Below are positions 1-64,000 of a stretch of DNA of 64,000 nt, in pieces; the stretch's first letter is position 1, and every line of letters begins with the position of its first letter. The notes beneath the pieces are model-generated. The model was not told the origin of the DNA. It made no database searches and worked only from the letters and a program-made list of their open reading frames with translations. This stretch comes from Meiothermus sp. Pnk-1 (GTDB lineage: Bacteria; Deinococcota; Deinococci; Deinococcales; Thermaceae), in NCBI RefSeq assembly GCF_003226535.1, contig NZ_QKOB01000010.1, positions 62,001 through 126,000 on the forward strand. The letters run 5' to 3'. The translations under genes were made by a program, and so were the position numbers.

Positions 1-2215
1 TGATGAAGACATAAGCGTCCTTATAGCCGGGGATTTTGGCTTTAGGGGAGCGCTTCTCCCCGATGAGTACGTTTCCCTCGGGCCAGTGTACCTGTACGCT
101 GCCCCGCTTCACCTCCCCGATAAAGACCCGGCAGGTCAGCTTGCCCTTTTCGTTGCTCAGCACGACGTTCTGGCCGGAAGCGAGCCCAAGCTTCGCGACA
201 TCGCTGGCCGACATCAGCACGGCATCCCTGGGCAGCCCGTTGATGGGGTCGGTAGCTTCGTGCACCATGCTGTTGAACTGCTTCCCCCGCCGGGTGACGA
301 GCCGCAAGGCCCCGGCGGGGATCCGGCGCTCGGGGAGCGGCACCGCCTTGAAGTGGGCCTTTCCGTCCGGGGTAGGGCAGACCCCGTCCGGGCAGAGGTG
401 CGGGCCGCCATACTGGAAGGCATCGCCCTTGGCTTTGAGGTGCTGGATGCCGTCATAGAGGGGTACGACCCGGGCGATCTCGGCCCGCACTGCATCCATT
501 CCCTCGAACTTCAGTTTGTCGGCCAGCCAGGGGCGGGCCCGGGCCGCGACCTCGAGCAGGACCTCCCCTTCGGGCCGGGCCTCCCGGATGCGGGGGCCGG
601 GGATCTCCGGGCTGAAGATCACCCGGCGCTCGGTGCTGGTCTCGGTGACGCCGCCTTTGATCTCGTAGCGGGTGGTGGCGGGAAGCAGGATCACCTCCTC
701 GCCCTCTACCAGCATCTGGCTCGAGATGACGATGTCCTGGTGCACCCGCAGGGGAACTTTGCCCAAGGCTTCGCGTACGCTATGGGGGTCCGGCAAGACC
801 TCGAGGAAGTTCCCGCCTATGCTCCACAGTACCTCTAGCTGGCCTTGCCGGGCGGCCTCGAGCATCTCCGGCGCGGTGAGGCCGGCGCGGTCCGGCACCC
901 CGAAGCCCCATAGCTCCTCGAACCGCGCCGCGTTTTCCGGGTTGATCGGCCATCCACCGGGGAACACCGTCGCATACGCCCCCATCTCGGCCCCGCCCTG
1001 CACCCCCGAATGCCCACGGATCGGCATCAAGCCGCAGCCCTCGCGGCCCAGGTAGCCCCGCGACAGGGCCAGGTTGATGATCGCCTGTACGGTATCCTCG
1101 CCGAAGGAGTGTTGGGTCACACCCATGCTCCACACCAGCACGGCCCGCTCGGCCTGGGCCAGCAGTTGGGCGAAGGCGCCCATCTCATCTCGGGAGAGAC
1201 CGGCGCCTCCCTCGAGGCTCTCCCAGGGGGTATTGGCCAGCATCTGCTGGAGCTCGTCAAACCCTGCTGTGCGTGCTTCGATGAATTCCCGCTTGATCTG
1301 GCCCTGCTCGATGAGGTGCTTGAGCGTTCCGTGGACGAAGGCGATGTCCCCACCGGGCTCGACCTGGAAAAACCGGTCGGCGATCTTCGTACCGAACAGG
1401 GCGCTCTCGAGGTCGGAGGGCACCCAGTATCGCTCCATGGCCGGTTCGCGGTAGGGGTTGACCACCGCCACCTTGGTCCCGGCCTTTTTGGCGTAGTAGA
1501 GGTACTTCATCATCACCGGCTGGTTGACCGCCACGTTCGAGCCGAAGAACACGATCAGGTCGGTGCCGATGAGGTCACGGTAGCTGCAGGTGGTCGCGGC
1601 TACCCCCAGGGCTTCCTTCAGCGCGACGGTGCTGGGGCTATGGCAGATGCGGGCGGCGTTGTCGATGTTGTTGGTGCCTAGGGCCCGCACCGCTTTCTGG
1701 ACCAGGTAGTAGGTCTCGTTGGGAAGGCCCCGGCTGGTCAGGTAGAAAGCCAGGCGCTCGGGCTGGCTGCGGGAGAGGCGCAGGGCGATGCGGTCCAGCG
1801 CTTCGCTCCAGGAGATGCGGGTGAAGCCTTTTTCCCCGCGCTTGCGCCGCATGGGATAGGGGAGGCGGCCCAGCTCGCGGAGTTCGGCGCTGGTTTTGCC
1901 CTCCAGCCTCGAGACGTCCTCGAGCGCCCCGGCCTCCAGCGGCCCCAGGGTGTTGAGCCGCAGAAGCCTGAGCCGCACGTTGCAAAGGTGAATGCCCCGG
2001 ATGGTCCAGTCCCGCATCCCGTAGGTGCCCAATGCGCAGCCGTCACAGCAGCCGTCGCTCAGGATGCGATAGGCGTACTCGAGGTTATCCCGGTTCTCCC
2101 AGGCCGCCCGGAAGACCTCGAAGAAGTTGTTGGGTTTTTGCTCGCCGATCCCGAGGGGGACCCTGGAGGCCCACAGCTCCGGCATCCATCCCTTTTTGAC
2201 GGGTTTCAAGGCCAC
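1..2215 (-). CDS. FdhF/YdeP-type molybdopterin oxidoreductase, C-terminus cut by window edge
   Basis: This is a molybdopterin-dependent oxidoreductase of the formate-dehydrogenase-alpha-like (FdhF/YdeP) family; its physiological substrate is unknown. The start is a GTG at 2215, preceded by AGGAGG with normal spacing, and the frame stays open for about 738 codons to the window edge, nearly the usual family length of about 760. A cysteine group (C56, C57, C60, C78) lies near the N-terminus, followed by the motif CHSPS and a region rich in glycine and asparagine typical of the cofactor fold. No twin-arginine signal is visible, so a cytoplasmic enzyme is likely. No FdhD or electron-transfer partner is visible in the window. 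The family assignment is firm; a formate activity is not implied. Confidence 0.85.
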   Translation of the reverse strand, partial: MALKPVKKGWMPELWASRVPLGIGEQKPNNFFEVFRAAWENRDNLEYAYRILSDGCCDGCALGTYGMRDWTIRGIHLCNVRLRLLRLNTLGPLEAGALEDVSRLEGKTSAELRELGRLPYPMRRKRGEKGFTRISWSEALDRIALRLSRSQPERLAFYLTSRGLPNETYYLVQKAVRALGTNNIDNAARICHSPSTVALKEALGVAATTCSYRDLIGTDLIVFFGSNVAVNQPVMMKYLYYAKKAGTKVAVVNPYREPAMERYWVPSDLESALFGTKIADRFFQVEPGGDIAFVHGTLKHLIEQGQIKREFIEARTAGFDELQQMLANTPWESLEGGAGLSRDEMGAFAQLLAQAERAVLVWSMGVTQHSFGEDTVQAIINLALSRGYLGREGCGLMPIRGHSGVQGGAEMGAYATVFPGGWPINPENAARFEELWGFGVPDRAGLTAPEMLEAARQGQLEVLWSIGGNFLEVLPDPHSVREALGKVPLRVHQDIVISSQMLVEGEEVILLPATTRYEIKGGVTETSTERRVIFSPEIPGPRIREARPEGEVLLEVAARARPWLADKLKFEGMDAVRAEIARVVPLYDGIQHLKAKGDAFQYGGPHLCPDGVCPTPDGKAHFKAVPLPERRIPAGALRLVTRRGKQFNSMVHEATDPINGLPRDAVLMSASDVAKLGLASGQNVVLSNEKGKLTCRVFIGEVKRGSVQVHWPEGNVLIGEKRSPKAKIPGYKDAYVFI

Positions 2216-2238
2216 CAAAACCTCCTAGCCATCACCGA

Positions 2239-2259
2239 TTGGGTCTAAGGATAACCCAA
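2239..2259. promoter_or_regulatory. Inverted repeat TTGGGT-N9-ACCCAA upstream of the oxidoreductase
   Basis: A perfect 6-bp inverted repeat with a 9-base centre lies 24 bases before the GTG start of the molybdopterin oxidoreductase. On the minus strand the centre contains TATCCT, a possible -10 box, so a protein bound here could block transcription. This is a motif observation only; no regulator is identified. Confidence 0.3.
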
Positions 2260-2380
2260 CCGCGAGGATCATGTGAGCGCTAGCTCTCTCTCCACCAGGA
2301 GAAGGGAGGTCGAGCCGAAGGGGCCGGAGCGCACGGAAGCTTCGCCTCGGCCCCAAGCGAGGGGGAGGCCTGGTTTGTCC

Positions 2381-3451
2381 TTACGAAGACGCCGCGTTTA
2401 GGTGAGCGTGGAAAATCGGGTCGAAGACCGCGGGTTTTTCCATGTGCGGCGAGTGTCCGGTGTCGGCGATGACCTCTTCGCGGAAATAACCGCCATTCCT
2501 GGCGTAACGCTCGAGCACATAGCGGGTCTGCCCCACCATCGGCTGGGGCGGGTGCACCTCGTCGCCGGGCCAACCGGGAACCGCGCCCATCTTGCCCAGG
2601 GTGCCCATATCGAAGAGGCTGAAATCGCTCACGATCTGGTCATCGGAGCCGCGCACCCAGAGGATGGGGGGTTTGGCCTTGGCCGAGAGCATCCGCTCCA
2701 CGTTGTCCCCGATGTACTTGGGTGAGATGGCGTTGGCCGGGCCGAACTTGCCCGGGGCCACCCCCGGCCAGTGGGGGGAGGGTTCGAAGTCTCCGGGGTA
2801 CCTGTCCGGCCCGATCCGCTCGGAGAGCAATCCCGAGAGCAACTCCTCCTCGCGTGGATGTTCGAAGGGCGGCTTCCAGTAAAAGCTGTTCATCACCGTG
2901 CGCGGCGAAGCTGGATATTCGGTGCCACGGTACTTCTCGGCCATCAGCCGGGCAAACTCGGGGTTGACGATGCCCCCACCTGAACCGGCGAAGTCAGGGG
3001 CGCAGGGGGTGCCCTGCAGGTCTTTGGTGCCCCCGAAGCCGAAGGGCGAGCCGGGGCAGATCACGGTCGCGCTCAGCACCCGCTCGGGATGCGCCGCGAG
3101 CATCGCCCAGATCACGCTCCCGCCCAGGCTGTGCCCGGCGACGTGAAACTTCTGGATGCCCAGGGTATCCATGAGGCTTAGCAGGTCGTCCACCCAGTCC
3201 ATGCAGCCGCGGGTGGCGTCGATCGGTATATCTTGGGTGTCGCCGTAGCCGCGCAGGTCGGGGGCGATGGCGCGATACCCCTTCGGCAGGGCCAGCATGG
3301 TCTCCTCCCAAAAGGTCGCAGAGGAGGCATTCCCGTGAACCAAGAGTACCGCTATGCTATCCTCCGGCCCGCCCATCAGCACGTGCATCTGGATACGCGG
3401 GGTCTGGACCATGCGGGACTCGAGGCCGGGCAATGTCGGGATTGAACCCAT
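2381..3451 (-). CDS. Alpha/beta-fold hydrolase
   Basis: The 356-residue protein has the alpha/beta hydrolase layout. The oxyanion motif HGN is at about residue 39, the nucleophile elbow GHSLGG has Ser at about 108, and the catalytic His sits near the end in DTGHSPHMEKP. An ATG at 3451 with AAGGAG seven bases upstream is preferred over an in-frame GTG at 3466 that overlaps this ribosome site. At 356 residues it is longer than the usual 260-300; the cap region between the elbow and the His carries the extra length. There is no signal peptide. Substrate is unknown; epoxide hydrolase or haloalkane dehalogenase relatives are possible but no cap motif decides this. Confidence 0.85.
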   Translation of the reverse strand: MGSIPTLPGLESRMVQTPRIQMHVLMGGPEDSIAVLLVHGNASSATFWEETMLALPKGYRAIAPDLRGYGDTQDIPIDATRGCMDWVDDLLSLMDTLGIQKFHVAGHSLGGSVIWAMLAAHPERVLSATVICPGSPFGFGGTKDLQGTPCAPDFAGSGGGIVNPEFARLMAEKYRGTEYPASPRTVMNSFYWKPPFEHPREEELLSGLLSERIGPDRYPGDFEPSPHWPGVAPGKFGPANAISPKYIGDNVERMLSAKAKPPILWVRGSDDQIVSDFSLFDMGTLGKMGAVPGWPGDEVHPPQPMVGQTRYVLERYARNGGYFREEVIADTGHSPHMEKPAVFDPIFHAHLNAASS

Positions 3452-3578
3452 AGCGCACTCCTTCACTTCGATTTTGGATTATGTTACCGGAGCCCTGTTA
3501 CAAACTTGTTACTGAGCTGCACGTAAACCCATAAGCGGCTAGGTGCCCTCTGCCCGGTGCTATCGGGGAGTATAGCTA

Positions 3579-3605
3579 GAGGTGGGCCGGGTAAAGGCCC
3601 ACCTC
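3579..3605 (-). terminator. Hairpin downstream of aconitase
   Basis: A perfect 10-bp stem (GAGGTGGGCC / GGCCCACCTC) with a 7-base loop begins 18 bases beyond the aconitase stop codon on the minus strand. No clear U-run follows, so it may end transcription inefficiently or protect the 3' end. Confidence 0.5.
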
Positions 3606-3622
3606 CGGCCATACTGGTCGCT

Positions 3623-6334
<2,712 letters not shown>

Positions 6335-6423
6335 AGTGGCTCCTTTCTGGATCTTGTCGGGCACGAACCAGCCGGAAAAACAACCGGTGGTCGGCGAGTT
6401 GCCTTAAGCGCAATGCCTCCTCA

Positions 6424-6450
6424 TTTTACCCGAGCTCCTCTTGGGTAAAA
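6424..6450. promoter_or_regulatory. Inverted repeat TTTTACCC-N11-GGGTAAAA upstream of acnA
   Basis: The two 8-bp arms are perfect and separated by 11 bases. Read toward acnA, one arm lies inside a -10-like TAAAAT, so this looks like an operator over the aconitase promoter. The remaining bases from 6335 to 6659 show no other gene except the small ORF starting at 6660. Confidence 0.4.
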
Positions 6451-6659
6451 AGGTTCGAGAAAGCGAACACGCCGCTGGAGTTGTAGGGGCTGGTTTGCGT
6501 GCCCGGGCGGGTGCGCCCTGCCTCAGACAGCTCTATTGTACGCTCGCGGATGCCTTTGATGCAAGCCAGCACGGGCAGCTTTACTTCGTACGCTAAACGC
6601 GGTGGATACTAGCAGGCCAATCGTATCGCTGGGCCAGGGGTTCATGAGATAATCGGGGT

Positions 6660-6752
6660 ATGGTCCGCGTGATCCTCTTTGTGCTGGTGACGGCGCTGCT
6701 TTTGGCCGGTTGGCTGGCTTTACTGACCCGCATCAGCCCCCCACCCGCCTGA
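6660..6752 (+). CDS. Candidate 30-residue single-pass membrane peptide
   Basis: An ATG at 6660 opens a 30-codon frame ending in TGA at 6750-6752. The peptide is almost one hydrophobic helix (VILFVLVTALLLAGWLALL) with arginines at both ends. A GATAAT hexamer ends six bases before the ATG, the same spacing found upstream of the gene at 8499, suggesting a leaderless transcript. Its 3' end overlaps the tail of the opposite-strand FAD oxidoreductase by 20 bases. There is no ribosome-binding site and no homologue I recognise, so this is tentative. Confidence 0.35.
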   Translation: MVRVILFVLVTALLLAGWLALLTRISPPPA

Positions 6753-7629
6753 GCAAGCGCTCCGCGTACAGCGGGGCGTAGAAAAACCCGGCGGAGCCGA
6801 AGCCGGTGAGGGCGAAACCTGGGCCGGGGAGCTCCTTGAGGTAATGCCGATCCAGGCGGTAACGCACCCCGCTCCAGTGGCCTTTTACCGTGGGTCGAAA
6901 GCCCGCCAGCCGCTCTCCGTTGCCGAGGATGGCCTCGAGCTCCTCTTTGCTCGCCCGGTGCTCAGAATAAGTTTTTGTGTCGGGCAGGTGGCTACTTCCC
7001 ACCACGTTCCCGGCGATATAGCCTCCGTACGAGCGAGCCGCGGTGAACCACTCCCTAACCAGGAGCACCGACCCCGCGGTGAAGCGGCCTCCTAAGCCGA
7101 CAAGGCGGGCTCCCTCGGCTCCTCCGGCAAAGACCAGAAGTTCGGCTTCTACCTTCTGTCTGCCTTCGAGCCACAGGGTGTTACCCTCCAGACCCGTCAC
7201 CCGTGCCCGCAGCAGCTCGAGCCCGTCCGCCAACCGCTCGAGCAGGGGGGCGCTCTCGAGCCAAAAAGCCTGCGGGAGATACAGGCCCGCCCTTTCCCAT
7301 TGGTAGGCCGAGTACCGGCCCTTGAGCTTGGCTTCCCAGGCCTCGCGCTCGGCTTCGGGCACCGGGCGCAGGATTCCCGGGTGAACCGCGGCGAAGCGGG
7401 TATAAAAGCGGTGGGCGAATTCCAAAGCCTCCTCGGCCTCGGGCAAAATCGCCGCCCGCTGCCCCCGTATCGGGTTGACCAAGGCCACCGGGACCCGGCT
7501 GGCCCCGCCCAGCTCGCGGCTCACCACCAGGACCTTCCAGCCCGCCTCGTGTAAAAGCCGGGCCGCTGACAACCCGGCGATCCCGGCCCCTAAAACAGCG
7601 ACCTCAGTGGATCTGGGTGCGGCGGACAT
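6733..7629 (-). CDS. FAD-dependent oxidoreductase (DadA/MnmC C-domain-like)
   Basis: The 298-residue protein begins with a Rossmann FAD-binding motif (VAVLGAGIAGLSAARLLHEAGW, about residues 10-31) and has the general plan of the DAO superfamily, resembling the oxidase half of MnmC. It is shorter than typical amino-acid oxidases (about 370), so the substrate domain is small. Its first 26 bases overlap the end of the upstream PH-like gene at 7604, pointing to translational coupling in one transcript. The substrate cannot be told from sequence. Confidence 0.8.
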   Translation of the reverse strand: MSAAPRSTEVAVLGAGIAGLSAARLLHEAGWKVLVVSRELGGASRVPVALVNPIRGQRAAILPEAEEALEFAHRFYTRFAAVHPGILRPVPEAEREAWEAKLKGRYSAYQWERAGLYLPQAFWLESAPLLERLADGLELLRARVTGLEGNTLWLEGRQKVEAELLVFAGGAEGARLVGLGGRFTAGSVLLVREWFTAARSYGGYIAGNVVGSSHLPDTKTYSEHRASKEELEAILGNGERLAGFRPTVKGHWSGVRYRLDRHYLKELPGPGFALTGFGSAGFFYAPLYAERLLRRVGG

Positions 7630-8029
7630 TGCGCATAAGGTACCCCGCGAGCTCGGCCATGCCGGTGTACCACAGGCTCAGCGGGACGACCAGCCGATCG
7701 TTGGTGAAGATAGTCACCCCCAGCAGGTTGGTGCCGAGCTTATGTTTCCAGACCTTGATGCTCGACTGGCGTATGTCCTCGACGGTGTAAACCCGGTGCA
7801 GGAGGCCGAAGAGATGCACCGTGACACGTTCGCCGTGGACCTCGAGCCAGGAAAAGGCCGCGTGGATTAGCAGCACCAACACCAAAGCGCTACCAAGCCA
7901 CAACCCGATGTCCTGCCAGAGAGGGCGGTGAGTGGTCAGGACCATGTGCAGCCACGAGAGCATGAAAGCAGTGAGGGTGATCCTCAGCCAGACTGGACGA
8001 AACACGGCGAAGTGCTCCCGCTGTTCCAT
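7604..8029 (-). CDS. Small membrane protein with a PH-like domain
   Basis: The 141-residue protein has two hydrophobic helices (about residues 12-32 and 40-62) followed by a beta-rich part with the pattern seen in bacterial PH (YdbS/YcxB-like) domains: HGERVTVHLFGLLHRVYTVEDI. The ATG at 8029 sits six bases after TAGAGT, a leaderless-type -10 box. It overlaps the next gene by 26 bases. Membrane location is supported; the role is unknown. Confidence 0.6.
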   Translation of the reverse strand: MEQREHFAVFRPVWLRITLTAFMLSWLHMVLTTHRPLWQDIGLWLGSALVLVLLIHAAFSWLEVHGERVTVHLFGLLHRVYTVEDIRQSSIKVWKHKLGTNLLGVTIFTNDRLVVPLSLWYTGMAELAGYLMRNVRRTQIH

Positions 8030-8139
8030 ACCCTTACTCTAGCAGCCGGGGTGAAAAAAGGGTGTACGCTTGAGCGAGTTCAGCAGGGGGCGCCCCAGGC
8101 ATCCGCCGGAGCGCTGGGCTCGAGGGCCTGGGGGGGTCC

Positions 8140-8499
8140 TCAAGCCCCCTTCGGGTAGAAAAGGTACACGCTCCCCTCTTTGCGGCATAGACCCCGCTCG
8201 GCTAGGGCCTCGAGCGTCTCTCGCGCCAGGTCTTCCGGCAGGCCTACAGCCTCGCTGAACTCGGCTGCGCTAAGCTTTCCTCCCTTGCGCCAGGCGGTCT
8301 GCATGGCGATGCGTTCACGGGCAGCGGGGTTCATGTAGCTGCGCTCGAGCCCACCGTTCCAGCGATAGAACAAGTAAGCTCCGATCCCCCCGATAACGGC
8401 GGAGAGCACAAAGCCTCCCGTGTTCCAGCGGAAGGTGGCCAGACTCAAGGCAAAAAGCGCCGCACCGATGCCTAAGGCGATAAAGAAACGCGGTTGCAT
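8140..8499 (-). CDS. Membrane-anchored protein with a C-terminal winged-helix-like domain
   Basis: The first half of this 119-residue protein forms two transmembrane helices (about residues 5-20 and 30-45). The second half reads as a small winged helix: GGKLSAAEFSEAVGLPEDLARETLEALAERGLCRKEGSVYLF, with a helix-turn-helix followed by a beta hairpin. The ATG at 8499 follows GATAAT by six bases, as for a leaderless message. Such a layout could let a membrane protein touch DNA, or the domain may only bind protein. I do not recognise a characterised homologue. Confidence 0.6.
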   Translation of the reverse strand: MQPRFFIALGIGAALFALSLATFRWNTGGFVLSAVIGGIGAYLFYRWNGGLERSYMNPAARERIAMQTAWRKGGKLSAAEFSEAVGLPEDLARETLEALAERGLCRKEGSVYLFYPKGA

Positions 8500-8631
8500 G
8501 GGTCAATTATCCGCGAAGGGACGAAAAGGGTACATCCTCGCCCAAAGCGCTCCGCCAGCCTGTGGGCTGAAGCAAATATCTCCTATCCCGAGAGGGGCGA
8601 GGGTCGCTTAGCGTGTTGCGGTTGGCGTGCC

Positions 8632-9954
8632 TCAAGCCATCATTAGCGGGATGGTGGCGGGCTCCTCCGCCCCTACCACCTCGCCTAGGAGCATGTGCGG
8701 CGTGGCCTGTTTGACCTCGACCTGGTACAAGCCCGGGCGCGGGGCCTGAGAAGCCGGGACTAAGACCGGGTGGTTGCCGCGGCTGTGGCCCTCGGCATAG
8801 TTATCGTCTTTGGCAGCGCCACGCACGAGAACCTCGAGCCTCCTTCCCACCCAACGCTGGTTTTGCTTGTAGCTCCACTCTTTTTGTTTTTCGATGAGGC
8901 GCTGAAGCCGCTCGACCTTGACCTCGCGGGGCAAGTCCTGGAAGTGCTTGTAGCTGGGGGTGCCGGGGCGCGGCGAGTAGATGAACATGTAGGCCGAGTC
9001 GTAGCCCACTTGGTCGTACAGCGAGAGGGTTTCTTGAAAATCCTCCTCCGTCTCACCGGGAAAACCCACGATGATGTCGGTGGAGAGCACCGCTTCCGGC
9101 ATGGCCTCGCGGATGGCCCGGATGCGGTCCAGATACCACTCGCGGCGGTACTCCCGGCCCATCCGTCGCAGCACCCGGTTCGACCCCGACTGCACCGGCA
9201 AGTGGATGTACTCGCAGACCTGGGGGGTCTCGGCCATGGCCCGGATCACCTCATCGGTGAAGTTGACCGGGTGGGAGGTGGTGAACTTGATGCGGGGGAT
9301 GCCAATCTGGCCCACCATCCGCAGCAGCTCGCCAAACTTGGGAAAGCCAGGCTGGTCGTTGCCGTAGGAGTTCACGTTCTGGCCCAGCAGGGTCACCTCG
9401 ACTACCCCGGCCGCCTTGAGCTGTTCGATCTCCTGCAGGATCAGGTCGGGATGGCGCGATACCTCGGGCCCGCGGGTGGTGGGCACGATGCAGTAGGTGC
9501 AGTGGTGGTTGCAGCCGCGGATGATGCTCACGAAGGCCGAGAGCTGGCCCTGTGGGGCGGGAGGCAGGTGGTGGGTCAGCTCTTCGCGGAAAGAGAGGTC
9601 CCAGAAGCGGCTTTTGGCTTCTATGGCCTTACCGATCTCGGTGAGGGCGCCGGGGCCAAGGAGCACGTCCACCCCGAACTTACGGGCGATTTGCTGACCC
9701 TCCTCGAGCTGGGCCAAGCAGCCCATCATGCCCACCATCAAGTTGCGTCTGTCCTTTTCCTTGCGGAGTTCGCCCAAGAGCGAGCGAACCTTTTCCACCG
9801 GCTTGCCGCGCACCGCGCAGGTGTTGACCAGCACAAAGTCGGCTTCTTGCCAGGTGTCCACGAACTCCGCACCCAACGACGCCAGCTCGCTTTTGACGAG
9901 GTGGGTGTCGTACTCGTTCATCTGACAGCCGTAGGTGATAATGTGGGTTTTCAT
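8632..9954 (-). CDS. miaB: tRNA-2-methylthio-N6-dimethylallyladenosine synthase MiaB
   Basis: MiaB adds the methylthio group to i6A37 of tRNAs reading codons that begin with U, acting after MiaA, whose gene lies at 17.5 kb. The protein (about 440 residues) has the N-terminal MTTase domain beginning [15 protein letters not shown], a radical-SAM cluster CNHHCTYC near residue 150 and a C-terminal TRAM domain. I place the start at the ATG at 9954, which matches family N-termini. A promoter (ATGACA, 17 bases, TACACT) places the transcript start near 9998, so an in-frame ATG at 9999 is an alternative leaderless start. Confidence 0.95.
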
Positions 9955-10004
9955 GCCTACCTCTAGGCTTACCGGAGGGATTCCGGAGCCGTGCAACATC
10001 CTCC

Positions 10005-10033
10005 AGTGTACCCAAGGGAGGGCGAATTGTCAT
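10005..10033 (-). promoter_or_regulatory. miaB promoter
   Basis: On the minus strand ATGACA (10033-10028) is followed after 17 bases by TACACT (10010-10005). Both hexamers are one or two bases from the sigma-A consensus and lie 50 bases before the miaB start. Confidence 0.55.
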
Positions 10034-10132
10034 ATGAACCCTGGCTAAGGGCATCGGATTCACCCTGCCGAGGGCGGATAATCCACCGCTGGCGGCGTGC
10101 CCTCAGCCTGCCGCTCCCGAGCTGCCAGGGCC

Positions 10133-12625
10133 CTAAGCCCACTTGATGAAGGCCACTTCATGAGGGCTCGAGAGTTCGGGGTGAACCGCGATAGCCCGTA
10201 CCCCGTAGACGTAGCTGCCGGGGCGGTGGGGCAGGTAGTTACCCTCGAAGACCAGAGCTTCGCGCTCACGACCTGCGGGCTTGAGCGGCAAGACTTCCAG
10301 GTCTCCGCTGCTGCGACGTACCACCAGCTCTACCCGTAAGGTATCTTCGGGCAGGTTGGGGGCGCTTAGGAAAGCCCTGAGGTTGAGGCCTTGGCCATTT
10401 ACCATCACGTCGCCGCGGTTCTCCACCCAAAGCCGCACATTGCTCCACTGGTTCTTGAGCCGAGTTTTCCAGGCGGCGATCTCCTTGATCCCCTCCCCGG
10501 CGTTGAGGCGGGCTGAGCGCTGGGCCAGCGGGAGGTAGTACTGGTTGAGGTAGTCGCGCACCATGCGAGCCGCGGAGAAACGCGGCCCCACGCTCTTGAT
10601 GCTCTCGCGCACCATGTTGAGCCAGCCCGATGGGGTCCCTTCAGCGCCGCGGGCATAGAACAGCGGCAGGATCTCGTACTCGAGGGTGTAGTAAAGCGCC
10701 TGGGCGTCGGCGGTGTCCTGGGCCTCCTCGGTGGCATAGCTGCGCTCATCGCCGATCTGCCAGCCGTTGCGGGTGTTGAAGGCTTCCGCCCACCAGCCAT
10801 CCAGGATCGAGAAGTTGAGCGCTCCGTTGAGGGCCGCCTTCATGCCGGAGGTCCCGCTGGCCTCCATCGGGCGGCGCGGGGTATTGAGCCAGATGTCCAC
10901 CCCCTGCACCAGCGACCGGGCCAAGCCCATGTCGTAGTTTTCCAGCAGGACCATCCGGTCTTCGAGCCCCAGCTCGCGAATTTTAGCCACCAGGTCTTTG
11001 ATGAACGCCTTGCCCGGGTCGTCTTGGGGGTGAGCCTTACCGGCGAAGACGAACTGCACCGGATAGGGGCCGCGCACGATGCGCACCAAGCGCTCGGGGT
11101 CGGTAAAGAGAAGCACCGCCCGCTTGTACGTCGCGAAGCGGCGGGCAAACCCAATGGTGAGGGCGTTCGGGTCGAGGACTTTCTCCGCTTCCCGCAGTCG
11201 AGCCGGAGCCTCGCCGTTACGTTTGCGCTGCTCGAGGAGCCGGGCGCGCACCTCACGCACCAGGTTGGCCCGCAGGCTGTTGCGCAGCCGCCAGAGGTCC
11301 TCCTCCCGCAGGTCTTCGGTGCGCCAGAGCGCGGGGTCTTCCACCCGCTCGCGCCACTGCGGAGGGAAGTGCTGCCGGTAAAGCTGAAGGAGTTCGGGGT
11401 GTAAAAAAGTCCAGGTGTGAACCCCGTTGGTGACATGACCCACCGGTACCTCTTCCGGCTCGAGCCCCGGCCAGAGGTGGCGGAACATGTGACGCGAGAC
11501 CTCCCCGTGTAGCTTGGAAACCCCGTTGGCGGCCCGGGAAAGGGTGAGGGCCAGATTGGACATCGAGAAGACCGGCCCCCAAGACTTCTGCTCCAGGCCC
11601 AGCGCCATGAACTCGTCGCGGCTGATGCCAAATTTGTCCCACCAGCCGTTTAGGTAGCGCTCCACTAGGTCGAGCGGAAAGGAGTCGTGCCCCGCAGGAA
11701 CTGGGGTGTGGGTGGTGAAGAGGGCCCCGGAAGCGGCCGCTTCCAAGGCCTCGGAGAAGGACTTGCCCGCCGCCACCAGCTCGCGTATGCGCTCGAGGCC
11801 CATGAAGGCCGCGTGGCCTTCGTTCATGTGCCAGACCGCGGGGGATAGTCCCAAAGCCCGCAGTATCCGCACCCCGCCGACCCCCAGGATCAACTCCTGC
11901 TGAATGCGCATCTCCTGGCCTGGCACGTAAAGCCGGGCGGTGAGGTAGCGATCGTCGGGGGTATTCTCGGGCAGGTTGGTACTCATCAGGTAGACCGGGA
12001 CAGTGCCCACCTGGGCCTTGTAGGCCGTTACCCATACCGTACGCCCAGGGAACTCCACCCCGACACGCAGGGGCCTGCCCTCGGCATCCTCCACCGGGGT
12101 AAGGGGTAGCTCTTCGGGGTGCTGCTCGTCGTAGACCTCTTTTTGCTGCCCATCCGGGGAGAGTTCCTGGCGGAAGTACCCCTGGTGGTAGAAAAGGCCC
12201 ACCCCAACCAAGTTCAAACCGTGGTCAGAGGCCGCCTTGATGTGGTCCCCAGCCAGGATCCCCAAGCCCCCCGAGTAGATCGGCAGCGACTCATGAAAAC
12301 CGAACTCCATGGAGAAGTAGCCGATCAGCGGAGCGGTGGATTGGGGACGGCTCGAGAGGTACTTGCGAAAGCTCTCCACCACCGCCTCGACCTGACCGAG
12401 GTAAGAAGCGTCTTCGGCCAGGGCGGCGATCCGGTCGGGATCGGTTTCGAGGAGTTGCTTGACCGGGTTTCCCCGGAAGCGCTTCCAGCTGCCGGGATCG
12501 AGCTGCTCAAAGAGGCGCTGGGCCTCTGGGTGCCAACTCCACCACAGGTTGTAGGCCACCTCGCGCAATCCCTGAAGGGGTACAGGCAAGGTGGGCATGG
12601 CGGTGATCCGTCCGAGTACGTTCAT
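10133..12625 (-). CDS. glgP: Alpha-glucan (glycogen/maltodextrin) phosphorylase
   Basis: The enzyme releases glucose-1-phosphate from glycogen or maltodextrin using pyridoxal phosphate. The 830-residue protein matches the shorter Thermus/archaeal (GT35) phosphorylase group. The PLP lysine lies in GTSGMKAALNG near residue 595, after EASGTSGMK. The N-terminus MNVLGRITAMPTLP agrees with this group; no Shine-Dalgarno site is evident. The divergent gene starts only 92 bases away, so the two share a regulatory gap. It would supply phosphorylated glucose from stored glucan and from maltodextrins handled by the enzymes at 57-64 kb. Confidence 0.95.
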   Translation of the reverse strand: MNVLGRITAMPTLPVPLQGLREVAYNLWWSWHPEAQRLFEQLDPGSWKRFRGNPVKQLLETDPDRIAALAEDASYLGQVEAVVESFRKYLSSRPQSTAPLIGYFSMEFGFHESLPIYSGGLGILAGDHIKAASDHGLNLVGVGLFYHQGYFRQELSPDGQQKEVYDEQHPEELPLTPVEDAEGRPLRVGVEFPGRTVWVTAYKAQVGTVPVYLMSTNLPENTPDDRYLTARLYVPGQEMRIQQELILGVGGVRILRALGLSPAVWHMNEGHAAFMGLERIRELVAAGKSFSEALEAAASGALFTTHTPVPAGHDSFPLDLVERYLNGWWDKFGISRDEFMALGLEQKSWGPVFSMSNLALTLSRAANGVSKLHGEVSRHMFRHLWPGLEPEEVPVGHVTNGVHTWTFLHPELLQLYRQHFPPQWRERVEDPALWRTEDLREEDLWRLRNSLRANLVREVRARLLEQRKRNGEAPARLREAEKVLDPNALTIGFARRFATYKRAVLLFTDPERLVRIVRGPYPVQFVFAGKAHPQDDPGKAFIKDLVAKIRELGLEDRMVLLENYDMGLARSLVQGVDIWLNTPRRPMEASGTSGMKAALNGALNFSILDGWWAEAFNTRNGWQIGDERSYATEEAQDTADAQALYYTLEYEILPLFYARGAEGTPSGWLNMVRESIKSVGPRFSAARMVRDYLNQYYLPLAQRSARLNAGEGIKEIAAWKTRLKNQWSNVRLWVENRGDVMVNGQGLNLRAFLSAPNLPEDTLRVELVVRRSSGDLEVLPLKPAGREREALVFEGNYLPHRPGSYVYGVRAIAVHPELSSPHEVAFIKWA

Positions 12626-12717
12626 AAACCAAAGAGCATCTTACCATTGAGTGTTTTCGCGCCGACCGTAAGCTGAATCCAGACGCTGTGTACACCGCGC
12701 TCTAGACTGGTCCATAG

Positions 12718-13425
12718 GTGAGCAACGACCTCACGACCCGCCTTTTCGAGGCCGTGCAAAGTGCCCACGATGAGCTCGACCAGCAGGTTGCGGGTTACTT
12801 GGCCGATAGGAAGCTGGGTGTCAGCTGTCGCGAGGGGTGCGCGTTTTGCTGCTGCGCCATGGTGAGCCTCTCGCTGGCCGAGGCCGAGTATCTGCGGGTG
12901 CAGTTGAGCCCGGAGGGGCTTGCCCGTGTGCAGCAAACCGGCCCAAAGCGGTTGCAGCGGATTGCCCGCGAGAAAAATATCCCCGACTTTCCCACCCGTT
13001 ATTTCCTCGAGGCCCACCCCTGTCCCCTACTTACCCCGGAGGGGAGCTGCTCGGCCTATGCTTACCGCCCCTTGGCCTGCCGCGGGGTACTCACCGACCT
13101 CGAGGCCCGCTACTGTCGTCCGGGAGCCATCCTCGCCCTCAAAGGAGCGGAACGAAGGGCCTATCTAAAGCAGCTCAAGCCTCATCACGGCCCCGAGCAC
13201 TACCTCAACGTTCCCTGGCGGGCCTCGGAACGGGCTGCTCAGCGGATCTGGCGGTATGAACACAAAGTGCGGGGCTTCACTGTCGTCGGGGAGCTGGCGA
13301 GCCTGGTATACCTGCTGGGCCGAGCCGATTTCCGCACAGCCTTGAGCAAGGGACAAAAAGCCGTCCGGGATTACTTGGGCCATCGGGGGGTACTGGGGGG
13401 GGAGTGGGGATTCTGGATAGGATAG
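12718..13425 (+). CDS. YkgJ-family cysteine-cluster protein
   Basis: The 235-residue protein carries the Zn/Fe-chelating YkgJ signature: CREGCAFCCCAMVSLSLAEAEYL near residue 40, then CPLLTPEGSCSAYAYRPLACRG near residues 100-120. These cysteines probably hold a metal centre. The start is a GTG at 12718, with TAGACT nine bases upstream and no ribosome site, so a very short leader is likely. It is transcribed away from glgP. Family members are common but their role is mostly unknown. Confidence 0.8.
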   Translation: MSNDLTTRLFEAVQSAHDELDQQVAGYLADRKLGVSCREGCAFCCCAMVSLSLAEAEYLRVQLSPEGLARVQQTGPKRLQRIAREKNIPDFPTRYFLEAHPCPLLTPEGSCSAYAYRPLACRGVLTDLEARYCRPGAILALKGAERRAYLKQLKPHHGPEHYLNVPWRASERAAQRIWRYEHKVRGFTVVGELASLVYLLGRADFRTALSKGQKAVRDYLGHRGVLGGEWGFWIG

Positions 13426-13580
13426 TGGCTACTGGTGGTCTGGTAACGAGGCTTGCGCACTTTTCCCTGCTAGGAGAGGACGATCCACCGCGTTTTGCGT
13501 CTTGCGTTTAGGGTATGGCGTATACAACCCCACCCTAGTACGTCCCCCGTCGTACGTCGAACGCAGGGGATCGGTCCCCC

Positions 13581-13704
13581 GGGTGTACGGAGCTTGCTCC
13601 GTCCCGACAGGGGATCGTCCCTCGGGTGTACGGCGGTACGCCGTCCCGAAGGGAATCTACCCTAGGTGTACCGGCTCCGCCAGTCCCGATAGGGGATCGT
13701 CTCC
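13581..13704. repeat. Repeat island A: three double-hairpin units
   Basis: Three units of about 41 bp lie in tandem (13581-13622, 13624-13663, 13664-13704). Each reads GGTGTAC, then a variable hairpin, GTCCCGA, then a second small hairpin of the type GGGAATCTACCC. The first stems differ (CGGAGCTTGCTCCG, CGGCGGTACGCCG, CCGGCTCCGCCAG) yet nearly all positions still pair. The stretch 13426-13973 holds no gene I can support. Confidence 0.85.
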
Positions 13705-13800
13705 CGCGTTTAGCGTAAGACGTACAGCGTACGACGTATGACCTAAGTCACGTCTTGCGTTTTGCGTATTGCGTATGACGTACGACGTAGGACGTATACC
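13705..13800. repeat. GCGTTTAGCGT / GACGTACGACGTA degenerate tract, island A
   Basis: A run of GCGTTTAGCGT, GCGTTTTGCGTATTGCGTA and TACGACG-type words with a period near 7 bases follows the double-hairpin units. The same tract follows the units in islands B and C. Shorter versions occur at 13490-13520, 18445-18475 and 39535-39560. Confidence 0.75.
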
Positions 13801-13838
13801 ACCCCCACCCCACCCCTCCCCTGCTAGGGGAGGGAGCA
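13801..13838. repeat. CTCCCCTGCTAGGGGAG hairpin module, island A
   Basis: A palindromic module (CTCCCCTGCTAGGGGAG) in a C-rich context follows the GACGTA tract. A near-identical copy lies at 54744-54778 in island C, in the same relative order. A decayed copy is at 13467-13480. Confidence 0.75.
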
Positions 13839-13973
13839 CCCCGCGTTTGGCGCATGGCGTACGACGTACGGCGAGCAGCGGTGCGCTTGTATCCTCATGC
13901 AGCTCAGGAACCTTCTCGGGTACGATCCCCTCGAGCGCGGCGAACTGCCCGCAATGTCCACAGGTTCCAAGGG

Positions 13974-15317
13974 ATGTCTGTGCTCCGGTCGCTTTTAGCC
14001 TTAGCTGCTTTGCTCGGCCTCGCCCTGCTCGGCTTCACTCAGGCCGCCTTCTCCCGAGCCGGCTTTGCCCAGCCGGTCAATGTCTGTCTAGCCCCTCTAC
14101 CCACCACCTTCGGCACCCCTGCCAAGCCGCTCACCGGCTATTCCGACCGTAGCCTCGAGCCCTTTGACCGGGTGATGACCCGGCTTTTGGAACGCTACCA
14201 GATCCCCGGCGCGAGTTTGGCGGTGAGCAAGGATGGGCGGCTGCTATTGGCAAGGGGGTATGGCTGGGCCGATGTGGAAGCCAAGGAGCCGGTGCACCCG
14301 GACTCCCTTTTCCGCATCGGTAGCCTTACCAAGCCGATCACCGCGGTGACGGTGTTGCACCTGGGCGAGCAACTGGTACGGCAGGGGCGTTTCCCGAATT
14401 TAGAAACGTTCTTGCAGGCCAGGGTATACGAATTGTTGGCCCTCGAGCCCAAGGGCGGCCAGCTCGGCGATCCGCGCATCGCGGATATCACCGTGCGAGA
14501 TCTTTTACAGCACTCCGCTGGCTGGAACCGCAACGTGGCGGGCGACCCCATGTTCCGCCCCACCCTCACATACGTGGCGCGATCGCTGGGCATGGGGGAG
14601 GCCATGCCTGTCCAACCGCTCATCGAATATATGTTCTCGCGCAAGCTGAGCTTCACGCCGGGAACCTTCTCGGCGTACTCAAACCTGGGCTACGCAGTAC
14701 TAGGTCAGCTCATCGAGCGCCTGAGCGCCCAGAGCTACGCTGCTTACCTGCAGAAGATGCTTGGTCAGATGGGTATCCATCACATCACCGTAGGCCATAC
14801 CCGTTTACAAGACCGTTTGCCTGGCGAGGTCAGGTACTACGACTTTCCCAACGCTCCCTTGGTCCCATCGGTCTTGGACGGCTCCATGGTGCCTCGCCCC
14901 TACGGGGAGTTCTACCTCGAGGCCCAAGCCGCCAACGGAGGGTTGGTGGCTTCGGCACCGGAGCTGGTGAAGTTCGTGGCGGTGCTCGAAGGGCACCGCC
15001 CGGAAGCCTCGCCGATCTCTCCGGAGGCCCGCAAGATCATGCTCGAGCGACCCCCACTCCCGCAGTACAAGGGGTCGAAGGTCTACTATGCCCTCGGTTG
15101 GAGCGTGCGCCCAGAGAAAAACGGCCTGATGTGGTCGCACGACGGAGCCTTGGCCGGAACCCGCACCCTGCTCTTGCGTCTGCCCGACGACACGGTGATC
15201 GCCGCGTTTTTCAACAGCCGTCCCTGGAACGATTGGAGTTTTATCGCCGACCTCAAGAATTCCTTGCTGAACGCCGCTCAGCAGGTTACCCGCTGGCCCG
15301 GTTACGACTGTTTTTGA
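13974..15317 (+). CDS. Secreted serine hydrolase of the beta-lactamase / PBP4* family
   Basis: The 447-residue protein begins MSVLRSLLALAALLGLALLGF, a signal peptide, so it is exported. The mature part has the three motifs of class C beta-lactamase-like hydrolases: SxxK as SLTK in RIGSLTKPITA, the tyrosine motif YSNLGYAV, and HDGALAG near the C-terminus. Members include esterases, D-aminopeptidases and penicillin-binding-like enzymes; true beta-lactamase activity is not implied. The frame is open upstream to 13854, but that part is repeat DNA, so I use the ATG at 13974. Confidence 0.85.
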   Translation: MSVLRSLLALAALLGLALLGFTQAAFSRAGFAQPVNVCLAPLPTTFGTPAKPLTGYSDRSLEPFDRVMTRLLERYQIPGASLAVSKDGRLLLARGYGWADVEAKEPVHPDSLFRIGSLTKPITAVTVLHLGEQLVRQGRFPNLETFLQARVYELLALEPKGGQLGDPRIADITVRDLLQHSAGWNRNVAGDPMFRPTLTYVARSLGMGEAMPVQPLIEYMFSRKLSFTPGTFSAYSNLGYAVLGQLIERLSAQSYAAYLQKMLGQMGIHHITVGHTRLQDRLPGEVRYYDFPNAPLVPSVLDGSMVPRPYGEFYLEAQAANGGLVASAPELVKFVAVLEGHRPEASPISPEARKIMLERPPLPQYKGSKVYYALGWSVRPEKNGLMWSHDGALAGTRTLLLRLPDDTVIAAFFNSRPWNDWSFIADLKNSLLNAAQQVTRWPGYDCF

Positions 15318-15469
15318 CCCACGTGATCCCTTAGCGTATCCGAGGTGTGAAGGCCCCGGCTTAGGGGCCCGCAGGGGGTAACGCCCAGAGCCTATTTGGC
15401 CTGAGCCACAAGAGCTTAGATAGTTACGCTGCGGTTATTGCTTTGCCTTAGGCTAAGGCCAGTAGAAAC

Positions 15470-15682
15470 ATGTTTTGGGAGCGCCTCAACGAGTACGCCG
15501 GGTATCGTCTTGGCGACCGGGTGTATTGGTCGGAAGGGGCCTGCGAGGGAACCATCCTCGAGATCGCCTGCTCCCCAGAGGGACCGGTTTTCTGGCTCTC
15601 CTGTGCGCCTTACTGGGTCAAGCCCGAGGTCGTCTGCCCGGCCCTTGGCCTATCCGAGGCCGTGGGCCTCGCTTTCGGATAG
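15470..15682 (+). CDS. Small hypothetical protein, 70 residues
   Basis: The protein starts MFWERLNEYAGYRLGDRVYWSEGACEGTILEIACSPEGPVFWLSC and looks like a small beta-rich barrel (alternating hydrophobic strands, several glycines), as in SH3-like or DUF-type domains. It has three cysteines but no CxxC metal motif. Codon use resembles neighbours. No clear ribosome site is present and I do not recognise a family. The flanking stretches 15318-15469 and 15683-15832 show nothing else. Confidence 0.5.
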   Translation: MFWERLNEYAGYRLGDRVYWSEGACEGTILEIACSPEGPVFWLSCAPYWVKPEVVCPALGLSEAVGLAFG

Positions 15683-15832
15683 GGAGGTCGGTGAACTTCC
15701 ACGAGCTGCAACGAGCGCCGGGCGGTCCATCGGCAAAGCCCAGCAATTTCTCCGGAGGAGGTCATAGGCCACCGCTTGGGCCGATCCACCACGTTTAGCA
15801 CACGGCAAAAGCCCAAAAATCCAGGGTGGCTG

Positions 15833-15860
15833 AAATCGCAAACCCCCGCTCGAGCGGGGG
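15833..15860 (-). terminator. Terminator of tRNA-Ser
   Basis: An 18-base palindrome (CCCCCGCTCGAGCGGGGG, 15843-15860) lies 16 bases after the tRNA 3' end. On the minus strand it is followed by TTTGCGATTT. Confidence 0.7.
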
Positions 15861-15875
15861 ATTTTCTCGTGCTGC

Positions 15876-15967
<92 letters not shown>

Positions 15968-15978
15968 GTGCGCTCCAT

Positions 15979-16007
15979 ATCCTAGCGGGCGGCCTCGAAA
16001 CTTGCAA
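15979..16007 (-). promoter_or_regulatory. tRNA-Ser promoter
   Basis: On the minus strand TTGCAA (16007-16002), 17 bases, then TAGGAT (15984-15979) gives a transcription start about five bases before the tRNA. Confidence 0.65.
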
Positions 16008-16021
16008 GTGATTGGGGCGGG

Positions 16022-16050
16022 TTGCAAGGGGCGCTGGTGGCTGCTAGAGT
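16022..16050 (+). promoter_or_regulatory. rpmE promoter
   Basis: TTGCAA (16022-16027), 17 bases, then TAGAGT (16045-16050). It stands back to back with the tRNA-Ser promoter, which uses the same -35 hexamer. The leader (about 38 bases) contains a short GGGTA/TACCC hairpin before the GGAGGAG ribosome site. Confidence 0.6.
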
Positions 16051-16094
16051 AGGAATGTTGCCGAGGGGGTAACTACCCGAGCGGAGGAGAGGAA

Positions 16095-16319
16095 ATGAAG
16101 AAAGACATCCACCCCAAGTTAGTGCCGTGCAAGATCATCTGCAACGGCGAAGTGGTGCTCAATACCTACTCGACCAAGCCCGAGCTGCACGTGGAAGTAT
16201 GGAGCGGCAACCACCCTTTCTGGACTGGCCAGCAGCGTTTTGTGGACACTGAAGGCCGGGTAGAGAAATTCCAGAAGAAATTCGGGGACACCTACAAGCG
16301 CAGCGGCAAGAAGAAATAA
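16095..16319 (+). CDS. rpmE: Ribosomal protein bL31, zinc-ligand-poor form
   Basis: bL31 bridges the two ribosomal subunits. The 74-residue protein matches the family in HPKLVPCKIICNGEV, NTYSTKPELHVEVWSGNHPFWTGQQRFVDTEGRVEKF. In zinc-type bL31 the sequence VEVCSxCHPF gives two ligands; here it reads VEVWSGNHPF, so both cysteines are gone. Only C12 and C16 remain near the N-terminus. It is therefore probably a zinc-free variant. A strong GGAGGAG site precedes the ATG, and a terminator follows directly. Confidence 0.95.
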   Translation: MKKDIHPKLVPCKIICNGEVVLNTYSTKPELHVEVWSGNHPFWTGQQRFVDTEGRVEKFQKKFGDTYKRSGKKK

Positions 16320-16339
16320 GCCACTCGAGACCGCTCGAG

Positions 16340-16366
16340 CAGGCCCCGAGCGGGGCCTGTTTTTTG
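16340..16366 (+). terminator. rpmE terminator
   Basis: The perfect hairpin CAGGCCCCGAGCGGGGCCTG (16340-16359) is followed by six T residues, a standard factor-independent terminator 20 bases after the rpmE stop. Confidence 0.9.
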
Positions 16367-16428
16367 TCCCGCGATCCTCCAGGCCCCCCACCTTCGGCTG
16401 GGCTTTTTGGGTAAACTTGTCGGCAGTT

Positions 16429-17040
16429 ATGCCGCATCTCCCTCTTCACGCGGGTTGGATCGAAGTGGTGGTAGGCCCGATGTTCTCAGGAAAATCCGAA
16501 GAACTCATCCGCCGGGTCAAGCGGGCTTTGATCGGCGGACAAAGGGTGATGGTCTTCAAGCCTCACCTCGACGATCGCTATCACGCTTCCGACGTGGTGA
16601 GCCATGACGGGAAGCGTATAGAAGCCCTGTCGGTGGCAGATTCTGCCGAGTTGAGGCAAAACCTGCCCGATCCGCTACCTGAGGTGGTGGCGGTGGATGA
16701 GGCGCAGTTCTTCGATCCGGGTTTAGTGCCGCTGTTGCTCGAGCTGGCCCAGAAAGGGGTACGGGTCATGGTAGGGGGGCTCGACATGGATTTTCGTGCC
16801 GAGCCGTTTGGGATAATGCCCGAACTGTTAGCACGTGCGGAGTACGTGGAGAAGCTCACCGCAGTCTGCCCGGTTTGTGGAGCTCCCGCTACCCGCACCC
16901 AAAGGTTGGTGAACGGTCAGCCTGCCCGCTTTGACGACCCGGTGATTCTGGTGGGGGCCCAAGAGACTTACGAACCCCGTTGCCGCAAGTGCCACGTGGT
17001 GGTACGGGAGCCAGCTTTGAAGGAAGGGGCCCTTGGCTAG
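16429..17040 (+). CDS. tdk: Thymidine kinase
   Basis: The enzyme phosphorylates thymidine with ATP in the salvage pathway. The 203-residue protein has the P-loop GPMFSGKS at residues 16-23, the lasso region and DEAQFF, and a zinc ribbon made of CPVCG and CRKCH near the C-terminus. I choose the ATG at 16429; a TTG at 16417 is also in frame. TAAACT at 16412-16417 may be its -10 box, giving a very short leader. It ends in a 4-base overlap with the convergent Hsp20 gene. Thymidylate kinase, the next step, is at 36.6 kb. Confidence 0.95.
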   Translation: MPHLPLHAGWIEVVVGPMFSGKSEELIRRVKRALIGGQRVMVFKPHLDDRYHASDVVSHDGKRIEALSVADSAELRQNLPDPLPEVVAVDEAQFFDPGLVPLLLELAQKGVRVMVGGLDMDFRAEPFGIMPELLARAEYVEKLTAVCPVCGAPATRTQRLVNGQPARFDDPVILVGAQETYEPRCRKCHVVVREPALKEGALG

Positions 17041-17426
17041 GCTTTATGCACGATGATCTCGAGCACCCCGCTTTTAAAGCTCGCCTGGGACTCTCCTGCG
17101 CGGATGGGGCCAGGCAGGGTCAGGGTACGGCGGAAGTAGCCCATGGGACGCTCCTGGCGGGGGTAGACTCCGTCGAAGGGGGCGTGGCGGATGCCTGCTA
17201 GGGTGAGGGTTTCGCCCTCCTCCTTGAGCTCCAGGTCTTCCGGCTTGACCCCCGGCAGATCCACCAGGATGCGGTACTGCTGCTCTTCATCCAGCACGTC
17301 TACCGCCGGGACCCACTCCGTAAAAGGATCGCCGGAGGCGTACTGGCGGGTGAGTTCCTCGAGCCTGCGCCGCAGGGCGCGGATTTGCTCGAGGGCGTGG
17401 GAGCTGCTCAGGCGTTCCAACGACAT
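17037..17426 (-). CDS. Small heat-shock protein (Hsp20/alpha-crystallin)
   Basis: The 129-residue protein has a short N-terminal arm with a coiled segment (EQIRALRRRLEELTRQY) and an alpha-crystallin domain from about residue 40: VDVLDEEQQYRILVDLPGVKPEDLELKEEGETLTLAG, closing with SFKSGVLEIIVHKA. Such proteins hold unfolding proteins under heat stress. The C-terminal IxI motif seen in many family members is reduced to IIV. TATAGT lies 12 bases before the ATG, so the leader is about 5 bases. Confidence 0.9.
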   Translation of the reverse strand: MSLERLSSSHALEQIRALRRRLEELTRQYASGDPFTEWVPAVDVLDEEQQYRILVDLPGVKPEDLELKEEGETLTLAGIRHAPFDGVYPRQERPMGYFRRTLTLPGPIRAGESQASFKSGVLEIIVHKA

Positions 17427-17490
17427 AGATTACAGCCTACTATACCCTCAGGCTAAGAACGATAAGCTCGCTGGCTAAGGCGAGGCCCCG

Positions 17491-18417
17491 ATGAACTGGA
17501 TGACGCCAATTCCCGTCCTGGCTGGCCCCACGGCTTCGGGTAAAACCGAGCTAGCCTTGCGATTGGCCCAAGAGCTTCCGCTAGAGGTTATCTCTGCCGA
17601 CGCCAGCATGGTCTACCGGGGGATGGACATTGGCACCGCTAAGCCGAGCCGTACCGAACGCAACAGGGTGCGCCACCATCTGGTTGACTTGCTCGAGCCC
17701 AGCCAGCCGTTTAGCGTAGCAGCCTACGTCCAAGCCGCCGAGACCGCCATCGAGGACGTGCGATCACGGGGTCGTATCCCGTTGGTCGTGGGGGGAACCG
17801 GATACTATATCCGCGCCCTTTCCGAAGGCTTGTTTGAGTTGCCCGAACCCGACCCACAGCTGCACCAACAGCTCGAGCGGGAACTCCAGGAGCGGGGGTT
17901 TGAGCTCATGTGGAAAGAATTGGCCGCCGTGAGCCCCGCTGATGCCGTGCGAGTGGGCAAAAATCCTCGGCGCTTGGTGCGGGCCCTGGAGGTGTTGCGC
18001 CGCAGCGGGATACCCCCGGCCCAGGTCGCCCGGCGAGGGCCGCGCTTCTCGTATCGCAAGCTCATCCTTTGGCCGGAGTGGGGGTGGCTCGAGCCCCGGT
18101 TGCGCCTACGCGGCGAGGAGATGTTCCGGCGGGGGTTAGTGGAAGAGGTGCGCGGGTTGCTCGAGCGTTACCCGCAGATGCCCACAGCGCTTCAGGCTAT
18201 CGGCTACAAGGAGGTAGCAGCCTATCTGCGCGGTGCGCTGCCGCTGGCCGAAACCCAAGAGCGGGTTTTCCGGGCCACCCGGGCTTACGCCAAGCGCCAG
18301 TTCACCTGGTTTCGCAAGGAGCCAGGGGACGTGACCTACCTGCCCCGGGGTGGGGAAAAAGCTTGGGAAGGGCTTTGGGCGTGGATTAGAAGCCAGGGCT
18401 TGCGCTACCAAGCCTAG
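17491..18417 (+). CDS. miaA: tRNA dimethylallyltransferase MiaA
   Basis: MiaA transfers a dimethylallyl group to A37 of tRNAs, making the substrate of MiaB at 8.6 kb. The 308-residue protein has the P-loop GPTASGKT at residues 12-19, the catalytic region [19 protein letters not shown], and [10 protein letters not shown]. Family length is normal. A sequence AAGGCGAGG lies upstream of the ATG. The gene stands between the Hsp20 gene and gatA and is separated from gatA by a decayed piece of the intergenic repeat. Confidence 0.95.
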
Positions 18418-18539
18418 GGCTCTGGCTAGGAGAAGATGATCCACTGCCTTTGGCGTCTTGCCTACGACGTAAGTACCGCCCAATGCCCCAAAGCGCGTAC
18501 TTGGGGCGATTTGTTCTTTCCTGGATCCAAGGATTAAGG

Positions 18540-18568
18540 TTGGCGTTCCAGGCTGGGCACATTATGAT
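18540..18568 (+). promoter_or_regulatory. Leaderless gatA promoter
   Basis: TTGGCG (18540-18545), 17 bases, then TATGAT (18563-18568). Seven bases later is the ATG at 18576, so the mRNA probably starts at the A of the start codon. The two ATGs at 18564 and 18567 lie inside or next to the -10 box and cannot be translated from this promoter. Confidence 0.7.
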
Positions 18569-18575
18569 GCGCAAT

Positions 18576-20018
18576 ATGTTGGCCCATGAAATCGTCGCCT
18601 CGGTCAAACGTCGGAGCATATCTCCCACCGAGGTGACCAAGCATTACCTAGAACGCATCGCTAGGCTAGACCCTCAGATCCGGGCCTTTTTGCGCGTCAA
18701 CCCAGCGGCGCTCGGGGAGGCGCAGCAAGTCGAGCAGCGGCTGTCGGCGGGGGAAGAGTTGCCACTCGCAGGGGTTCCCATCGCCCTGAAAGACAATATA
18801 TGCACCCACGGCCTCGAGACTACGTGTGCTTCGCGGATGCTCGAGCGCTTCGTCCCTCCCTATAACGCCACCGTAGTGGAGCGGTTACGCCAAGCGGGGG
18901 CGGTCATCCTCGGCAAAACCAACCTTGACGAGTTCGCCATGGGCTCCTCCACCGAGTTCTCGGCCTTCGGACCGACCCGCAATCCCTGGGATTTGGGGCG
19001 CGTGCCGGGGGGCTCCTCGGGAGGTTCGGCGGCGGCGGTGGCAGCGGATCTAGCCCCCCTCGCCCTAGGCTCGGACACCGGCGGGAGCGTACGGCAGCCT
19101 GCCGCTTTGTGCGGTGTGTACGGCTTCAAGCCCACCTATGGGCGGGTCTCGCGCTATGGTCTGGTAGCGTTCGCTTCATCGCTCGACCAGATCGGTCCCT
19201 TAGGGCGAAACCTGCGCGATATGGCCCTCCTGATGGACGTGATCGGCGGCCACGACCAGATGGACTCGACGAGCCTCGAGGTGCAACCGAACTTCGCGGC
19301 GACGCTGGAGCACAGGCCACAAGGCTTCACCGTGGGGGTCGTCAAGGAAGCCATGCAGCTGGGGAACTCAGAGGGGGTAGCGGCTGCCCTCCAGCGCTTC
19401 CAAGAGGTGCTCGAGGCGGAGGGCGTGCGCTTTGTGGAGGTGAGCATTCCCAGCCTGGAGTACGCTTTGGCCACCTACTACCTGGTCTGCACCAGCGAGG
19501 CCAGCTCCAACCTAGCCCGCTACGATGGGACCCTCTACGGCCTGCGCGTGGAAGGGGTAGGCGTCGACGAGACCATGAGGAAAACCCGCGCGGCGGGTTT
19601 CGGCCCGGAGGTCAAGCGGCGGATTCTGATGGGCACTTTCGCGCTTTCCTCCGGTTACTACGACGCCTATTACGGCAAGGCGCTGCGGGCTCGAGCCCGG
19701 CTCAAGGCCGACTTCGAGAGGGCTTTGACCCAGGCCGATGTCCTGCTTACGCCGACCAGCCCCTTCCCAGCTTTTCCTCTGGGGGTCAAGCTCGAAGACC
19801 CCCTCGCCATGTACCTTTCCGACATCGACACGGTGGCGGTCAACCTCGTGGGCTTCCCGGCCCTTGCGATCCCTGCGGGGTTTGAGGCGGGGTTGCCGGT
19901 AGGGGTGCAGCTGGTGGGCAAGCCGCTCGAGGACGAGCGCCTCTTCGCCTTGGCCCAGGTTTTCGAGCAAGCCACTGCCGCTGAGTTTGTGCAGACCGCC
20001 CCGATCGGGAGGGGTTGA
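18576..20018 (+). CDS. gatA: Glu-tRNA(Gln)/Asp-tRNA(Asn) amidotransferase subunit A
   Basis: GatA releases ammonia from glutamine for amidation of misacylated tRNA in the GatCAB complex. The 480-residue protein has the amidase Ser-cisSer-Lys triad: lysine in [11 protein letters not shown] near residue 70, and serines in [34 protein letters not shown]. The N-terminus [17 protein letters not shown] starts at 18576, as decided by the promoter spacing and agreement with Thermus GatA. Neither gatB nor gatC is in the window, so the subunits are dispersed, as is common in Thermus relatives. Confidence 0.95.
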
Positions 20019-20106
20019 TGCGGGTGCTCGAAGTAACACCCCGTACCGGCTGGGCGATTCGGCAGGTGGCCTCTGGCATCCGGCGTTAGGCGTTACGCAC
20101 GCGGCC

Positions 20107-20865
20107 ATGAGCCCCACTCACTACCGCCTCGCAACCCGGATCGCTCGTCGCCTACGCCAAGAGGGGCATGCCCTACCCAAGGCCCGCCTCGCCGAGGAAG
20201 TCCTGGCCAGTCAAAACATGCCACAGGGGCCATGGGCAGCGCGGTTGCTCGAAGACTTGCTCGATGGGCGCTTTGAACAACGCCCTCAGGAGGTAGGGTT
20301 ATGGGAATGGCGCAATCCCTTTCCGCCCCCAGGGAAACCGGTGGTGGTCTTAGACCTTGAGACTACAGGGCTTTCAGCCCTCGAGAACGAGATTATCGAA
20401 ATCGCCCTCATCCGTTTGGAAGGGGAAAAGCGTCAGGTCTTTCAGCGCCTGGTGAACCCTGGTACCCCCCTTCCGCCTTTTATCCGTCGGCTCACCGGGA
20501 TCACTCCCCGCGATCTAGAGGGGGCCCCTGATGTGTATACGGCGCTCGAGGAGGCCTTGCCCCTGATCAAAGATAGCGTCTTAATCATCCAAAATGCCCC
20601 CTTTGATCTAGGTTTCCTCCGGCCCCGATTGTTGCGCCTAGGGTATAAGATGGACAACGAAGTGATCGATACGGTGGCTTGGGCACGACGCGCACTTCCT
20701 GGACTCCCTAAACGGGGGCTCGACCACCTGGCCTGGGCCTTTGACCTCGACACCGCGGCGTCTAGGCACCGGGCGCTGGGCGATGTGGAGATTACGCTTT
20801 GGGTGGCTAAGGAGATGTACTACATGCTCACCGCCGGAAAACCGCTTGCCTTGGGGGACGTATGA
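20107..20865 (+). CDS. DnaQ-like DEDDh 3'-5' exonuclease with N-terminal winged-helix-like extension
   Basis: The C-terminal two thirds of this 252-residue protein is a DEDDh exonuclease: VVLDLETTGL (Asp, Glu), VLIIQNAPFDLGFLRP (Asp) and HRALGDVEITLWV (His, Asp). These residues are all present, so it should be active on DNA or RNA. The first 80 residues (RLATRIARRLRQEGHALPKARLAEEVLAS...) look like a winged helix rather than a polymerase domain. It is shorter than a polymerase III alpha subunit and lacks an obvious clamp motif. It overlaps the following gene by 4 bases (ATGA), so the pair is co-translated. Confidence 0.85.
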   Translation: MSPTHYRLATRIARRLRQEGHALPKARLAEEVLASQNMPQGPWAARLLEDLLDGRFEQRPQEVGLWEWRNPFPPPGKPVVVLDLETTGLSALENEIIEIALIRLEGEKRQVFQRLVNPGTPLPPFIRRLTGITPRDLEGAPDVYTALEEALPLIKDSVLIIQNAPFDLGFLRPRLLRLGYKMDNEVIDTVAWARRALPGLPKRGLDHLAWAFDLDTAASRHRALGDVEITLWVAKEMYYMLTAGKPLALGDV

Positions 20866-21959
20866 CCGGACGCTATGTGCTCACCAGCAACTGCTTGCAG
20901 ACCGGGAGCATGCACCTGACCCGCAGCGTGCGCCAGTTTTTGAAACAGAATCAACCCAAGGTCCGCTTTCGCGATGAGGATGGCGAGGTCTACGAGGCCC
21001 CGGTGGACTGGGCAGCCAACCAGATCACCGGACTGGGGGGTTATTACGCCAAGCGCCGCCTGGGGGTGAACGAGGCCATCCATTTGCGGCTCGAGGGGGA
21101 GGAGATTTTGCTCGAGGCGGCCAGCCTCAAGCCTCCCCGGCCCCGCGCAGTGAGCGAAGAGCCCGGCTCGCGCCGGGAGGCCGAGCGAAGCGTCCCCAAA
21201 GTGGAGGCCGGCCCACCGAAGCGCATTCGGGTGACGCCCTATCCCAAGGAGGTGCTCTACCCCCACACCCCAGCCCCCCTCGAGCCCCCCGGTTTTGCCC
21301 ATGAGCTCGAGCGCCTGGGGTTCTCCCGCGAAACGGGCGGCCCCCCTTGGCGCTTTCGCGCTGCTTTGGGTCGGCGGACGTATTCGATAGCCCTGTTGCG
21401 TTTGGGCGAAGGCAATGTCATGGAACTGCAAGAGCTGCGCTCTTCCGGCGCGGTGCGCTACGCCGGGATCGTGGCCCCCGAATCCCTTCGCGAGGAGGCG
21501 TTGCGCGAGGCCCGGAGTCTGGGGGTGAGTTACGTCTCGCCCGAAGCACTGCAAAAGCTGAGCCGTCTGCGCAGCGTTTTTCCTTTGGGGGCCCTCGACG
21601 TCGAACGGATGTTGCAGGCCGGGCGGCTCGACGTAGAAGCCCTGGAGGGCCTGGAAAACGAGATCAGCGGCCTGTTGGGGGAACGGGCAGCCTTCTCGGC
21701 GGTGCTGCTCTGCCTGGCCGAAGTTCCTTCGCAAAAGGTCTTTCTGCTGGCCGACGTGATGGAGGGAGTAGGGGAGATGGGGCTCGAGGCGGACTCGGTG
21801 CGACAGATCCTCGAGGTGCTCTGCGGCCCCCCCTTCCTCATGCTCAAGCGGCTGTCGCCAGGGGAGTACTTGATGCGCAGCTCGGTGGAAGCGGCGCTGG
21901 AAGAACTGGCGCAATACGCCCAGTTTGTGGGGATGCGGCTGGGAGCTACGGTGGGTTAG
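20862..21959 (+). CDS. Unrecognised protein coupled to the exonuclease
   Basis: I do not recognise this 365-residue protein. Three parts can be seen. Residues 1-85 are beta-rich (PKVRFRDEDGEVYEAPVDW...INEAIHLRLEGEEILLE-like pattern), as in barrel-type DNA-binding domains. Residues 90-140 are a proline-rich linker. Residues 145-215 (FRAALGRRTYSIALLRLGEGNVMELQELRSSGAVRYAGIVAPE...) recall a restriction-endonuclease-like core. Residues 230-365 are helical and end in a possible winged helix. It starts inside the stop codon of the exonuclease gene. A shared role in DNA processing is inference from context. Confidence 0.75.
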   Translation: MTGRYVLTSNCLQTGSMHLTRSVRQFLKQNQPKVRFRDEDGEVYEAPVDWAANQITGLGGYYAKRRLGVNEAIHLRLEGEEILLEAASLKPPRPRAVSEEPGSRREAERSVPKVEAGPPKRIRVTPYPKEVLYPHTPAPLEPPGFAHELERLGFSRETGGPPWRFRAALGRRTYSIALLRLGEGNVMELQELRSSGAVRYAGIVAPESLREEALREARSLGVSYVSPEALQKLSRLRSVFPLGALDVERMLQAGRLDVEALEGLENEISGLLGERAAFSAVLLCLAEVPSQKVFLLADVMEGVGEMGLEADSVRQILEVLCGPPFLMLKRLSPGEYLMRSSVEAALEELAQYAQFVGMRLGATVG

Positions 21960-21990
21960 CTGGGACGGCCCTGCCAACCCGACGGCCCGG

Positions 21991-22973
21991 TTAGCGCCGG
22001 CTGACCTTGCCCGGCTGGTTGATGGGGGATAGCACTTGATCGAAGGAGGCCCGAGAGCGGGCTTTCATGGTCTCTATGGCTTCCCAGTTGGGCTGGCGGT
22101 GGGTGATCACGGCCTCGACCAACTCCCGTGCGTTGCCGGGGAGTTCCTGACAGAAGGCCCCGGCATCACGGCAGAATCCGGCCACCTTGGGGTCATAGGA
22201 GATTCCCGCGAAGGGGGTTCCTGCCGCGGCGGCCAGGATGGCTCCGTGGAGGCGGATCGAAAGCACGTACCCCGCTTGCGCCAAGAGATACATCACCCGG
22301 CGGGGATCCCAGGCCAGCTCGCGGGTAAAAGCGTTGAATTCCTCTAGGGCTGGTTCGTCGTGGCCGGGTTGCAGCCCTAGGACCATGACCTCGTAGCCCT
22401 CGGCTAGGAGGCGCTCCCCGGCCTTTTTGAGGGTAGCGTTGGCTTCGGGGAGGCCAGCCCGTACCACCAACACCACCAGGTTGCTTTCCCGCTCCACCGG
22501 TGGGGCTTGCAGGAGCAGCGCTGGATCGGCCCCCAATTGGGTATCGAGCCCCAGTTTGCGGGCGTACTCCAAGGAGCTTTCGTCGCGGAAAAAGGTTTTG
22601 ACCCCGCGCAGGCTGCGCCGCACCCATCCTTCGCCCCGCCGCGAGAGCGGCCCCAGCGACTGGTTGAACACGTACACCGGTTTTCCCCGCCGCCGGGCCA
22701 GGCCGATCACCGCCAGGTAGTAAAGCAAACTGCCCGGAGAGGTCTTGTCCTGCAACAGCCCGCCCCCTCCCGAAAGCAACAGGTCAATGCGGCCAAAGGC
22801 CCTCCATAGGGCAAAGGGGTTGCTGCGCGACACGGCTCGGATGTCATAACGGGCCTCGGTGGCGGCGGGGTCTTTAGAGAGGGCCAGTACCTGGTGCCCA
22901 CGCCGCTTGACCTCCTGCACGATGGCCTCGAGGATGGCCTCGTCTCCGGCATTCTGAAACCCGTAGTACCCGC

Positions 22974-22989
<16 letters not shown>
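21991..22989 (-). CDS. csaB: Polysaccharide pyruvyl transferase CsaB
   Basis: CsaB adds a pyruvyl ketal to secondary cell-wall polysaccharide, making the ligand for SLH domains of S-layer proteins. The 332-residue protein starts MVVGVSGYYGFQNAGDEAILEAI, and contains LLLSGGGGLLQD, VFNQSLGPL and SIRLHGAILAAAAGTPFAGISYDPKV, all typical of the family. The ATG at 22989 lies 16 bases inside the upstream gene, so translation is coupled. A longer frame extends to 23703 but its extra part is only an out-of-frame reading of that gene. Confidence 0.92.
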
Positions 22990-25405
<2,416 letters not shown>

Positions 25406-25437
25406 TCATGCTGGGTATGCGGTGAGAGGGCGCGGCC

Positions 25438-25472
25438 AAAAACAGCCATAGGGGCACCCGTCAGGATGCCCC
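25438..25472 (-). terminator. Terminator of the ABC ATPase gene
   Basis: On the minus strand GGGGCATCC and GGGTGCCCC pair around a short loop (25472-25451), and a run of five T residues follows at 25442-25438. It lies just after the ATPase stop codon. Confidence 0.6.
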
Positions 25473-25488
25473 TCGACCACGCGGAGGG

Positions 25489-26631
25489 TTAGGCTCGGGC
25501 CTGATCGCGGGTTTGTACGGTCGTGGAGCGGCCGATGCTCTTTTCGGTATCCACGTCAAAAGCGTGGATGCGGCCAGTGTCGGCCAGCAGCTCTACGGTG
25601 TCGCCGGGGCGCACCGGAGCGTGCCCGTCCACCTTGGCGGTGATCACCGTGCCGTCCACGTCCACGTGGATTTCGCTGTCCGCGCCCAAGGGCTCAACCA
25701 CCTCGACAGTACCCTTGATGACGTTTTCGGCTTCGGGAATTGCCGTCCACCCTTTGAGCCCCAGGTGCTCGGGGCGGACGCCCAGCCATACTTCTTTGCC
25801 GCTGTAGGCTTTGAGTGGAGCGGCCAGGTTGGGGTTGGCCCGTACCCGGAAGCCCGATCCGCTGAGGTAGACGGCGTCTGCGCTTCCCTCGACCTTAGCC
25901 CGGATGAAGTTCATCGAGGGAGAGCCGATGAAGCCGGCCACGAATTTGTTGGCGGGGAAGTCGTAGAGGTTCAACGGGGTATCCACCTGCATGATCTCAC
26001 CGTCGCGCATCACCACGATGCGGTGGCCCAGGGTCATGGCCTCTACCTGGTCGTGGGTTACGTAGATGGTGGTGACCCCTAGGCGGCGGGTGAGCTTGGC
26101 GATCTCGGCGCGCATCTCTACCCGCAGCTTGGCATCGAGGTTGGACAGCGGCTCGTCCATCAAAAACACCTTGGGCTCACGCACGATGGCCCGACCCATC
26201 GCCACGCGTTGGCGTTGACCGCCCGAGAGTTCGCGCGGCTTGCGCTGCAAGAGATGCTCGATCTTGAGAATGCGGGCGGCCTCCTTGACCCGCTGGTCGA
26301 TCTCGCTCTTGGGCACTTTGCGCAGCCGCAGCCCAAAAGCCATGTTGTCATAGACGTTCATGTGCGGGTAGAGGGCGTAGTTCTGAAAGACCATGGCGAT
26401 GTCGCGGTCCTTGGGGGGGACGTCGTTGACCAGCCGGTCGCCGATGTAAACCTTGCCGTCGGAAATCTCCTCGAGCCCGGCGATCATGCGCAGCGTAGTG
26501 GTCTTGCCGCAGCCCGAGGGGCCTACAAACACCACGAACTCGCCGTCTTCGGTCTCGAGGTTGAAATCCTTGACAGCCGTCACCTTGCTGCCGTAGCGCT
26601 TATATACGTGCTCCAGTCGGATTTTTGCCAT
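25489..26631 (-). CDS. Carbohydrate ABC transporter ATP-binding protein (MalK/UgpC/MsiK type)
   Basis: The 380-residue protein has Walker A GPSGCGKTT near residue 37, the signature LSGGQRQRVAMGRAI, Walker B VFLMDEPLSNLDA, the switch His in YVTHDQVEAMTL, and a C-terminal regulatory OB-fold region containing VWLGVRPEHLGLKG. This is the MalK-type ATPase of sugar importers. The ATG at 26631 has AAGGAG upstream; the frame is open further to 26877 without support. No permease is adjacent. Two sugar importers in the window (30.8 and 57.6 kb) have no ATPase, so it may serve both, as MsiK does in other bacteria. Confidence 0.94.
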   Translation of the reverse strand: MAKIRLEHVYKRYGSKVTAVKDFNLETEDGEFVVFVGPSGCGKTTTLRMIAGLEEISDGKVYIGDRLVNDVPPKDRDIAMVFQNYALYPHMNVYDNMAFGLRLRKVPKSEIDQRVKEAARILKIEHLLQRKPRELSGGQRQRVAMGRAIVREPKVFLMDEPLSNLDAKLRVEMRAEIAKLTRRLGVTTIYVTHDQVEAMTLGHRIVVMRDGEIMQVDTPLNLYDFPANKFVAGFIGSPSMNFIRAKVEGSADAVYLSGSGFRVRANPNLAAPLKAYSGKEVWLGVRPEHLGLKGWTAIPEAENVIKGTVEVVEPLGADSEIHVDVDGTVITAKVDGHAPVRPGDTVELLADTGRIHAFDVDTEKSIGRSTTVQTRDQARA

Positions 26632-26764
26632 GTCGAACTCCTTAGGTCCCACGCTTTGAGTTGGCTTGGCGCCCTCATCGGGGACGGTGTACCTTGGTCT
26701 GTCCAAACTCAGCGCACAATGCTGGGCTTTTACAGGCAACTCCAAACCAGAAAGGTACGCCCTA

Positions 26765-26794
26765 AGTTTAAGGGGCAGGCAAAGGTCTACGCAA
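26765..26794 (-). promoter_or_regulatory. Possible promoter of the ABC ATPase gene
   Basis: On the minus strand TTGCGT (26794-26789), 18 bases, then TAAACT (26770-26765), about 130 bases before the start. The rest of the 26632-26940 gap, which also holds the mscL control region, shows nothing else. Confidence 0.3.
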
Positions 26795-26940
26795 TACTGC
26801 CCGCGCCGACTGAATTGTGGCCTGTGTGACATATGCTTTTCGAGCCAACCGGACATACTCTCGTTAGGCAAAGCCATAAAGCCAAGCCCTCTCGCATTTC
26901 CGGCTCGAGCTATTGGTCATAGGGTAGGGGAGGTATAGCG

Positions 26941-27339
26941 ATGCTACAGGGTTTTAGGGATTTTATCTTGCGGGGTAACGTGGTGGACCTGGCGGTAGCG
27001 GTGGTCATTGGGACGGCGTTTGGGGTGGTGGTAGACTCGATGGTCAAGGATGTCATCACCCCCATCATCGGTCTGGTCGGAGGGCAGCCAGACTTCTCCA
27101 ACCTGCGGCTGTTCGCGGATGCCAAGGGGCAGGGGGGAATAGCCTACGGCAGCTTCCTAAACGCCATCATCAGCTTCCTCATCAAAGCTGCGGTGGTGTA
27201 CTTCGTGATCGTTGTCCCAATGAAGCATGTGATGGAGCGGCTGAACCGGCCCCAAGCCCCCGAAGCGCCAGCAGCCCCTCCGGAGGAGATCGTACTGCTG
27301 CGGGAGATCCGCGATGCGCTCAGGGCTCAGCCGCGCTAG
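26941..27339 (+). CDS. mscL: Large-conductance mechanosensitive channel
   Basis: MscL opens under membrane tension to release solutes during osmotic downshock. The 132-residue protein begins MLQGFRDFILRGNVVDLAVAVVIGTAFG (first helix), continues with a periplasmic loop, has a second helix SFLNAIISFLIKAAVVYFVIVV and ends with the usual amphipathic helix VLLREIRDALRAQ. Length is normal. GGGGAGG precedes the ATG. The gene converges with icd. Confidence 0.96.
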   Translation: MLQGFRDFILRGNVVDLAVAVVIGTAFGVVVDSMVKDVITPIIGLVGGQPDFSNLRLFADAKGQGGIAYGSFLNAIISFLIKAAVVYFVIVVPMKHVMERLNRPQAPEAPAAPPEEIVLLREIRDALRAQPR

Positions 27340-27383
27340 AGGCAAGCCCGCGGGTTTAGGGCGCCGTTGGTGTAGGGTCTCGC

Positions 27384-28661
<1,278 letters not shown>

Positions 28662-28759
28662 GACTTGTCTCCTTCTCAGCAAACGCTGCTTGTTCCCAAA
28701 TCATAAAGCGTATCGGGCGCCTTGATAGCAATGAGCCTCGTAGCTCCGGGGCGGTGGGC

Positions 28760-29305
28760 TCAGCCGGTCTGCGCGGTGGGCTGTACACCGTTTTCGGTGG
28801 CCAGGTATCCGACCCGGACATCCCAAGGGTCTCGAGGCAAACGCTCCACGATCAGCGCCGCAGGTACGAACCCCACGGTCAGAACGGAGGAGGGTAGGGC
28901 TCCTAAAAAACGGTCGTAGTAGCCCTTTCCGTAACCTAGCCGGTAACCCGCTCGATCGAAGCACAGCCCCGGTACAACCACCGCCTCGAGCACTTCCGGG
29001 CTCGCTGTGGGAGCTTGCTCTTCCGGCTCGAGGAATCCGTAGGGGTGTCGCACCAGCGGGCAAGGGAGGGGGTGGAGGCTGAGGCGGTAGCCTTGGATGC
29101 GGGGCAGGTAGTAGGTAGCCGGATAGACCTCAGGGAGCCTACCGGGATCGGGTTCGTGGCCAAAGGCGCTATAGATGAGGATGTGCCGGAGGGCTCGAGC
29201 CCGTAGAAACTCCGCTAGCTGCTGGACCATCTGCTGTGAGAGTTCGTTTATCGGCAGCTTGCTGCGGGTAGCTTTGGCCCAATTCCGAAAAAAAGGTTTG
29301 GTCAT
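28760..29305 (-). CDS. 5-formyltetrahydrofolate cyclo-ligase
   Basis: The enzyme uses ATP to convert 5-formyl-THF to 5,10-methenyl-THF. The 181-residue protein has the typical C-terminal motif GYRLGYGKGYYDRFL and the core ATYYLPRIQG...PYGFLEPEE. I use the ATG at 29305. It lies seven bases after TAGGGT (29318-29313), with TTGAGC 17 bases further upstream, so this is a leaderless gene. The GGAGG just before the ATG is too close to act as a normal ribosome site. Confidence 0.9.
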   Translation of the reverse strand: MTKPFFRNWAKATRSKLPINELSQQMVQQLAEFLRARALRHILIYSAFGHEPDPGRLPEVYPATYYLPRIQGYRLSLHPLPCPLVRHPYGFLEPEEQAPTASPEVLEAVVVPGLCFDRAGYRLGYGKGYYDRFLGALPSSVLTVGFVPAALIVERLPRDPWDVRVGYLATENGVQPTAQTG

Positions 29306-29312
29306 CTCCTCC

Positions 29313-29341
29313 ACCCTAAGCGCTGGAGGGGTTTGGCTCAA
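29313..29341 (-). promoter_or_regulatory. Leaderless promoter of the folate cyclo-ligase
   Basis: On the minus strand TTGAGC (29341-29336), 17 bases, TAGGGT (29318-29313), seven bases, ATG. It starts 17 bases from the divergent fmdB-type promoter. Confidence 0.65.
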
Positions 29342-29357
29342 TCGGCAATGTGACGCA

Positions 29358-29390
29358 TTGACACTTTGAGTCTCCGAGTGTCAATATACT
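29358..29390 (+). promoter_or_regulatory. fmdB-type promoter overlapping a perfect inverted repeat
   Basis: TTGACA (29358-29363) is a consensus -35 box and TATACT (29385-29390) a good -10 box, but the spacer is 21 bases. A perfect inverted repeat TTGACACT-N11-AGTGTCAA (29358-29384) fills the space from the -35 to the -10 box. This resembles promoters controlled by a regulator that reshapes the spacer, such as the MerR family, or a repressor site. The regulator is not identified. Confidence 0.6.
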
Positions 29391-29442
29391 TGATGTATGG
29401 GCCATTGGCCCCGCTGACCAAACAAGCTTGTGGAGGTAAACC

Positions 29443-29652
29443 GTGCCGGTGTACGTTTACTTGGGTTTAGAGTCGGGGAACTACTACGAGTTTCGGCAAG
29501 GCTTTCACGACGAGCCGCTGAGCAGGCACCCCGAGAACGGCGAACCGTTGAAGCGGGTGATCCAAGCTCCGGCGATTGCCTTCAAGGGTTCGGGTTGGTA
29601 CGTTACCGACAGCAGGCCTAAGGAAAGCAAAAGCAGCGAATCGCACGACTAA
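29443..29652 (+). CDS. FmdB-family regulatory-protein-like, cysteine-less
   Basis: The 69-residue protein matches the FmdB small-domain pattern (MPxYEYxCxxCG...F...CPxCGG...RVIxAPAIxFKGSGFYxTD): it reads MPVYVYLGLESGNYYEF...HPENGEPLKRVIQAPAIAFKGSGWYVTDSR. All four zinc-binding cysteines are replaced (LGLES and HPENGE). The fold must therefore be stable without metal. It starts at a GTG with GGAGG seven bases upstream, has a strong regulated-looking promoter and its own terminator. Its role is unknown. Confidence 0.8.
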   Translation: MPVYVYLGLESGNYYEFRQGFHDEPLSRHPENGEPLKRVIQAPAIAFKGSGWYVTDSRPKESKSSESHD

Positions 29653-29679
29653 AGCCCGGCCCGGAAAACCATCCGGTTC

Positions 29680-29708
29680 CAGCGCCGTACGGGCGCTGAT
29701 TTCTTTTC
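29680..29708 (+). terminator. Terminator of the FmdB-type gene
   Basis: The hairpin CAGCGCCGTACGGGCGCTG (29680-29698) is followed by ATTTCTTTTC. Confidence 0.8.
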
Positions 29709-29766
29709 TGCTAAATATACACTGGACTTCATAGCGCGCGCTGACGCCTATGGCAGGAGGTAGGGG

Positions 29767-30723
29767 ATGGGTATACTGACGGGTTTAGGGGTTCTGATGG
29801 CGATCTTTGGGATCGCGTTGCTCGCGCGGCCAGGACGACGGGCGTTGGGGGGGCCTTTGGTGATTGTCGGCTTGGTGCTGGCAACGCTATCGCAAAGCTT
29901 CGTGGTCATCCCGGCCGGGAACGTGGGGGTGGTGTTCAATGTGCTGCGAGGGGTTCAACCTCAGCCCCTGGGTGAGGGGACCCACGTTGTGCTGCCTTTT
30001 ATCCAAGAGGTCATCGTCTACGATGCCCGCCTACAGGAAGTGACCCTGGCGGCGCCCGTACCCGGAAGCCGCGAGCCCGGTCCCAGCGAGGAGGCCATCA
30101 CCGCCCGCAGCAAGGAAGGCCTCGAGATCGGGGTGGACGTGACCGTGCAGTACCGGGTCAAACGTGACGAGGCCCCCCTTTTGCACCGGGAACTGGGGCC
30201 TCGTTTTCTCGACACCTTGATCATTCCGCAGATTCGCAGCAAAGTGCGAGACGCGGTGGGGCAGTTCAATGCCGCTGACCTTATCAGTACCCAGCGTACC
30301 CAGCTCGAGCGGGCCGTTACCCAAGGTCTGGGGGAAGAGCTAAAGAAGGGGCATATCGAGCTGGTAGGGGTGCTGTTGCGCCGCATTGATATCCCCCAAT
30401 CGGTGGCTAAGGTTATCGAGGAGAAACAAACCGCTGAACAACAGGTGCAGGTGGCGGAGAACCGCCGCCGCCAGGCCGAGATTGACGCCCAGCGCCTGGT
30501 GGCCCAGGCTCGAGGCGAGCGCGACGCGGCAATCCTCAAGGCCGAAGGCGAGGCCAAAGCCATCGAACTGCGGGGCCGGGCGCTCAAGGCTTCCCCTGAG
30601 GTGATCCAGCTGACCGTGGCGGAAAAGCTGGCCCCTAACGTGCAGACCATTATGGTTCCCAGTACCGGCAACTTCCTGCTCGACTTGCGGAACGTGCCGA
30701 GCGGCCAGCAGCGCGCTCCGTGA
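29767..30723 (+). CDS. SPFH/prohibitin-family membrane protein
   Basis: The 318-residue protein starts with two hydrophobic segments (about residues 3-20 and 28-48), followed by a band-7 (SPFH) domain (FVVIPAGNVGVVFNVLRGVQPQPLGEGTHVVLPFIQEVIVYDARLQEV) and a coiled-coil rich in alanine and glutamate (ENRRRQAEIDAQRLVAQARGERDAAILKAEGEAKAIELRG). Prohibitin-type proteins form ring assemblies on the membrane, often tied to FtsH-type proteases. AGGAGG precedes the ATG. Confidence 0.93.
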   Translation: MGILTGLGVLMAIFGIALLARPGRRALGGPLVIVGLVLATLSQSFVVIPAGNVGVVFNVLRGVQPQPLGEGTHVVLPFIQEVIVYDARLQEVTLAAPVPGSREPGPSEEAITARSKEGLEIGVDVTVQYRVKRDEAPLLHRELGPRFLDTLIIPQIRSKVRDAVGQFNAADLISTQRTQLERAVTQGLGEELKKGHIELVGVLLRRIDIPQSVAKVIEEKQTAEQQVQVAENRRRQAEIDAQRLVAQARGERDAAILKAEGEAKAIELRGRALKASPEVIQLTVAEKLAPNVQTIMVPSTGNFLLDLRNVPSGQQRAP

Positions 30724-30764
30724 ACGGTTGGGGGTCGGCCGAAAAGAGAGCTAATGCCCAAAAT

Positions 30765-30793
30765 TTGGTTTGAGGGCGTAGCCTGGGTAAGAT
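30765..30793 (+). promoter_or_regulatory. Promoter of the sugar ABC operon
   Basis: TTGGTT (30765-30770), 17 bases, TAAGAT (30788-30793). The transcript would begin near 30800, just before AAGGAGG and the ATG at 30815. Confidence 0.6.
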
Positions 30794-30814
30794 TGCCCTC
30801 AAGGAGGAAGTACG

Positions 30815-32062
30815 ATGAACAACCAGATCAGAAGGTGGGTTGTCGGAGCCATTGGGCTGCTGGGACTGGCCTGGGCCCAGAACGTCACCATCACCTACTG
30901 GCAGTACGACTTCAAAAGCAAGGTAGAAGCCGTAGACGAGCTCATTAAGCGCTTCCAGGCGGCCAACCCGGGTATCAAGGTGATACATCAGACCTTCCCC
31001 TACGACGCCTACCAGCAGAAAGTGGCTTCGGCGGTTCCTGCTGGGCAAGGCCCGGATGTGGTGAACCTCTATTACGGTTGGGTGCCGACTTGGGTCAAGG
31101 CGGGGTATTTGCAACCCCTGCCCGATAGTCTGGCCAAGGCCGTGGACAGCGACTTTATCTCAATGGTTCAGGCGGCCAAGGTAAACGGCAAACTCTACGG
31201 GGTACCTACCGCGGTACGTTCGTTGGCCCTGTTTTATAACAAGGACCTCTTCAAGGCGGCGGGGATCAGCGCCCCACCCAAGACCTGGTCGGAGTTTCTC
31301 GAGGACGGCAAGAAGCTTACCGTTAAGCAGGGAGATCGCTACGTTCAGATCGGCTACGGCATCGCTCCCGACGGCCAGGACCACCACTTGGTGCGGGAGG
31401 TGTTGCTGCGGCAGTTAGGCGGGCGGCCCTACTCCGATGACGTCAAGAAGGTCACTTACAACACCCCCGAGGGGGTCAAAGCCCTCACCCTGTATACTGA
31501 CTGGGTCAAGCAGGCGGGGATCGGGGTGCCCAACTTCTTCCCGGGCAACAACGGCTACCGCGATGGCTTTATCGCCGGGAAGATCGGGATGATCATTGAC
31601 GGTTCCTTTGCTATTGGCACCATCAGCAGCGGGGCCAGGTTCAACTGGGGGGTGGCTGAACTCCCCACCGAGCGCCCCGGAGCCCGCAAGGCCAACTTTG
31701 GCTCGTTCTGGCTGCACGGGTTAACCCCCCAGGCCACCGGCGAGAAACGCGAGGCGGCGATCAAGTTCTTGCAGTTCCTCACCTCCGAGGAAACCCAGCG
31801 CTACTGGCTCGAGAAGGTGGGCGAACTTCCGGCGCGCAAGTCGCTCATCAAAGATCCCAAGCTCTCCTTGAACCCCGTTTACGGCCCCTTTGTGCTCTCG
31901 CTGGCCTACGCCAAGGCCACCCCTTTTGTAGATGAAGCCGCTCAGCGCAAAGTGATGGTGGACGCCATCAATCGGGTCCTGCTGCAAAACGTCAACCCCG
32001 CCGATTCGCTCAAGCAGGCCGCCGCGGAAGAGCAAAAGGTGCTGGACGAATTCTGGAAGTAG
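30815..32062 (+). CDS. Sugar ABC transporter substrate-binding protein
   Basis: The 415-residue protein opens with a signal peptide (MNNQIRRWVVGAIGLLGLAWAQ) cleaved after AWA, and the mature start NVTITYWQYDFKSKVEAVDELIKRFQAANPGIKVIHQT is typical of family 1 carbohydrate-binding proteins. There is no lipobox cysteine, so it is a soluble periplasmic protein. It leads an operon with two permeases and no ATPase. The sugar is not predictable from sequence. Confidence 0.92.
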   Translation: MNNQIRRWVVGAIGLLGLAWAQNVTITYWQYDFKSKVEAVDELIKRFQAANPGIKVIHQTFPYDAYQQKVASAVPAGQGPDVVNLYYGWVPTWVKAGYLQPLPDSLAKAVDSDFISMVQAAKVNGKLYGVPTAVRSLALFYNKDLFKAAGISAPPKTWSEFLEDGKKLTVKQGDRYVQIGYGIAPDGQDHHLVREVLLRQLGGRPYSDDVKKVTYNTPEGVKALTLYTDWVKQAGIGVPNFFPGNNGYRDGFIAGKIGMIIDGSFAIGTISSGARFNWGVAELPTERPGARKANFGSFWLHGLTPQATGEKREAAIKFLQFLTSEETQRYWLEKVGELPARKSLIKDPKLSLNPVYGPFVLSLAYAKATPFVDEAAQRKVMVDAINRVLLQNVNPADSLKQAAAEEQKVLDEFWK

Positions 32063-32098
32063 AACCCCTGCCAGAGCGCCCCTTTTGGGTTTGATGCT

Positions 32099-32989
32099 AT
32101 GCGCCTATCCCTCGCCCGCCGCGAGGCCCTCTGGGCCTTCGCCTTCTTGCTGCTTCCGCTGGCTTTCTTCTTGTTGGTCCGCCTCTGGCCCGCGTTCCAG
32201 GCTTTGTGGTTGTCGCTGTATGAGTGGAACGCGGACCCGGCCAAGCGCGCGTTCGTGGGGCTCGAGCATTACCAGCAGATGCTGGGCGACAAGCTGTTGC
32301 GCAAAGCGTTGCTCAACACGTTGCTCTATACCTTGGTCGGAGTCCCCGCCCAGCTCGTACTGGGGTTGGGGGTAGCGCTGCTCCTCAATGCGGTGGAGCG
32401 CTTTCGCGACCTGTTTCGAGCGATCTATTTTGCCCCCTACATCACCCCCGCGGTGGCGGTAGCTTGGGTGTTTAGCTGGATGCTCTCGCCCAATTTCGGC
32501 ATCGTCAACGAGGTGTTGCGGCTGCTGGGGTTGCCCGCTCAACCCTTTTTGCAAAGCCCCGGGCAAGCCCTCCTCACCGTAACGGCGGTGGTCGTCTGGC
32601 AGAACTTGGGCTTTCAAGGGGTGCTCTTTCTGGCGGGGTTGCAGAACATTCCCCGCGAATACTACGAAGCCGCGCGCATTGACGGGGCGGGTAGCTGGGC
32701 CTTATTCCGCCACATCACCTTGCCCTTGCTGAACCCGGTGATAGTCTTCTCGGCAGTGATCGGTACCATCGGCTTCTTGCAGCTTTTCACCCAGGTGGTG
32801 AACCTCAACTTCACCGATCAGGGTGGCCCGCTAAGCTCTACGCTGGCGCTGGCCCTCTACATCTACCAGCAGGCCTTCAGCCGCTTTGAGCTAGGCTACG
32901 CGGCAGCCATTACCGTGCTGCTTTTCGTGATCATTCTGCTGATCACGTTGGTGCAGTTGCGGTTGCTTTCGAGGCGGGTGGAATACTGA
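32099..32989 (+). CDS. Sugar ABC transporter permease, MalF type
   Basis: The 296-residue protein has six predicted membrane helices and the EAA loop that docks the ATPase: YYEAARIDGAGSWALFRHITLPLLNPV. It follows the binding-protein gene by 36 bases. There is no extra N-terminal domain as in enteric MalF. It pairs with the next permease to form the transmembrane channel. Confidence 0.93.
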   Translation: MRLSLARREALWAFAFLLLPLAFFLLVRLWPAFQALWLSLYEWNADPAKRAFVGLEHYQQMLGDKLLRKALLNTLLYTLVGVPAQLVLGLGVALLLNAVERFRDLFRAIYFAPYITPAVAVAWVFSWMLSPNFGIVNEVLRLLGLPAQPFLQSPGQALLTVTAVVVWQNLGFQGVLFLAGLQNIPREYYEAARIDGAGSWALFRHITLPLLNPVIVFSAVIGTIGFLQLFTQVVNLNFTDQGGPLSSTLALALYIYQQAFSRFELGYAAAITVLLFVIILLITLVQLRLLSRRVEY

Positions 32990-33133
32990 TATGCCTACCC
33001 GAGACCTTCTGCTACGGGCATACCTAAACTCCTCTGTTGGACGTGCTTCCCTGGTTGCCGCGGGGCTCCAACGGAAAAAACGGAGCGAGTGGCCGTTTGG
33101 CGTAAGACCCACGACGCACCCCGAGGAACGTGC

Positions 33134-33946
33134 ATGAAACGCTGGCCCACCCTCCTTGCCTACGCCGTGCTCCTCCTGGGTAGCTTGGCGATGGCCTTTC
33201 CCTTTGTGTGGATGCTCTTTACCTCGCTCAAGCCCTTCCAGGAGATCTTCAGTCTTTGGCTTTTACCTCAGCACCCTACCCTCGACAACTACCGCCAGGT
33301 CCTCCTCCAAACCCAGTTCCCTCGCTGGTTCTTCAATAGCCTGGTGGTAGCGGTTATCACCACGCTCTCGGTCTTGTTCTTCGACTCCTTGGTAGGGTAC
33401 ACGCTGGCTAAACTGCGCTTCCCCGGCAAGGGGGTCATCTTCGTGCTGATCCTCTCGACCCTCATGATTCCCACCGAGATGCTCGTCATCCCCTGGTACG
33501 TGATGAGCGCGGAGAACGGCTGGGTCAACACCTACTGGGGGCTTTTGTTTCCCGGATTGATGAGCGCTTTTGGGGTGTTCTTGCTGCGGCAGTTTTTCCA
33601 AACCCTGCCCAGTGACCTCCTCGACGCTGGGCGCATCGACGGCCTAAGCGAGTTCGGGGTGTTCTGGCGGGTAGCCTTTCCTTTGGTTCGGCCCGCCCTG
33701 GCCGCGCTGGGAATCTTCACCTTTTTAGGCAACTGGAATTCCTTTTTGTGGCCCTTGGTGATCGTACAGACCGCCGAGATGCGCACCTTGCCGGTGGGGG
33801 TAGCCCTTTTCTCCGGCGAGGCAGGAACCGCTTGGAACTTGATCATGGCGGCCAGCAGCCTGGCCGTGTTGCCGGTGCTGTTGGTCTTTCTCTTTTTCCA
33901 GCGCCAGATCATCGAGGGGGTGGTGTTGACCGGGGTCAAGGGGTGA
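33134..33946 (+). CDS. Sugar ABC transporter permease, MalG type
   Basis: The 270-residue protein starts MKRWPTLLAYAVLLLGSLAMAFPFVWMLFTSLKP and has six helices, with the EAA loop LLDAGRIDGLSEFGVFWRVAFPLVRPAL and the usual ending QRQIIEGVVLTGVKG. The ATG at 33134 follows GAGGA; an in-frame start at 33089 has no site. A 144-base gap separates it from the MalF-type gene, containing a fragment of the GCGTAAGAC repeat family, so a small element may have entered the operon. Confidence 0.92.
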   Translation: MKRWPTLLAYAVLLLGSLAMAFPFVWMLFTSLKPFQEIFSLWLLPQHPTLDNYRQVLLQTQFPRWFFNSLVVAVITTLSVLFFDSLVGYTLAKLRFPGKGVIFVLILSTLMIPTEMLVIPWYVMSAENGWVNTYWGLLFPGLMSAFGVFLLRQFFQTLPSDLLDAGRIDGLSEFGVFWRVAFPLVRPALAALGIFTFLGNWNSFLWPLVIVQTAEMRTLPVGVALFSGEAGTAWNLIMAASSLAVLPVLLVFLFFQRQIIEGVVLTGVKG

Positions 33947-33984
33947 GCTTGTGTCTTCCTCCTCGAACCGAGTACCCTACCGCT

Positions 33985-35427
33985 ATGTCCCGCTGGCACG
34001 CCGTTTACCGCCGTTGGGTGCTGGGCCGCCACTACCGTTTCGCCCGGGAGCACCTGGTTCCCTATTTCTTCGACGCGCTCACCGCTTATTCGCTGGGGCT
34101 TGCGGCCATCGGGGTGCCGCGCGCTGCCGAAGCGGCCAAGGCGCTCGCCGAGCTACGCAAGCATCCCTTGCCGAGCTTTAACGGCCTGGTGGAGGACGTC
34201 TTTTTCGCCATTGACCAGCAGCTCACCGAGCACTGGGGGCTCGAGGTCGCGGGGACGCTGCGCCGGGGCCTCTCCCGCAACGACCTTGACCTGACCGTCT
34301 TCCGGGCATTCGCCCGGGATCGGGCTTTGCTGGTGCTGGGCGACCTGCTGGCCCTGCGGCGGAGGATGCTGCTCTTGGCCGACGAGCACCGCGAAACTTT
34401 GATGGTGGCCTACACCCACCACCGCCCGGCCCAGCCCACCACCTTGGGCCACTACCTTTTGGGGTTAGAGAACCTCCTCTCGCGCGACACCCGGCGGCTA
34501 TGGGCGGCCATCCAGACCACCAACGCCTCGCCGCTGGGGGCGAGTTCGCTGGCGGGAAGCCCCTACCGGGTAGACCGAGAGGCGATGGCCCGGCTGTTGG
34601 GCTTTGGCAAGGTGGTGGAGAACACCTACGACGCGGTAGCCGCAGGGGACTGGGCCCTCGAGCTGGCCCAGGCTCTGGCTGCTTTGGGGGCGAGCCTCTC
34701 CCGCATGGCCCGTGACTTGCTGTTTTGGGCCGAGCGCGAAGCCTTTGTAGTGGGGGAGCGGGTGGCGCAGGGCTCGTCCATCATGCCGCAAAAGCACAAC
34801 CCGGTGATCCTCGAGCACGTGCGGGCCCTGGTGGCTGAACTCCTGGGAGGGCCCCAGATCCTCCTGGCCCTCAACCACAACACCGCCTATGGCGACCTCA
34901 ACGACCACAGCACCGGCGTGCTGGAGCCCCTCGAGCGCCTATTCCATCTCGCCCAGGGGGCGCTCGAGCTCTCGCGGGTGGCGCTCGAGGAGAGCCGCTT
35001 TGTTCCTGAGCGGATAGCAGAGGGGTTGGCGGACAGGAGCGTGGTGGCCTCAGAGTTGGTGGATGTGCTGGTCGCGGAGGGGTATCTGCCCCTAGGTGAA
35101 GCCTATGCCCGGGTCAAGAGGATGCTCGCGGGTTTGGCCGGAGAGGGGCGTACCCTGGACCAGCTGGGCGAAGCTGACCTAGCGGCCTATTTGGGCTTTG
35201 GCGACCCGGATTTGCTGGCGGCGCTCGAGCCCCGCCGCTTTGTCGAGCGGCGCCGGGTTCAGGGCGGGGCTGCCCCCGGGGCCCAGATCGCCCACCAGCG
35301 CCAGGCTCGAGGGCGCCTCACCCAAGATCGCCGCACCTACAACGCCCTGCGGCTAGCGATCCGCCAGGCCCGCCGGTTGCTGAGCGAGCCGGAAGCGGTG
35401 CTTACAGCCGGCAAGATGGCTCTTTAG
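33985..35427 (+). CDS. ArgH-family lyase (argininosuccinate lyase-like)
   Basis: The 480-residue protein belongs to the fumarase/aspartase superfamily, as shown by GSSIMPQKHNPVILEH and, as in argininosuccinate lyase, by LSRNDLD, THHRPAQPTTLGHYLL and NASPLGASSLAGSPYRVDR. The C-terminal 50 residues are arginine-rich. It begins 38 bases after the permease gene, but TACCCT lies six bases before its ATG (with TTGTGT 18 bases further up), so it may be made from its own leaderless message. It could be the cell's argininosuccinate lyase or act on a related N-substituted amino acid imported nearby. Confidence 0.85.
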   Translation: MSRWHAVYRRWVLGRHYRFAREHLVPYFFDALTAYSLGLAAIGVPRAAEAAKALAELRKHPLPSFNGLVEDVFFAIDQQLTEHWGLEVAGTLRRGLSRNDLDLTVFRAFARDRALLVLGDLLALRRRMLLLADEHRETLMVAYTHHRPAQPTTLGHYLLGLENLLSRDTRRLWAAIQTTNASPLGASSLAGSPYRVDREAMARLLGFGKVVENTYDAVAAGDWALELAQALAALGASLSRMARDLLFWAEREAFVVGERVAQGSSIMPQKHNPVILEHVRALVAELLGGPQILLALNHNTAYGDLNDHSTGVLEPLERLFHLAQGALELSRVALEESRFVPERIAEGLADRSVVASELVDVLVAEGYLPLGEAYARVKRMLAGLAGEGRTLDQLGEADLAAYLGFGDPDLLAALEPRRFVERRRVQGGAAPGAQIAHQRQARGRLTQDRRTYNALRLAIRQARRLLSEPEAVLTAGKMAL

Positions 35428-35508
35428 GGGCAACACCGGCGTAGGGGAATAATCCGCCGCGTCCTAGTACGTCCTACGTCATACGTCGAACGAAGGGAAT
35501 CTACCCCC

Positions 35509-35683
35509 AGGTGTACCGGCCCTGCCGGTCCCGACAGGGAATCTACCCCAGGTGTACGGGCACCGCCCGTCCCGAAGGGAATCTACCCCCGCGTTTAGCG
35601 TCCCTGCCGGTCCCGACAGGGAATCTACCCCAGGTGTACGGGCACCGCCCGTCCCGAAGGGAATCTACCCCCGCGTTTAGCGT
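35509..35683. repeat. Repeat island B: double-hairpin units with a perfect 82-bp tandem duplication
   Basis: Units at 35509-35549 (stem CCGGCCCTGCCGG) and 35550-35590 (stem ACGGGCACCGCCCGT) are followed by GCGTTTAGCGT. The block 35520-35601 is then repeated base for base at 35602-35683. A lone half unit (GAAGGGAATCTACCCCC) precedes the first unit at 35492-35508. The stretch 35428-35839 contains no gene I can support. Confidence 0.88.
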
Positions 35684-35800
35684 AAGACGTACGACGTAAG
35701 CCGCGTTTAGCGTTTTGCGTACGACGTACGACGTATGACCTAAGTCGCGTTTAGCGTCTGGCGTTTTGCGTATTGCGTACGACGTACAGCGTACGACATC
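35684..35800. repeat. GCGTTTAGCGT / GACGTACGACGTA degenerate tract, island B
   Basis: The same tract as in islands A and C follows the double-hairpin units, with several TACGACG words, GCGTTTTGCGTATTGCGTA and GTATGACCTAAGTC, which is also found in island A. Confidence 0.75.
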
Positions 35801-35839
35801 AGTAAAACCCAATGTCCCACCAATCAACTTACCAGCGCA

Positions 35840-36601
35840 CTAGCGGTTTGAGGGTACGAGTTCGATCTCGAATAGCCTGGGCCAGAGCTTGCCGGTGACG
35901 AATAGCCGGTCGGTAGCGGGGTCGTAGGCGATCCCGTTGAGCACGTCGGCACCGGGGTTAAGCAGCACCAGGTTGGTGAGGTCCACCACCCCCTCGACCC
36001 GACCGTTTTGGGGGTCGATGATCACGATCTGGGGGGTCTGCCAGACGTTGGCGTAGATCTTGCCCTTCACGTACTCGAGCTCGTTGAGCATCGGGAGGGG
36101 TTGCCCGTTCAGGGTGACGAGGAGGGTGCGCTCGACCTTGAGGGTTTTGGGGTCGAGAAAATATAGCTTGGCGCTTCCGTCGCTCAGGATGAGCTGTTTG
36201 CCGTCGTGGGTGAGCCCCCAGCCCTCGGTGGTGTAGTTCCAGGTGCGTTGTAGCGCAAACGTTTGGGGGTCGTAGATGAAGCCTACCTGGTTCTTCCAGG
36301 TGAGCTGGTAGAGGTGCCCATCCAGTAAGGTGATGCCCTCGCCAAAATACTGTGGCCCCAAAGCTTTGCGCTGCACCACCTTGCCGCTTTGCAGCTCGAC
36401 TTTGCGCAGCTCGGATCGCCCCTCGAGCCCAGTCCCTTCGTACAGGAAGCCGTCGTGGAAGATCAGCCCTTGGGTGAAGGCTTGAGGGTCGTGGGGGAAG
36501 GTGTGGACCACCCGGAAGGTGTAGGTTTGCACGGCTTTAGGGGAGCTCTGCTGGCCACAGGCTAGGCTCAGCAGCACCAGCAGGAGGGCTAGAGCGCGCA
36601 T
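35840..36601 (-). CDS. Glutaminyl-peptide cyclotransferase (glutamine cyclase), lipoprotein
   Basis: The 253-residue protein begins MRALALLLVLLSLACGQQSSP, with a lipobox LSLAC, so it is a membrane-anchored exported lipoprotein. The rest is a five-bladed propeller of the plant-type glutaminyl cyclase family: VVHTFPHDPQAFTQGLIFHDGFLYEGTGLEGRSELRKVEL, WGLTHDGKQLILSDGSAKLYFLDP, and LNELEYVKGKIYANVW. Such enzymes close N-terminal Gln to pyroglutamate. The ATG at 36601 follows TATCGT by six bases, supporting a leaderless start rather than the ATG at 36625. Confidence 0.9.
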   Translation of the reverse strand: MRALALLLVLLSLACGQQSSPKAVQTYTFRVVHTFPHDPQAFTQGLIFHDGFLYEGTGLEGRSELRKVELQSGKVVQRKALGPQYFGEGITLLDGHLYQLTWKNQVGFIYDPQTFALQRTWNYTTEGWGLTHDGKQLILSDGSAKLYFLDPKTLKVERTLLVTLNGQPLPMLNELEYVKGKIYANVWQTPQIVIIDPQNGRVEGVVDLTNLVLLNPGADVLNGIAYDPATDRLFVTGKLWPRLFEIELVPSNR

Positions 36602-36628
36602 GTGCTTACGATACGGCCTCTGCATGGC

Positions 36629-37252
<624 letters not shown>

Positions 37253-37265
37253 TCATCGATAGGCG

Positions 37266-38042
37266 TTACAGGCCGGTAGGGTGCTCGATAAAAACCCAAG
37301 GCAGGCCGAACTCTTGTTCGATCCGCTCCGCCAGAGCCTTCACGCCGAAGGTCTCGGTATCGTAGTGCCCGGCGTAGATGGCGTTCATGCCGCGCTCGAA
37401 AGTCTCGTGAAAGTTCTGGTGCTTGGGCTCCCCGGTGATGAGCAGCTCCGCCCCCCGGGAGTGAGCCGCGCCGATGAGGTCGGACCCGCTCCCCGAGACC
37501 ACCGCCACCCGGCTTACCTCGCTGGGACCCCCCTGGTGGATCAGGCACTGGTTGGCGATGAGGTTGCCAAACTCGTCCGGCGTGGCGGTGATCCGGCCCA
37601 TCTCGCTGGCTAGATCGGCGATGGACCGTGCCTGCGGCAGCCGCCCGATATACCCCACCTCGAAGGGTTCGAGATCCACTAGCCCCAGCTTTTGAGCGAT
37701 CACCGCATTGTTGCCCACCTCGGGATGGACATCGAGGGGCAGATGCGAGGCGTAAAGGTTGATGCCACCCCTAAAGAGGGCCTCGAGCCGCCGTTTGTGG
37801 ATCCCCACCACCGGACGTTGCCCCCCCCAGAACAACCCATGGTGAACGATCAGAAAGTCCACCCCTAGCGCTATGGCCTTGCTGATGGTGGCCTGGGCCG
37901 CATCTACGGCGGCTCCGATTTTGGTTACCTGCTCTTTTCCCTCTACCTGGAGCCCATTGAGCGAGGGGTCGCGGTAGAGGGCGCTGATCTCCCGGGTACG
38001 CAGCAGCTCATCCAGCCATGCTACGAGGACGTCGCGGTGCAT
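37266..38042 (-). CDS. Nif3-like dinuclear metal centre hexameric protein
   Basis: The 258-residue protein matches the NIF3/YbgI (GTP cyclohydrolase I type 2-like) family: DPSLNGLQVEG at the N-terminus, FLIVHHGLFWGG with the metal-binding His pair, YASHLPLDVHPEVGNN, and the C-terminal GHYDTETFGVKAL. These form a toroid with two metal ions; the function is uncertain. The ATG at 38042 follows TAGACT by six bases, a leaderless pattern. It precedes tmk. Confidence 0.9.
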   Translation of the reverse strand: MHRDVLVAWLDELLRTREISALYRDPSLNGLQVEGKEQVTKIGAAVDAAQATISKAIALGVDFLIVHHGLFWGGQRPVVGIHKRRLEALFRGGINLYASHLPLDVHPEVGNNAVIAQKLGLVDLEPFEVGYIGRLPQARSIADLASEMGRITATPDEFGNLIANQCLIHQGGPSEVSRVAVVSGSGSDLIGAAHSRGAELLITGEPKHQNFHETFERGMNAIYAGHYDTETFGVKALAERIEQEFGLPWVFIEHPTGL

Positions 38043-38086
38043 GAGGGTAGTCTACCGTCAAACGCCGTGCGAATTTAGGCTCAGTG

Positions 38087-39511
38087 CTATAGCCCTAGGG
38101 CCTTCCGCGCCTCTTCCACTTCATTCCAAGGTAGAACCTCATGGCCGCGCTCGAGCGTCCTTTCGTGTCCCTTGCCCGCCAAGAGGAGGGTGTCCCCCGG
38201 TTCGGCGTGTGCGATGGCCCAGCGGATGGCCTCGCGCCGGTCGGGAATGAGGGCGTACCGCCCCCCTACCGCCTTGGCGGCCTCGGCCATCGTTTGTAGG
38301 ATGGCCTCGAGGTTCTCCGAGCGGTGGTCCTCCTCGGTGAAGACCGCGAAATCGGCGAGTTCCCCCGCCGCCTGCCCGATCCCTGTGCGGCGCTCGGCCC
38401 CGCGTTCCCCAGCGGCCCCTACCACGATCACCAGCCGCCCCCGGGTGGTGGGGCGCAGGGTCTCGAGGGCCGCCCGCACGCTGGAGGCGGTGTGGGCGAA
38501 GTCCACGATGACCCGAAAAGGTGTAGCCTGTACGATCTGCATTCGCCCCGGAACCCCGGGGAAGAACTCGAGCCCGGCCTGCAACTCAGGGATCTTCACC
38601 TCCAGCCTGGCGGCAGCGGCCATCGCGGCCAGGGCGTTCAGGGCGTTGAACTTACCGATCATGGGTAGGCTCACCTTGAACACGCCCAGGGGGGATCTGA
38701 CCCGAAAATGTAGCCCCGCTGCAGTCTCGAGCAGATCCTCGGCCTGCCAGTCGCCGCCCGTGCCGTAGCTCCAGTGCGCCAGGCCGGGAAGCTGGGGATA
38801 GTAGGGATCCTCGCGATTTAGGACGCCAAACCGCGAGCGCCGCAGCAGGGTCTGCTTGGCGGCGAAGTAGCGCTCCATGCTGCCGTGGAAGTCCAGGTGG
38901 TCGGGGGAGAGGTTGGTCCAAACCCCCACCTCGTACCCGAGGCCGCGCACCCGCTCCAGCACCAAGGCGTGGCTGCTGACCTCGAGCACCGCCCGCTTGC
39001 AGCCCGCCGCTACGAACCGGGCCAGCATCTCCTGCACCTGAGGGGCTTCCGGGGTAGTGAAGTGGCCGCGCAGGAAGAGTTCCTCCTCGCCGATCCTCAC
39101 CCCCACCGTGGAGATCCTTCCCGCCGGAGGGGAGGCGAACTGGAGCAGGTGGTGGGTGAGTACGGTGACGGTGGTCTTGCCCTTGGTGCCGGTGACGCCG
39201 ACCAACTGTAGCTTCTTTGCCGGATACTCCCAAAAAGCTGCCGAGAGGTCGGCCAGGGCTTGGCGGGCATCGGCGACCTTGAGGTAGGGGACGGGCAGCT
39301 TTAGGTCCTGGGTCCCCACGATGCCCACCGCGCCTCGCGCGATGGCCTCGGGGATAAAGTCATGACCGTTCAGGGGAGGACGGTTGGCCGATGGGAGGCC
39401 CTCGATGGCGACGAAGACAAAACCTGGCTCGACGAGCCTCGAGTCGTGGGTGACCCCGCTCACCGGGGTTGTGGGGTAGCCGGGGCCGAAGAGGACATCC
39501 AGGTATGGCAC
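38087..39511 (-). CDS. murE: UDP-MurNAc-tripeptide synthetase MurE
   Basis: MurE adds the third amino acid to the peptidoglycan precursor. The protein (about 474 residues) has the ATP motif GVTGTKGKTTVT, the TTPE and SSHALVLERV region, and the late FTEEDHRSENLEAIL. Meso-DAP-adding MurE proteins carry DNPR at that place; it is missing, which fits the ornithine-type wall of Thermus relatives. A TATGAT box (39524-39519) contains the ATG at 39523; the GTG at 39511 lies seven bases beyond it, so I start there. The ATG at 39523 would add four residues. Confidence 0.93.
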   Translation of the reverse strand: MPYLDVLFGPGYPTTPVSGVTHDSRLVEPGFVFVAIEGLPSANRPPLNGHDFIPEAIARGAVGIVGTQDLKLPVPYLKVADARQALADLSAAFWEYPAKKLQLVGVTGTKGKTTVTVLTHHLLQFASPPAGRISTVGVRIGEEELFLRGHFTTPEAPQVQEMLARFVAAGCKRAVLEVSSHALVLERVRGLGYEVGVWTNLSPDHLDFHGSMERYFAAKQTLLRRSRFGVLNREDPYYPQLPGLAHWSYGTGGDWQAEDLLETAAGLHFRVRSPLGVFKVSLPMIGKFNALNALAAMAAAARLEVKIPELQAGLEFFPGVPGRMQIVQATPFRVIVDFAHTASSVRAALETLRPTTRGRLVIVVGAAGERGAERRTGIGQAAGELADFAVFTEEDHRSENLEAILQTMAEAAKAVGGRYALIPDRREAIRWAIAHAEPGDTLLLAGKGHERTLERGHEVLPWNEVEEARKALGL

Positions 39512-39610
39512 AGGGGATATCATAGGGCACCGCACAACGCAAGACGCGGTGGATCGGGTTGCAGCCCGGTTCGCAGTTGCGTGTCGGCAGCGGTAATATG
39601 GTATTTGTTC

Positions 39611-40642
39611 ATGCGAGCCCCCCTCCCTGCGAACGAAGAAGCCCGGTTGGCCAAGCTGCGCGAGTATCGGATCCTCGATACCCTGCCCGAGCAGGCTTAC
39701 GACGACATCACCTATCTGGCTTCCCGGATCTGTAACACCCCAATCTCCCTCATTACCCTGGTAGACCGCGACCGTCAATGGTTCAAATCGCGGGTGGGGC
39801 TAGAGCTGAGCGAGACCCCACGCGATTTCTCCTTTTGCGCCCACGCCATTTTGCAAAGCGGGGTGATGATCGTGCCCGATGCCCTGCAAGACCCCCGCTT
39901 TGCCGATAACCCGCTGGTCACCGGCGAACCCCACATTCGCTTTTATGCCGGGGCGCCGCTCCTCACCTCGAGCGGGGAGGCGCTGGGTACGGTGTGCGTG
40001 ATCGACTCCCGGCCTCGCCAGATAGGGGACGAGGAACAAAAAGCCCTGGCTGCCCTCGCGCGCCAAGTGACAGCGCAGCTGGAGTTGCGCCGGGAGATCA
40101 GGGACCGCCAGCGTTACCAGGAACTCCTGGAGGAGGCCAACGCCCGGCTCAAGCACCTCGCCGAGCGCGACGAACTGACGGGCCTGTACAACCGGCGGGT
40201 GCTGATGGCCCGCTTCAGGGAGGAGTTTCACCGCGCACTGCGCTACGGACAGCCCCTCTCGCTGTTGATGATCGATGTAGATGGGTTCAAAGAGTACAAC
40301 GACACCTACGGTCACCCCGCCGGGGACGAGGTGCTCAAACAGGTGGCGCGCAGGATCCAGTCGAGGCTACGGGCAGGGGATCTGCTCGCCCGCTACGGGG
40401 GGGAGGAGTTTGCGCTGCTGCTTCCTAACACCCCGTCCCAGGGAGCGATGGCTCTGGCTGAACGGCTGCGGCAGGAGGTGGAGCAGGCCTCCTGGCCCTC
40501 GCGTCCCGTTACCATCAGCGTAGGGGTGGCCACCCAGAGCGCTGCCGCAGAGGAACCCCACACCCTGCTCGCTGCCGCGGACGAGGCGCTGTACCAGGCC
40601 AAGCGGTTGGGGAAGAACCGCGTGGTCCAGGCTCAGCTATAG
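39611..40642 (+). CDS. GAF-domain diguanylate cyclase
   Basis: The 343-residue protein has a GAF domain (residues 25-160: AYDDITYLASRICNTPISLITLVDRDRQWFKSRVGL...FCAHAI), a short coiled coil and a GGDEF domain. The catalytic motif is intact as GGEEF in RYGGEEFALLLP, and the product-inhibition site RxxD (RAGD) lies five residues before it. It should make cyclic-di-GMP. There is no membrane segment or receiver domain, so the GAF domain must sense a soluble signal. It is divergent from murE; no EAL partner is in the window. Confidence 0.93.
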   Translation: MRAPLPANEEARLAKLREYRILDTLPEQAYDDITYLASRICNTPISLITLVDRDRQWFKSRVGLELSETPRDFSFCAHAILQSGVMIVPDALQDPRFADNPLVTGEPHIRFYAGAPLLTSSGEALGTVCVIDSRPRQIGDEEQKALAALARQVTAQLELRREIRDRQRYQELLEEANARLKHLAERDELTGLYNRRVLMARFREEFHRALRYGQPLSLLMIDVDGFKEYNDTYGHPAGDEVLKQVARRIQSRLRAGDLLARYGGEEFALLLPNTPSQGAMALAERLRQEVEQASWPSRPVTISVGVATQSAAAEEPHTLLAAADEALYQAKRLGKNRVVQAQL

Positions 40643-41511
40643 CGCGGGGTTCTCCCGTCCGAGGTCAGGAGCGGGCCGTAGAGATCCGGGCGGCGGTCGC
40701 GGAAAAATCCAAAGCCGGCACGAAACCGCCGGGCTTTCTCGAAGTCCATCTCGGCGTAGAGGATACCCTCCTCGAGGCTGCCGAACTCCGCCACCTTGCT
40801 GCCGGTGTAGTCGCAGAGAAAAGATCGCCCGTAGTATGTCTGTTGTCTGCCCTCGATCTCCTCGGTGCCGATCCGGTTGGCCGCTCCCACGTAGACCGAG
40901 TTGCAGACTGCATGGCCGATCATGGCCCGCTGCCACATCTCGCGGGTGTCGATCCCTCCGGCTTCCTCTGGCTCTGAACCGATGGCGGTGGGGTAGAGGA
41001 GGAGATCGGCCCCCAGCAAGGCCATGATGCGGGCCGCCTCGGGATACCACTGATCCCAGCAGATGCCCACTCCGACCGTGCCGTACCGGGTATTCCAGAC
41101 CTTGAAGCCGGTCTCGCCGGGGTTGAAATAGTACTTTTCCTCGTAGCCGGGGCCGTCGGGGATGTGGCTTTTGCGGTAGACGCCAAGAAACGCGCCGCCC
41201 GCGTCGAACATGGCCAGGCTGTTGTAATGGGCTTGCCCGCTTCGCTCGAAAAAACTAATGGGCAGGACGACATTCAGCTCTTGGGCGAGCGCTTGGAAGC
41301 GAGGCAGGAACGGATGGCCCTCCACAGGATGGGCCAAGCTGAAGAACTCCTCCCGCTCGAGCTGGCAGAAGTACAGGCTCTCGAAGAGTTCCGGCAACAA
41401 AATGATCTGGGCACCCTTTTCGGCGGCCTCCCGGATGAAGCGCTCGGCCTGCTCGAGGTTGGCCTCGAGCGCTTGGCGCATGCGCATTTGCACGACAGCG
41501 AGTTTTGGCAT
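40633..41511 (-). CDS. aguB: N-carbamoylputrescine amidase
   Basis: AguB hydrolyses N-carbamoylputrescine to putrescine, CO2 and ammonia. The 292-residue nitrilase-family protein has the Glu-Lys-Cys triad in ILLPELFESLYFC, RKSHIPDGPGYEEKYYF and GVGICWDQWYPEAAR. The motif CWDQW and the GYEEKYYFNPGETG loop are typical of AguB. Its ATG directly follows the aguA stop (TAAATG), so the pair is one operon. Its last ten bases overlap the convergent cyclase gene. Confidence 0.95.
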   Translation of the reverse strand: MPKLAVVQMRMRQALEANLEQAERFIREAAEKGAQIILLPELFESLYFCQLEREEFFSLAHPVEGHPFLPRFQALAQELNVVLPISFFERSGQAHYNSLAMFDAGGAFLGVYRKSHIPDGPGYEEKYYFNPGETGFKVWNTRYGTVGVGICWDQWYPEAARIMALLGADLLLYPTAIGSEPEEAGGIDTREMWQRAMIGHAVCNSVYVGAANRIGTEEIEGRQQTYYGRSFLCDYTGSKVAEFGSLEEGILYAEMDFEKARRFRAGFGFFRDRRPDLYGPLLTSDGRTPRYS

Positions 41512-42561
41512 TTAATCCCCTTTCCAGATCCTGCCCGCGGGCTGCTGCTGGGTCACGCAGTGGAAGCTTCCCCCGCCGGTGATAAGGGCGCGGCTCCTGA
41601 GCCCGATGACCTCTCTACCGGGGAACAAGGGGCCCAAGATGGAGAGGGCTAGCGCATCGTTGGGGTCGTCGTACTGCGGCACCACCACGAAACCGTTGCC
41701 GATGTAGAAGTTGGCATAGGTGGGTGGCAGGCGGTTGCCCAGCAGCTCGAGCCGCTGTTGCGGCAAAGGCAATTCTACGACCTCGAAGGGGTTGCCCTCG
41801 AGGTCGGTAAAGCCTTTCAGCCGGGCGAGGTTGGCCTTTAAGGTGGCGTGGTTGGGGTCGGAGGCCCTCGGTTCTACGCAAGCGACGATGGTGGTGGGCT
41901 TGACAAAGCGGGCGATGGTGTCGATGTGCCCATCGGTGTGGTCGCCCTCGAGCCCGCCCTCCAGCCACAGCACCTTCGCAAAGCCCAGGTAGTCGCGCAG
42001 ATACCCCTCGATCTGCCCTTCGTTCAGGTGAGGGTTACGCTCGGGATGGAGCAGGCACTGCCGGGTGGTGAGTACCACCCCACCCCCGTTGGTTTCGAGG
42101 CTTCCCCCTTCCATCACCACCGGTACGTCCCAGTGGGCGGCCCCCAGGTGTTGGGCTACGTACTCGGGGGCTTCGTTATCCAACCGCCATTCGTACTTAT
42201 TCCCCCAGGCGTTGAACTTCCAGTTAACCAAAGACACCTCTTGGCCGCGCCGCACGAAGATAGGGCCGTTATCGCGGAACCACACGTCATCGAGGGGAAG
42301 GCGGTGGCAGGTGAGATTGCCCGCGCCAATGCGCTTGCGGGCGTCCTCTTCGGCCTCCTCGTCGCGCACCAGGAGGTGTACCGGTTCGAAGCGGGCGATG
42401 GTCTGTACCAGTTCGGCAAACTCCTGACGAACAGGCTCGAGGTAGCCCGCCCACAACTCCTCGTCGAAAGGCCAGCTGGTCCAGGTCGCGGCGTGAGGTT
42501 CCCACTCAGCGGGCATGCAAAAGCCGAGTTCACGGGGGGTAGGGGTACGTAAGTGCTGCAC
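41512..42561 (-). CDS. aguA: Agmatine deiminase
   Basis: AguA converts agmatine to N-carbamoylputrescine, feeding AguB. The 349-residue protein has the deiminase motifs DDVWFRDNGPIFV, EGGSLETNGGGVVLTTRQCLL, GDHTDGHIDTIARF and the catalytic cysteine in GGGSFHCVTQQQP. The start is a GTG at 42561 with TAAACT eight bases upstream. With aguB this gives the arginine-derived route to putrescine; the arginine decarboxylase is not in the window. Confidence 0.95.
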   Translation of the reverse strand: MQHLRTPTPRELGFCMPAEWEPHAATWTSWPFDEELWAGYLEPVRQEFAELVQTIARFEPVHLLVRDEEAEEDARKRIGAGNLTCHRLPLDDVWFRDNGPIFVRRGQEVSLVNWKFNAWGNKYEWRLDNEAPEYVAQHLGAAHWDVPVVMEGGSLETNGGGVVLTTRQCLLHPERNPHLNEGQIEGYLRDYLGFAKVLWLEGGLEGDHTDGHIDTIARFVKPTTIVACVEPRASDPNHATLKANLARLKGFTDLEGNPFEVVELPLPQQRLELLGNRLPPTYANFYIGNGFVVVPQYDDPNDALALSILGPLFPGREVIGLRSRALITGGGSFHCVTQQQPAGRIWKGD

Positions 42562-42590
42562 AACCTGTCAGTTTAGCACCTCGGGGTGGT

Positions 42591-43235
42591 TTAGGGGTCA
42601 GGCCATAGGCGCTCTTGTACCGCCCGCACGTTCTTGATCCGCTGGTCCAAGAGGCGGATCAGCTCGAGGCGGTCTCGAGGGCTTTCCACGAAGTCCAGCC
42701 GGTCGCCTTCCAATACCAGCTTCGGCGAGAGGGCGTAATCCCCGATCCACCCTTCATAGAGCCGATTTAGCGCTCGAAGGTAGTCGGTGGGGATGCGTCG
42801 CTCATACTCCCGGCCTCGCTTGGCGATGCGCTGTTGGAGGGTCGAAAGGGAGGCGCGGATGTAGATGAGCAAGTCGGGTTTGCGCAGAGCGGGAGCGATC
42901 CCCTCATACAGCTGCTGGTAGGTTTGCCAGTCGCGCTCGGAAAGGTACCCCTGACGGTAAAGGTTGCAGGCGAAGATGGCGGCGTCTTCGAAGACGGTGC
43001 GGTCTTGCACCACCCGCGGATGGCGGTTGACTTCCTCGAGGTGCTGCTTGAGCCGTTTGGCTAGGAAAAACACCTGCGAGTGGAAGGCCCACCGCCCCAT
43101 ATCGGCGTAGAAGTCGGATAGGTAGGGGTTTTCGTCCACGGCTTCGTAGACCGGGCGGAGGCCGTACTCCTTGGCCATCAGTGTGGTCAGGCTGGACTTG
43201 CCCGAGCCGATGTTGCCGGCGATGGCGATATACAT
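42591..43235 (-). CDS. Deoxynucleoside kinase (first of tandem pair)
   Basis: The 214-residue protein belongs to the deoxyadenosine/deoxyguanosine kinase group. It has the P-loop GNIGSGKSS at residues 7-15, VDENPYLSDFYADMGRWAFHSQVFFLAKR and the DR motif in VVQDRTVFEDAAIFA, with a LID region GREYERRIPTDYL. It lies ten bases after a second, related kinase gene. Which purine each prefers cannot be told. Confidence 0.9.
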   Translation of the reverse strand: MYIAIAGNIGSGKSSLTTLMAKEYGLRPVYEAVDENPYLSDFYADMGRWAFHSQVFFLAKRLKQHLEEVNRHPRVVQDRTVFEDAAIFACNLYRQGYLSERDWQTYQQLYEGIAPALRKPDLLIYIRASLSTLQQRIAKRGREYERRIPTDYLRALNRLYEGWIGDYALSPKLVLEGDRLDFVESPRDRLELIRLLDQRIKNVRAVQERLWPDP

Positions 43236-43245
43236 AGATGCCGAG

Positions 43246-43863
43246 CTAGTTCCCGGTCGCCTGGGGGATCCCCCCTAAGCGCTGCTGCACCTGGCGGACG
43301 ATCCAGTCTTGGTCCGCCTCGTCGTAGGCGTAATCGAGCTGATCGGCCTCGACGATCCATAAGGGGTGTGGGTAGGTGGCGAAGTGCCGGTCGTAGGATT
43401 GGCCCAGCTGCTCGAGGTAGCCGTGATCGATCTGCTGCTCAAAAGGGCGGCCCCGACGGCGGATGCGCTCCAGCAGCACCGGCAGCGGTGCCCGCAGGTA
43501 CACGGTGAGGTCGGGGGTGGGGATGCGGGGGGAGAGGTGACGGTAGAGGTCGGCGTAGAGCTCCCACTCTGCCCCGCTGAGGTTCAGCGAGGCAAAGATA
43601 GCGTCCTTGTCGAAGAGATAGTCCGCCACCACCCCCCGGCTAAAAAGCGCCGGCTGGGCCAGCGGCAGGAGCTGTTTGTAGCGTGAGAGCAAAAAAAAGA
43701 CCTGTACCTTAAAAGCGTAGCGGGTAGGGTCTTGATAAAACAGCGGTAGAAAGGGGTTTTCCTCCACCACCTCGAGCAGCCTTTCCGCGCCTAAACGTTC
43801 GGCTAGCAGCCGAGCAAGGGTGGTCTTGCCCACCCCGATCACGCCTTCGATCGCGATATACAT
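43246..43863 (-). CDS. Deoxynucleoside kinase (second of tandem pair)
   Basis: The 205-residue protein shares the same plan: P-loop GVIGVGKTT, VEENPFLPLFYQDPTRYAFKVQVFFLLSRYKQ, and a DR-equivalent stretch VVADYLFDKDAIFA in which the usual Asp-Arg is replaced (VVADYLF). The two kinases probably act as a heteromer or on different deoxynucleosides, as in lactobacilli and Bacillus, where such genes occur as a pair. It is the upstream gene of the two. Confidence 0.9.
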   Translation of the reverse strand: MYIAIEGVIGVGKTTLARLLAERLGAERLLEVVEENPFLPLFYQDPTRYAFKVQVFFLLSRYKQLLPLAQPALFSRGVVADYLFDKDAIFASLNLSGAEWELYADLYRHLSPRIPTPDLTVYLRAPLPVLLERIRRRGRPFEQQIDHGYLEQLGQSYDRHFATYPHPLWIVEADQLDYAYDEADQDWIVRQVQQRLGGIPQATGN

Positions 43864-43934
43864 GTCGGCTATAGGCTATCGGCTGAAGGCGAGGAGCTCA
43901 AGACTTGACACGAACGGGTAAAGGCCCAAGTCCC

Positions 43935-45016
43935 CTAGCGCCGGGCGATCATGGTCAGCGTTATTTCGATCTTGCGCCCCTCGCGCCAGACGATGAGCTT
44001 TACCCGGTCGCCGGGGCGGAAGCGAGCGATGGTCTGGGTGACCTCGGCCTTGTTCTTCACCGCCTTGTTGTTGATGGCCAGGATGATGTCGCCTAGGTTG
44101 ACCAGCCGGCCCCGCGCATCGCGCTGCGCCGCCCGCAGCCCCGCGTTGGCTGCGGGGCTACCCCGCTCGATCTTGTCGACCATGCTGCCTTGGGATGAGA
44201 CCAGCCCCACCCCCCGCAACAGCAGGGGGTCCAGATCTCCCAGGTCCACCAGGCTGGCCCCTAGCCAACCGCGCTGGGGCACCCCGAAACGCTCGAGGTC
44301 TTGGATGCTCTGGCGTACCAAGTCGGCGGGTATGGCTACCCCGTAGCCACCGATCCCGCTGGCCCCGGCCAGCACCGCGTCCATCAGGCCGATCACCCGG
44401 CCCTGCAAATCTAGCACCGGGCCGCCGGAGTTGCCCTGCTCGGTACGGGAGTCGATATACAGCACATCCCCTATTTCTTGGCCGACTTCAGGGTTGTCCG
44501 ATGCGGCAGAGAGGGGAGCGATGCCGGCCAGCATGCCGGTGGAGGCCAGATTGCGCTGCCCAAAGGGGCTGCCGATGACCAAAACGCTCAGCCCCGGAGG
44601 GAGGCTCTGCGAGCTTCCCCACGCCAAGGTGGCCGGGGCCACCACTCCTCGCACCCCCAGGATGGCCACGTCAATACCGCGATCAAGGGCCACGATCTCC
44701 GCGGGGAATTCGCGGCCATCGTTAAGGGTTACGCGCAGGTCGCGTAACCCGCTGACCACGTGGTAATTGGTTACGATCCGGCTGGGGCTATAAAAGAAAC
44801 CGGAACCCGTGACGGGGCCTTCGTTGCCGGTGGTCGGGTCTTGGGCGATTCCCTGGACTAGCACCACTCCCGGCAGGCTGCGGCGCAAGACCTCGACCCG
44901 GGCGATCTCATCTGGGGTGGTGAGCCGGGGGGTTGGCTGGGCCAAGGCCCACCAGGCCGCCGCGGCTACCACAGTGGCGAGCGCGAAGGGGAGCAGGGGA
45001 ATCCGGTGCATCTCGA

Positions 45017-45020
<4 letters not shown>
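43935..45020 (-). CDS. Trypsin-like serine protease with PDZ domain (HtrA/DegP-like)
   Basis: The 361-residue protein has an N-terminal signal or anchor (LLPFALATVVAAAAWWALAQ), a trypsin-like domain with TNYHVV (His), DRGIDVAIL (Asp) and QGNSGGPV (Ser), and a C-terminal PDZ domain (ERGSPAANAGLRAAQRDARGRLVNLGDIILAINNKAVKNKAEV). All triad residues are present, so it should be an active envelope protease or chaperone. Its start overlaps the argS stop by 4 bases, so the two are coupled. Confidence 0.94.
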
Positions 45021-49051
<4,031 letters not shown>

Positions 49052-49079
49052 GGCGGCACAGCCGGTAGGATAAGGGCCT

Positions 49080-51872
49080 TTACTTGCACTCGAGCGTGCT
49101 GCACAGGTGATAGTTGACGCTTGCCCCGTAGTCTCCGGCCTTGTCGAGGTCCTGCTGGCGCAAAGAGAGCTTGAGGTACACCACATCTCCTTCGCGGTAG
49201 AAGGCCTTGCCGCTGGCATCGGCGCGGAGGGCGTCCAGGCTGGCGACCGGGGTGCTCGGGTTGTACTGCTCGCTGAAGTAGTAGTTGCGGTAGACCCAGA
49301 CCGGCCCACTAGGAACCGGAACCCCCACGATCACCCAGGAGCCCGCCGTGCCTGCTGGGAAGCTGCCATCCGGGAGGCGGCGGTAGTTGAGCCCTACCCG
49401 GAGCTTGGCGCTGCGGTTGGCGGTACCGAAGTTGACCCGGTAGGTGTAATCGTTGGCACTCGAGTCCCCCCGCTTGGCGATCAGGCGGGTCTCGAAGTAG
49501 GTATTCGGCGCGCTCAGCCCGTCGCGGGGCGTGCCCCAGAGCTTGGTCTGGGGGCCGGCGTCGCGGGTGACGGTGAGGGGGCTTGAGGGGTCGGTCCCGG
49601 CTAGGGCAGCGGGGCTGGCTTGTTCGTTGCTGATGGAGAGGGTGGCGTAGAGGTTGGCCGGGCCACAGACGTAGGCGTTCCAATTCGGGTTCAAGGAACA
49701 ATTGCCGTTCACCAGGAAGTCGTTCTTCACCACCACCGAACTGCCTGCAGCGCCGCTCACACTGCCCGTGGGATCGTAGAACACCGCCGAGCGGTAGCCG
49801 TCGTGGGGGTCTTCGCGGTTGTTGATGGAGTCGAAGCAAGGCTCCGGGGGGTCGTCGTAGTTGACTGGGTTGGCGTTGTCGAAGGTGACGTTTTGGATGA
49901 AGTTCTGCCCGCTCAGGCCGAAACTGGTCCAGCGCAAGGTGCCGATGGCGGCGTTGCGGGTGGTGATGGTGGTCTTAGCGCTGCCACAGTACACCTCACG
50001 CCGCTGGGTTCCGCTGAAGTTTCTAAACACCGTCCCGCTGGCCCCCACGTGGCCGTCATAGTGCTCGAAGCCGACTAGGCCGGTGGTCCACAACCCGCTG
50101 ATCTTGGTGAGGTTGTTGGCGCTCTCTCCCACGATGAGGCCCCCCTCGAGGTAGCTGAGGTTGGAGGCGAAGGTGGCCCCGATGGCGTTATCGGCCAGCT
50201 TGGGGTTCACCAGCTTGTGATACGTCCCGCGCAGCCACACTCCTCGCCTCCCGTTTTTGTAGGCCACGAAGTCCTTAAACTCGGCCCAGACCCGGGGATT
50301 TTTGCTGGGGTCGTTCTCCAGGTTTCCGCTCGAGCTGGTCAGGCTGGGGTGTTGCCGGGGGTCAAAGCTGGTGGTCTCGTCGTCGAGCTGAGCCGGGGCG
50401 TTGTGGTCCTTGCAGGTGTTGCGCGAGGCGGTGTTGGCACAGAGGTTGCTCTTGAGGCCCGAGTCCACGAATAGCCCGTCGCTCATGTTGGAGTGGGCCA
50501 CGTTGCCCTCGAACCCCGCCAGAGGGGTGCGGCGGGGATAGATGGTGTCCATCCAGGTGAGGTTTTGGGTGCCCCGCCCGAAGGGGATGGGTCGGTAGGG
50601 GAGGGCGTACCAGAAGCCTACATCGGCCTCCACCGCCACGTTGCCAACGATGGGGTTGTCGGGGTTGGTGATCCAAAAGGCCGCGGGCTCGCTATCCGAA
50701 GGGATCAGCCGCTCCTCGGGGCTGCTCTTGAGCGGACGCACCAGCACCGCTAGGTTGCCCTGGAGGGTGTTCTTGACCTCGGAGCCCTCCTCGAGGAAGA
50801 AGCAGTGGCCCAGGGTGTCAAAGGCCACGTTGTGCTCGACCAGGAGCTGGTTGGTGCCGTGGATGACCAAGCAGCGGTTAAAGCTCTCGCGGATCGAAGA
50901 GTTCTTCACATAAGAGCCCTCGCCCTGGTCGGAGACCTGGTGGAAATGCACCGGGTAGCGCCCGAAGGTGCTCTTTTGCCCCATGTTGCGGAACTCGACC
51001 CAGTCGAAGCGGGCCTGCGAGCCCGCCATGATCATCACATGCCCACCCTTTTGGTAAGCGGCGCTGGCTGGGTCCTTGGCTTTCTCATCGCTGCGCACCA
51101 CGATATTCCGCGAGAGAAGCCCCACCTCGGCGTACTCCGGGACCTCGTTGGCCTCGGCCCCCCAGTGGGCGAAGCTGAGCGGGCGCTCGAGTTCGACCGA
51201 GGGGCCGTTTACTGCCCTGACGATGGCCTTTTCGCTGCGGGGATTGGCCGGGTTGATGCCCGCCGCCCAGCCGTAGTGATCGGTGGAGGTGATGACGATC
51301 TCCGCGCCGACCGGCCAGTCCACCGGCTGCGCCAGGGTGATCGAGGTAGCGCCCTTGACGGCGGTGACAGCGAGGCGGGTCCAGCTCGGGTTGAGCGGTC
51401 TGCCGTGCATCTCCACCACCCCGCCCATCACCGCCAGGGCTTTGGCCCCCATCTTTATGCCCATGTGCTCGAGGTTGTCCTGGGGGTTGTTGCTGGTCAG
51501 GACGATCTCGGCCTGGCCGGGGAAGGGATGCTCGGCGGTGCCGATCTCGAGCCGCCCGCCGTGCACCATGATCCAATCCGCCTGGAGCACTAGCTTCTCC
51601 CGGGCAGACGGGTCGAAGATGAGGCTCCCTTCTACCGTCAGGCTGCGCAGGGGGGGAGGGCTTTGGTCCAGGATGGCGGTGGTTCCCGAGGGGATGGTCA
51701 CCTGCGCCCCTGCCCGATTCCACTCCGGCTGCGCCGACCATTTCACCGTTTGGACCTTGGGGGGGGATGGCTGATAACAGGCGGTGATGAGGAGGGCCAA
51801 GGCGATACCCAGGCTTAGGGGCAGCAAAATCCTCCAAAAACAAGCTACCCGTGCGCTGAGGTGTAATTTCAT
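49080..51872 (-). CDS. Secreted G8-domain lipoprotein with right-handed beta-helix (CEMIP/TMEM2-like)
   Basis: The 930-residue protein starts MKLHLSARVACFWRILLPLSLGIALALLITACYQ, with a lipobox LITAC. It then shows a G8-type domain (EWNRAGAQVTIPSGTTAILDQSPPPLRSLTVEGSLIFD...LVLQADWIMVHGGRLEIGTAEHPFPGQAEIVL) and long parallel-helix repeats with VHFHQVSDQGEGSYVKNSSIRESFNRCLVIHGTNQLLVEHNVAFDTLGHCFFLEEG. Such proteins include human CEMIP and TMEM2, linked to hyaluronan breakdown. Here it probably acts on an extracellular polysaccharide. GGAGGAG precedes the ATG at 51872. Confidence 0.85.
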   Translation of the reverse strand: MKLHLSARVACFWRILLPLSLGIALALLITACYQPSPPKVQTVKWSAQPEWNRAGAQVTIPSGTTAILDQSPPPLRSLTVEGSLIFDPSAREKLVLQADWIMVHGGRLEIGTAEHPFPGQAEIVLTSNNPQDNLEHMGIKMGAKALAVMGGVVEMHGRPLNPSWTRLAVTAVKGATSITLAQPVDWPVGAEIVITSTDHYGWAAGINPANPRSEKAIVRAVNGPSVELERPLSFAHWGAEANEVPEYAEVGLLSRNIVVRSDEKAKDPASAAYQKGGHVMIMAGSQARFDWVEFRNMGQKSTFGRYPVHFHQVSDQGEGSYVKNSSIRESFNRCLVIHGTNQLLVEHNVAFDTLGHCFFLEEGSEVKNTLQGNLAVLVRPLKSSPEERLIPSDSEPAAFWITNPDNPIVGNVAVEADVGFWYALPYRPIPFGRGTQNLTWMDTIYPRRTPLAGFEGNVAHSNMSDGLFVDSGLKSNLCANTASRNTCKDHNAPAQLDDETTSFDPRQHPSLTSSSGNLENDPSKNPRVWAEFKDFVAYKNGRRGVWLRGTYHKLVNPKLADNAIGATFASNLSYLEGGLIVGESANNLTKISGLWTTGLVGFEHYDGHVGASGTVFRNFSGTQRREVYCGSAKTTITTRNAAIGTLRWTSFGLSGQNFIQNVTFDNANPVNYDDPPEPCFDSINNREDPHDGYRSAVFYDPTGSVSGAAGSSVVVKNDFLVNGNCSLNPNWNAYVCGPANLYATLSISNEQASPAALAGTDPSSPLTVTRDAGPQTKLWGTPRDGLSAPNTYFETRLIAKRGDSSANDYTYRVNFGTANRSAKLRVGLNYRRLPDGSFPAGTAGSWVIVGVPVPSGPVWVYRNYYFSEQYNPSTPVASLDALRADASGKAFYREGDVVYLKLSLRQQDLDKAGDYGASVNYHLCSTLECK

Positions 51873-52021
51873 GAGATCTCCTCCGTCTGCTCGCTCGGAT
51901 TTTAAGCAAGGCCCCCGGCCTCGCAGGGCCAAATTGCCCATGGATTAAGCCTTGGTTAAGCGGTATGCCCCGAAGTTCGAACCCCATCCCTCTCATCCGA
52001 CAGGGGTATACTTCCCGAGGT

Positions 52022-53326
52022 ATGCGCACCGTGCTGGGCAGACCTTTTTGGAGTCTGTGGCTCTTGTGGCTGGGATTCTCTCTGGTCTGGGCACAGCCGC
52101 CGGGAAGCTCCTCCCAGGCGCAAGGGGTCTACCTCGAGGGGCGCATCACCCACCTGGGCAGCCGGTCCGCCACGGTGGATCTGGGCGGCGGGCGCAGCGT
52201 AGAAGCCGAGTTTCCGGTTTCCGGCCCGGAGGGGTTTCACATCGGCCAGCGGGTGGTCCTTTACCGCCTGCTCAGTTACCGTTTGGTTCACCCGGATGAG
52301 CCTTCCCGGCCGGGAGATCGGCCGGGAAGGGTGCTCGAGTCCAGCCTTCCGCTGGTGCGGGTGGCTTTCCCAGACGGCAGCATCCGGGAGGTTGCAGCCT
52401 CACCCCAGGAGGCCCGGGCGCTGCGGGTGGGGCAGAGGGTGTGGATCCGGCAGGTGGAGGGGCAGGCTTTTTTGGTCGAACCTTTTCGTTTGGGCTACCT
52501 GTATGCACTGCTGGGGATTTTCGTACTGGCGGTGCTGTTCCTGGGACGAGGGAAGGGCCTACGGGGGTTGATCGGTACCGCAGCGAGCCTGCTGGTATTG
52601 GTCTACGGGGTGGTCCCGCTCATCACCCGGGGGGCTAACCCCCTCCTGGTCACCTTTGCCGGGGCTTTTGGGATCCTCTTGCTCTCGATCTACTTTGTCC
52701 ACGGGGTGGGCCGCAAGACCACCGCAGCCCTGCTGGGAACGAGCCTGGCGGTGGCGGTCTCGCTAGGGCTGGCGGCTTTGTTCACCCGCTGGATGGGGTT
52801 CACCGGCCTTACCTCGGAGGAAGCTTTCCTGGCCCGCTTTGCCCTGCAAAACCTGGATCTGGTCTCTCTTTATCTGGCCGGGGTAGTGGTGGGCGCGCTG
52901 GGGGCCCTCAACGACGTGACCGTGACCCAGGCCTCGGTGATCCAGGCCCTGGCCCTGGCCAACCCGCGCTACTCCTTGCGCGAGTTATACCAGCGGGGGA
53001 TGGCGGTGGGCTTCGACCACATCGGGAGCCTGGTCAATACTTTGGTGCTGGCCTACAGCGCGGGTTCTTTGCCGCTGATGCTCCTGATCCAGCAAGGGGA
53101 TACCCCGCTGCGCTTTTTGCTCAACCAGGAACCCTTCATGGCCGAGTTCGTCTCGATGCTGGTGGGCTCGCTGGGCTTGGTGCTGGCCGTTCCCTTCACC
53201 ACCTTTGTCGCGGCGAGCTTCTTCCACGGCGGGAGCGTTCGCTATATCGAGCAGCGCTGGCCCAAACCCCAGCGTGAGGGGCGTTCCTGGGTCCAGGATA
53301 TGCTCGAGAAGGACGAACCCGAGTAA
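52022..53326 (+). CDS. YibE/F-family membrane protein
   Basis: The 434-residue protein has a signal peptide ([17 protein letters not shown]), a 120-residue exposed beta-rich domain ([21 protein letters not shown]...) and about seven membrane helices with [20 protein letters not shown] and [29 protein letters not shown], the YibE/F signatures. Function is unknown; transport of a small ion has been suggested for relatives. The ATG at 52022 lies nine bases after TATACT. It precedes the CobW-family gene by 16 bases, so they may form an operon. Confidence 0.88.
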
Positions 53327-53342
53327 GCTCTGGGGGGTATCT

Positions 53343-54278
53343 ATGGTGAGCTGCAAACAACGCATCCCTGTGACGGTGATTGGTGGATTTCTGGGGGCGG
53401 GGAAGACTACCCTAGTCAACCACCTGGTAGCCCAGGGGGGAAGGCGTTTCGGGGTGATCGTCAATGAGTTCGGGGAGACGGGCATAGATGGCTCCCTGAT
53501 CGAGAACGTGGACGCCGAGGGGATCGCCGAGCTTTCCAATGGCTGTCTGTGCTGTGTGGGCCGTGACAGCATGGTGGATGCGATGTTCCGCCTCGCCAAC
53601 CGCCCTACCCCGCCCGAGTACCTTTTGGTGGAGCTCTCTGGTCTGGCCGACCCAGTACCGGTGGCTCAGACCCTCCTAGACCCCTCCGTGCGGGCTAAGT
53701 TCGAGCTGGATGGCATTGTAGGGGTGGCCGACGCCCGTAACCTTGAGCAGACCCTCTCCGACGTCCCCGAGGGCGCGGTGCAACTGGCCTATGCCAGCGT
53801 GGTGCTGCTCAACAAAACCGATCGGGTGGAGGCGGCGGGGCTCGAGCAGGCCCGGCGCATCCTGGAGGTCATCAACCCTTTGGCGGAGGTGTACCCGGTG
53901 CAGCAGAGCCAGGTCGAGCCAGCCCGGGTGCTCGGAATCAAGGCCTTCGGTTCCGGCTGGCAACTGCAACGCCACCCCCACCGACACTCTCCCAGCCTCC
54001 AGACCTTTACCCTCGCCGCCGACCGACCCCTGCACCGCGGTCGGGTCAACGCGTTCATCGACCGCTACCTGGTCTCCCGGCCCGCCCAGGTGTTCCGGGC
54101 CAAGGGCTTGCTCTCGGTAGAGGGGATGACCCAGGAGGTGGTGTTCCAGGGGGTGCGGGAGATCTTCAGCCTAGAGCTCAGCGAGCGCCCGGCTACCGGC
54201 CTGTCGCGGCTGGTAGTGATCGGGCGGGGGCTCGAGGAGGAGGAGTATCGCCAGGCCTTCGCGCGGCTGGCGGGGTGA
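53343..54278 (+). CDS. CobW/COG0523-family GTPase (metal chaperone)
   Basis: The 311-residue protein has the P-loop [15 protein letters not shown] near residue 14, the metal motif CxCC in [19 protein letters not shown], and LLNKTDR, defining COG0523 (G3E) GTPases that insert metals such as zinc, cobalt or iron into proteins. A His-rich stretch RHPHRHS follows the GTPase domain, and the C-terminal CobW domain is present. Which metal is handled is unknown. The ATG at 53343 agrees with the family start. Confidence 0.92.
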
Positions 54279-54297
54279 GTTTGGCGTAAACCCCTGC

Positions 54298-54326
54298 TGG
54301 ACAAAGCGTGGTCAAGGTTCTATACT
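54298..54326 (+). promoter_or_regulatory. tRNA-Pro promoter
   Basis: TGGACA (54298-54303), 17 bases, TATACT (54321-54326); the tRNA begins about 28 bases after the predicted start. Confidence 0.7.
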
Positions 54327-54360
54327 CAGCATTCGGGCTTAGGCCCTGCTCGAGGGTGGC

Positions 54361-54437
54361 CGAGGAGTAGCGCAGCCTGGTAGCGCACCTGGTTCGGGTC
54401 CAGGGGGTCGGAGGTTCGAATCCTCTCTCCTCGACCA
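54361..54437 (+). tRNA. tRNA-Pro (CGG anticodon)
   Basis: The 77-base gene has acceptor stem CGAGGAG paired with CTCCTCG, anticodon stem CCTGG/CCAGG with loop TTCGGGT (anticodon CGG), T loop TTCGAAT, and an encoded CCA end. It reads CCG codons. Confidence 0.96.
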
Positions 54438-54444
54438 ACATCGC

Positions 54445-54474
54445 GTCCAACTGCACAAGTTGGACGTCTTTTTG
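54445..54474 (+). terminator. tRNA-Pro terminator
   Basis: GTCCAACT-GCACA-AGTTGGAC (54445-54465) forms a perfect 8-bp stem followed by GTCTTTTTG. Confidence 0.9.
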
Positions 54475-54543
54475 TTCTCCCTTGGCCTGGGGTCTGGTAA
54501 CTCAGATGTCATACGTCTAACGTCAAAGAAGGGAATCTACCCC

Positions 54544-54656
54544 TAGGTGTACGAGCTTTGCTCGTCCCGCCAGGGAATCTATCCTCCGGGTGTACGGAGT
54601 TTGCTCCGTCCCGAGACGCTTCCTTCGCCGCCAGTAGGCGGGGTAGGGAATCTACC
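54544..54656. repeat. Repeat island C: double-hairpin units
   Basis: Two units with stems ACGAGCTTTGCTCGT (54544-54587) and CGGAGTTTGCTCCG (from 54588) follow a half unit at 54528-54544. The second unit is broken by about 30 unrelated bases before its closing TAGGGAATCTACC near 54644-54656. The stretch 54475-54859 holds no gene I can support. Confidence 0.82.
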
Positions 54657-54665
54657 AAAAAACCC

Positions 54666-54778
54666 CCGCGTTTAGCGTCTGGCGTTTTGCGTATTGCGTA
54701 TGACGTACGACGTACGACGTAGGACGTATACCAACATACCAACCCCACCCCAGCCCTCCCCTGCTAGGGGAGGGAGAG
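54666..54778. repeat. GACGTA tract and CTCCCCTGCTAGGGGAG module, island C
   Basis: CGCGTTTAGCGTCTGGCGTTTTGCGTATTGCG-type words (54666-54735) are followed by the palindromic CTCCCCTGCTAGGGGAG module (54744-54778), the same order as in island A, about 41 kb away. Confidence 0.78.
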
Positions 54779-54859
54779 AGCATCCTGCGTATAGCGTACT
54801 TGCCCCCACCACCGAAAAGAGGTGGCTGGTGGGTGCTCGCTTCGGGTATCCTGACCCGG

Positions 54860-55381
54860 ATGAAGCTTCAGATTCTCGGCGGAACAGCCCGGGGAGTTCG
54901 GCTCGAGGTTCCTGCCTCCGCCCGGCCCTCCCCGGTGCGCCTGCGCAAAGCCCTTTTCGACTACCTCCGCTCGCGCTACCCCCGCAGGGGGCGCTTCCTA
55001 GACCTTTACGCCGGGAGCGGAGCCATCGGGCTCGAGGCCGCCTCTGAGGGCTTCGAGGCCGTACTGGTGGAAAAAGATCCCCAAGCGGTGCGGATTCTCC
55101 GCACCAACGCCCTCAAGGCCCGCCTCGAGGTCCGCATCGAACCCCAGCCGGTGGAGCGCTACCTTGCGCTGGCGGCCCGCCGCGGCGAGCGGTTTACGGT
55201 GGCCTTTATGGCTCCGCCTTATCCCCACGACTTGCTCGAGGATTTTGAACGTTTACTGCAAGCAGACCTGGCTGCTCCCGAAGGTATCTACATCCTGCAA
55301 CACCCTACCGAACTCTATCTGCCGCAAGGAGAGCGGCGGGTGTACGGAGCCAATGCCATCACGATCGTAGAGAGGCAATAG
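54860..55381 (+). CDS. rsmD: 16S rRNA m2G966 methyltransferase RsmD
   Basis: RsmD methylates G966 of 16S rRNA. The 173-residue protein has the N-terminal MKLQILGGTARGVRLEVP, the fold motif RPSPVRLRKALFDYL, the SAM-binding FLDLYAGSGAIGLEAASEG and VEKDP. The catalytic motif, usually DPPY or NPPY, reads APPY, an Asp/Asn to Ala change worth checking. The ATG at 54860 lies exactly seven bases after TATCCT (54847-54852), a leaderless start directly after repeat island C. Confidence 0.9.
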   Translation: MKLQILGGTARGVRLEVPASARPSPVRLRKALFDYLRSRYPRRGRFLDLYAGSGAIGLEAASEGFEAVLVEKDPQAVRILRTNALKARLEVRIEPQPVERYLALAARRGERFTVAFMAPPYPHDLLEDFERLLQADLAAPEGIYILQHPTELYLPQGERRVYGANAITIVERQ

Positions 55382-55479
55382 GTGCTTTTGGGAAGTGCGC
55401 CTGAGGCAAAAGTTGCAATCCTCACTCGAGCTTTTTCCGTCAACGACGGTCGCGGCAGCTGTAGTGCGGGCGGGGCTGC

Positions 55480-55950
55480 CTAATTGCCCGCTGCATGGCC
55501 GCTACCGGGAGTCAGCACCCGGGGGCCCGCCAGCTCCACCACCCGGTCGAAGCGGCCGTGCAGTGCCTCGTCCCCGTGCAGCACCACGACCAAGGCCTTT
55601 CCCGCGGTTCGGCGTAGGATCAGCTCGAGCACCCCCTCGCGGCTCTCGGGGTCCAGGTTGGCTAGGGGCTCGTCCAGGAGGTAGAGGTCGGCCTCTTCGC
55701 ACAGCAGCGCGCCGACGGCGGCCCTCTGCCGCTGCCCCGAGGACAGGGCCTCCGGGCGGCGGTCTTCCAGGCCCTCCAGCCCCAGCTCCCGGCGGAGCCC
55801 GGCGTCGGGGACCAGCTCGCGTACCGCCAGGGGCGGCAGTTCGGGAGGGGCAGTAAGCGCGGCCACCCGCCCGGGCAGCTCCACCTCGCCCTCTTGGGGG
55901 GCTAAAGCCTGCGGGGGAAGCTGGCGGCCCTTGGCCTCGAGCCGGGGCAC
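55480..55950 (-). pseudogene. Truncated ABC transporter ATPase, C-terminal half only
   Basis: The frame encodes the second half of an ABC ATPase: signature LSSGQRQRAAVGALL, Walker B LYLLDEPLANLD and switch His in VVVLHGDEAL. The Walker A motif is absent: the frame begins with a non-matching proline-rich stretch after a TGA. It therefore cannot bind ATP normally. It lies at the left edge of the decaying sugar island. Confidence 0.75.
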
Positions 55951-56007
55951 GTGATGGCCGCGCCCTGGTGGTAGCTTTCTTGCCCCCGTAGGTCAATATG
56001 GATGGGG

Positions 56008-56030
56008 AAAAGGGGGGCAAGATGCCCCCT
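56008..56030 (-). terminator. Hairpin after the leftward start-less ORF
   Basis: GGGGGCA-AGA-TGCCCCC (56013-56029) is followed on the minus strand by a short run of T residues at 56011-56008, directly after the stop codon at 56041. Confidence 0.55.
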
Positions 56031-56040
56031 TCCCCGTTCG

Positions 56041-56412
56041 TCAGAGGCGGTTGAGCCGCCTGACCTCGGCCTTCCCCCAGCCCTCGGCTTCCCGGCTGCA
56101 CTTGAGCAGGTTTTCGGGCAGCTCCGGCAGGCGCTCCTTGAGCGCAGCGAAGGCCCGCTCGAGGCCCGTCCGCCGCATTCCCAGGTCGAGGGCCACCCGG
56201 CCTCCGAAGCGCCAGGCCGCCAGCCAGAAGGCCCAGGCGTTCTGCGGGGTGGGTTCTGCCCGGCAGAGCGGGCCATCCTTGAGCAGCCCGGCCTTTTCAT
56301 CCAGCCCCAGCCGCTCCAGATCTGCCAGCCAGCCCTTCCACCCCTCCTCGGGGAGCCGCCGCGCCGGGCATTGCTCCAGTTGACAAAGCCAAAAAGCTGA
56401 GGTAAATTCGGG
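56041..56412 (-). pseudogene. Start-less ORF, probable gene remnant
   Basis: An open frame of about 123 codons ends at TGA 56043-56041. Its translation (LPEEGWKGWLADLERLGLDEKAGLLKDGPLC, ALDLGMRRTGLERAFAALKERLPELPENLLKCSREAEGWGKAEVRRLNRL) looks like protein, with an even spread of residues, and a terminator follows. However it is opened by a TAG at 56415-56413 and has no ATG, GTG or TTG near its beginning. The upstream part is occupied by the LacI promoter. It is probably the 3' end of a lost gene. Confidence 0.5.
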
Positions 56413-56439
56413 CTACAAAAACGATTTCGGAAACGATTT
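56380..56439 (+). promoter_or_regulatory. lacI-type promoter with operator
   Basis: TTGACA (56380-56385), 17 bases, TAAATT (56403-56408). Just beyond the predicted start are two copies of AAACGATTT (56419-56427 and 56431-56439) separated by CGG. Together they form a partly palindromic site (AAA and TTTC arms around a central CG), as in operators of LacI-family regulators, so the regulator probably represses itself. Confidence 0.65.
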
Positions 56440-56476
56440 TTGCACGTCACCCACGCCATGTTGCCGAAAGGGGGTC

Positions 56477-57499
56477 ATGAACACACGCGTCTCCATCCAG
56501 GATGTGGCCCAGCTCGCCGGGGTCGCCGTAAGTACGGTCTCCAGGGTGCTCAACGGCTACCGCGACGTGTCCGAGGAGACCCGGGCCAAAGTGCAGCGCG
56601 CCGTTGAGCAGCTTGGCTACCGGCCCAACCAGGCCGCCCGCACCTTCCGCACCGGCAAGACCCAGTCGGTCTCAGTCCTGCTGCCCATGATCGGCACCGA
56701 CTTCTACAACCGCCTGATCAACGGCATCGACCAGGGGCTCGCCCAGCGCGACTACGACGCCGGGCTCTTCCCCCTGCTGAGCCCGCGCCGCCTCGAGCGC
56801 TACCGCAATCCCTCCGCTCCCCCCTACAACGCCGACGGCCTGATCCTGGCCTCGCTCAACCCTGACCGCCTCTTCGAGGGGGGCAGAATCCCCGCCGACC
56901 TGCCCACCGTCCTCGTCGACATCGCCCACTCCGCCTACGACAGCGTGACCGTGGACCACCTCGCAGGGGGCTACCTCGCGGGCCGGCACCTCCTCGAGCG
57001 CCCCGCCCCGACCTTCGTGGTCATGATCGAGGAGCGCTTCGACACCCCCTTCGCCAGCGGGGTCTTCCGCGAGCGCCTCAGGGGTTTCCAGCGGGCCCTG
57101 GAGGAGGGCTCGGTAGAGTTGCCCAGGGATCACATAATCACCGTCGAGTTCAGCTGGGATGGGGGTCGCCTGGCAGCAAAGGAGATCCTTCGCAGGCTCG
57201 ACGGCCCGGCCAACATCTTCGCCACCTGCGACCTGCTGGCCCAGGGGCTCATTGACGAGTTTGCCCACAAGGGCATCGGGGTCGGGGGTGAGGTACGGCT
57301 GGTGGGCTACGACGATCAGCCCTGGGCTGAGGCCTACGGGTTGTCGACCGTGAAGCAGCCCATCGAGTCGATGGGGGGGCTGGCCGCGCGGCTACTGCTG
57401 CAACGGCTCGAGCGCCCCACCGCCGAGGTCACCCACCGGGTGCTCAGCCCGCGGTTGGTGGTGCGGGCGTCGTCCAGGGTCCAAGGTACAGGGGGGTGA
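56477..57499 (+). CDS. LacI-family transcriptional regulator
   Basis: The 340-residue protein has an N-terminal LacI helix-turn-helix (SIQDVAQLAGVAVSTVSRVLNGYRDVSEETRAKVQRAVEQLGYRPNQAAR) and a periplasmic-binding-like sensor domain ending with YDDQPWAEAYGLSTVKQPIESMGGLAARLLL. It lies directly before a maltose-type importer and GH13 enzyme, so it is probably the local sugar-responsive repressor. Its promoter overlaps a LacI-type operator. AAGGGGG precedes the ATG. Confidence 0.94.
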   Translation: MNTRVSIQDVAQLAGVAVSTVSRVLNGYRDVSEETRAKVQRAVEQLGYRPNQAARTFRTGKTQSVSVLLPMIGTDFYNRLINGIDQGLAQRDYDAGLFPLLSPRRLERYRNPSAPPYNADGLILASLNPDRLFEGGRIPADLPTVLVDIAHSAYDSVTVDHLAGGYLAGRHLLERPAPTFVVMIEERFDTPFASGVFRERLRGFQRALEEGSVELPRDHIITVEFSWDGGRLAAKEILRRLDGPANIFATCDLLAQGLIDEFAHKGIGVGGEVRLVGYDDQPWAEAYGLSTVKQPIESMGGLAARLLLQRLERPTAEVTHRVLSPRLVVRASSRVQGTGG

Positions 57500-57582
57500 G
57501 GCAGTTGTAAAACCTAACGCTAACGGCACCGAGAATCCGCTCCTCGCACATAAATAAATGCGCTGTTGAGAAGGAGAAAAGT

Positions 57583-58815
57583 ATGAAAGCACACTGGCTC
57601 AAGGCGATCGCAACCGCTGCCCTCGCGCTCCTCAGCCTGGGCACGGCCTAGAAACTCACCTTCTGGCACTACTGGGACGGGGCCAATGGGCAGGTCCTGC
57701 AAGGCCTCATCGAGCGCTACCAGAAGGAGCACCCGGGGGTCACCATCGAGGCGGTGTTCGTACCCGGGGGCGAGCTGTTGGCCAAGCTGCAGACCGCCAT
57801 CACCGCCCGGCAGACCCCCACCATGGCCATCTCCGACCTGGTGGCCATGCCCCTGCTCACCCAGAGCGGCGCGCTGGCCCCGCTCGATGACTACATCCGC
57901 CAGAGCAGCCTCAACCTCGCCGACTACTTCCCCGGCCCCCTGGTCTACGGGCTCTACCAGGGCAAGCGCTACAGCCTGCCGGTGAGCGCTTCCAACCTGG
58001 GGCTGTTCTGGAACAAGAACCTCTTCCGGGCTGCCGGGCTCGACCCCAACCGCCCCCCGCGCAACTGGGACGAACTCCTGCGCTTTGCCAAGCAGATCAA
58101 GGAGAAGACCGGCAAGTGGGGTATAGAGCTCTTCACCCAGGGCGGCGAGGGCACTACCTGGCAGACCCAGGTGTACTTCTGGGGTGCGGGGGCCGAGTTC
58201 CTCAATGCTTCCAACACCGCCCCGGCCTTCAACTCACCCCAGGGGGTGCGGGCTCTGCAGTTCCTGGTGGATCTGGTGCAGAAGGAGAAGGTAGCTCCGG
58301 TAGCCCCCTGGGGGCTGTTCGGACGGGGCGAAGCCGCTATGGTGATGGACGGCTCCTGGATGACCCAGTTCTTCCCGCAGCAGGTCAATTTCGAACTGGG
58401 TGCCGCTCCCTTCCCGTATCCCGCTGGTGGACGTCCGGCCACCAACATGGGCGGCGAGCAGATCTTCATCTTCCAGAACGCCGACGCGGCCACGGCCAGG
58501 GCCGCCTGGGACTTCATCAACTGGTTCAGCAGCACGCCCGTACAGGTGGAGTGGGACCGGGGGACCGGCTTCCTCCCGGTGCGCCGCTCGGTGGCGAACG
58601 ACCCGGCCTACCGGGCCTGGGTGAGCAACGCCCGCCCCCTCATGCGGCCCTTCGTCGACTCGATGGCCTTCGCCAAGCCGCGCCCGCCGGTGGCCCGCTA
58701 CCCCCAGATCTCGGATATCTTTGCCAAATACGTGCAAGAAGCCCTGCTGGGACGGCTGAGCCCCAAGGAAGCGCTGGACCGCGCGGCCCAGGAAGTCACG
58801 CCGCTGCTGCGCTAA
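57583..58815 (+). pseudogene. Maltose-type ABC substrate-binding protein interrupted by an in-frame TAG
   Basis: The frame starts at 57583 after GAGAAGGAG and encodes a signal peptide (MKAHWLKAIATAALALLSLGTA). The next codon (57649-57651) is TAG, and reading continues in the same frame with KLTFWHYWDGANGQVLQGLIERYQKEHPGVTIEAVFVPGG, exactly the mature start of the binding protein, where family members have Gln. A CAG to TAG change explains it. Without readthrough the mature protein has no signal peptide; the first later start (GTG 57754) loses the first strand. The rest of the protein (to LDRAAQEVTPLLR) is intact. Confidence 0.8.
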
Positions 58816-58831
58816 CCCTGAGGAGCCTGCG

Positions 58832-59755
58832 GTGAACGGGGTTCGCCTCCAGCAAACGCCTTCCAGAGCCTCGCGGTGGGGGCGAACCCTGGGCGAGTGG
58901 CCGGCTGCCCTGTTTTTCCTGCTGCCCACGGTGGCGGTGCTGGGTACCTTCAACTTCTACCCAGCCCTCTACTCGCTCTACCTCTCGCTCTTCGAGTGGA
59001 ACGGCCTCTCCCCGACCCGCGAGTTCGTGGGGCTGGCCAACTACGCGCGGCTGCTGGCTTCTGGGGAGTTCTGGAACTCGCTGCGGGTCACCCTGCTTTA
59101 CGCGGGCGGGGTGACCCTCTTGGCGCTGGCCCTGGGCCTGGGGGTGGCGGTGCTGCTCAACCAGCCTATTCGGGGGCAGGCCCTCTACCGGGTGCTCTAC
59201 TTCCTGCCGGTGATCACCCCCACCGTGGCCAGCGGGGTGGTGTGGAAGTACCTTTTCGACCCCACCCAGGGGGTGGTGAACCGGGGCTTGGGTGGGGTAG
59301 GAATAACCGGCCCTTCCTGGCTCAGCGACCCCTCCTGGGCCCTGGTGGCGGTGGTCGTGGTGGGGGTGTGGAAGCGGGTGGGCTTCAACATGGTGGTCTA
59401 CCTGGCGGCCCTGCAGGGCATCCCAAGGACCTACTATGAAGCAGCCCAGCTCGACGGGGCCGGACCCTGGCAGCAGTTCCGCCACATCACCCTCCCCCTG
59501 CTCGCCCCCACCACCTTCTTCCTGGTCGTCACCGCCCTCATCGACGCCTTCCAGGTCTTCGACCTGGTCTACGTGATGACCTCGGGCGGGCCGTTGGGGA
59601 GCACCGATGTGCTGGGCTACTACCTCTACCGGCAGGGCTTTCGCTACAGCGAGCTGGGCTTCGCCTCGGCGGTAGCCTACGTGATGTTCGCCCTGATCTT
59701 CGCCGTGACCGTGATCCAGTTCCGCCTAACCCGGGGAGGTCAGGGGAATGGCTAG
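58832..59755 (+). CDS. Maltose-type ABC permease, MalF type
   Basis: The 307-residue protein has six membrane helices and the EAA loop TYYEAAQLDGAGPWQQFRHITLPLLAPT. The start is a GTG at 58832 with AGGAG upstream, 16 bases after the binding-protein gene. It overlaps the next permease gene by eight bases. Unlike the preceding gene, it shows no stop codons or frameshifts. Confidence 0.93.
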   Translation: MNGVRLQQTPSRASRWGRTLGEWPAALFFLLPTVAVLGTFNFYPALYSLYLSLFEWNGLSPTREFVGLANYARLLASGEFWNSLRVTLLYAGGVTLLALALGLGVAVLLNQPIRGQALYRVLYFLPVITPTVASGVVWKYLFDPTQGVVNRGLGGVGITGPSWLSDPSWALVAVVVVGVWKRVGFNMVVYLAALQGIPRTYYEAAQLDGAGPWQQFRHITLPLLAPTTFFLVVTALIDAFQVFDLVYVMTSGGPLGSTDVLGYYLYRQGFRYSELGFASAVAYVMFALIFAVTVIQFRLTRGGQGNG

Positions 59756-60566
59756 GTCTTTGAAGGCCGTGCTGACCCACCTGCTGCTGGCAGGCGGGGC
59801 CTTCCTCTCGGCCATGCCCTTCTTGTGGATGCTCACCACCGCGCTCAAGCCGGAGAGCGCCCTGTACCAGCCCCCTCTGCTGTTCCCGGTGCATTTCCAG
59901 TGGGAGAACTTCGCCAAAGCCTGGCAGGCCGCGCCCTTCCCCCGCTTCTTCCTCAACAGCGCGGTGATGACGGTGGGGATCGTGTTGGCCCAGACCCTCT
60001 TCTCGGCCATGGCCGGCTACGCCTTCGCCCGGATGCGCTTCGCGGGGCGGGATCTGCTGTTTTTCTTCGTGCTGGGCACCATGATGATCCCTTTCCCGGT
60101 GACCCTCATCCCCAGCTTCCTGGTGGTGAACTGGCTGGGCTGGATCGACACCTACAACGCCCTCATCGTCCCGCGGGCGGTCTCGGCCTTTGCCATCTTC
60201 CTCTTCCGCCAGTTCTTCCTCTCGCTGCCCAAAGAGCTCGAGGAGGCCGCCCTGATGGATGGGGCCGGGCGTCTGACCATCTTCTTCCGCGTCGTGCTGC
60301 CCCTGTCCACCCCGGTGATCGCGGCCAGCGCGATCTTCTCCTTCCTCTTCGCCTGGAACGACTTCCTGTGGCCGCTCTTGGTGACCAACTCCCCGGACAT
60401 GCGCACCGTGCAGGTGGGCCTGGCCATGTTCCAGGGGCAGTACGGGGTGTTCTGGACTTTGCTTTGCGCTGCTGCCACCATCGTCACGCTGCCCGCCGTC
60501 CTGGCCTTCCTCGCCGCGCAGCGGCAGTTCATCGCCGGCATCACCAACACCGGCCTCAAGGAGTAG
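59748..60566 (+). CDS. Maltose-type ABC permease, MalG type
   Basis: The 272-residue protein has six helices and the EAA loop LEEAALMDGAGRLTIFFRVVLPLSTPVI, closing with QRQFIAGITNTGLKE. It starts eight bases inside the MalF-type gene. GGGGAGG lies just upstream. The operon has no ATPase; the MalK-type protein at 25.5 kb may supply it. Confidence 0.93.
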   Translation: MARSLKAVLTHLLLAGGAFLSAMPFLWMLTTALKPESALYQPPLLFPVHFQWENFAKAWQAAPFPRFFLNSAVMTVGIVLAQTLFSAMAGYAFARMRFAGRDLLFFFVLGTMMIPFPVTLIPSFLVVNWLGWIDTYNALIVPRAVSAFAIFLFRQFFLSLPKELEEAALMDGAGRLTIFFRVVLPLSTPVIAASAIFSFLFAWNDFLWPLLVTNSPDMRTVQVGLAMFQGQYGVFWTLLCAAATIVTLPAVLAFLAAQRQFIAGITNTGLKE

Positions 60567-60569
60567 CCC

Positions 60570-61976
60570 GTGCAGATCCCCGACTGGGTTAAGGACGCTA
60601 TTTTTTACCAGATCTTCCCCGAGCGCTTCAAAAACGGCGACCCCGCCAACGACCCACCCGGCACCGAGCCCTGGGGAAGGGCCCCCACCCGCGACAACTT
60701 CCTCGGGGGGGACCTCGAGGGCGTCATCCAGGGCCTCGATTACATCGCCGACTTGGGCTGCAACGCCCTCTACCTGACCCCCATCTTCAAGGCGGCTACC
60801 AACCATAAGTACGACACCCACGACTACTTCCAGATTGACCCCCACTTCGGCGACGACGCCACCTTCGACCGGCTGGTGGCCGAGATCAAACGGCGGGGGA
60901 TGCGGCTGGTGCTGGATGGGGTGTTCAACCACTGCGGCGTGGGCTTCGCGCCCTTCAAGGACGTGCTCGAGCAGGGCGAGCGCTCACGCTACCGCGACTG
61001 GTTCACCCCCTACAGCTTCCCCCTCCAGCCCGAGCTGCCCAACTACGCCACCTGCGGCGGGGTGGGCTATTTGCCCCGGCTCAACACCAGGAACCCCGAG
61101 GTCGAGGCCTTCGTGCACAAGGTGGTGTTCTACTGGTTGGAGCGCGGCATCGACGGTTGGCGCATGGATGTGGCCTACGAGATCGAGACCCCTTTCTGGC
61201 AAAGACTGCGGCAGGTGGTGAAGGCGCGCTACCCCGAAGCCTACCTGGTGGCCGAGGAGTGGCGCGACCCCTGGCCCTTCCTGCAGGGCGACACCTTCGA
61301 CGGGGTGATGCACTACCGGCTGCGCGAGCTGCTCTTCGACTTCTTTCTCAAGAACGCCCTGGCCGCCGATAGCTTTGCCCGGGCCCTCACCCTGCTGCGC
61401 GAGCGGCTGCCCGAGGGTTCGGAGTGGGGAATGCTGACCCTCCTGGGCAGCCACGACACCCCCCGCGTCCTCACCGAGTGCGGCGGCGACCGCGAGGCCG
61501 TGCAGCTCCTCTTCACCTTCCTCCTCACCTACCCCGGCGCCCCGATGCTCTACTACGGCGACGAGAACGGGATGGAGGGAGGTAACGACCCCGACTGCCG
61601 CCGCCCGATGGTCTGGGAGCCAGAGCGCTGGAAGCCGGAGGTCCGCGCCGCCGTGCGCCAACTGCTGGCCCTGCGCCGGGCGCACCCCATGCTGCGGCGG
61701 GGCGCCTTTGAGATAGCCTACGCCGAGGACCGGGTGTTCGCCTTCTACCGGGTGCTGGGCGGGGAACGGGCGCTGGTGGTGCTCAACAATACTCGGGTAC
61801 CCCGTGAACTTGCTCTACCGGTAAGCTTTCCCGAGGGAACCCGGCTTGTTGAGGTCCTGGGTTGCCGGACGTACACAGTGGAAAACGGCCGTATCAAGTT
61901 CACCCCCATGGAGCCCCGCAGGGCGTGGGTGCTGCTCGAGGCCGGGCGCCTGGGTACTGATCTCTCTGCAACCTAA
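60570..61976 (+). CDS. GH13 alpha-glucosidase / neopullulanase-type enzyme
   Basis: The 468-residue protein begins at a GTG with the catalytic domain itself (IPDWVKDAIFYQIFPERFKNGDPANDPPG), lacking the N-terminal domain of cyclomaltodextrinases. Catalytic residues are visible: Asp in GWRMDVAYEI, Glu in LVAEEWRDP, and Asp in LLGSHDTPRVL. It follows the permease by three bases. There is no signal peptide, so it would break down imported maltodextrin in the cytoplasm. Confidence 0.92.
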   Translation: MQIPDWVKDAIFYQIFPERFKNGDPANDPPGTEPWGRAPTRDNFLGGDLEGVIQGLDYIADLGCNALYLTPIFKAATNHKYDTHDYFQIDPHFGDDATFDRLVAEIKRRGMRLVLDGVFNHCGVGFAPFKDVLEQGERSRYRDWFTPYSFPLQPELPNYATCGGVGYLPRLNTRNPEVEAFVHKVVFYWLERGIDGWRMDVAYEIETPFWQRLRQVVKARYPEAYLVAEEWRDPWPFLQGDTFDGVMHYRLRELLFDFFLKNALAADSFARALTLLRERLPEGSEWGMLTLLGSHDTPRVLTECGGDREAVQLLFTFLLTYPGAPMLYYGDENGMEGGNDPDCRRPMVWEPERWKPEVRAAVRQLLALRRAHPMLRRGAFEIAYAEDRVFAFYRVLGGERALVVLNNTRVPRELALPVSFPEGTRLVEVLGCRTYTVENGRIKFTPMEPRRAWVLLEAGRLGTDLSAT

Positions 61977-62042
61977 ACGGCCCCGCCCGCGGAGGGGCGG
62001 CTTCATCAGCCTCCTCCGCCCGGGCGCTATCCTGAAAGGTGC

Positions 62043-62621
62043 ATGGGCGCCGAGCGCAAACCCCCGCTCGAGGCCTACCGCCGCAAGCGGGACTTCGGCC
62101 GCACCCCCGAGCCGGCCGGCGAGGCACGAGGCGCCGCGGGGCCGCCGATCTTCGTCGTCCAGAAGCACGCTGCCTGCAGCCTGCACTACGACTTCCGCCT
62201 CGAGGTGGACGGGGTCTTGAAGTCCTGGGCCGTCCCCAAGGACAAGCGCCTGGCGGTCATGGTCGAGGACCACCCCTTGGGCTACGCCGATTTCGAGGGA
62301 GTGATCCCGGCGGGGCAGTACGGCGGGGGCACCGTGCTGGTGTGGGACCGGGGCACCTACCGCAACCTGCTGGCCGAGCGGGAGCCGCAGCTGTCGATGC
62401 GGTAGGCTCTCGAGCGGGGGCGCGTGGAGGTGTGGCTGGAGGGCCACAAGCTGCGGGGCGGCTACACCCTCGTCCGTTTCCGGCCCCGGGAGAACCACTG
62501 GCTGCTGATTAAGACGGACGACCCCAAGGCCAGCGCGCAGCGCGACCCAGTGCGCGACGAGCCCCGCTCGGTGCTGAGCGGCCGCACGCTCGAGGAGATC
62601 GCCGCCCGGCGGAAGCGGTAG
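62043..62621 (+). pseudogene. LigD-type 3'-phosphoesterase domain protein interrupted by an in-frame TAG
   Basis: The frame shows the phosphoesterase domain of DNA ligase D as a stand-alone protein: [67 protein letters not shown] at 62403-62405 is followed in the same frame by ALERGRVEVWLEGHKLRGGYTLVRFRPRENHWLLIKTDDPKAS, which completes the domain. Relatives continue through this point without interruption. A CAG codon (MRQAL) changed to TAG is the simplest explanation. Truncated, the protein would lose its C-terminal strands. Confidence 0.75.
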
Positions 62622-62869
62622 GGCAGCGGGCCAGGGCCACGGAGGCTCTCGTGTACCTCAACAACAACGCGGCGGCCTGCGTGCTTACACCTCCAGGAGC
62701 GGGCTCGAGCTGTGTGCTCTGAGGCCCGTGGACGGGGCAGAATAGGCCATAGGAGGCTGCATGGGGAGCTTTGCCTTCCAGCACTCCGCCGGAGGGGTGG
62801 CGGAGGCCGGGTCCTCCTGATCCGGACGCACGGCCGCTGATCTGCCGACTTGGGTCAGGCCCGCCGGCC

Positions 62870-63928
62870 CTAGGCGCCCTCGAGCGCTCCCCGCCGCAGG
62901 TCCAGCTCGGCCCGCAGGACGATTTGCATGGCGTGGGACCACAGCAGCGGGTGGGCGGGGGCACCCCACTGCCGGGTCCAGTAGTCCAGGAAGCGGGGGT
63001 TGGTGCTGGGGACCGCCACCTGCTCGGGCAGCAGCCCCTGCCCGTCGCGCCGGGCCTCCACCCAGGCGTAGAGCTCCTCCGCGCGCCGCAGGTCGCCCGC
63101 GCGGGCGTGGTACCAGCCCAGACAGGCGGTGAGCAGCACCCAGGCCCCGGCGCCGAAGTAGGTGTCCGCGGCGTAGCGGATGAGGCCGCCCTCCCGCAGC
63201 AGGCAGCGCTCGATCTCCTCGACCGTCGCCCGCATCCGGGGGTCGTCCTCGGTCACCAGGCCGAAGGGGGTGGAGACCCACAACAGCGAGGCGTCCACGG
63301 CCGGGTTGCCGATGAACTTGACGAAGCGCCCCTCGAAGACGCACTCCTGTAGCACCACCTCCCGCACCGCGCGGGCGGCCTCGAGGGCAAAGGGGAAGTA
63401 GCGCCCCATCGCCTCGAGGCCCCCGTAGACGGAAGCCAGGGTCGAGGTGTGCAGCCGGTAGGGGTTCTCCTCCCAGGCGTCGTAGCAGGGCTCGGCCCAG
63501 AAGCGGCTGAGGTAGCGGGTGGCGAGCTCGGGGGGCAGCGCCCCGCCGAGGCCGGCCAGGTGCTGCCCCAACGCCCACAGCCACTGCCCGTAGCCGTCGA
63601 GTTGGGTGTTGGGCCAGCCGTCGTCGAGCCAGTCCCCCTCGAGGCTGAAGCGGGTGGGCAGCAGGTGCTCGGGGGGGATCGCCTCCCCGCGCTCGGCCCG
63701 CGCCAGCAGGGCCTCGACGTGGGGGCGGTGGGCCTCGAGGGTGCGCGCCACCCAGCGGTGGAAGGCCCGGGCCTGCTCGCGGGCGCCGGCCAGGTCGGCC
63801 GCGTGGGCGGTGAAGGCCCCGTCGCGCAGCCAGCAGTGGGGGTACTGCGAGAAATTGGGGCTCGCCGGGAAGGCGCCCGAGGGGTGCTGGGCGCCGAGGA
63901 TGACCCGCAGGTCGCTGTGCATCGTCAT
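62870..63928 (-). CDS. GH15-like glucoamylase/glucan hydrolase
   Basis: The 352-residue protein has the (alpha/alpha)6 features of GH15: NFSQYPHCWLRDGAFTAHAADLAGAREQARAFHRWVARTL, DGYGQWLWALGQHLAGLGG and the paired acidic regions YLSRFWAEPCYDAWEENPYRLHTSTLASVYGG and GLLPEQVAVPSTN. It is shorter than GH15 enzymes that carry a starch-binding domain. It lies four bases after the permease end at 63933 on the same strand, so it belongs to a second, leftward sugar operon. No signal peptide is visible. Confidence 0.85.
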   Translation of the reverse strand: MTMHSDLRVILGAQHPSGAFPASPNFSQYPHCWLRDGAFTAHAADLAGAREQARAFHRWVARTLEAHRPHVEALLARAERGEAIPPEHLLPTRFSLEGDWLDDGWPNTQLDGYGQWLWALGQHLAGLGGALPPELATRYLSRFWAEPCYDAWEENPYRLHTSTLASVYGGLEAMGRYFPFALEAARAVREVVLQECVFEGRFVKFIGNPAVDASLLWVSTPFGLVTEDDPRMRATVEEIERCLLREGGLIRYAADTYFGAGAWVLLTACLGWYHARAGDLRRAEELYAWVEARRDGQGLLPEQVAVPSTNPRFLDYWTRQWGAPAHPLLWSHAMQIVLRAELDLRRGALEGA

Positions 63929-63932
63929 GCCG

Positions 63933-64000
63933 CTACCCTTTCAGCCCCGAGACGGTCACGCCCTCCACCACCCAGCGCTGGGCGAGGAGGAAGACCACTA
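63933..64000 (-). CDS. C-terminal end of a sugar ABC permease (cut by window edge)
   Basis: Only 21 codons and the stop are in the window: VVFLLAQRWVVEGVTVSGLKG. This is the characteristic C-terminus of MalG-type permeases (FLxQRxxVEGVTxTGLKG). It precedes the GH15-like gene by four bases. Confidence 0.8.
   Translation of the reverse strand, partial: VVFLLAQRWVVEGVTVSGLKG

Follow-up and report, generated by a model that had tools for sequence, protein, structure and literature searches.

Short double-hairpin repeats in the Meiothermus sp. Pnk-1 genome change the stem sequence of their first hairpin and keep it paired, which raises the question of whether they are structures selected in RNA or copies of an element that moves. 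We analysed a 64-kb stretch of this genome (the window), in which a sequence-only reading had counted seven units in three islands. The pattern GGTGTAC-N9..16-GTCCCG matched eight times, all on the + strand and spread over three islands, compared with a mean of 0.03 and a maximum of 1 in the dinucleotide-shuffled window. The islands are real, and they hold eight intact first hairpins plus one truncated unit rather than seven units.

Repeat units in the window and across the Pnk-1 genome

Each unit has a first hairpin (GGTGTAC-stem-loop-stem-GTCCCGA) followed by a second motif, which had been described as constant and takes two forms, GGGAATCTACCC or GGGGATCGTCCCC. Units are arranged head-to-tail and all three islands are intergenic, following a 235-aa ORF, an argH-like gene and tRNA-Pro. 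A covariance model of the unit gave seven matches in the window by itself. When four window units and the topA copy were folded as single-stranded DNA, each of the five formed the first hairpin (z -1.3 to -2.9).

The features below are on the + strand, and each intact unit begins where its pattern match starts. Island 1 opens with a second-motif hairpin, GGGGATCGGTCCCCC (13566-13580), that no first hairpin precedes. Its unit 1 (13582-13621) joins CGGAGC-TT-GCTCCG (13582-13607) to GGGGATCGTCCC (13610-13621), unit 2 (13625-13662) joins CGGCG-GTA-CGCCG to GGGAATCTACCC, and unit 3 (13665-13705) joins CCGGC-TCC-GCCAG to GGGGATCGTCTCCC. The single stem mismatch reported at 13664-13704 was confirmed (CCGGC/GCCAG). 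In island 2, unit 1 (CCGGC-CCT-GCCGG with GGGAATCTACCCC; 35510-35549) and unit 2 (CGGGC-ACC-GCCCG with GGGAATCTACCCCC; 35551-35590) are followed by a truncated unit, the right part of unit 1 (35602-35631), which derives from an 82-nt tandem duplication (35520-35601/35602-35683), and by unit 3, a duplicate of unit 2 (35633-35672). Island 3 contains unit 1 (CGAGC-TTT-GCTCG with GGGAATCTATCC; 54546-54584), in which the generally constant flank GTCCCGA reads GTCCCGC, and unit 2 (54589-54656), made of CGGAG(T)-TT-(G)CTCCG, an extra hairpin module GACGCTTCCTTCGCCGCCAGTAGGCGGGGT and then GGGAATCTACC. Stem pairing had been described as otherwise complete, but this last unit has a G.T closing pair (CGGAGT/GCTCCG).

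Inverted, degenerate heptad arrays surround the islands (32 matches to one heptad pattern versus 0.45 expected). With these arrays (TACGTCN / CGTNNGA around the units of island 1), island 1 covers 13539-13796 and island 2 covers 35468-35793. Arrays of the heptad CGTNNNR lie at 13539-13565, 13706-13796, 35468-35494, 35673-35793, 54512-54527 and 54663-54728, and both Calidithermus genomes contain dozens of matches to arrays of this kind. The arrays resemble the short tandem heptamer repeats of cyanobacteria.

Across the Pnk-1 genome, the exact pattern matched 122 times, compared with once for a reversed control pattern, and collecting copies with the covariance model, as the earlier reading had advised, gave 141 matches. 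Copy number is probably underestimated, because several assembly contigs (C1, C2, C7, C8 and C9) end in or near unit islands. Over the whole genome, the first-hairpin stems can be sorted into about seven discrete classes that are reused in differing orders, and array neighbours belong to the same class in only 2 of 50 cases (8.5 expected). Arrays are therefore mosaics and not simple tandem repeats; the neighbour classes rule out tandem duplication as their only source, although one such duplication exists in island 2.

A third hairpin module, GACGCTTCCTTCGCCGCCRGTAGGCGGGGT, sits precisely between the first and second hairpins of ten units in the ~0.8 Mb examined, including 54615-54644 in the window and loci L353, L360, L368, L372, L374, L375 and L382. 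In five units (L353, L362, L364, L368 and L383), the repeat GACGCCACCCCACGGCTTRCGCCGAAACAAGCGTC is joined straight onto GTCCCGA. A relative of the GACGCTTCCTTCGCCGCCRGTAGGCGGGGT module is also present on its own in a transposase, where it forms a 27-nt in-frame insertion that the other aligned copies lack. The solitary 27-nt module was found on an A. silvanus plasmid (L102) and on Pnk-1 contig C4 (L391), and probably represents another family of mobile hairpins of tiny size.

Insertion sites and reading frames in related genomes

The covariance model matched 18 of 61 genomes, all from the family of Pnk-1: its own genus, which includes Allomeiothermus silvanus, as well as Calidithermus and most Meiothermus. 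It had no match in 16 genomes of a Thermus-like genus or in 24 from other families. In a search for the core pattern across 84,980 species, real copies were confined to Meiothermus and Calidithermus; the 13 matches elsewhere all lacked the first hairpin and were counted as chance. Among plasmids the unit occurred only on the two of A. silvanus, and a search of viral contigs and phages found none. We found no earlier description of the unit in the open literature on Meiothermus genomes, type-strain genome papers included, with subscription literature covered in small part.

Most copies in relatives are solitary insertions and their usual location is intragenic, with 68 of 107 in putative open frames as assigned by GC3 bias rather than by expression. 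Host genes include topA, a ribonucleotide reductase, the intein of another ribonucleotide reductase, hpaB-like, TamB-like and VirD4-like genes, tnpB and a transposase. These names come mostly from sequence, with Pfam support for the topA copy, which lies within the topoisomerase domain, and the hpaB copy, which lies within HpaB_N.

The sequence-only reading had proposed comparing positions in relatives to see whether the units move, and this comparison gave empty sites, a 4-bp target duplication and the absence of one island. In topA, the empty site of M. ruber reads CCCCCA-GCGG-CGACC (CCCCCAGCGGCGACC), whereas the filled site of M. taiwanensis reads CCCCCA-GCGG-[38 nt]-GCGG-CGACC (CCCCCAGCGG-38 nt-GCGGCGACC); the insert is missing in all other aligned relatives. 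In a transposase family, the site CTGAT-CCCC-TGCGAC (CTGATCCCCTGCGAC, with small variants) is empty at eight loci, one of them in a Thermus-like genome, and filled at four, with a net gain of 42 nt. Both comparisons thus show a 38-nt insert plus a 4-bp target duplication. Consistent with movement, one shared locus has two units in A. silvanus and a Meiothermus and one in C. chliarophilus, a 42-nt step, and in the interval between tRNA-Pro and rsmD the 389 nt that comprise island 3 and its heptads (54450-54838) are replaced by 41 nt in A. silvanus.

Flanking sequences agree with the empty sites. Identical tetranucleotides flank 34 of 107 copies, compared with 10.9 in shuffles. Among solitary copies the figure is 24 of 60 (9.05 expected; maximum 17 in 10,000 shuffles), in which duplications of pure CCCC are indistinguishable from target preference. 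Since CCTC, CCAC, CCGC, CCCT and CCCA are also among the duplicated 4-mers, this is true duplication and not a preference for CCCC alone. The left flanking 4-mer starts with CC in 43 of 60 solitary copies.

As 38 plus 4 is 42, each insertion adds 14 codons. Length is divisible by three in 65 of 68 copies within putative ORFs of relatives, compared with 28 of 39 outside ORFs (P = 0.0008) and 69 of 114 in the Pnk-1 genome (P = 3e-8), where the islands seen are mostly intergenic. In relatives a longer first hairpin goes with a shorter linker (balanced lengths in 55 and 34 copies, unbalanced in 6 and 4); this balance is much weaker in Pnk-1 copies. Intragenic copies occur in both orientations and use all six frames, so no particular peptide is kept.

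Pairing of the first hairpin and the second motif

Covariation was assessed on two sets of distinct copies from other genomes (54 and 23), all with unedited rows; the covariance model (R1) was seeded with 19 rows, two of which carry hand-edited linker or flank letters. The first hairpin was paired in 93% and 99% of cells in the two sets. Two-sided changes numbered 30 cells (7.4 in shuffled controls) and 26 (7.8), nearly all of them in the first hairpin, and controls with a slid alignment all fell far below the real one. The proposal that first-hairpin stems change yet stay paired, and covary beyond chance, was therefore borne out in copies from other species. It does not extend to the second motif, which in the same sets paired partly and had almost no two-sided changes. 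The target duplication takes in both outer pairs of this motif; they are disrupted in about half of the copies, often where the target differs from CCCC.

Selection at the RNA level, the other part of the original proposal, was not supported, because one-sided changes to G.T were not clearly above those to A.C (9 versus 7 in relatives, 2 versus 4 in Pnk-1). As the stem classes are discrete, either selection or hairpin-templated copying could account for the kept pairing. It is somewhat doubtful that the paired changes are unselected, arising in mobile units from copying with one arm as template or from exchange between copies. The few intermediates between classes, the sharing of classes by several genera and the differing stems at one gene site with conserved surroundings would all fit such an origin. 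On the other hand, pairing is maintained across three genera, and one-sided changes persist in single copies, so that any correction is imperfect. The transposase site that carries different stems in different genomes could reflect repeated insertion, stem change or recombination.

Two further sets of copies bear on how units change. In the 3' part of tnpB, several genomes share a site occupied by one, two or three units whose stems differ (L082, L130, L134, L155 and L197), and this series is natural material for testing stepwise compensation. Genome G031 has tandem runs of four near-identical 42-nt units (C1:2536675-2536842) and of five 47-nt matches spaced 48 nt apart (C1:567162-567400), which suggests recent array growth by a different route.

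Possible routes of movement and relation to known elements

Precise insertion into genes with a 4-bp duplication, kept pairing of the first hairpin, kept frame within genes and the absence of island 3 in a sister species are all observed. We consider it probable that the units are copies of a non-autonomous mobile DNA element of ~38 bp that is recognised by its hairpin and has CC-rich targets. The element would comprise the first hairpin, GGTGYAC-stem-loop-stem-GTCCC, with an inner 4-6 bp free in sequence, a short linker and the right end GGGGATCGT; its targets would be CC-rich tetranucleotides (CCNN), duplicated on insertion for a net 42 nt. A host enzyme acting in trans may recognise the shape of the first hairpin and make a 4-nt staggered cut; base pairing between the GG of GGGGATCGT and the target CC is also possible and would account for the CC preference. 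The Pnk-1 arrays could have grown as new copies inserted one after another into the CC-rich right ends of older ones, with the heptad-repeat island as a tolerated landing zone for array growth and slippage afterwards. Counting against this explanation, a classical transposase needs terminal inverted repeats and the element is without them: the left end is YNGGTGYAC, and the reverse complement of the right end GGGGATCGT, ACGATCCCC, is unlike it.

Among other routes, it appears unlikely that the units are moved in single-stranded form, as short REP-like palindromes are, by a Y1 (HUH) transposase (IS200/IS605 or RAYT type). Recognition of a hairpin would suit such an enzyme, and Y1_Tnp (PF01797) was found in 9 of 11 carrier genomes searched compared with 1 of 12 non-carriers within the family, a co-occurrence that is weak because both groups are phylogenetically clustered. 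However, Y1 transposition, as in IS608 and ISDra2, leaves no target duplication, and the target here is a duplicated, variable tetranucleotide (CCCC, CCTC, CCAC, CCGC), unlike in IS200/IS605-derived elements. No Y1 gene was found in two carriers (G004 and G013), and none is flanked by units, not even the sole Y1 gene of Pnk-1; copies nearby lie in frame inside tnpB. We also considered the units as IS605 ends and dropped this idea, as units at the 3' end of tnpB lie within the gene and in frame, and the IS appears to bear another end hairpin. REP/RAYT elements and REPINs have a single palindrome with a GTAG or CGTC tag, are mostly extragenic and are tied to a Y1 transposase gene. The units resemble them as short multicopy palindromes that form arrays, but there is no adjacent RAYT gene, and although the window islands are intergenic, the copies in relatives are mostly intragenic and solitary.

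Copying through RNA, by reverse transcription of the hairpin RNA and integration of the product, a route put forward for yeast GC42 and the Allomyces elements, is very unlikely. Copy-and-paste spread to more than 100 copies and the compact, RNA-like structure are consistent with it. Yet only two of 31 family genomes searched, the carrier G006 and the non-carrier G019, had an RVT_1 (PF00078) match, and none was found in Pnk-1 with its 141 copies or in nearly all carriers; the lack of a clear G.U excess also argues against this route. The weakest reading, a structured or regulatory RNA (riboswitch, terminator or leader) retained at certain genes, was the first-stage reading of the repeats and fits a covarying hairpin located intergenically, but it is highly improbable given that the Rfam search of the window returned two tRNAs only, with nothing above gathering score at the islands, that the hairpins lack a following T-run, and that the gene contexts are unrelated and intragenic copies lie in both orientations and six frames.

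Returning to the hairpin-recognised DNA element, it is functionally akin to several known elements and fails a defining feature of most. Yeast mitochondrial GC42 elements are G+C-rich mobile hairpins of ~42 nt whose short flanking direct repeats look like target duplications (PMC4478555), and the title of a study cited there (Weiller et al. 1989) describes GC clusters as single elements and tandem arrays. The likeness is functional only: GC42 is mitochondrial, differs in sequence, is flanked by AG or ACT instead of 4 bp, and changes mostly in its loops with stems conserved, whereas here the stems vary in pairs. Rickettsia palindromic elements (RPEs) are likewise bacterial, palindromic and inserted in frame in unrelated genes (PMC10969869), but they are ~150 bp long with a conserved peptide and belong to another phylum with another sequence. 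The element belongs to neither the yeast GC clusters nor the RPEs. The suggested likeness to organelle double-hairpin elements (DHEs) holds at the level of function, in that the Allomyces mitochondrial elements (Paquin et al. 2000) are mobile with two adjacent hairpins; as cited in PMC2800124, they are reported without flanking duplications, unlike the units here, in which moreover only the first hairpin covaries. The Bpu elements of Cycas mitochondria are 36 bp long, with hundreds of copies and 4-bp terminal direct repeats (PMC8297867), but these repeats are fixed as AAGG and the sequence is almost invariant. Compared with MITEs, the target site duplication is present, but terminal inverted repeats shared with an autonomous transposon are not.

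We tentatively propose, as a possible mechanism, that the mobility signal consists essentially of a hairpin whose sequence is free and a right end of 9 nt. A host enzyme of undescribed type would act on this signal and cut CC-rich sites with a 4-nt stagger, with no part for terminal inverted repeats, a Y1 transposase or a reverse transcriptase, and hairpin-templated copying would replace one whole stem class by another. At 38 bp, the element would rank among the smallest mobile elements known in a bacterium, and its 14-codon insertions, such as that in the topoisomerase domain of topA, would be a source of protein insertions. It would also provide a free-living, culturable bacterial model, with genomes mostly lacking a reverse transcriptase, for the old problem of how tiny hairpin elements such as mitochondrial GC clusters, DHEs and RPEs are able to move.

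Follow-up and report, generated by a model that had tools for sequence, protein, structure and literature searches.

In Meiothermus sp. Pnk-1, a hot-spring bacterium related to Allomeiothermus silvanus, a recent nonsense mutation has probably inactivated the binding-protein gene in a sugar ABC-importer operon, and the importer is predicted to be dead. A C-to-T change in a glutamine codon (a single transition) would have produced an in-frame TAG, and translation would stop after the 22-residue signal peptide. We infer that the base is real, that the allele is null, and that its origin is recent, either in the strain or while cells grew, in the laboratory or in nature, with the substrate absent. 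The finding is of an ordinary, known kind, a young null allele, and involves no new reading of a stop codon. An importer predicted to be unused implies that uptake of its substrate would be lost or rerouted though the channel and hydrolase genes are present, and growth predicted by annotation from operon content alone may fail to occur.

The genome is a 3.51-Mb draft in 36 contigs (99.95% complete, 0.52% contamination). The window, the whole 64,000-nucleotide stretch of DNA analyzed here, lies on a contig of 136 kb (C10). Coordinates of the operon, and of the other interrupted genes found in the genome, are given in Table 1.

Table 1. Operon features and interrupted genes (positions are those of the window unless a contig is named)
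Feature	Location	Strand	Remarks
LacI-family regulator, 340 aa, intact	56477..57499	+	PF00356, 71 bits; PF13377, 78 bits
Signal-peptide part of binding protein, 22 codons	57583..57648	+	ATG start; AAGGAG ribosome site 5'; leader matches the 22-residue leader of orthologues
In-frame TAG	57649..57651	+	CAG (Gln, residue 1 of the mature chain) in Thermaceae orthologues
Mature solute-binding protein, 387 codons + TAA	57652..58815	+	Open frame; purifying selection; nearest solved relative 7BVT
ABC permease 1, intact	58832..59755	+	PF00528, 79 bits; GTG start; GAGGAG ribosome site; no stop
ABC permease 2, intact	59748..60566	+	PF00528, 74 bits; own terminator is TAG (60564-60566)
GH13 glycosidase, neopullulanase/cyclomaltodextrinase group, 468 aa, intact	60570..61976	+	PF00128, 242 bits; no stop
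Stand-alone LigD 3'-phosphoesterase, interrupted	62043..62621	+	In-frame TAG at 62403-62405; PF13298, 102 bits before the stop
Phage-like small gene, interrupted	contig C3:142886-143302		TAG at 143141; Trp in two relatives, Phe in a third
Short gene, interrupted	contig C1		TAG at 184828
SBP_bac_5 binding protein, interrupted	contig C6:316181-317884		TGA at 316583, mid-domain
Transposase fragment, interrupted	contig C4		Probably TAA at 117553

Gene structure and operon

The binding-protein frame ends at a TAA (58813-58815), and with the TAG read through, 57583-58815 yields 410 residues (MKAHWLKAIATAALALLSLGTA-x-KLTFWHYWDG...) that match SBP_bac_8 and SBP_bac_1 in a profile search (158 and 156 bits, respectively). 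The same frame codes on both sides of the TAG, and orthologues of 93-95% identity carry glutamine through the position, which argues for an interruption rather than a chance stop. A reading made from the sequence alone had described a good ribosome site, a signal peptide of 22 residues, the TAG, and an unbroken frame behind it, and the sequence bears out each of these. The gene is single copy in the assembly, where the second-best binding-protein match has 30% identity. Placement of the stop at the cleavage junction is unremarkable, because 40 codons of the Allomeiothermus silvanus orthologue sit one transition from a stop, the junction codon being 1 of these 40 equally accessible codons, and because glutamine is usual at position +1 of the mature chain among these relatives.

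The first in-frame start after the TAG is a GTG at 57754. Restart there could yield only a cytoplasmic fragment, as the product would have neither a signal peptide nor residues 1-34 of the mature chain; a functional restart was rejected for this reason, and apart from background misreading the gene is not expected to supply any functional exported protein.

The regulator, which shares 83-98% identity with its counterpart in the corresponding cluster of relatives, is stop-free, as are both permeases and the GH13 gene, with dN/dS of 0.03-0.25 overall (permease 1, 0.07-0.12; permease 2, 0.12-0.15; GH13, 0.17-0.25). The permeases and glycosidase behind the binding protein are intact, in agreement with the sequence-only reading.

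Relatives and selection

Orthologues with 93-95% protein identity were found in A. silvanus, Calidithermus chliarophilus, C. roseus, and Meiothermus granaticius, and one with 86% identity in a Meiothermus metagenome-assembled genome (MAG); more distant relatives were found in a Trueperaceae MAG, an Acetothermia MAG, and Thermotogae. At the position of the TAG, all five Thermaceae sequences have CAG, which upholds the earlier claim that the stop replaces the glutamine that begins the mature chain; the Trueperaceae sequence has CAA, and the Acetothermia sequence has GAA. No internal stop occurs among the binding-protein matches listed from the other 60 genomes.

The mature part of the gene has a dN/dS of 0.07 against A. 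silvanus and 0.05-0.10 against the other orthologues. Codons private to the window, at positions where the others agree, comprise 17 synonymous, 3 missense, and 1 nonsense change, and the corresponding count for A. silvanus is 17:3. Neither dN/dS nor the private-codon counts showed relaxed selection in the rest of the gene after the TAG, which would be expected only for an old stop. The 17:3 ratio and the low dN/dS indicate that too little time has passed since the TAG arose for the gene to decay, and the lack of secondary decay means that the TAG is very young, is not real, or is suppressed or read through. The complete absence of secondary damage counts against a null allele to the extent that it requires a very young mutation. 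The earlier suggestion that an inactivating mutation would be recent is nonetheless supported by the intact operon partners, the unrelaxed selection, and the lack of any relative with the stop.

Other interrupted genes and sequence quality

Stops with a same-frame coding signal on both sides (dicodon scan) were sought in 2.46 Mb (70% of the genome), with a sensitivity of approximately 42% for simulated one-transition stops. Stricter filters (at least 60 codons after the stop and a first start at least 10 codons away; 1.7 Mb) missed the LigD gene and left the binding-protein gene as the only interrupted gene, a result rejected since the looser scan found more. The earlier treatment of the amber codon as singular therefore does not stand: it is one of several, and the TAG of the LigD gene lies only 4.75 kb downstream. 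The LigD frame codes after its TAG too, and homologues sharing 59-62% identity remain open at this position; no homologue was found in the close relatives tested, and the nearest are in genomes G053 and G050. The interrupted gene on contig C3 had no match in a PHROGs search, and no close orthologue of the SBP_bac_5 gene was found in the four relatives searched. Inspection removed further candidates from the scan that proved to be antisense frames or the normal ends of genes. Neither the stop codon nor the residue it replaces is constant across the interruptions, a pattern that normal pseudogene formation would produce. Among the stops that a single transition could create here, TAG is the commonest and makes up 58% of the supply, so its excess among the interruptions is not telling.

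These results bear on the possibility that the gene of the strain itself is intact and the TAG reflects an error of sequencing or assembly, or else a minority allele from a mixed sample. We consider this the main rival explanation, unlikely but with a real chance of being correct. It would fit the lack of any other damage in the gene or operon and the draft state of the genome, and the second amber codon nearby might mark a patch of poor sequence. Against it stand the completeness and low contamination of the assembly, the scatter of the other interrupted genes over several contigs, and the decay-prone kinds to which these belong (a phage-like gene, a transposase, and an accessory binding protein). 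Base substitutions are also rarer than indels among the errors of draft assemblies, which again counts against an error. A recent null allele remains the preferred explanation.

Decoding of the stop

Among 48 tRNA genes (Infernal, with anticodons all from ARAGORN), none had the anticodon CTA, TTA, or TCA that a suppressor would require; all 48 are ordinary, and those for glutamine have the anticodons CTG and TTG. Release factor RF1 (prfA) is present (473 bits against a curated cutoff of 423), and TAG terminates 410 of the 1,105 long open reading frames sampled, permease 2 of the operon included. In E. coli, tRNA-Gln is known to misread UAG at a low rate, and U at position +4 lowers readthrough (PMC5289835). 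The base after the TAG of the binding-protein gene is A, and misreading may yield a trace of full-length protein, with no sign of a larger amount.

A hairpin begins 8 bases 3' of the TAG (z = -2.05). It folds equally well in A. silvanus, both Calidithermus species, and M. granaticius, all of which have CAG, and so belongs to the coding sequence; it was accordingly rejected as a stop-specific cis element for readthrough. A long hairpin at 57658-57729, within the coding sequence directly behind the signal peptide, is kept in four relatives. In A. silvanus, a third-position change affects both of its sides once (ACC/AAG to ACT/AAA), and in the Meiothermus MAG the hairpin is broken. Conservation of the hairpin may be chance arising from conserved residues.

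That the amber codon is functional, with a near-cognate glutamine tRNA misreading it usefully so that a small share of the protein is exported, is very unlikely. Purifying selection on the mature frame would agree with such a role, as would the documented misreading in E. coli together with the A at +4, and the position of the hairpin. Selection acting before the TAG arose, however, accounts for this in full and gives no sign that the TAG is read; the hairpin is shared with CAG relatives; and the stop itself is seen in no relative among the matches listed. There is, moreover, no CUA tRNA, RF1 is present, and the other interrupted genes include ones with TGA or TAA and one with TAG at a tryptophan position. 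Programmed readthrough gains no support, as the stop is conserved in none of the relatives compared and has no stop-specific element 3' of it. The same observations lend no support to the functional readthrough that the sequence-only reading had offered as an alternative, in which a share of the protein would be exported. Slightly less probable still is a real amber codon tolerated through misreading by tRNA-Gln, with the signal-peptide junction serving as an accidental expression valve. Useful readthrough, if demonstrated, would change the verdict of an ordinary null allele; nothing here points that way.

Recoding, in which the whole genome, or some mobile portion, decodes TAG as an amino acid (a recoding or suppressor strain), would account for TAG in four or five of the clearest interruptions, two of them within 5 kb, but is highly improbable, and a suppressor tRNA or code change was rejected, given the lack of a cognate tRNA, the presence of RF1, the ordinary use of TAG as a terminator, the share of TAG in the single-transition supply, and the occurrence of TGA and TAA interruptions.

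Likely substrate and comparison with known systems

The nearest solved structure to the binding protein is the cyclic maltosyl-maltose (CMM)-binding protein of Arthrobacter globiformis (7BVT; 337 bits, with the next best at 147 bits), at 44% identity over 382 residues. Ten ligand-contact residues of the CMM-binding protein were taken from PMC7676653; six are identical here (Asp95, Trp204, Trp269, Gly301, Glu302, and Arg376), and four are changed (Asn145 to Ser, Tyr192 to Phe, Asn205 to Gln, and Gln265 to Met). Against MalE (NCBIfam NF007011), the protein scored 31 bits, below the curated cutoff of 291. The earlier label of a maltose-type binding protein is therefore loose, with MalE below its cutoff and 7BVT the nearest structure. 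Judged from these sequence comparisons, small branched or cyclic alpha-glucans would be a better guess than maltose for the substrate of the importer.

The likeness to the CMM system is partial. The binding protein is closer to 7BVT than to other solved binding proteins, and the GH13 enzyme matches the CMM hydrolase (5ZXG) at 436 bits; however, that enzyme scores higher against a maltogenic amylase/neopullulanase (1SMA, 483 bits), and the operon, unlike the CMM system, has no gene for the CMM-forming maltosyltransferase.

Another counterpart is the operon on plasmid pMESIL01 (NC_014213) of A. silvanus DSM 9946, which has the same gene order (LacI regulator, binding protein, two permeases, and GH13) and 91.8% DNA identity to the operon of the window. 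Unlike in the window, its binding-protein gene has no stop, and NC_014213 carries two copies of the operon, arranged as an inverted repeat spanning at least 13.2 kb. Between these copies there are nine single-base indels and zero substitutions; behind three of the nine, the frame of one GH13 copy is damaged. These differences reflect either real decay or errors in an old record.

A literature search on premature stops in Meiothermus and on recently formed pseudogenes found nothing useful. The window gene differs from a typical single-nonsense pseudogene in having no further decay, so the allele is either very young or unverified. It is otherwise like the single-nonsense pseudogenes of bacterial carbohydrate-uptake operons, with one in-frame stop, an intact frame on both sides of it, intact orthologues in relatives, and other genes of the genome interrupted likewise.
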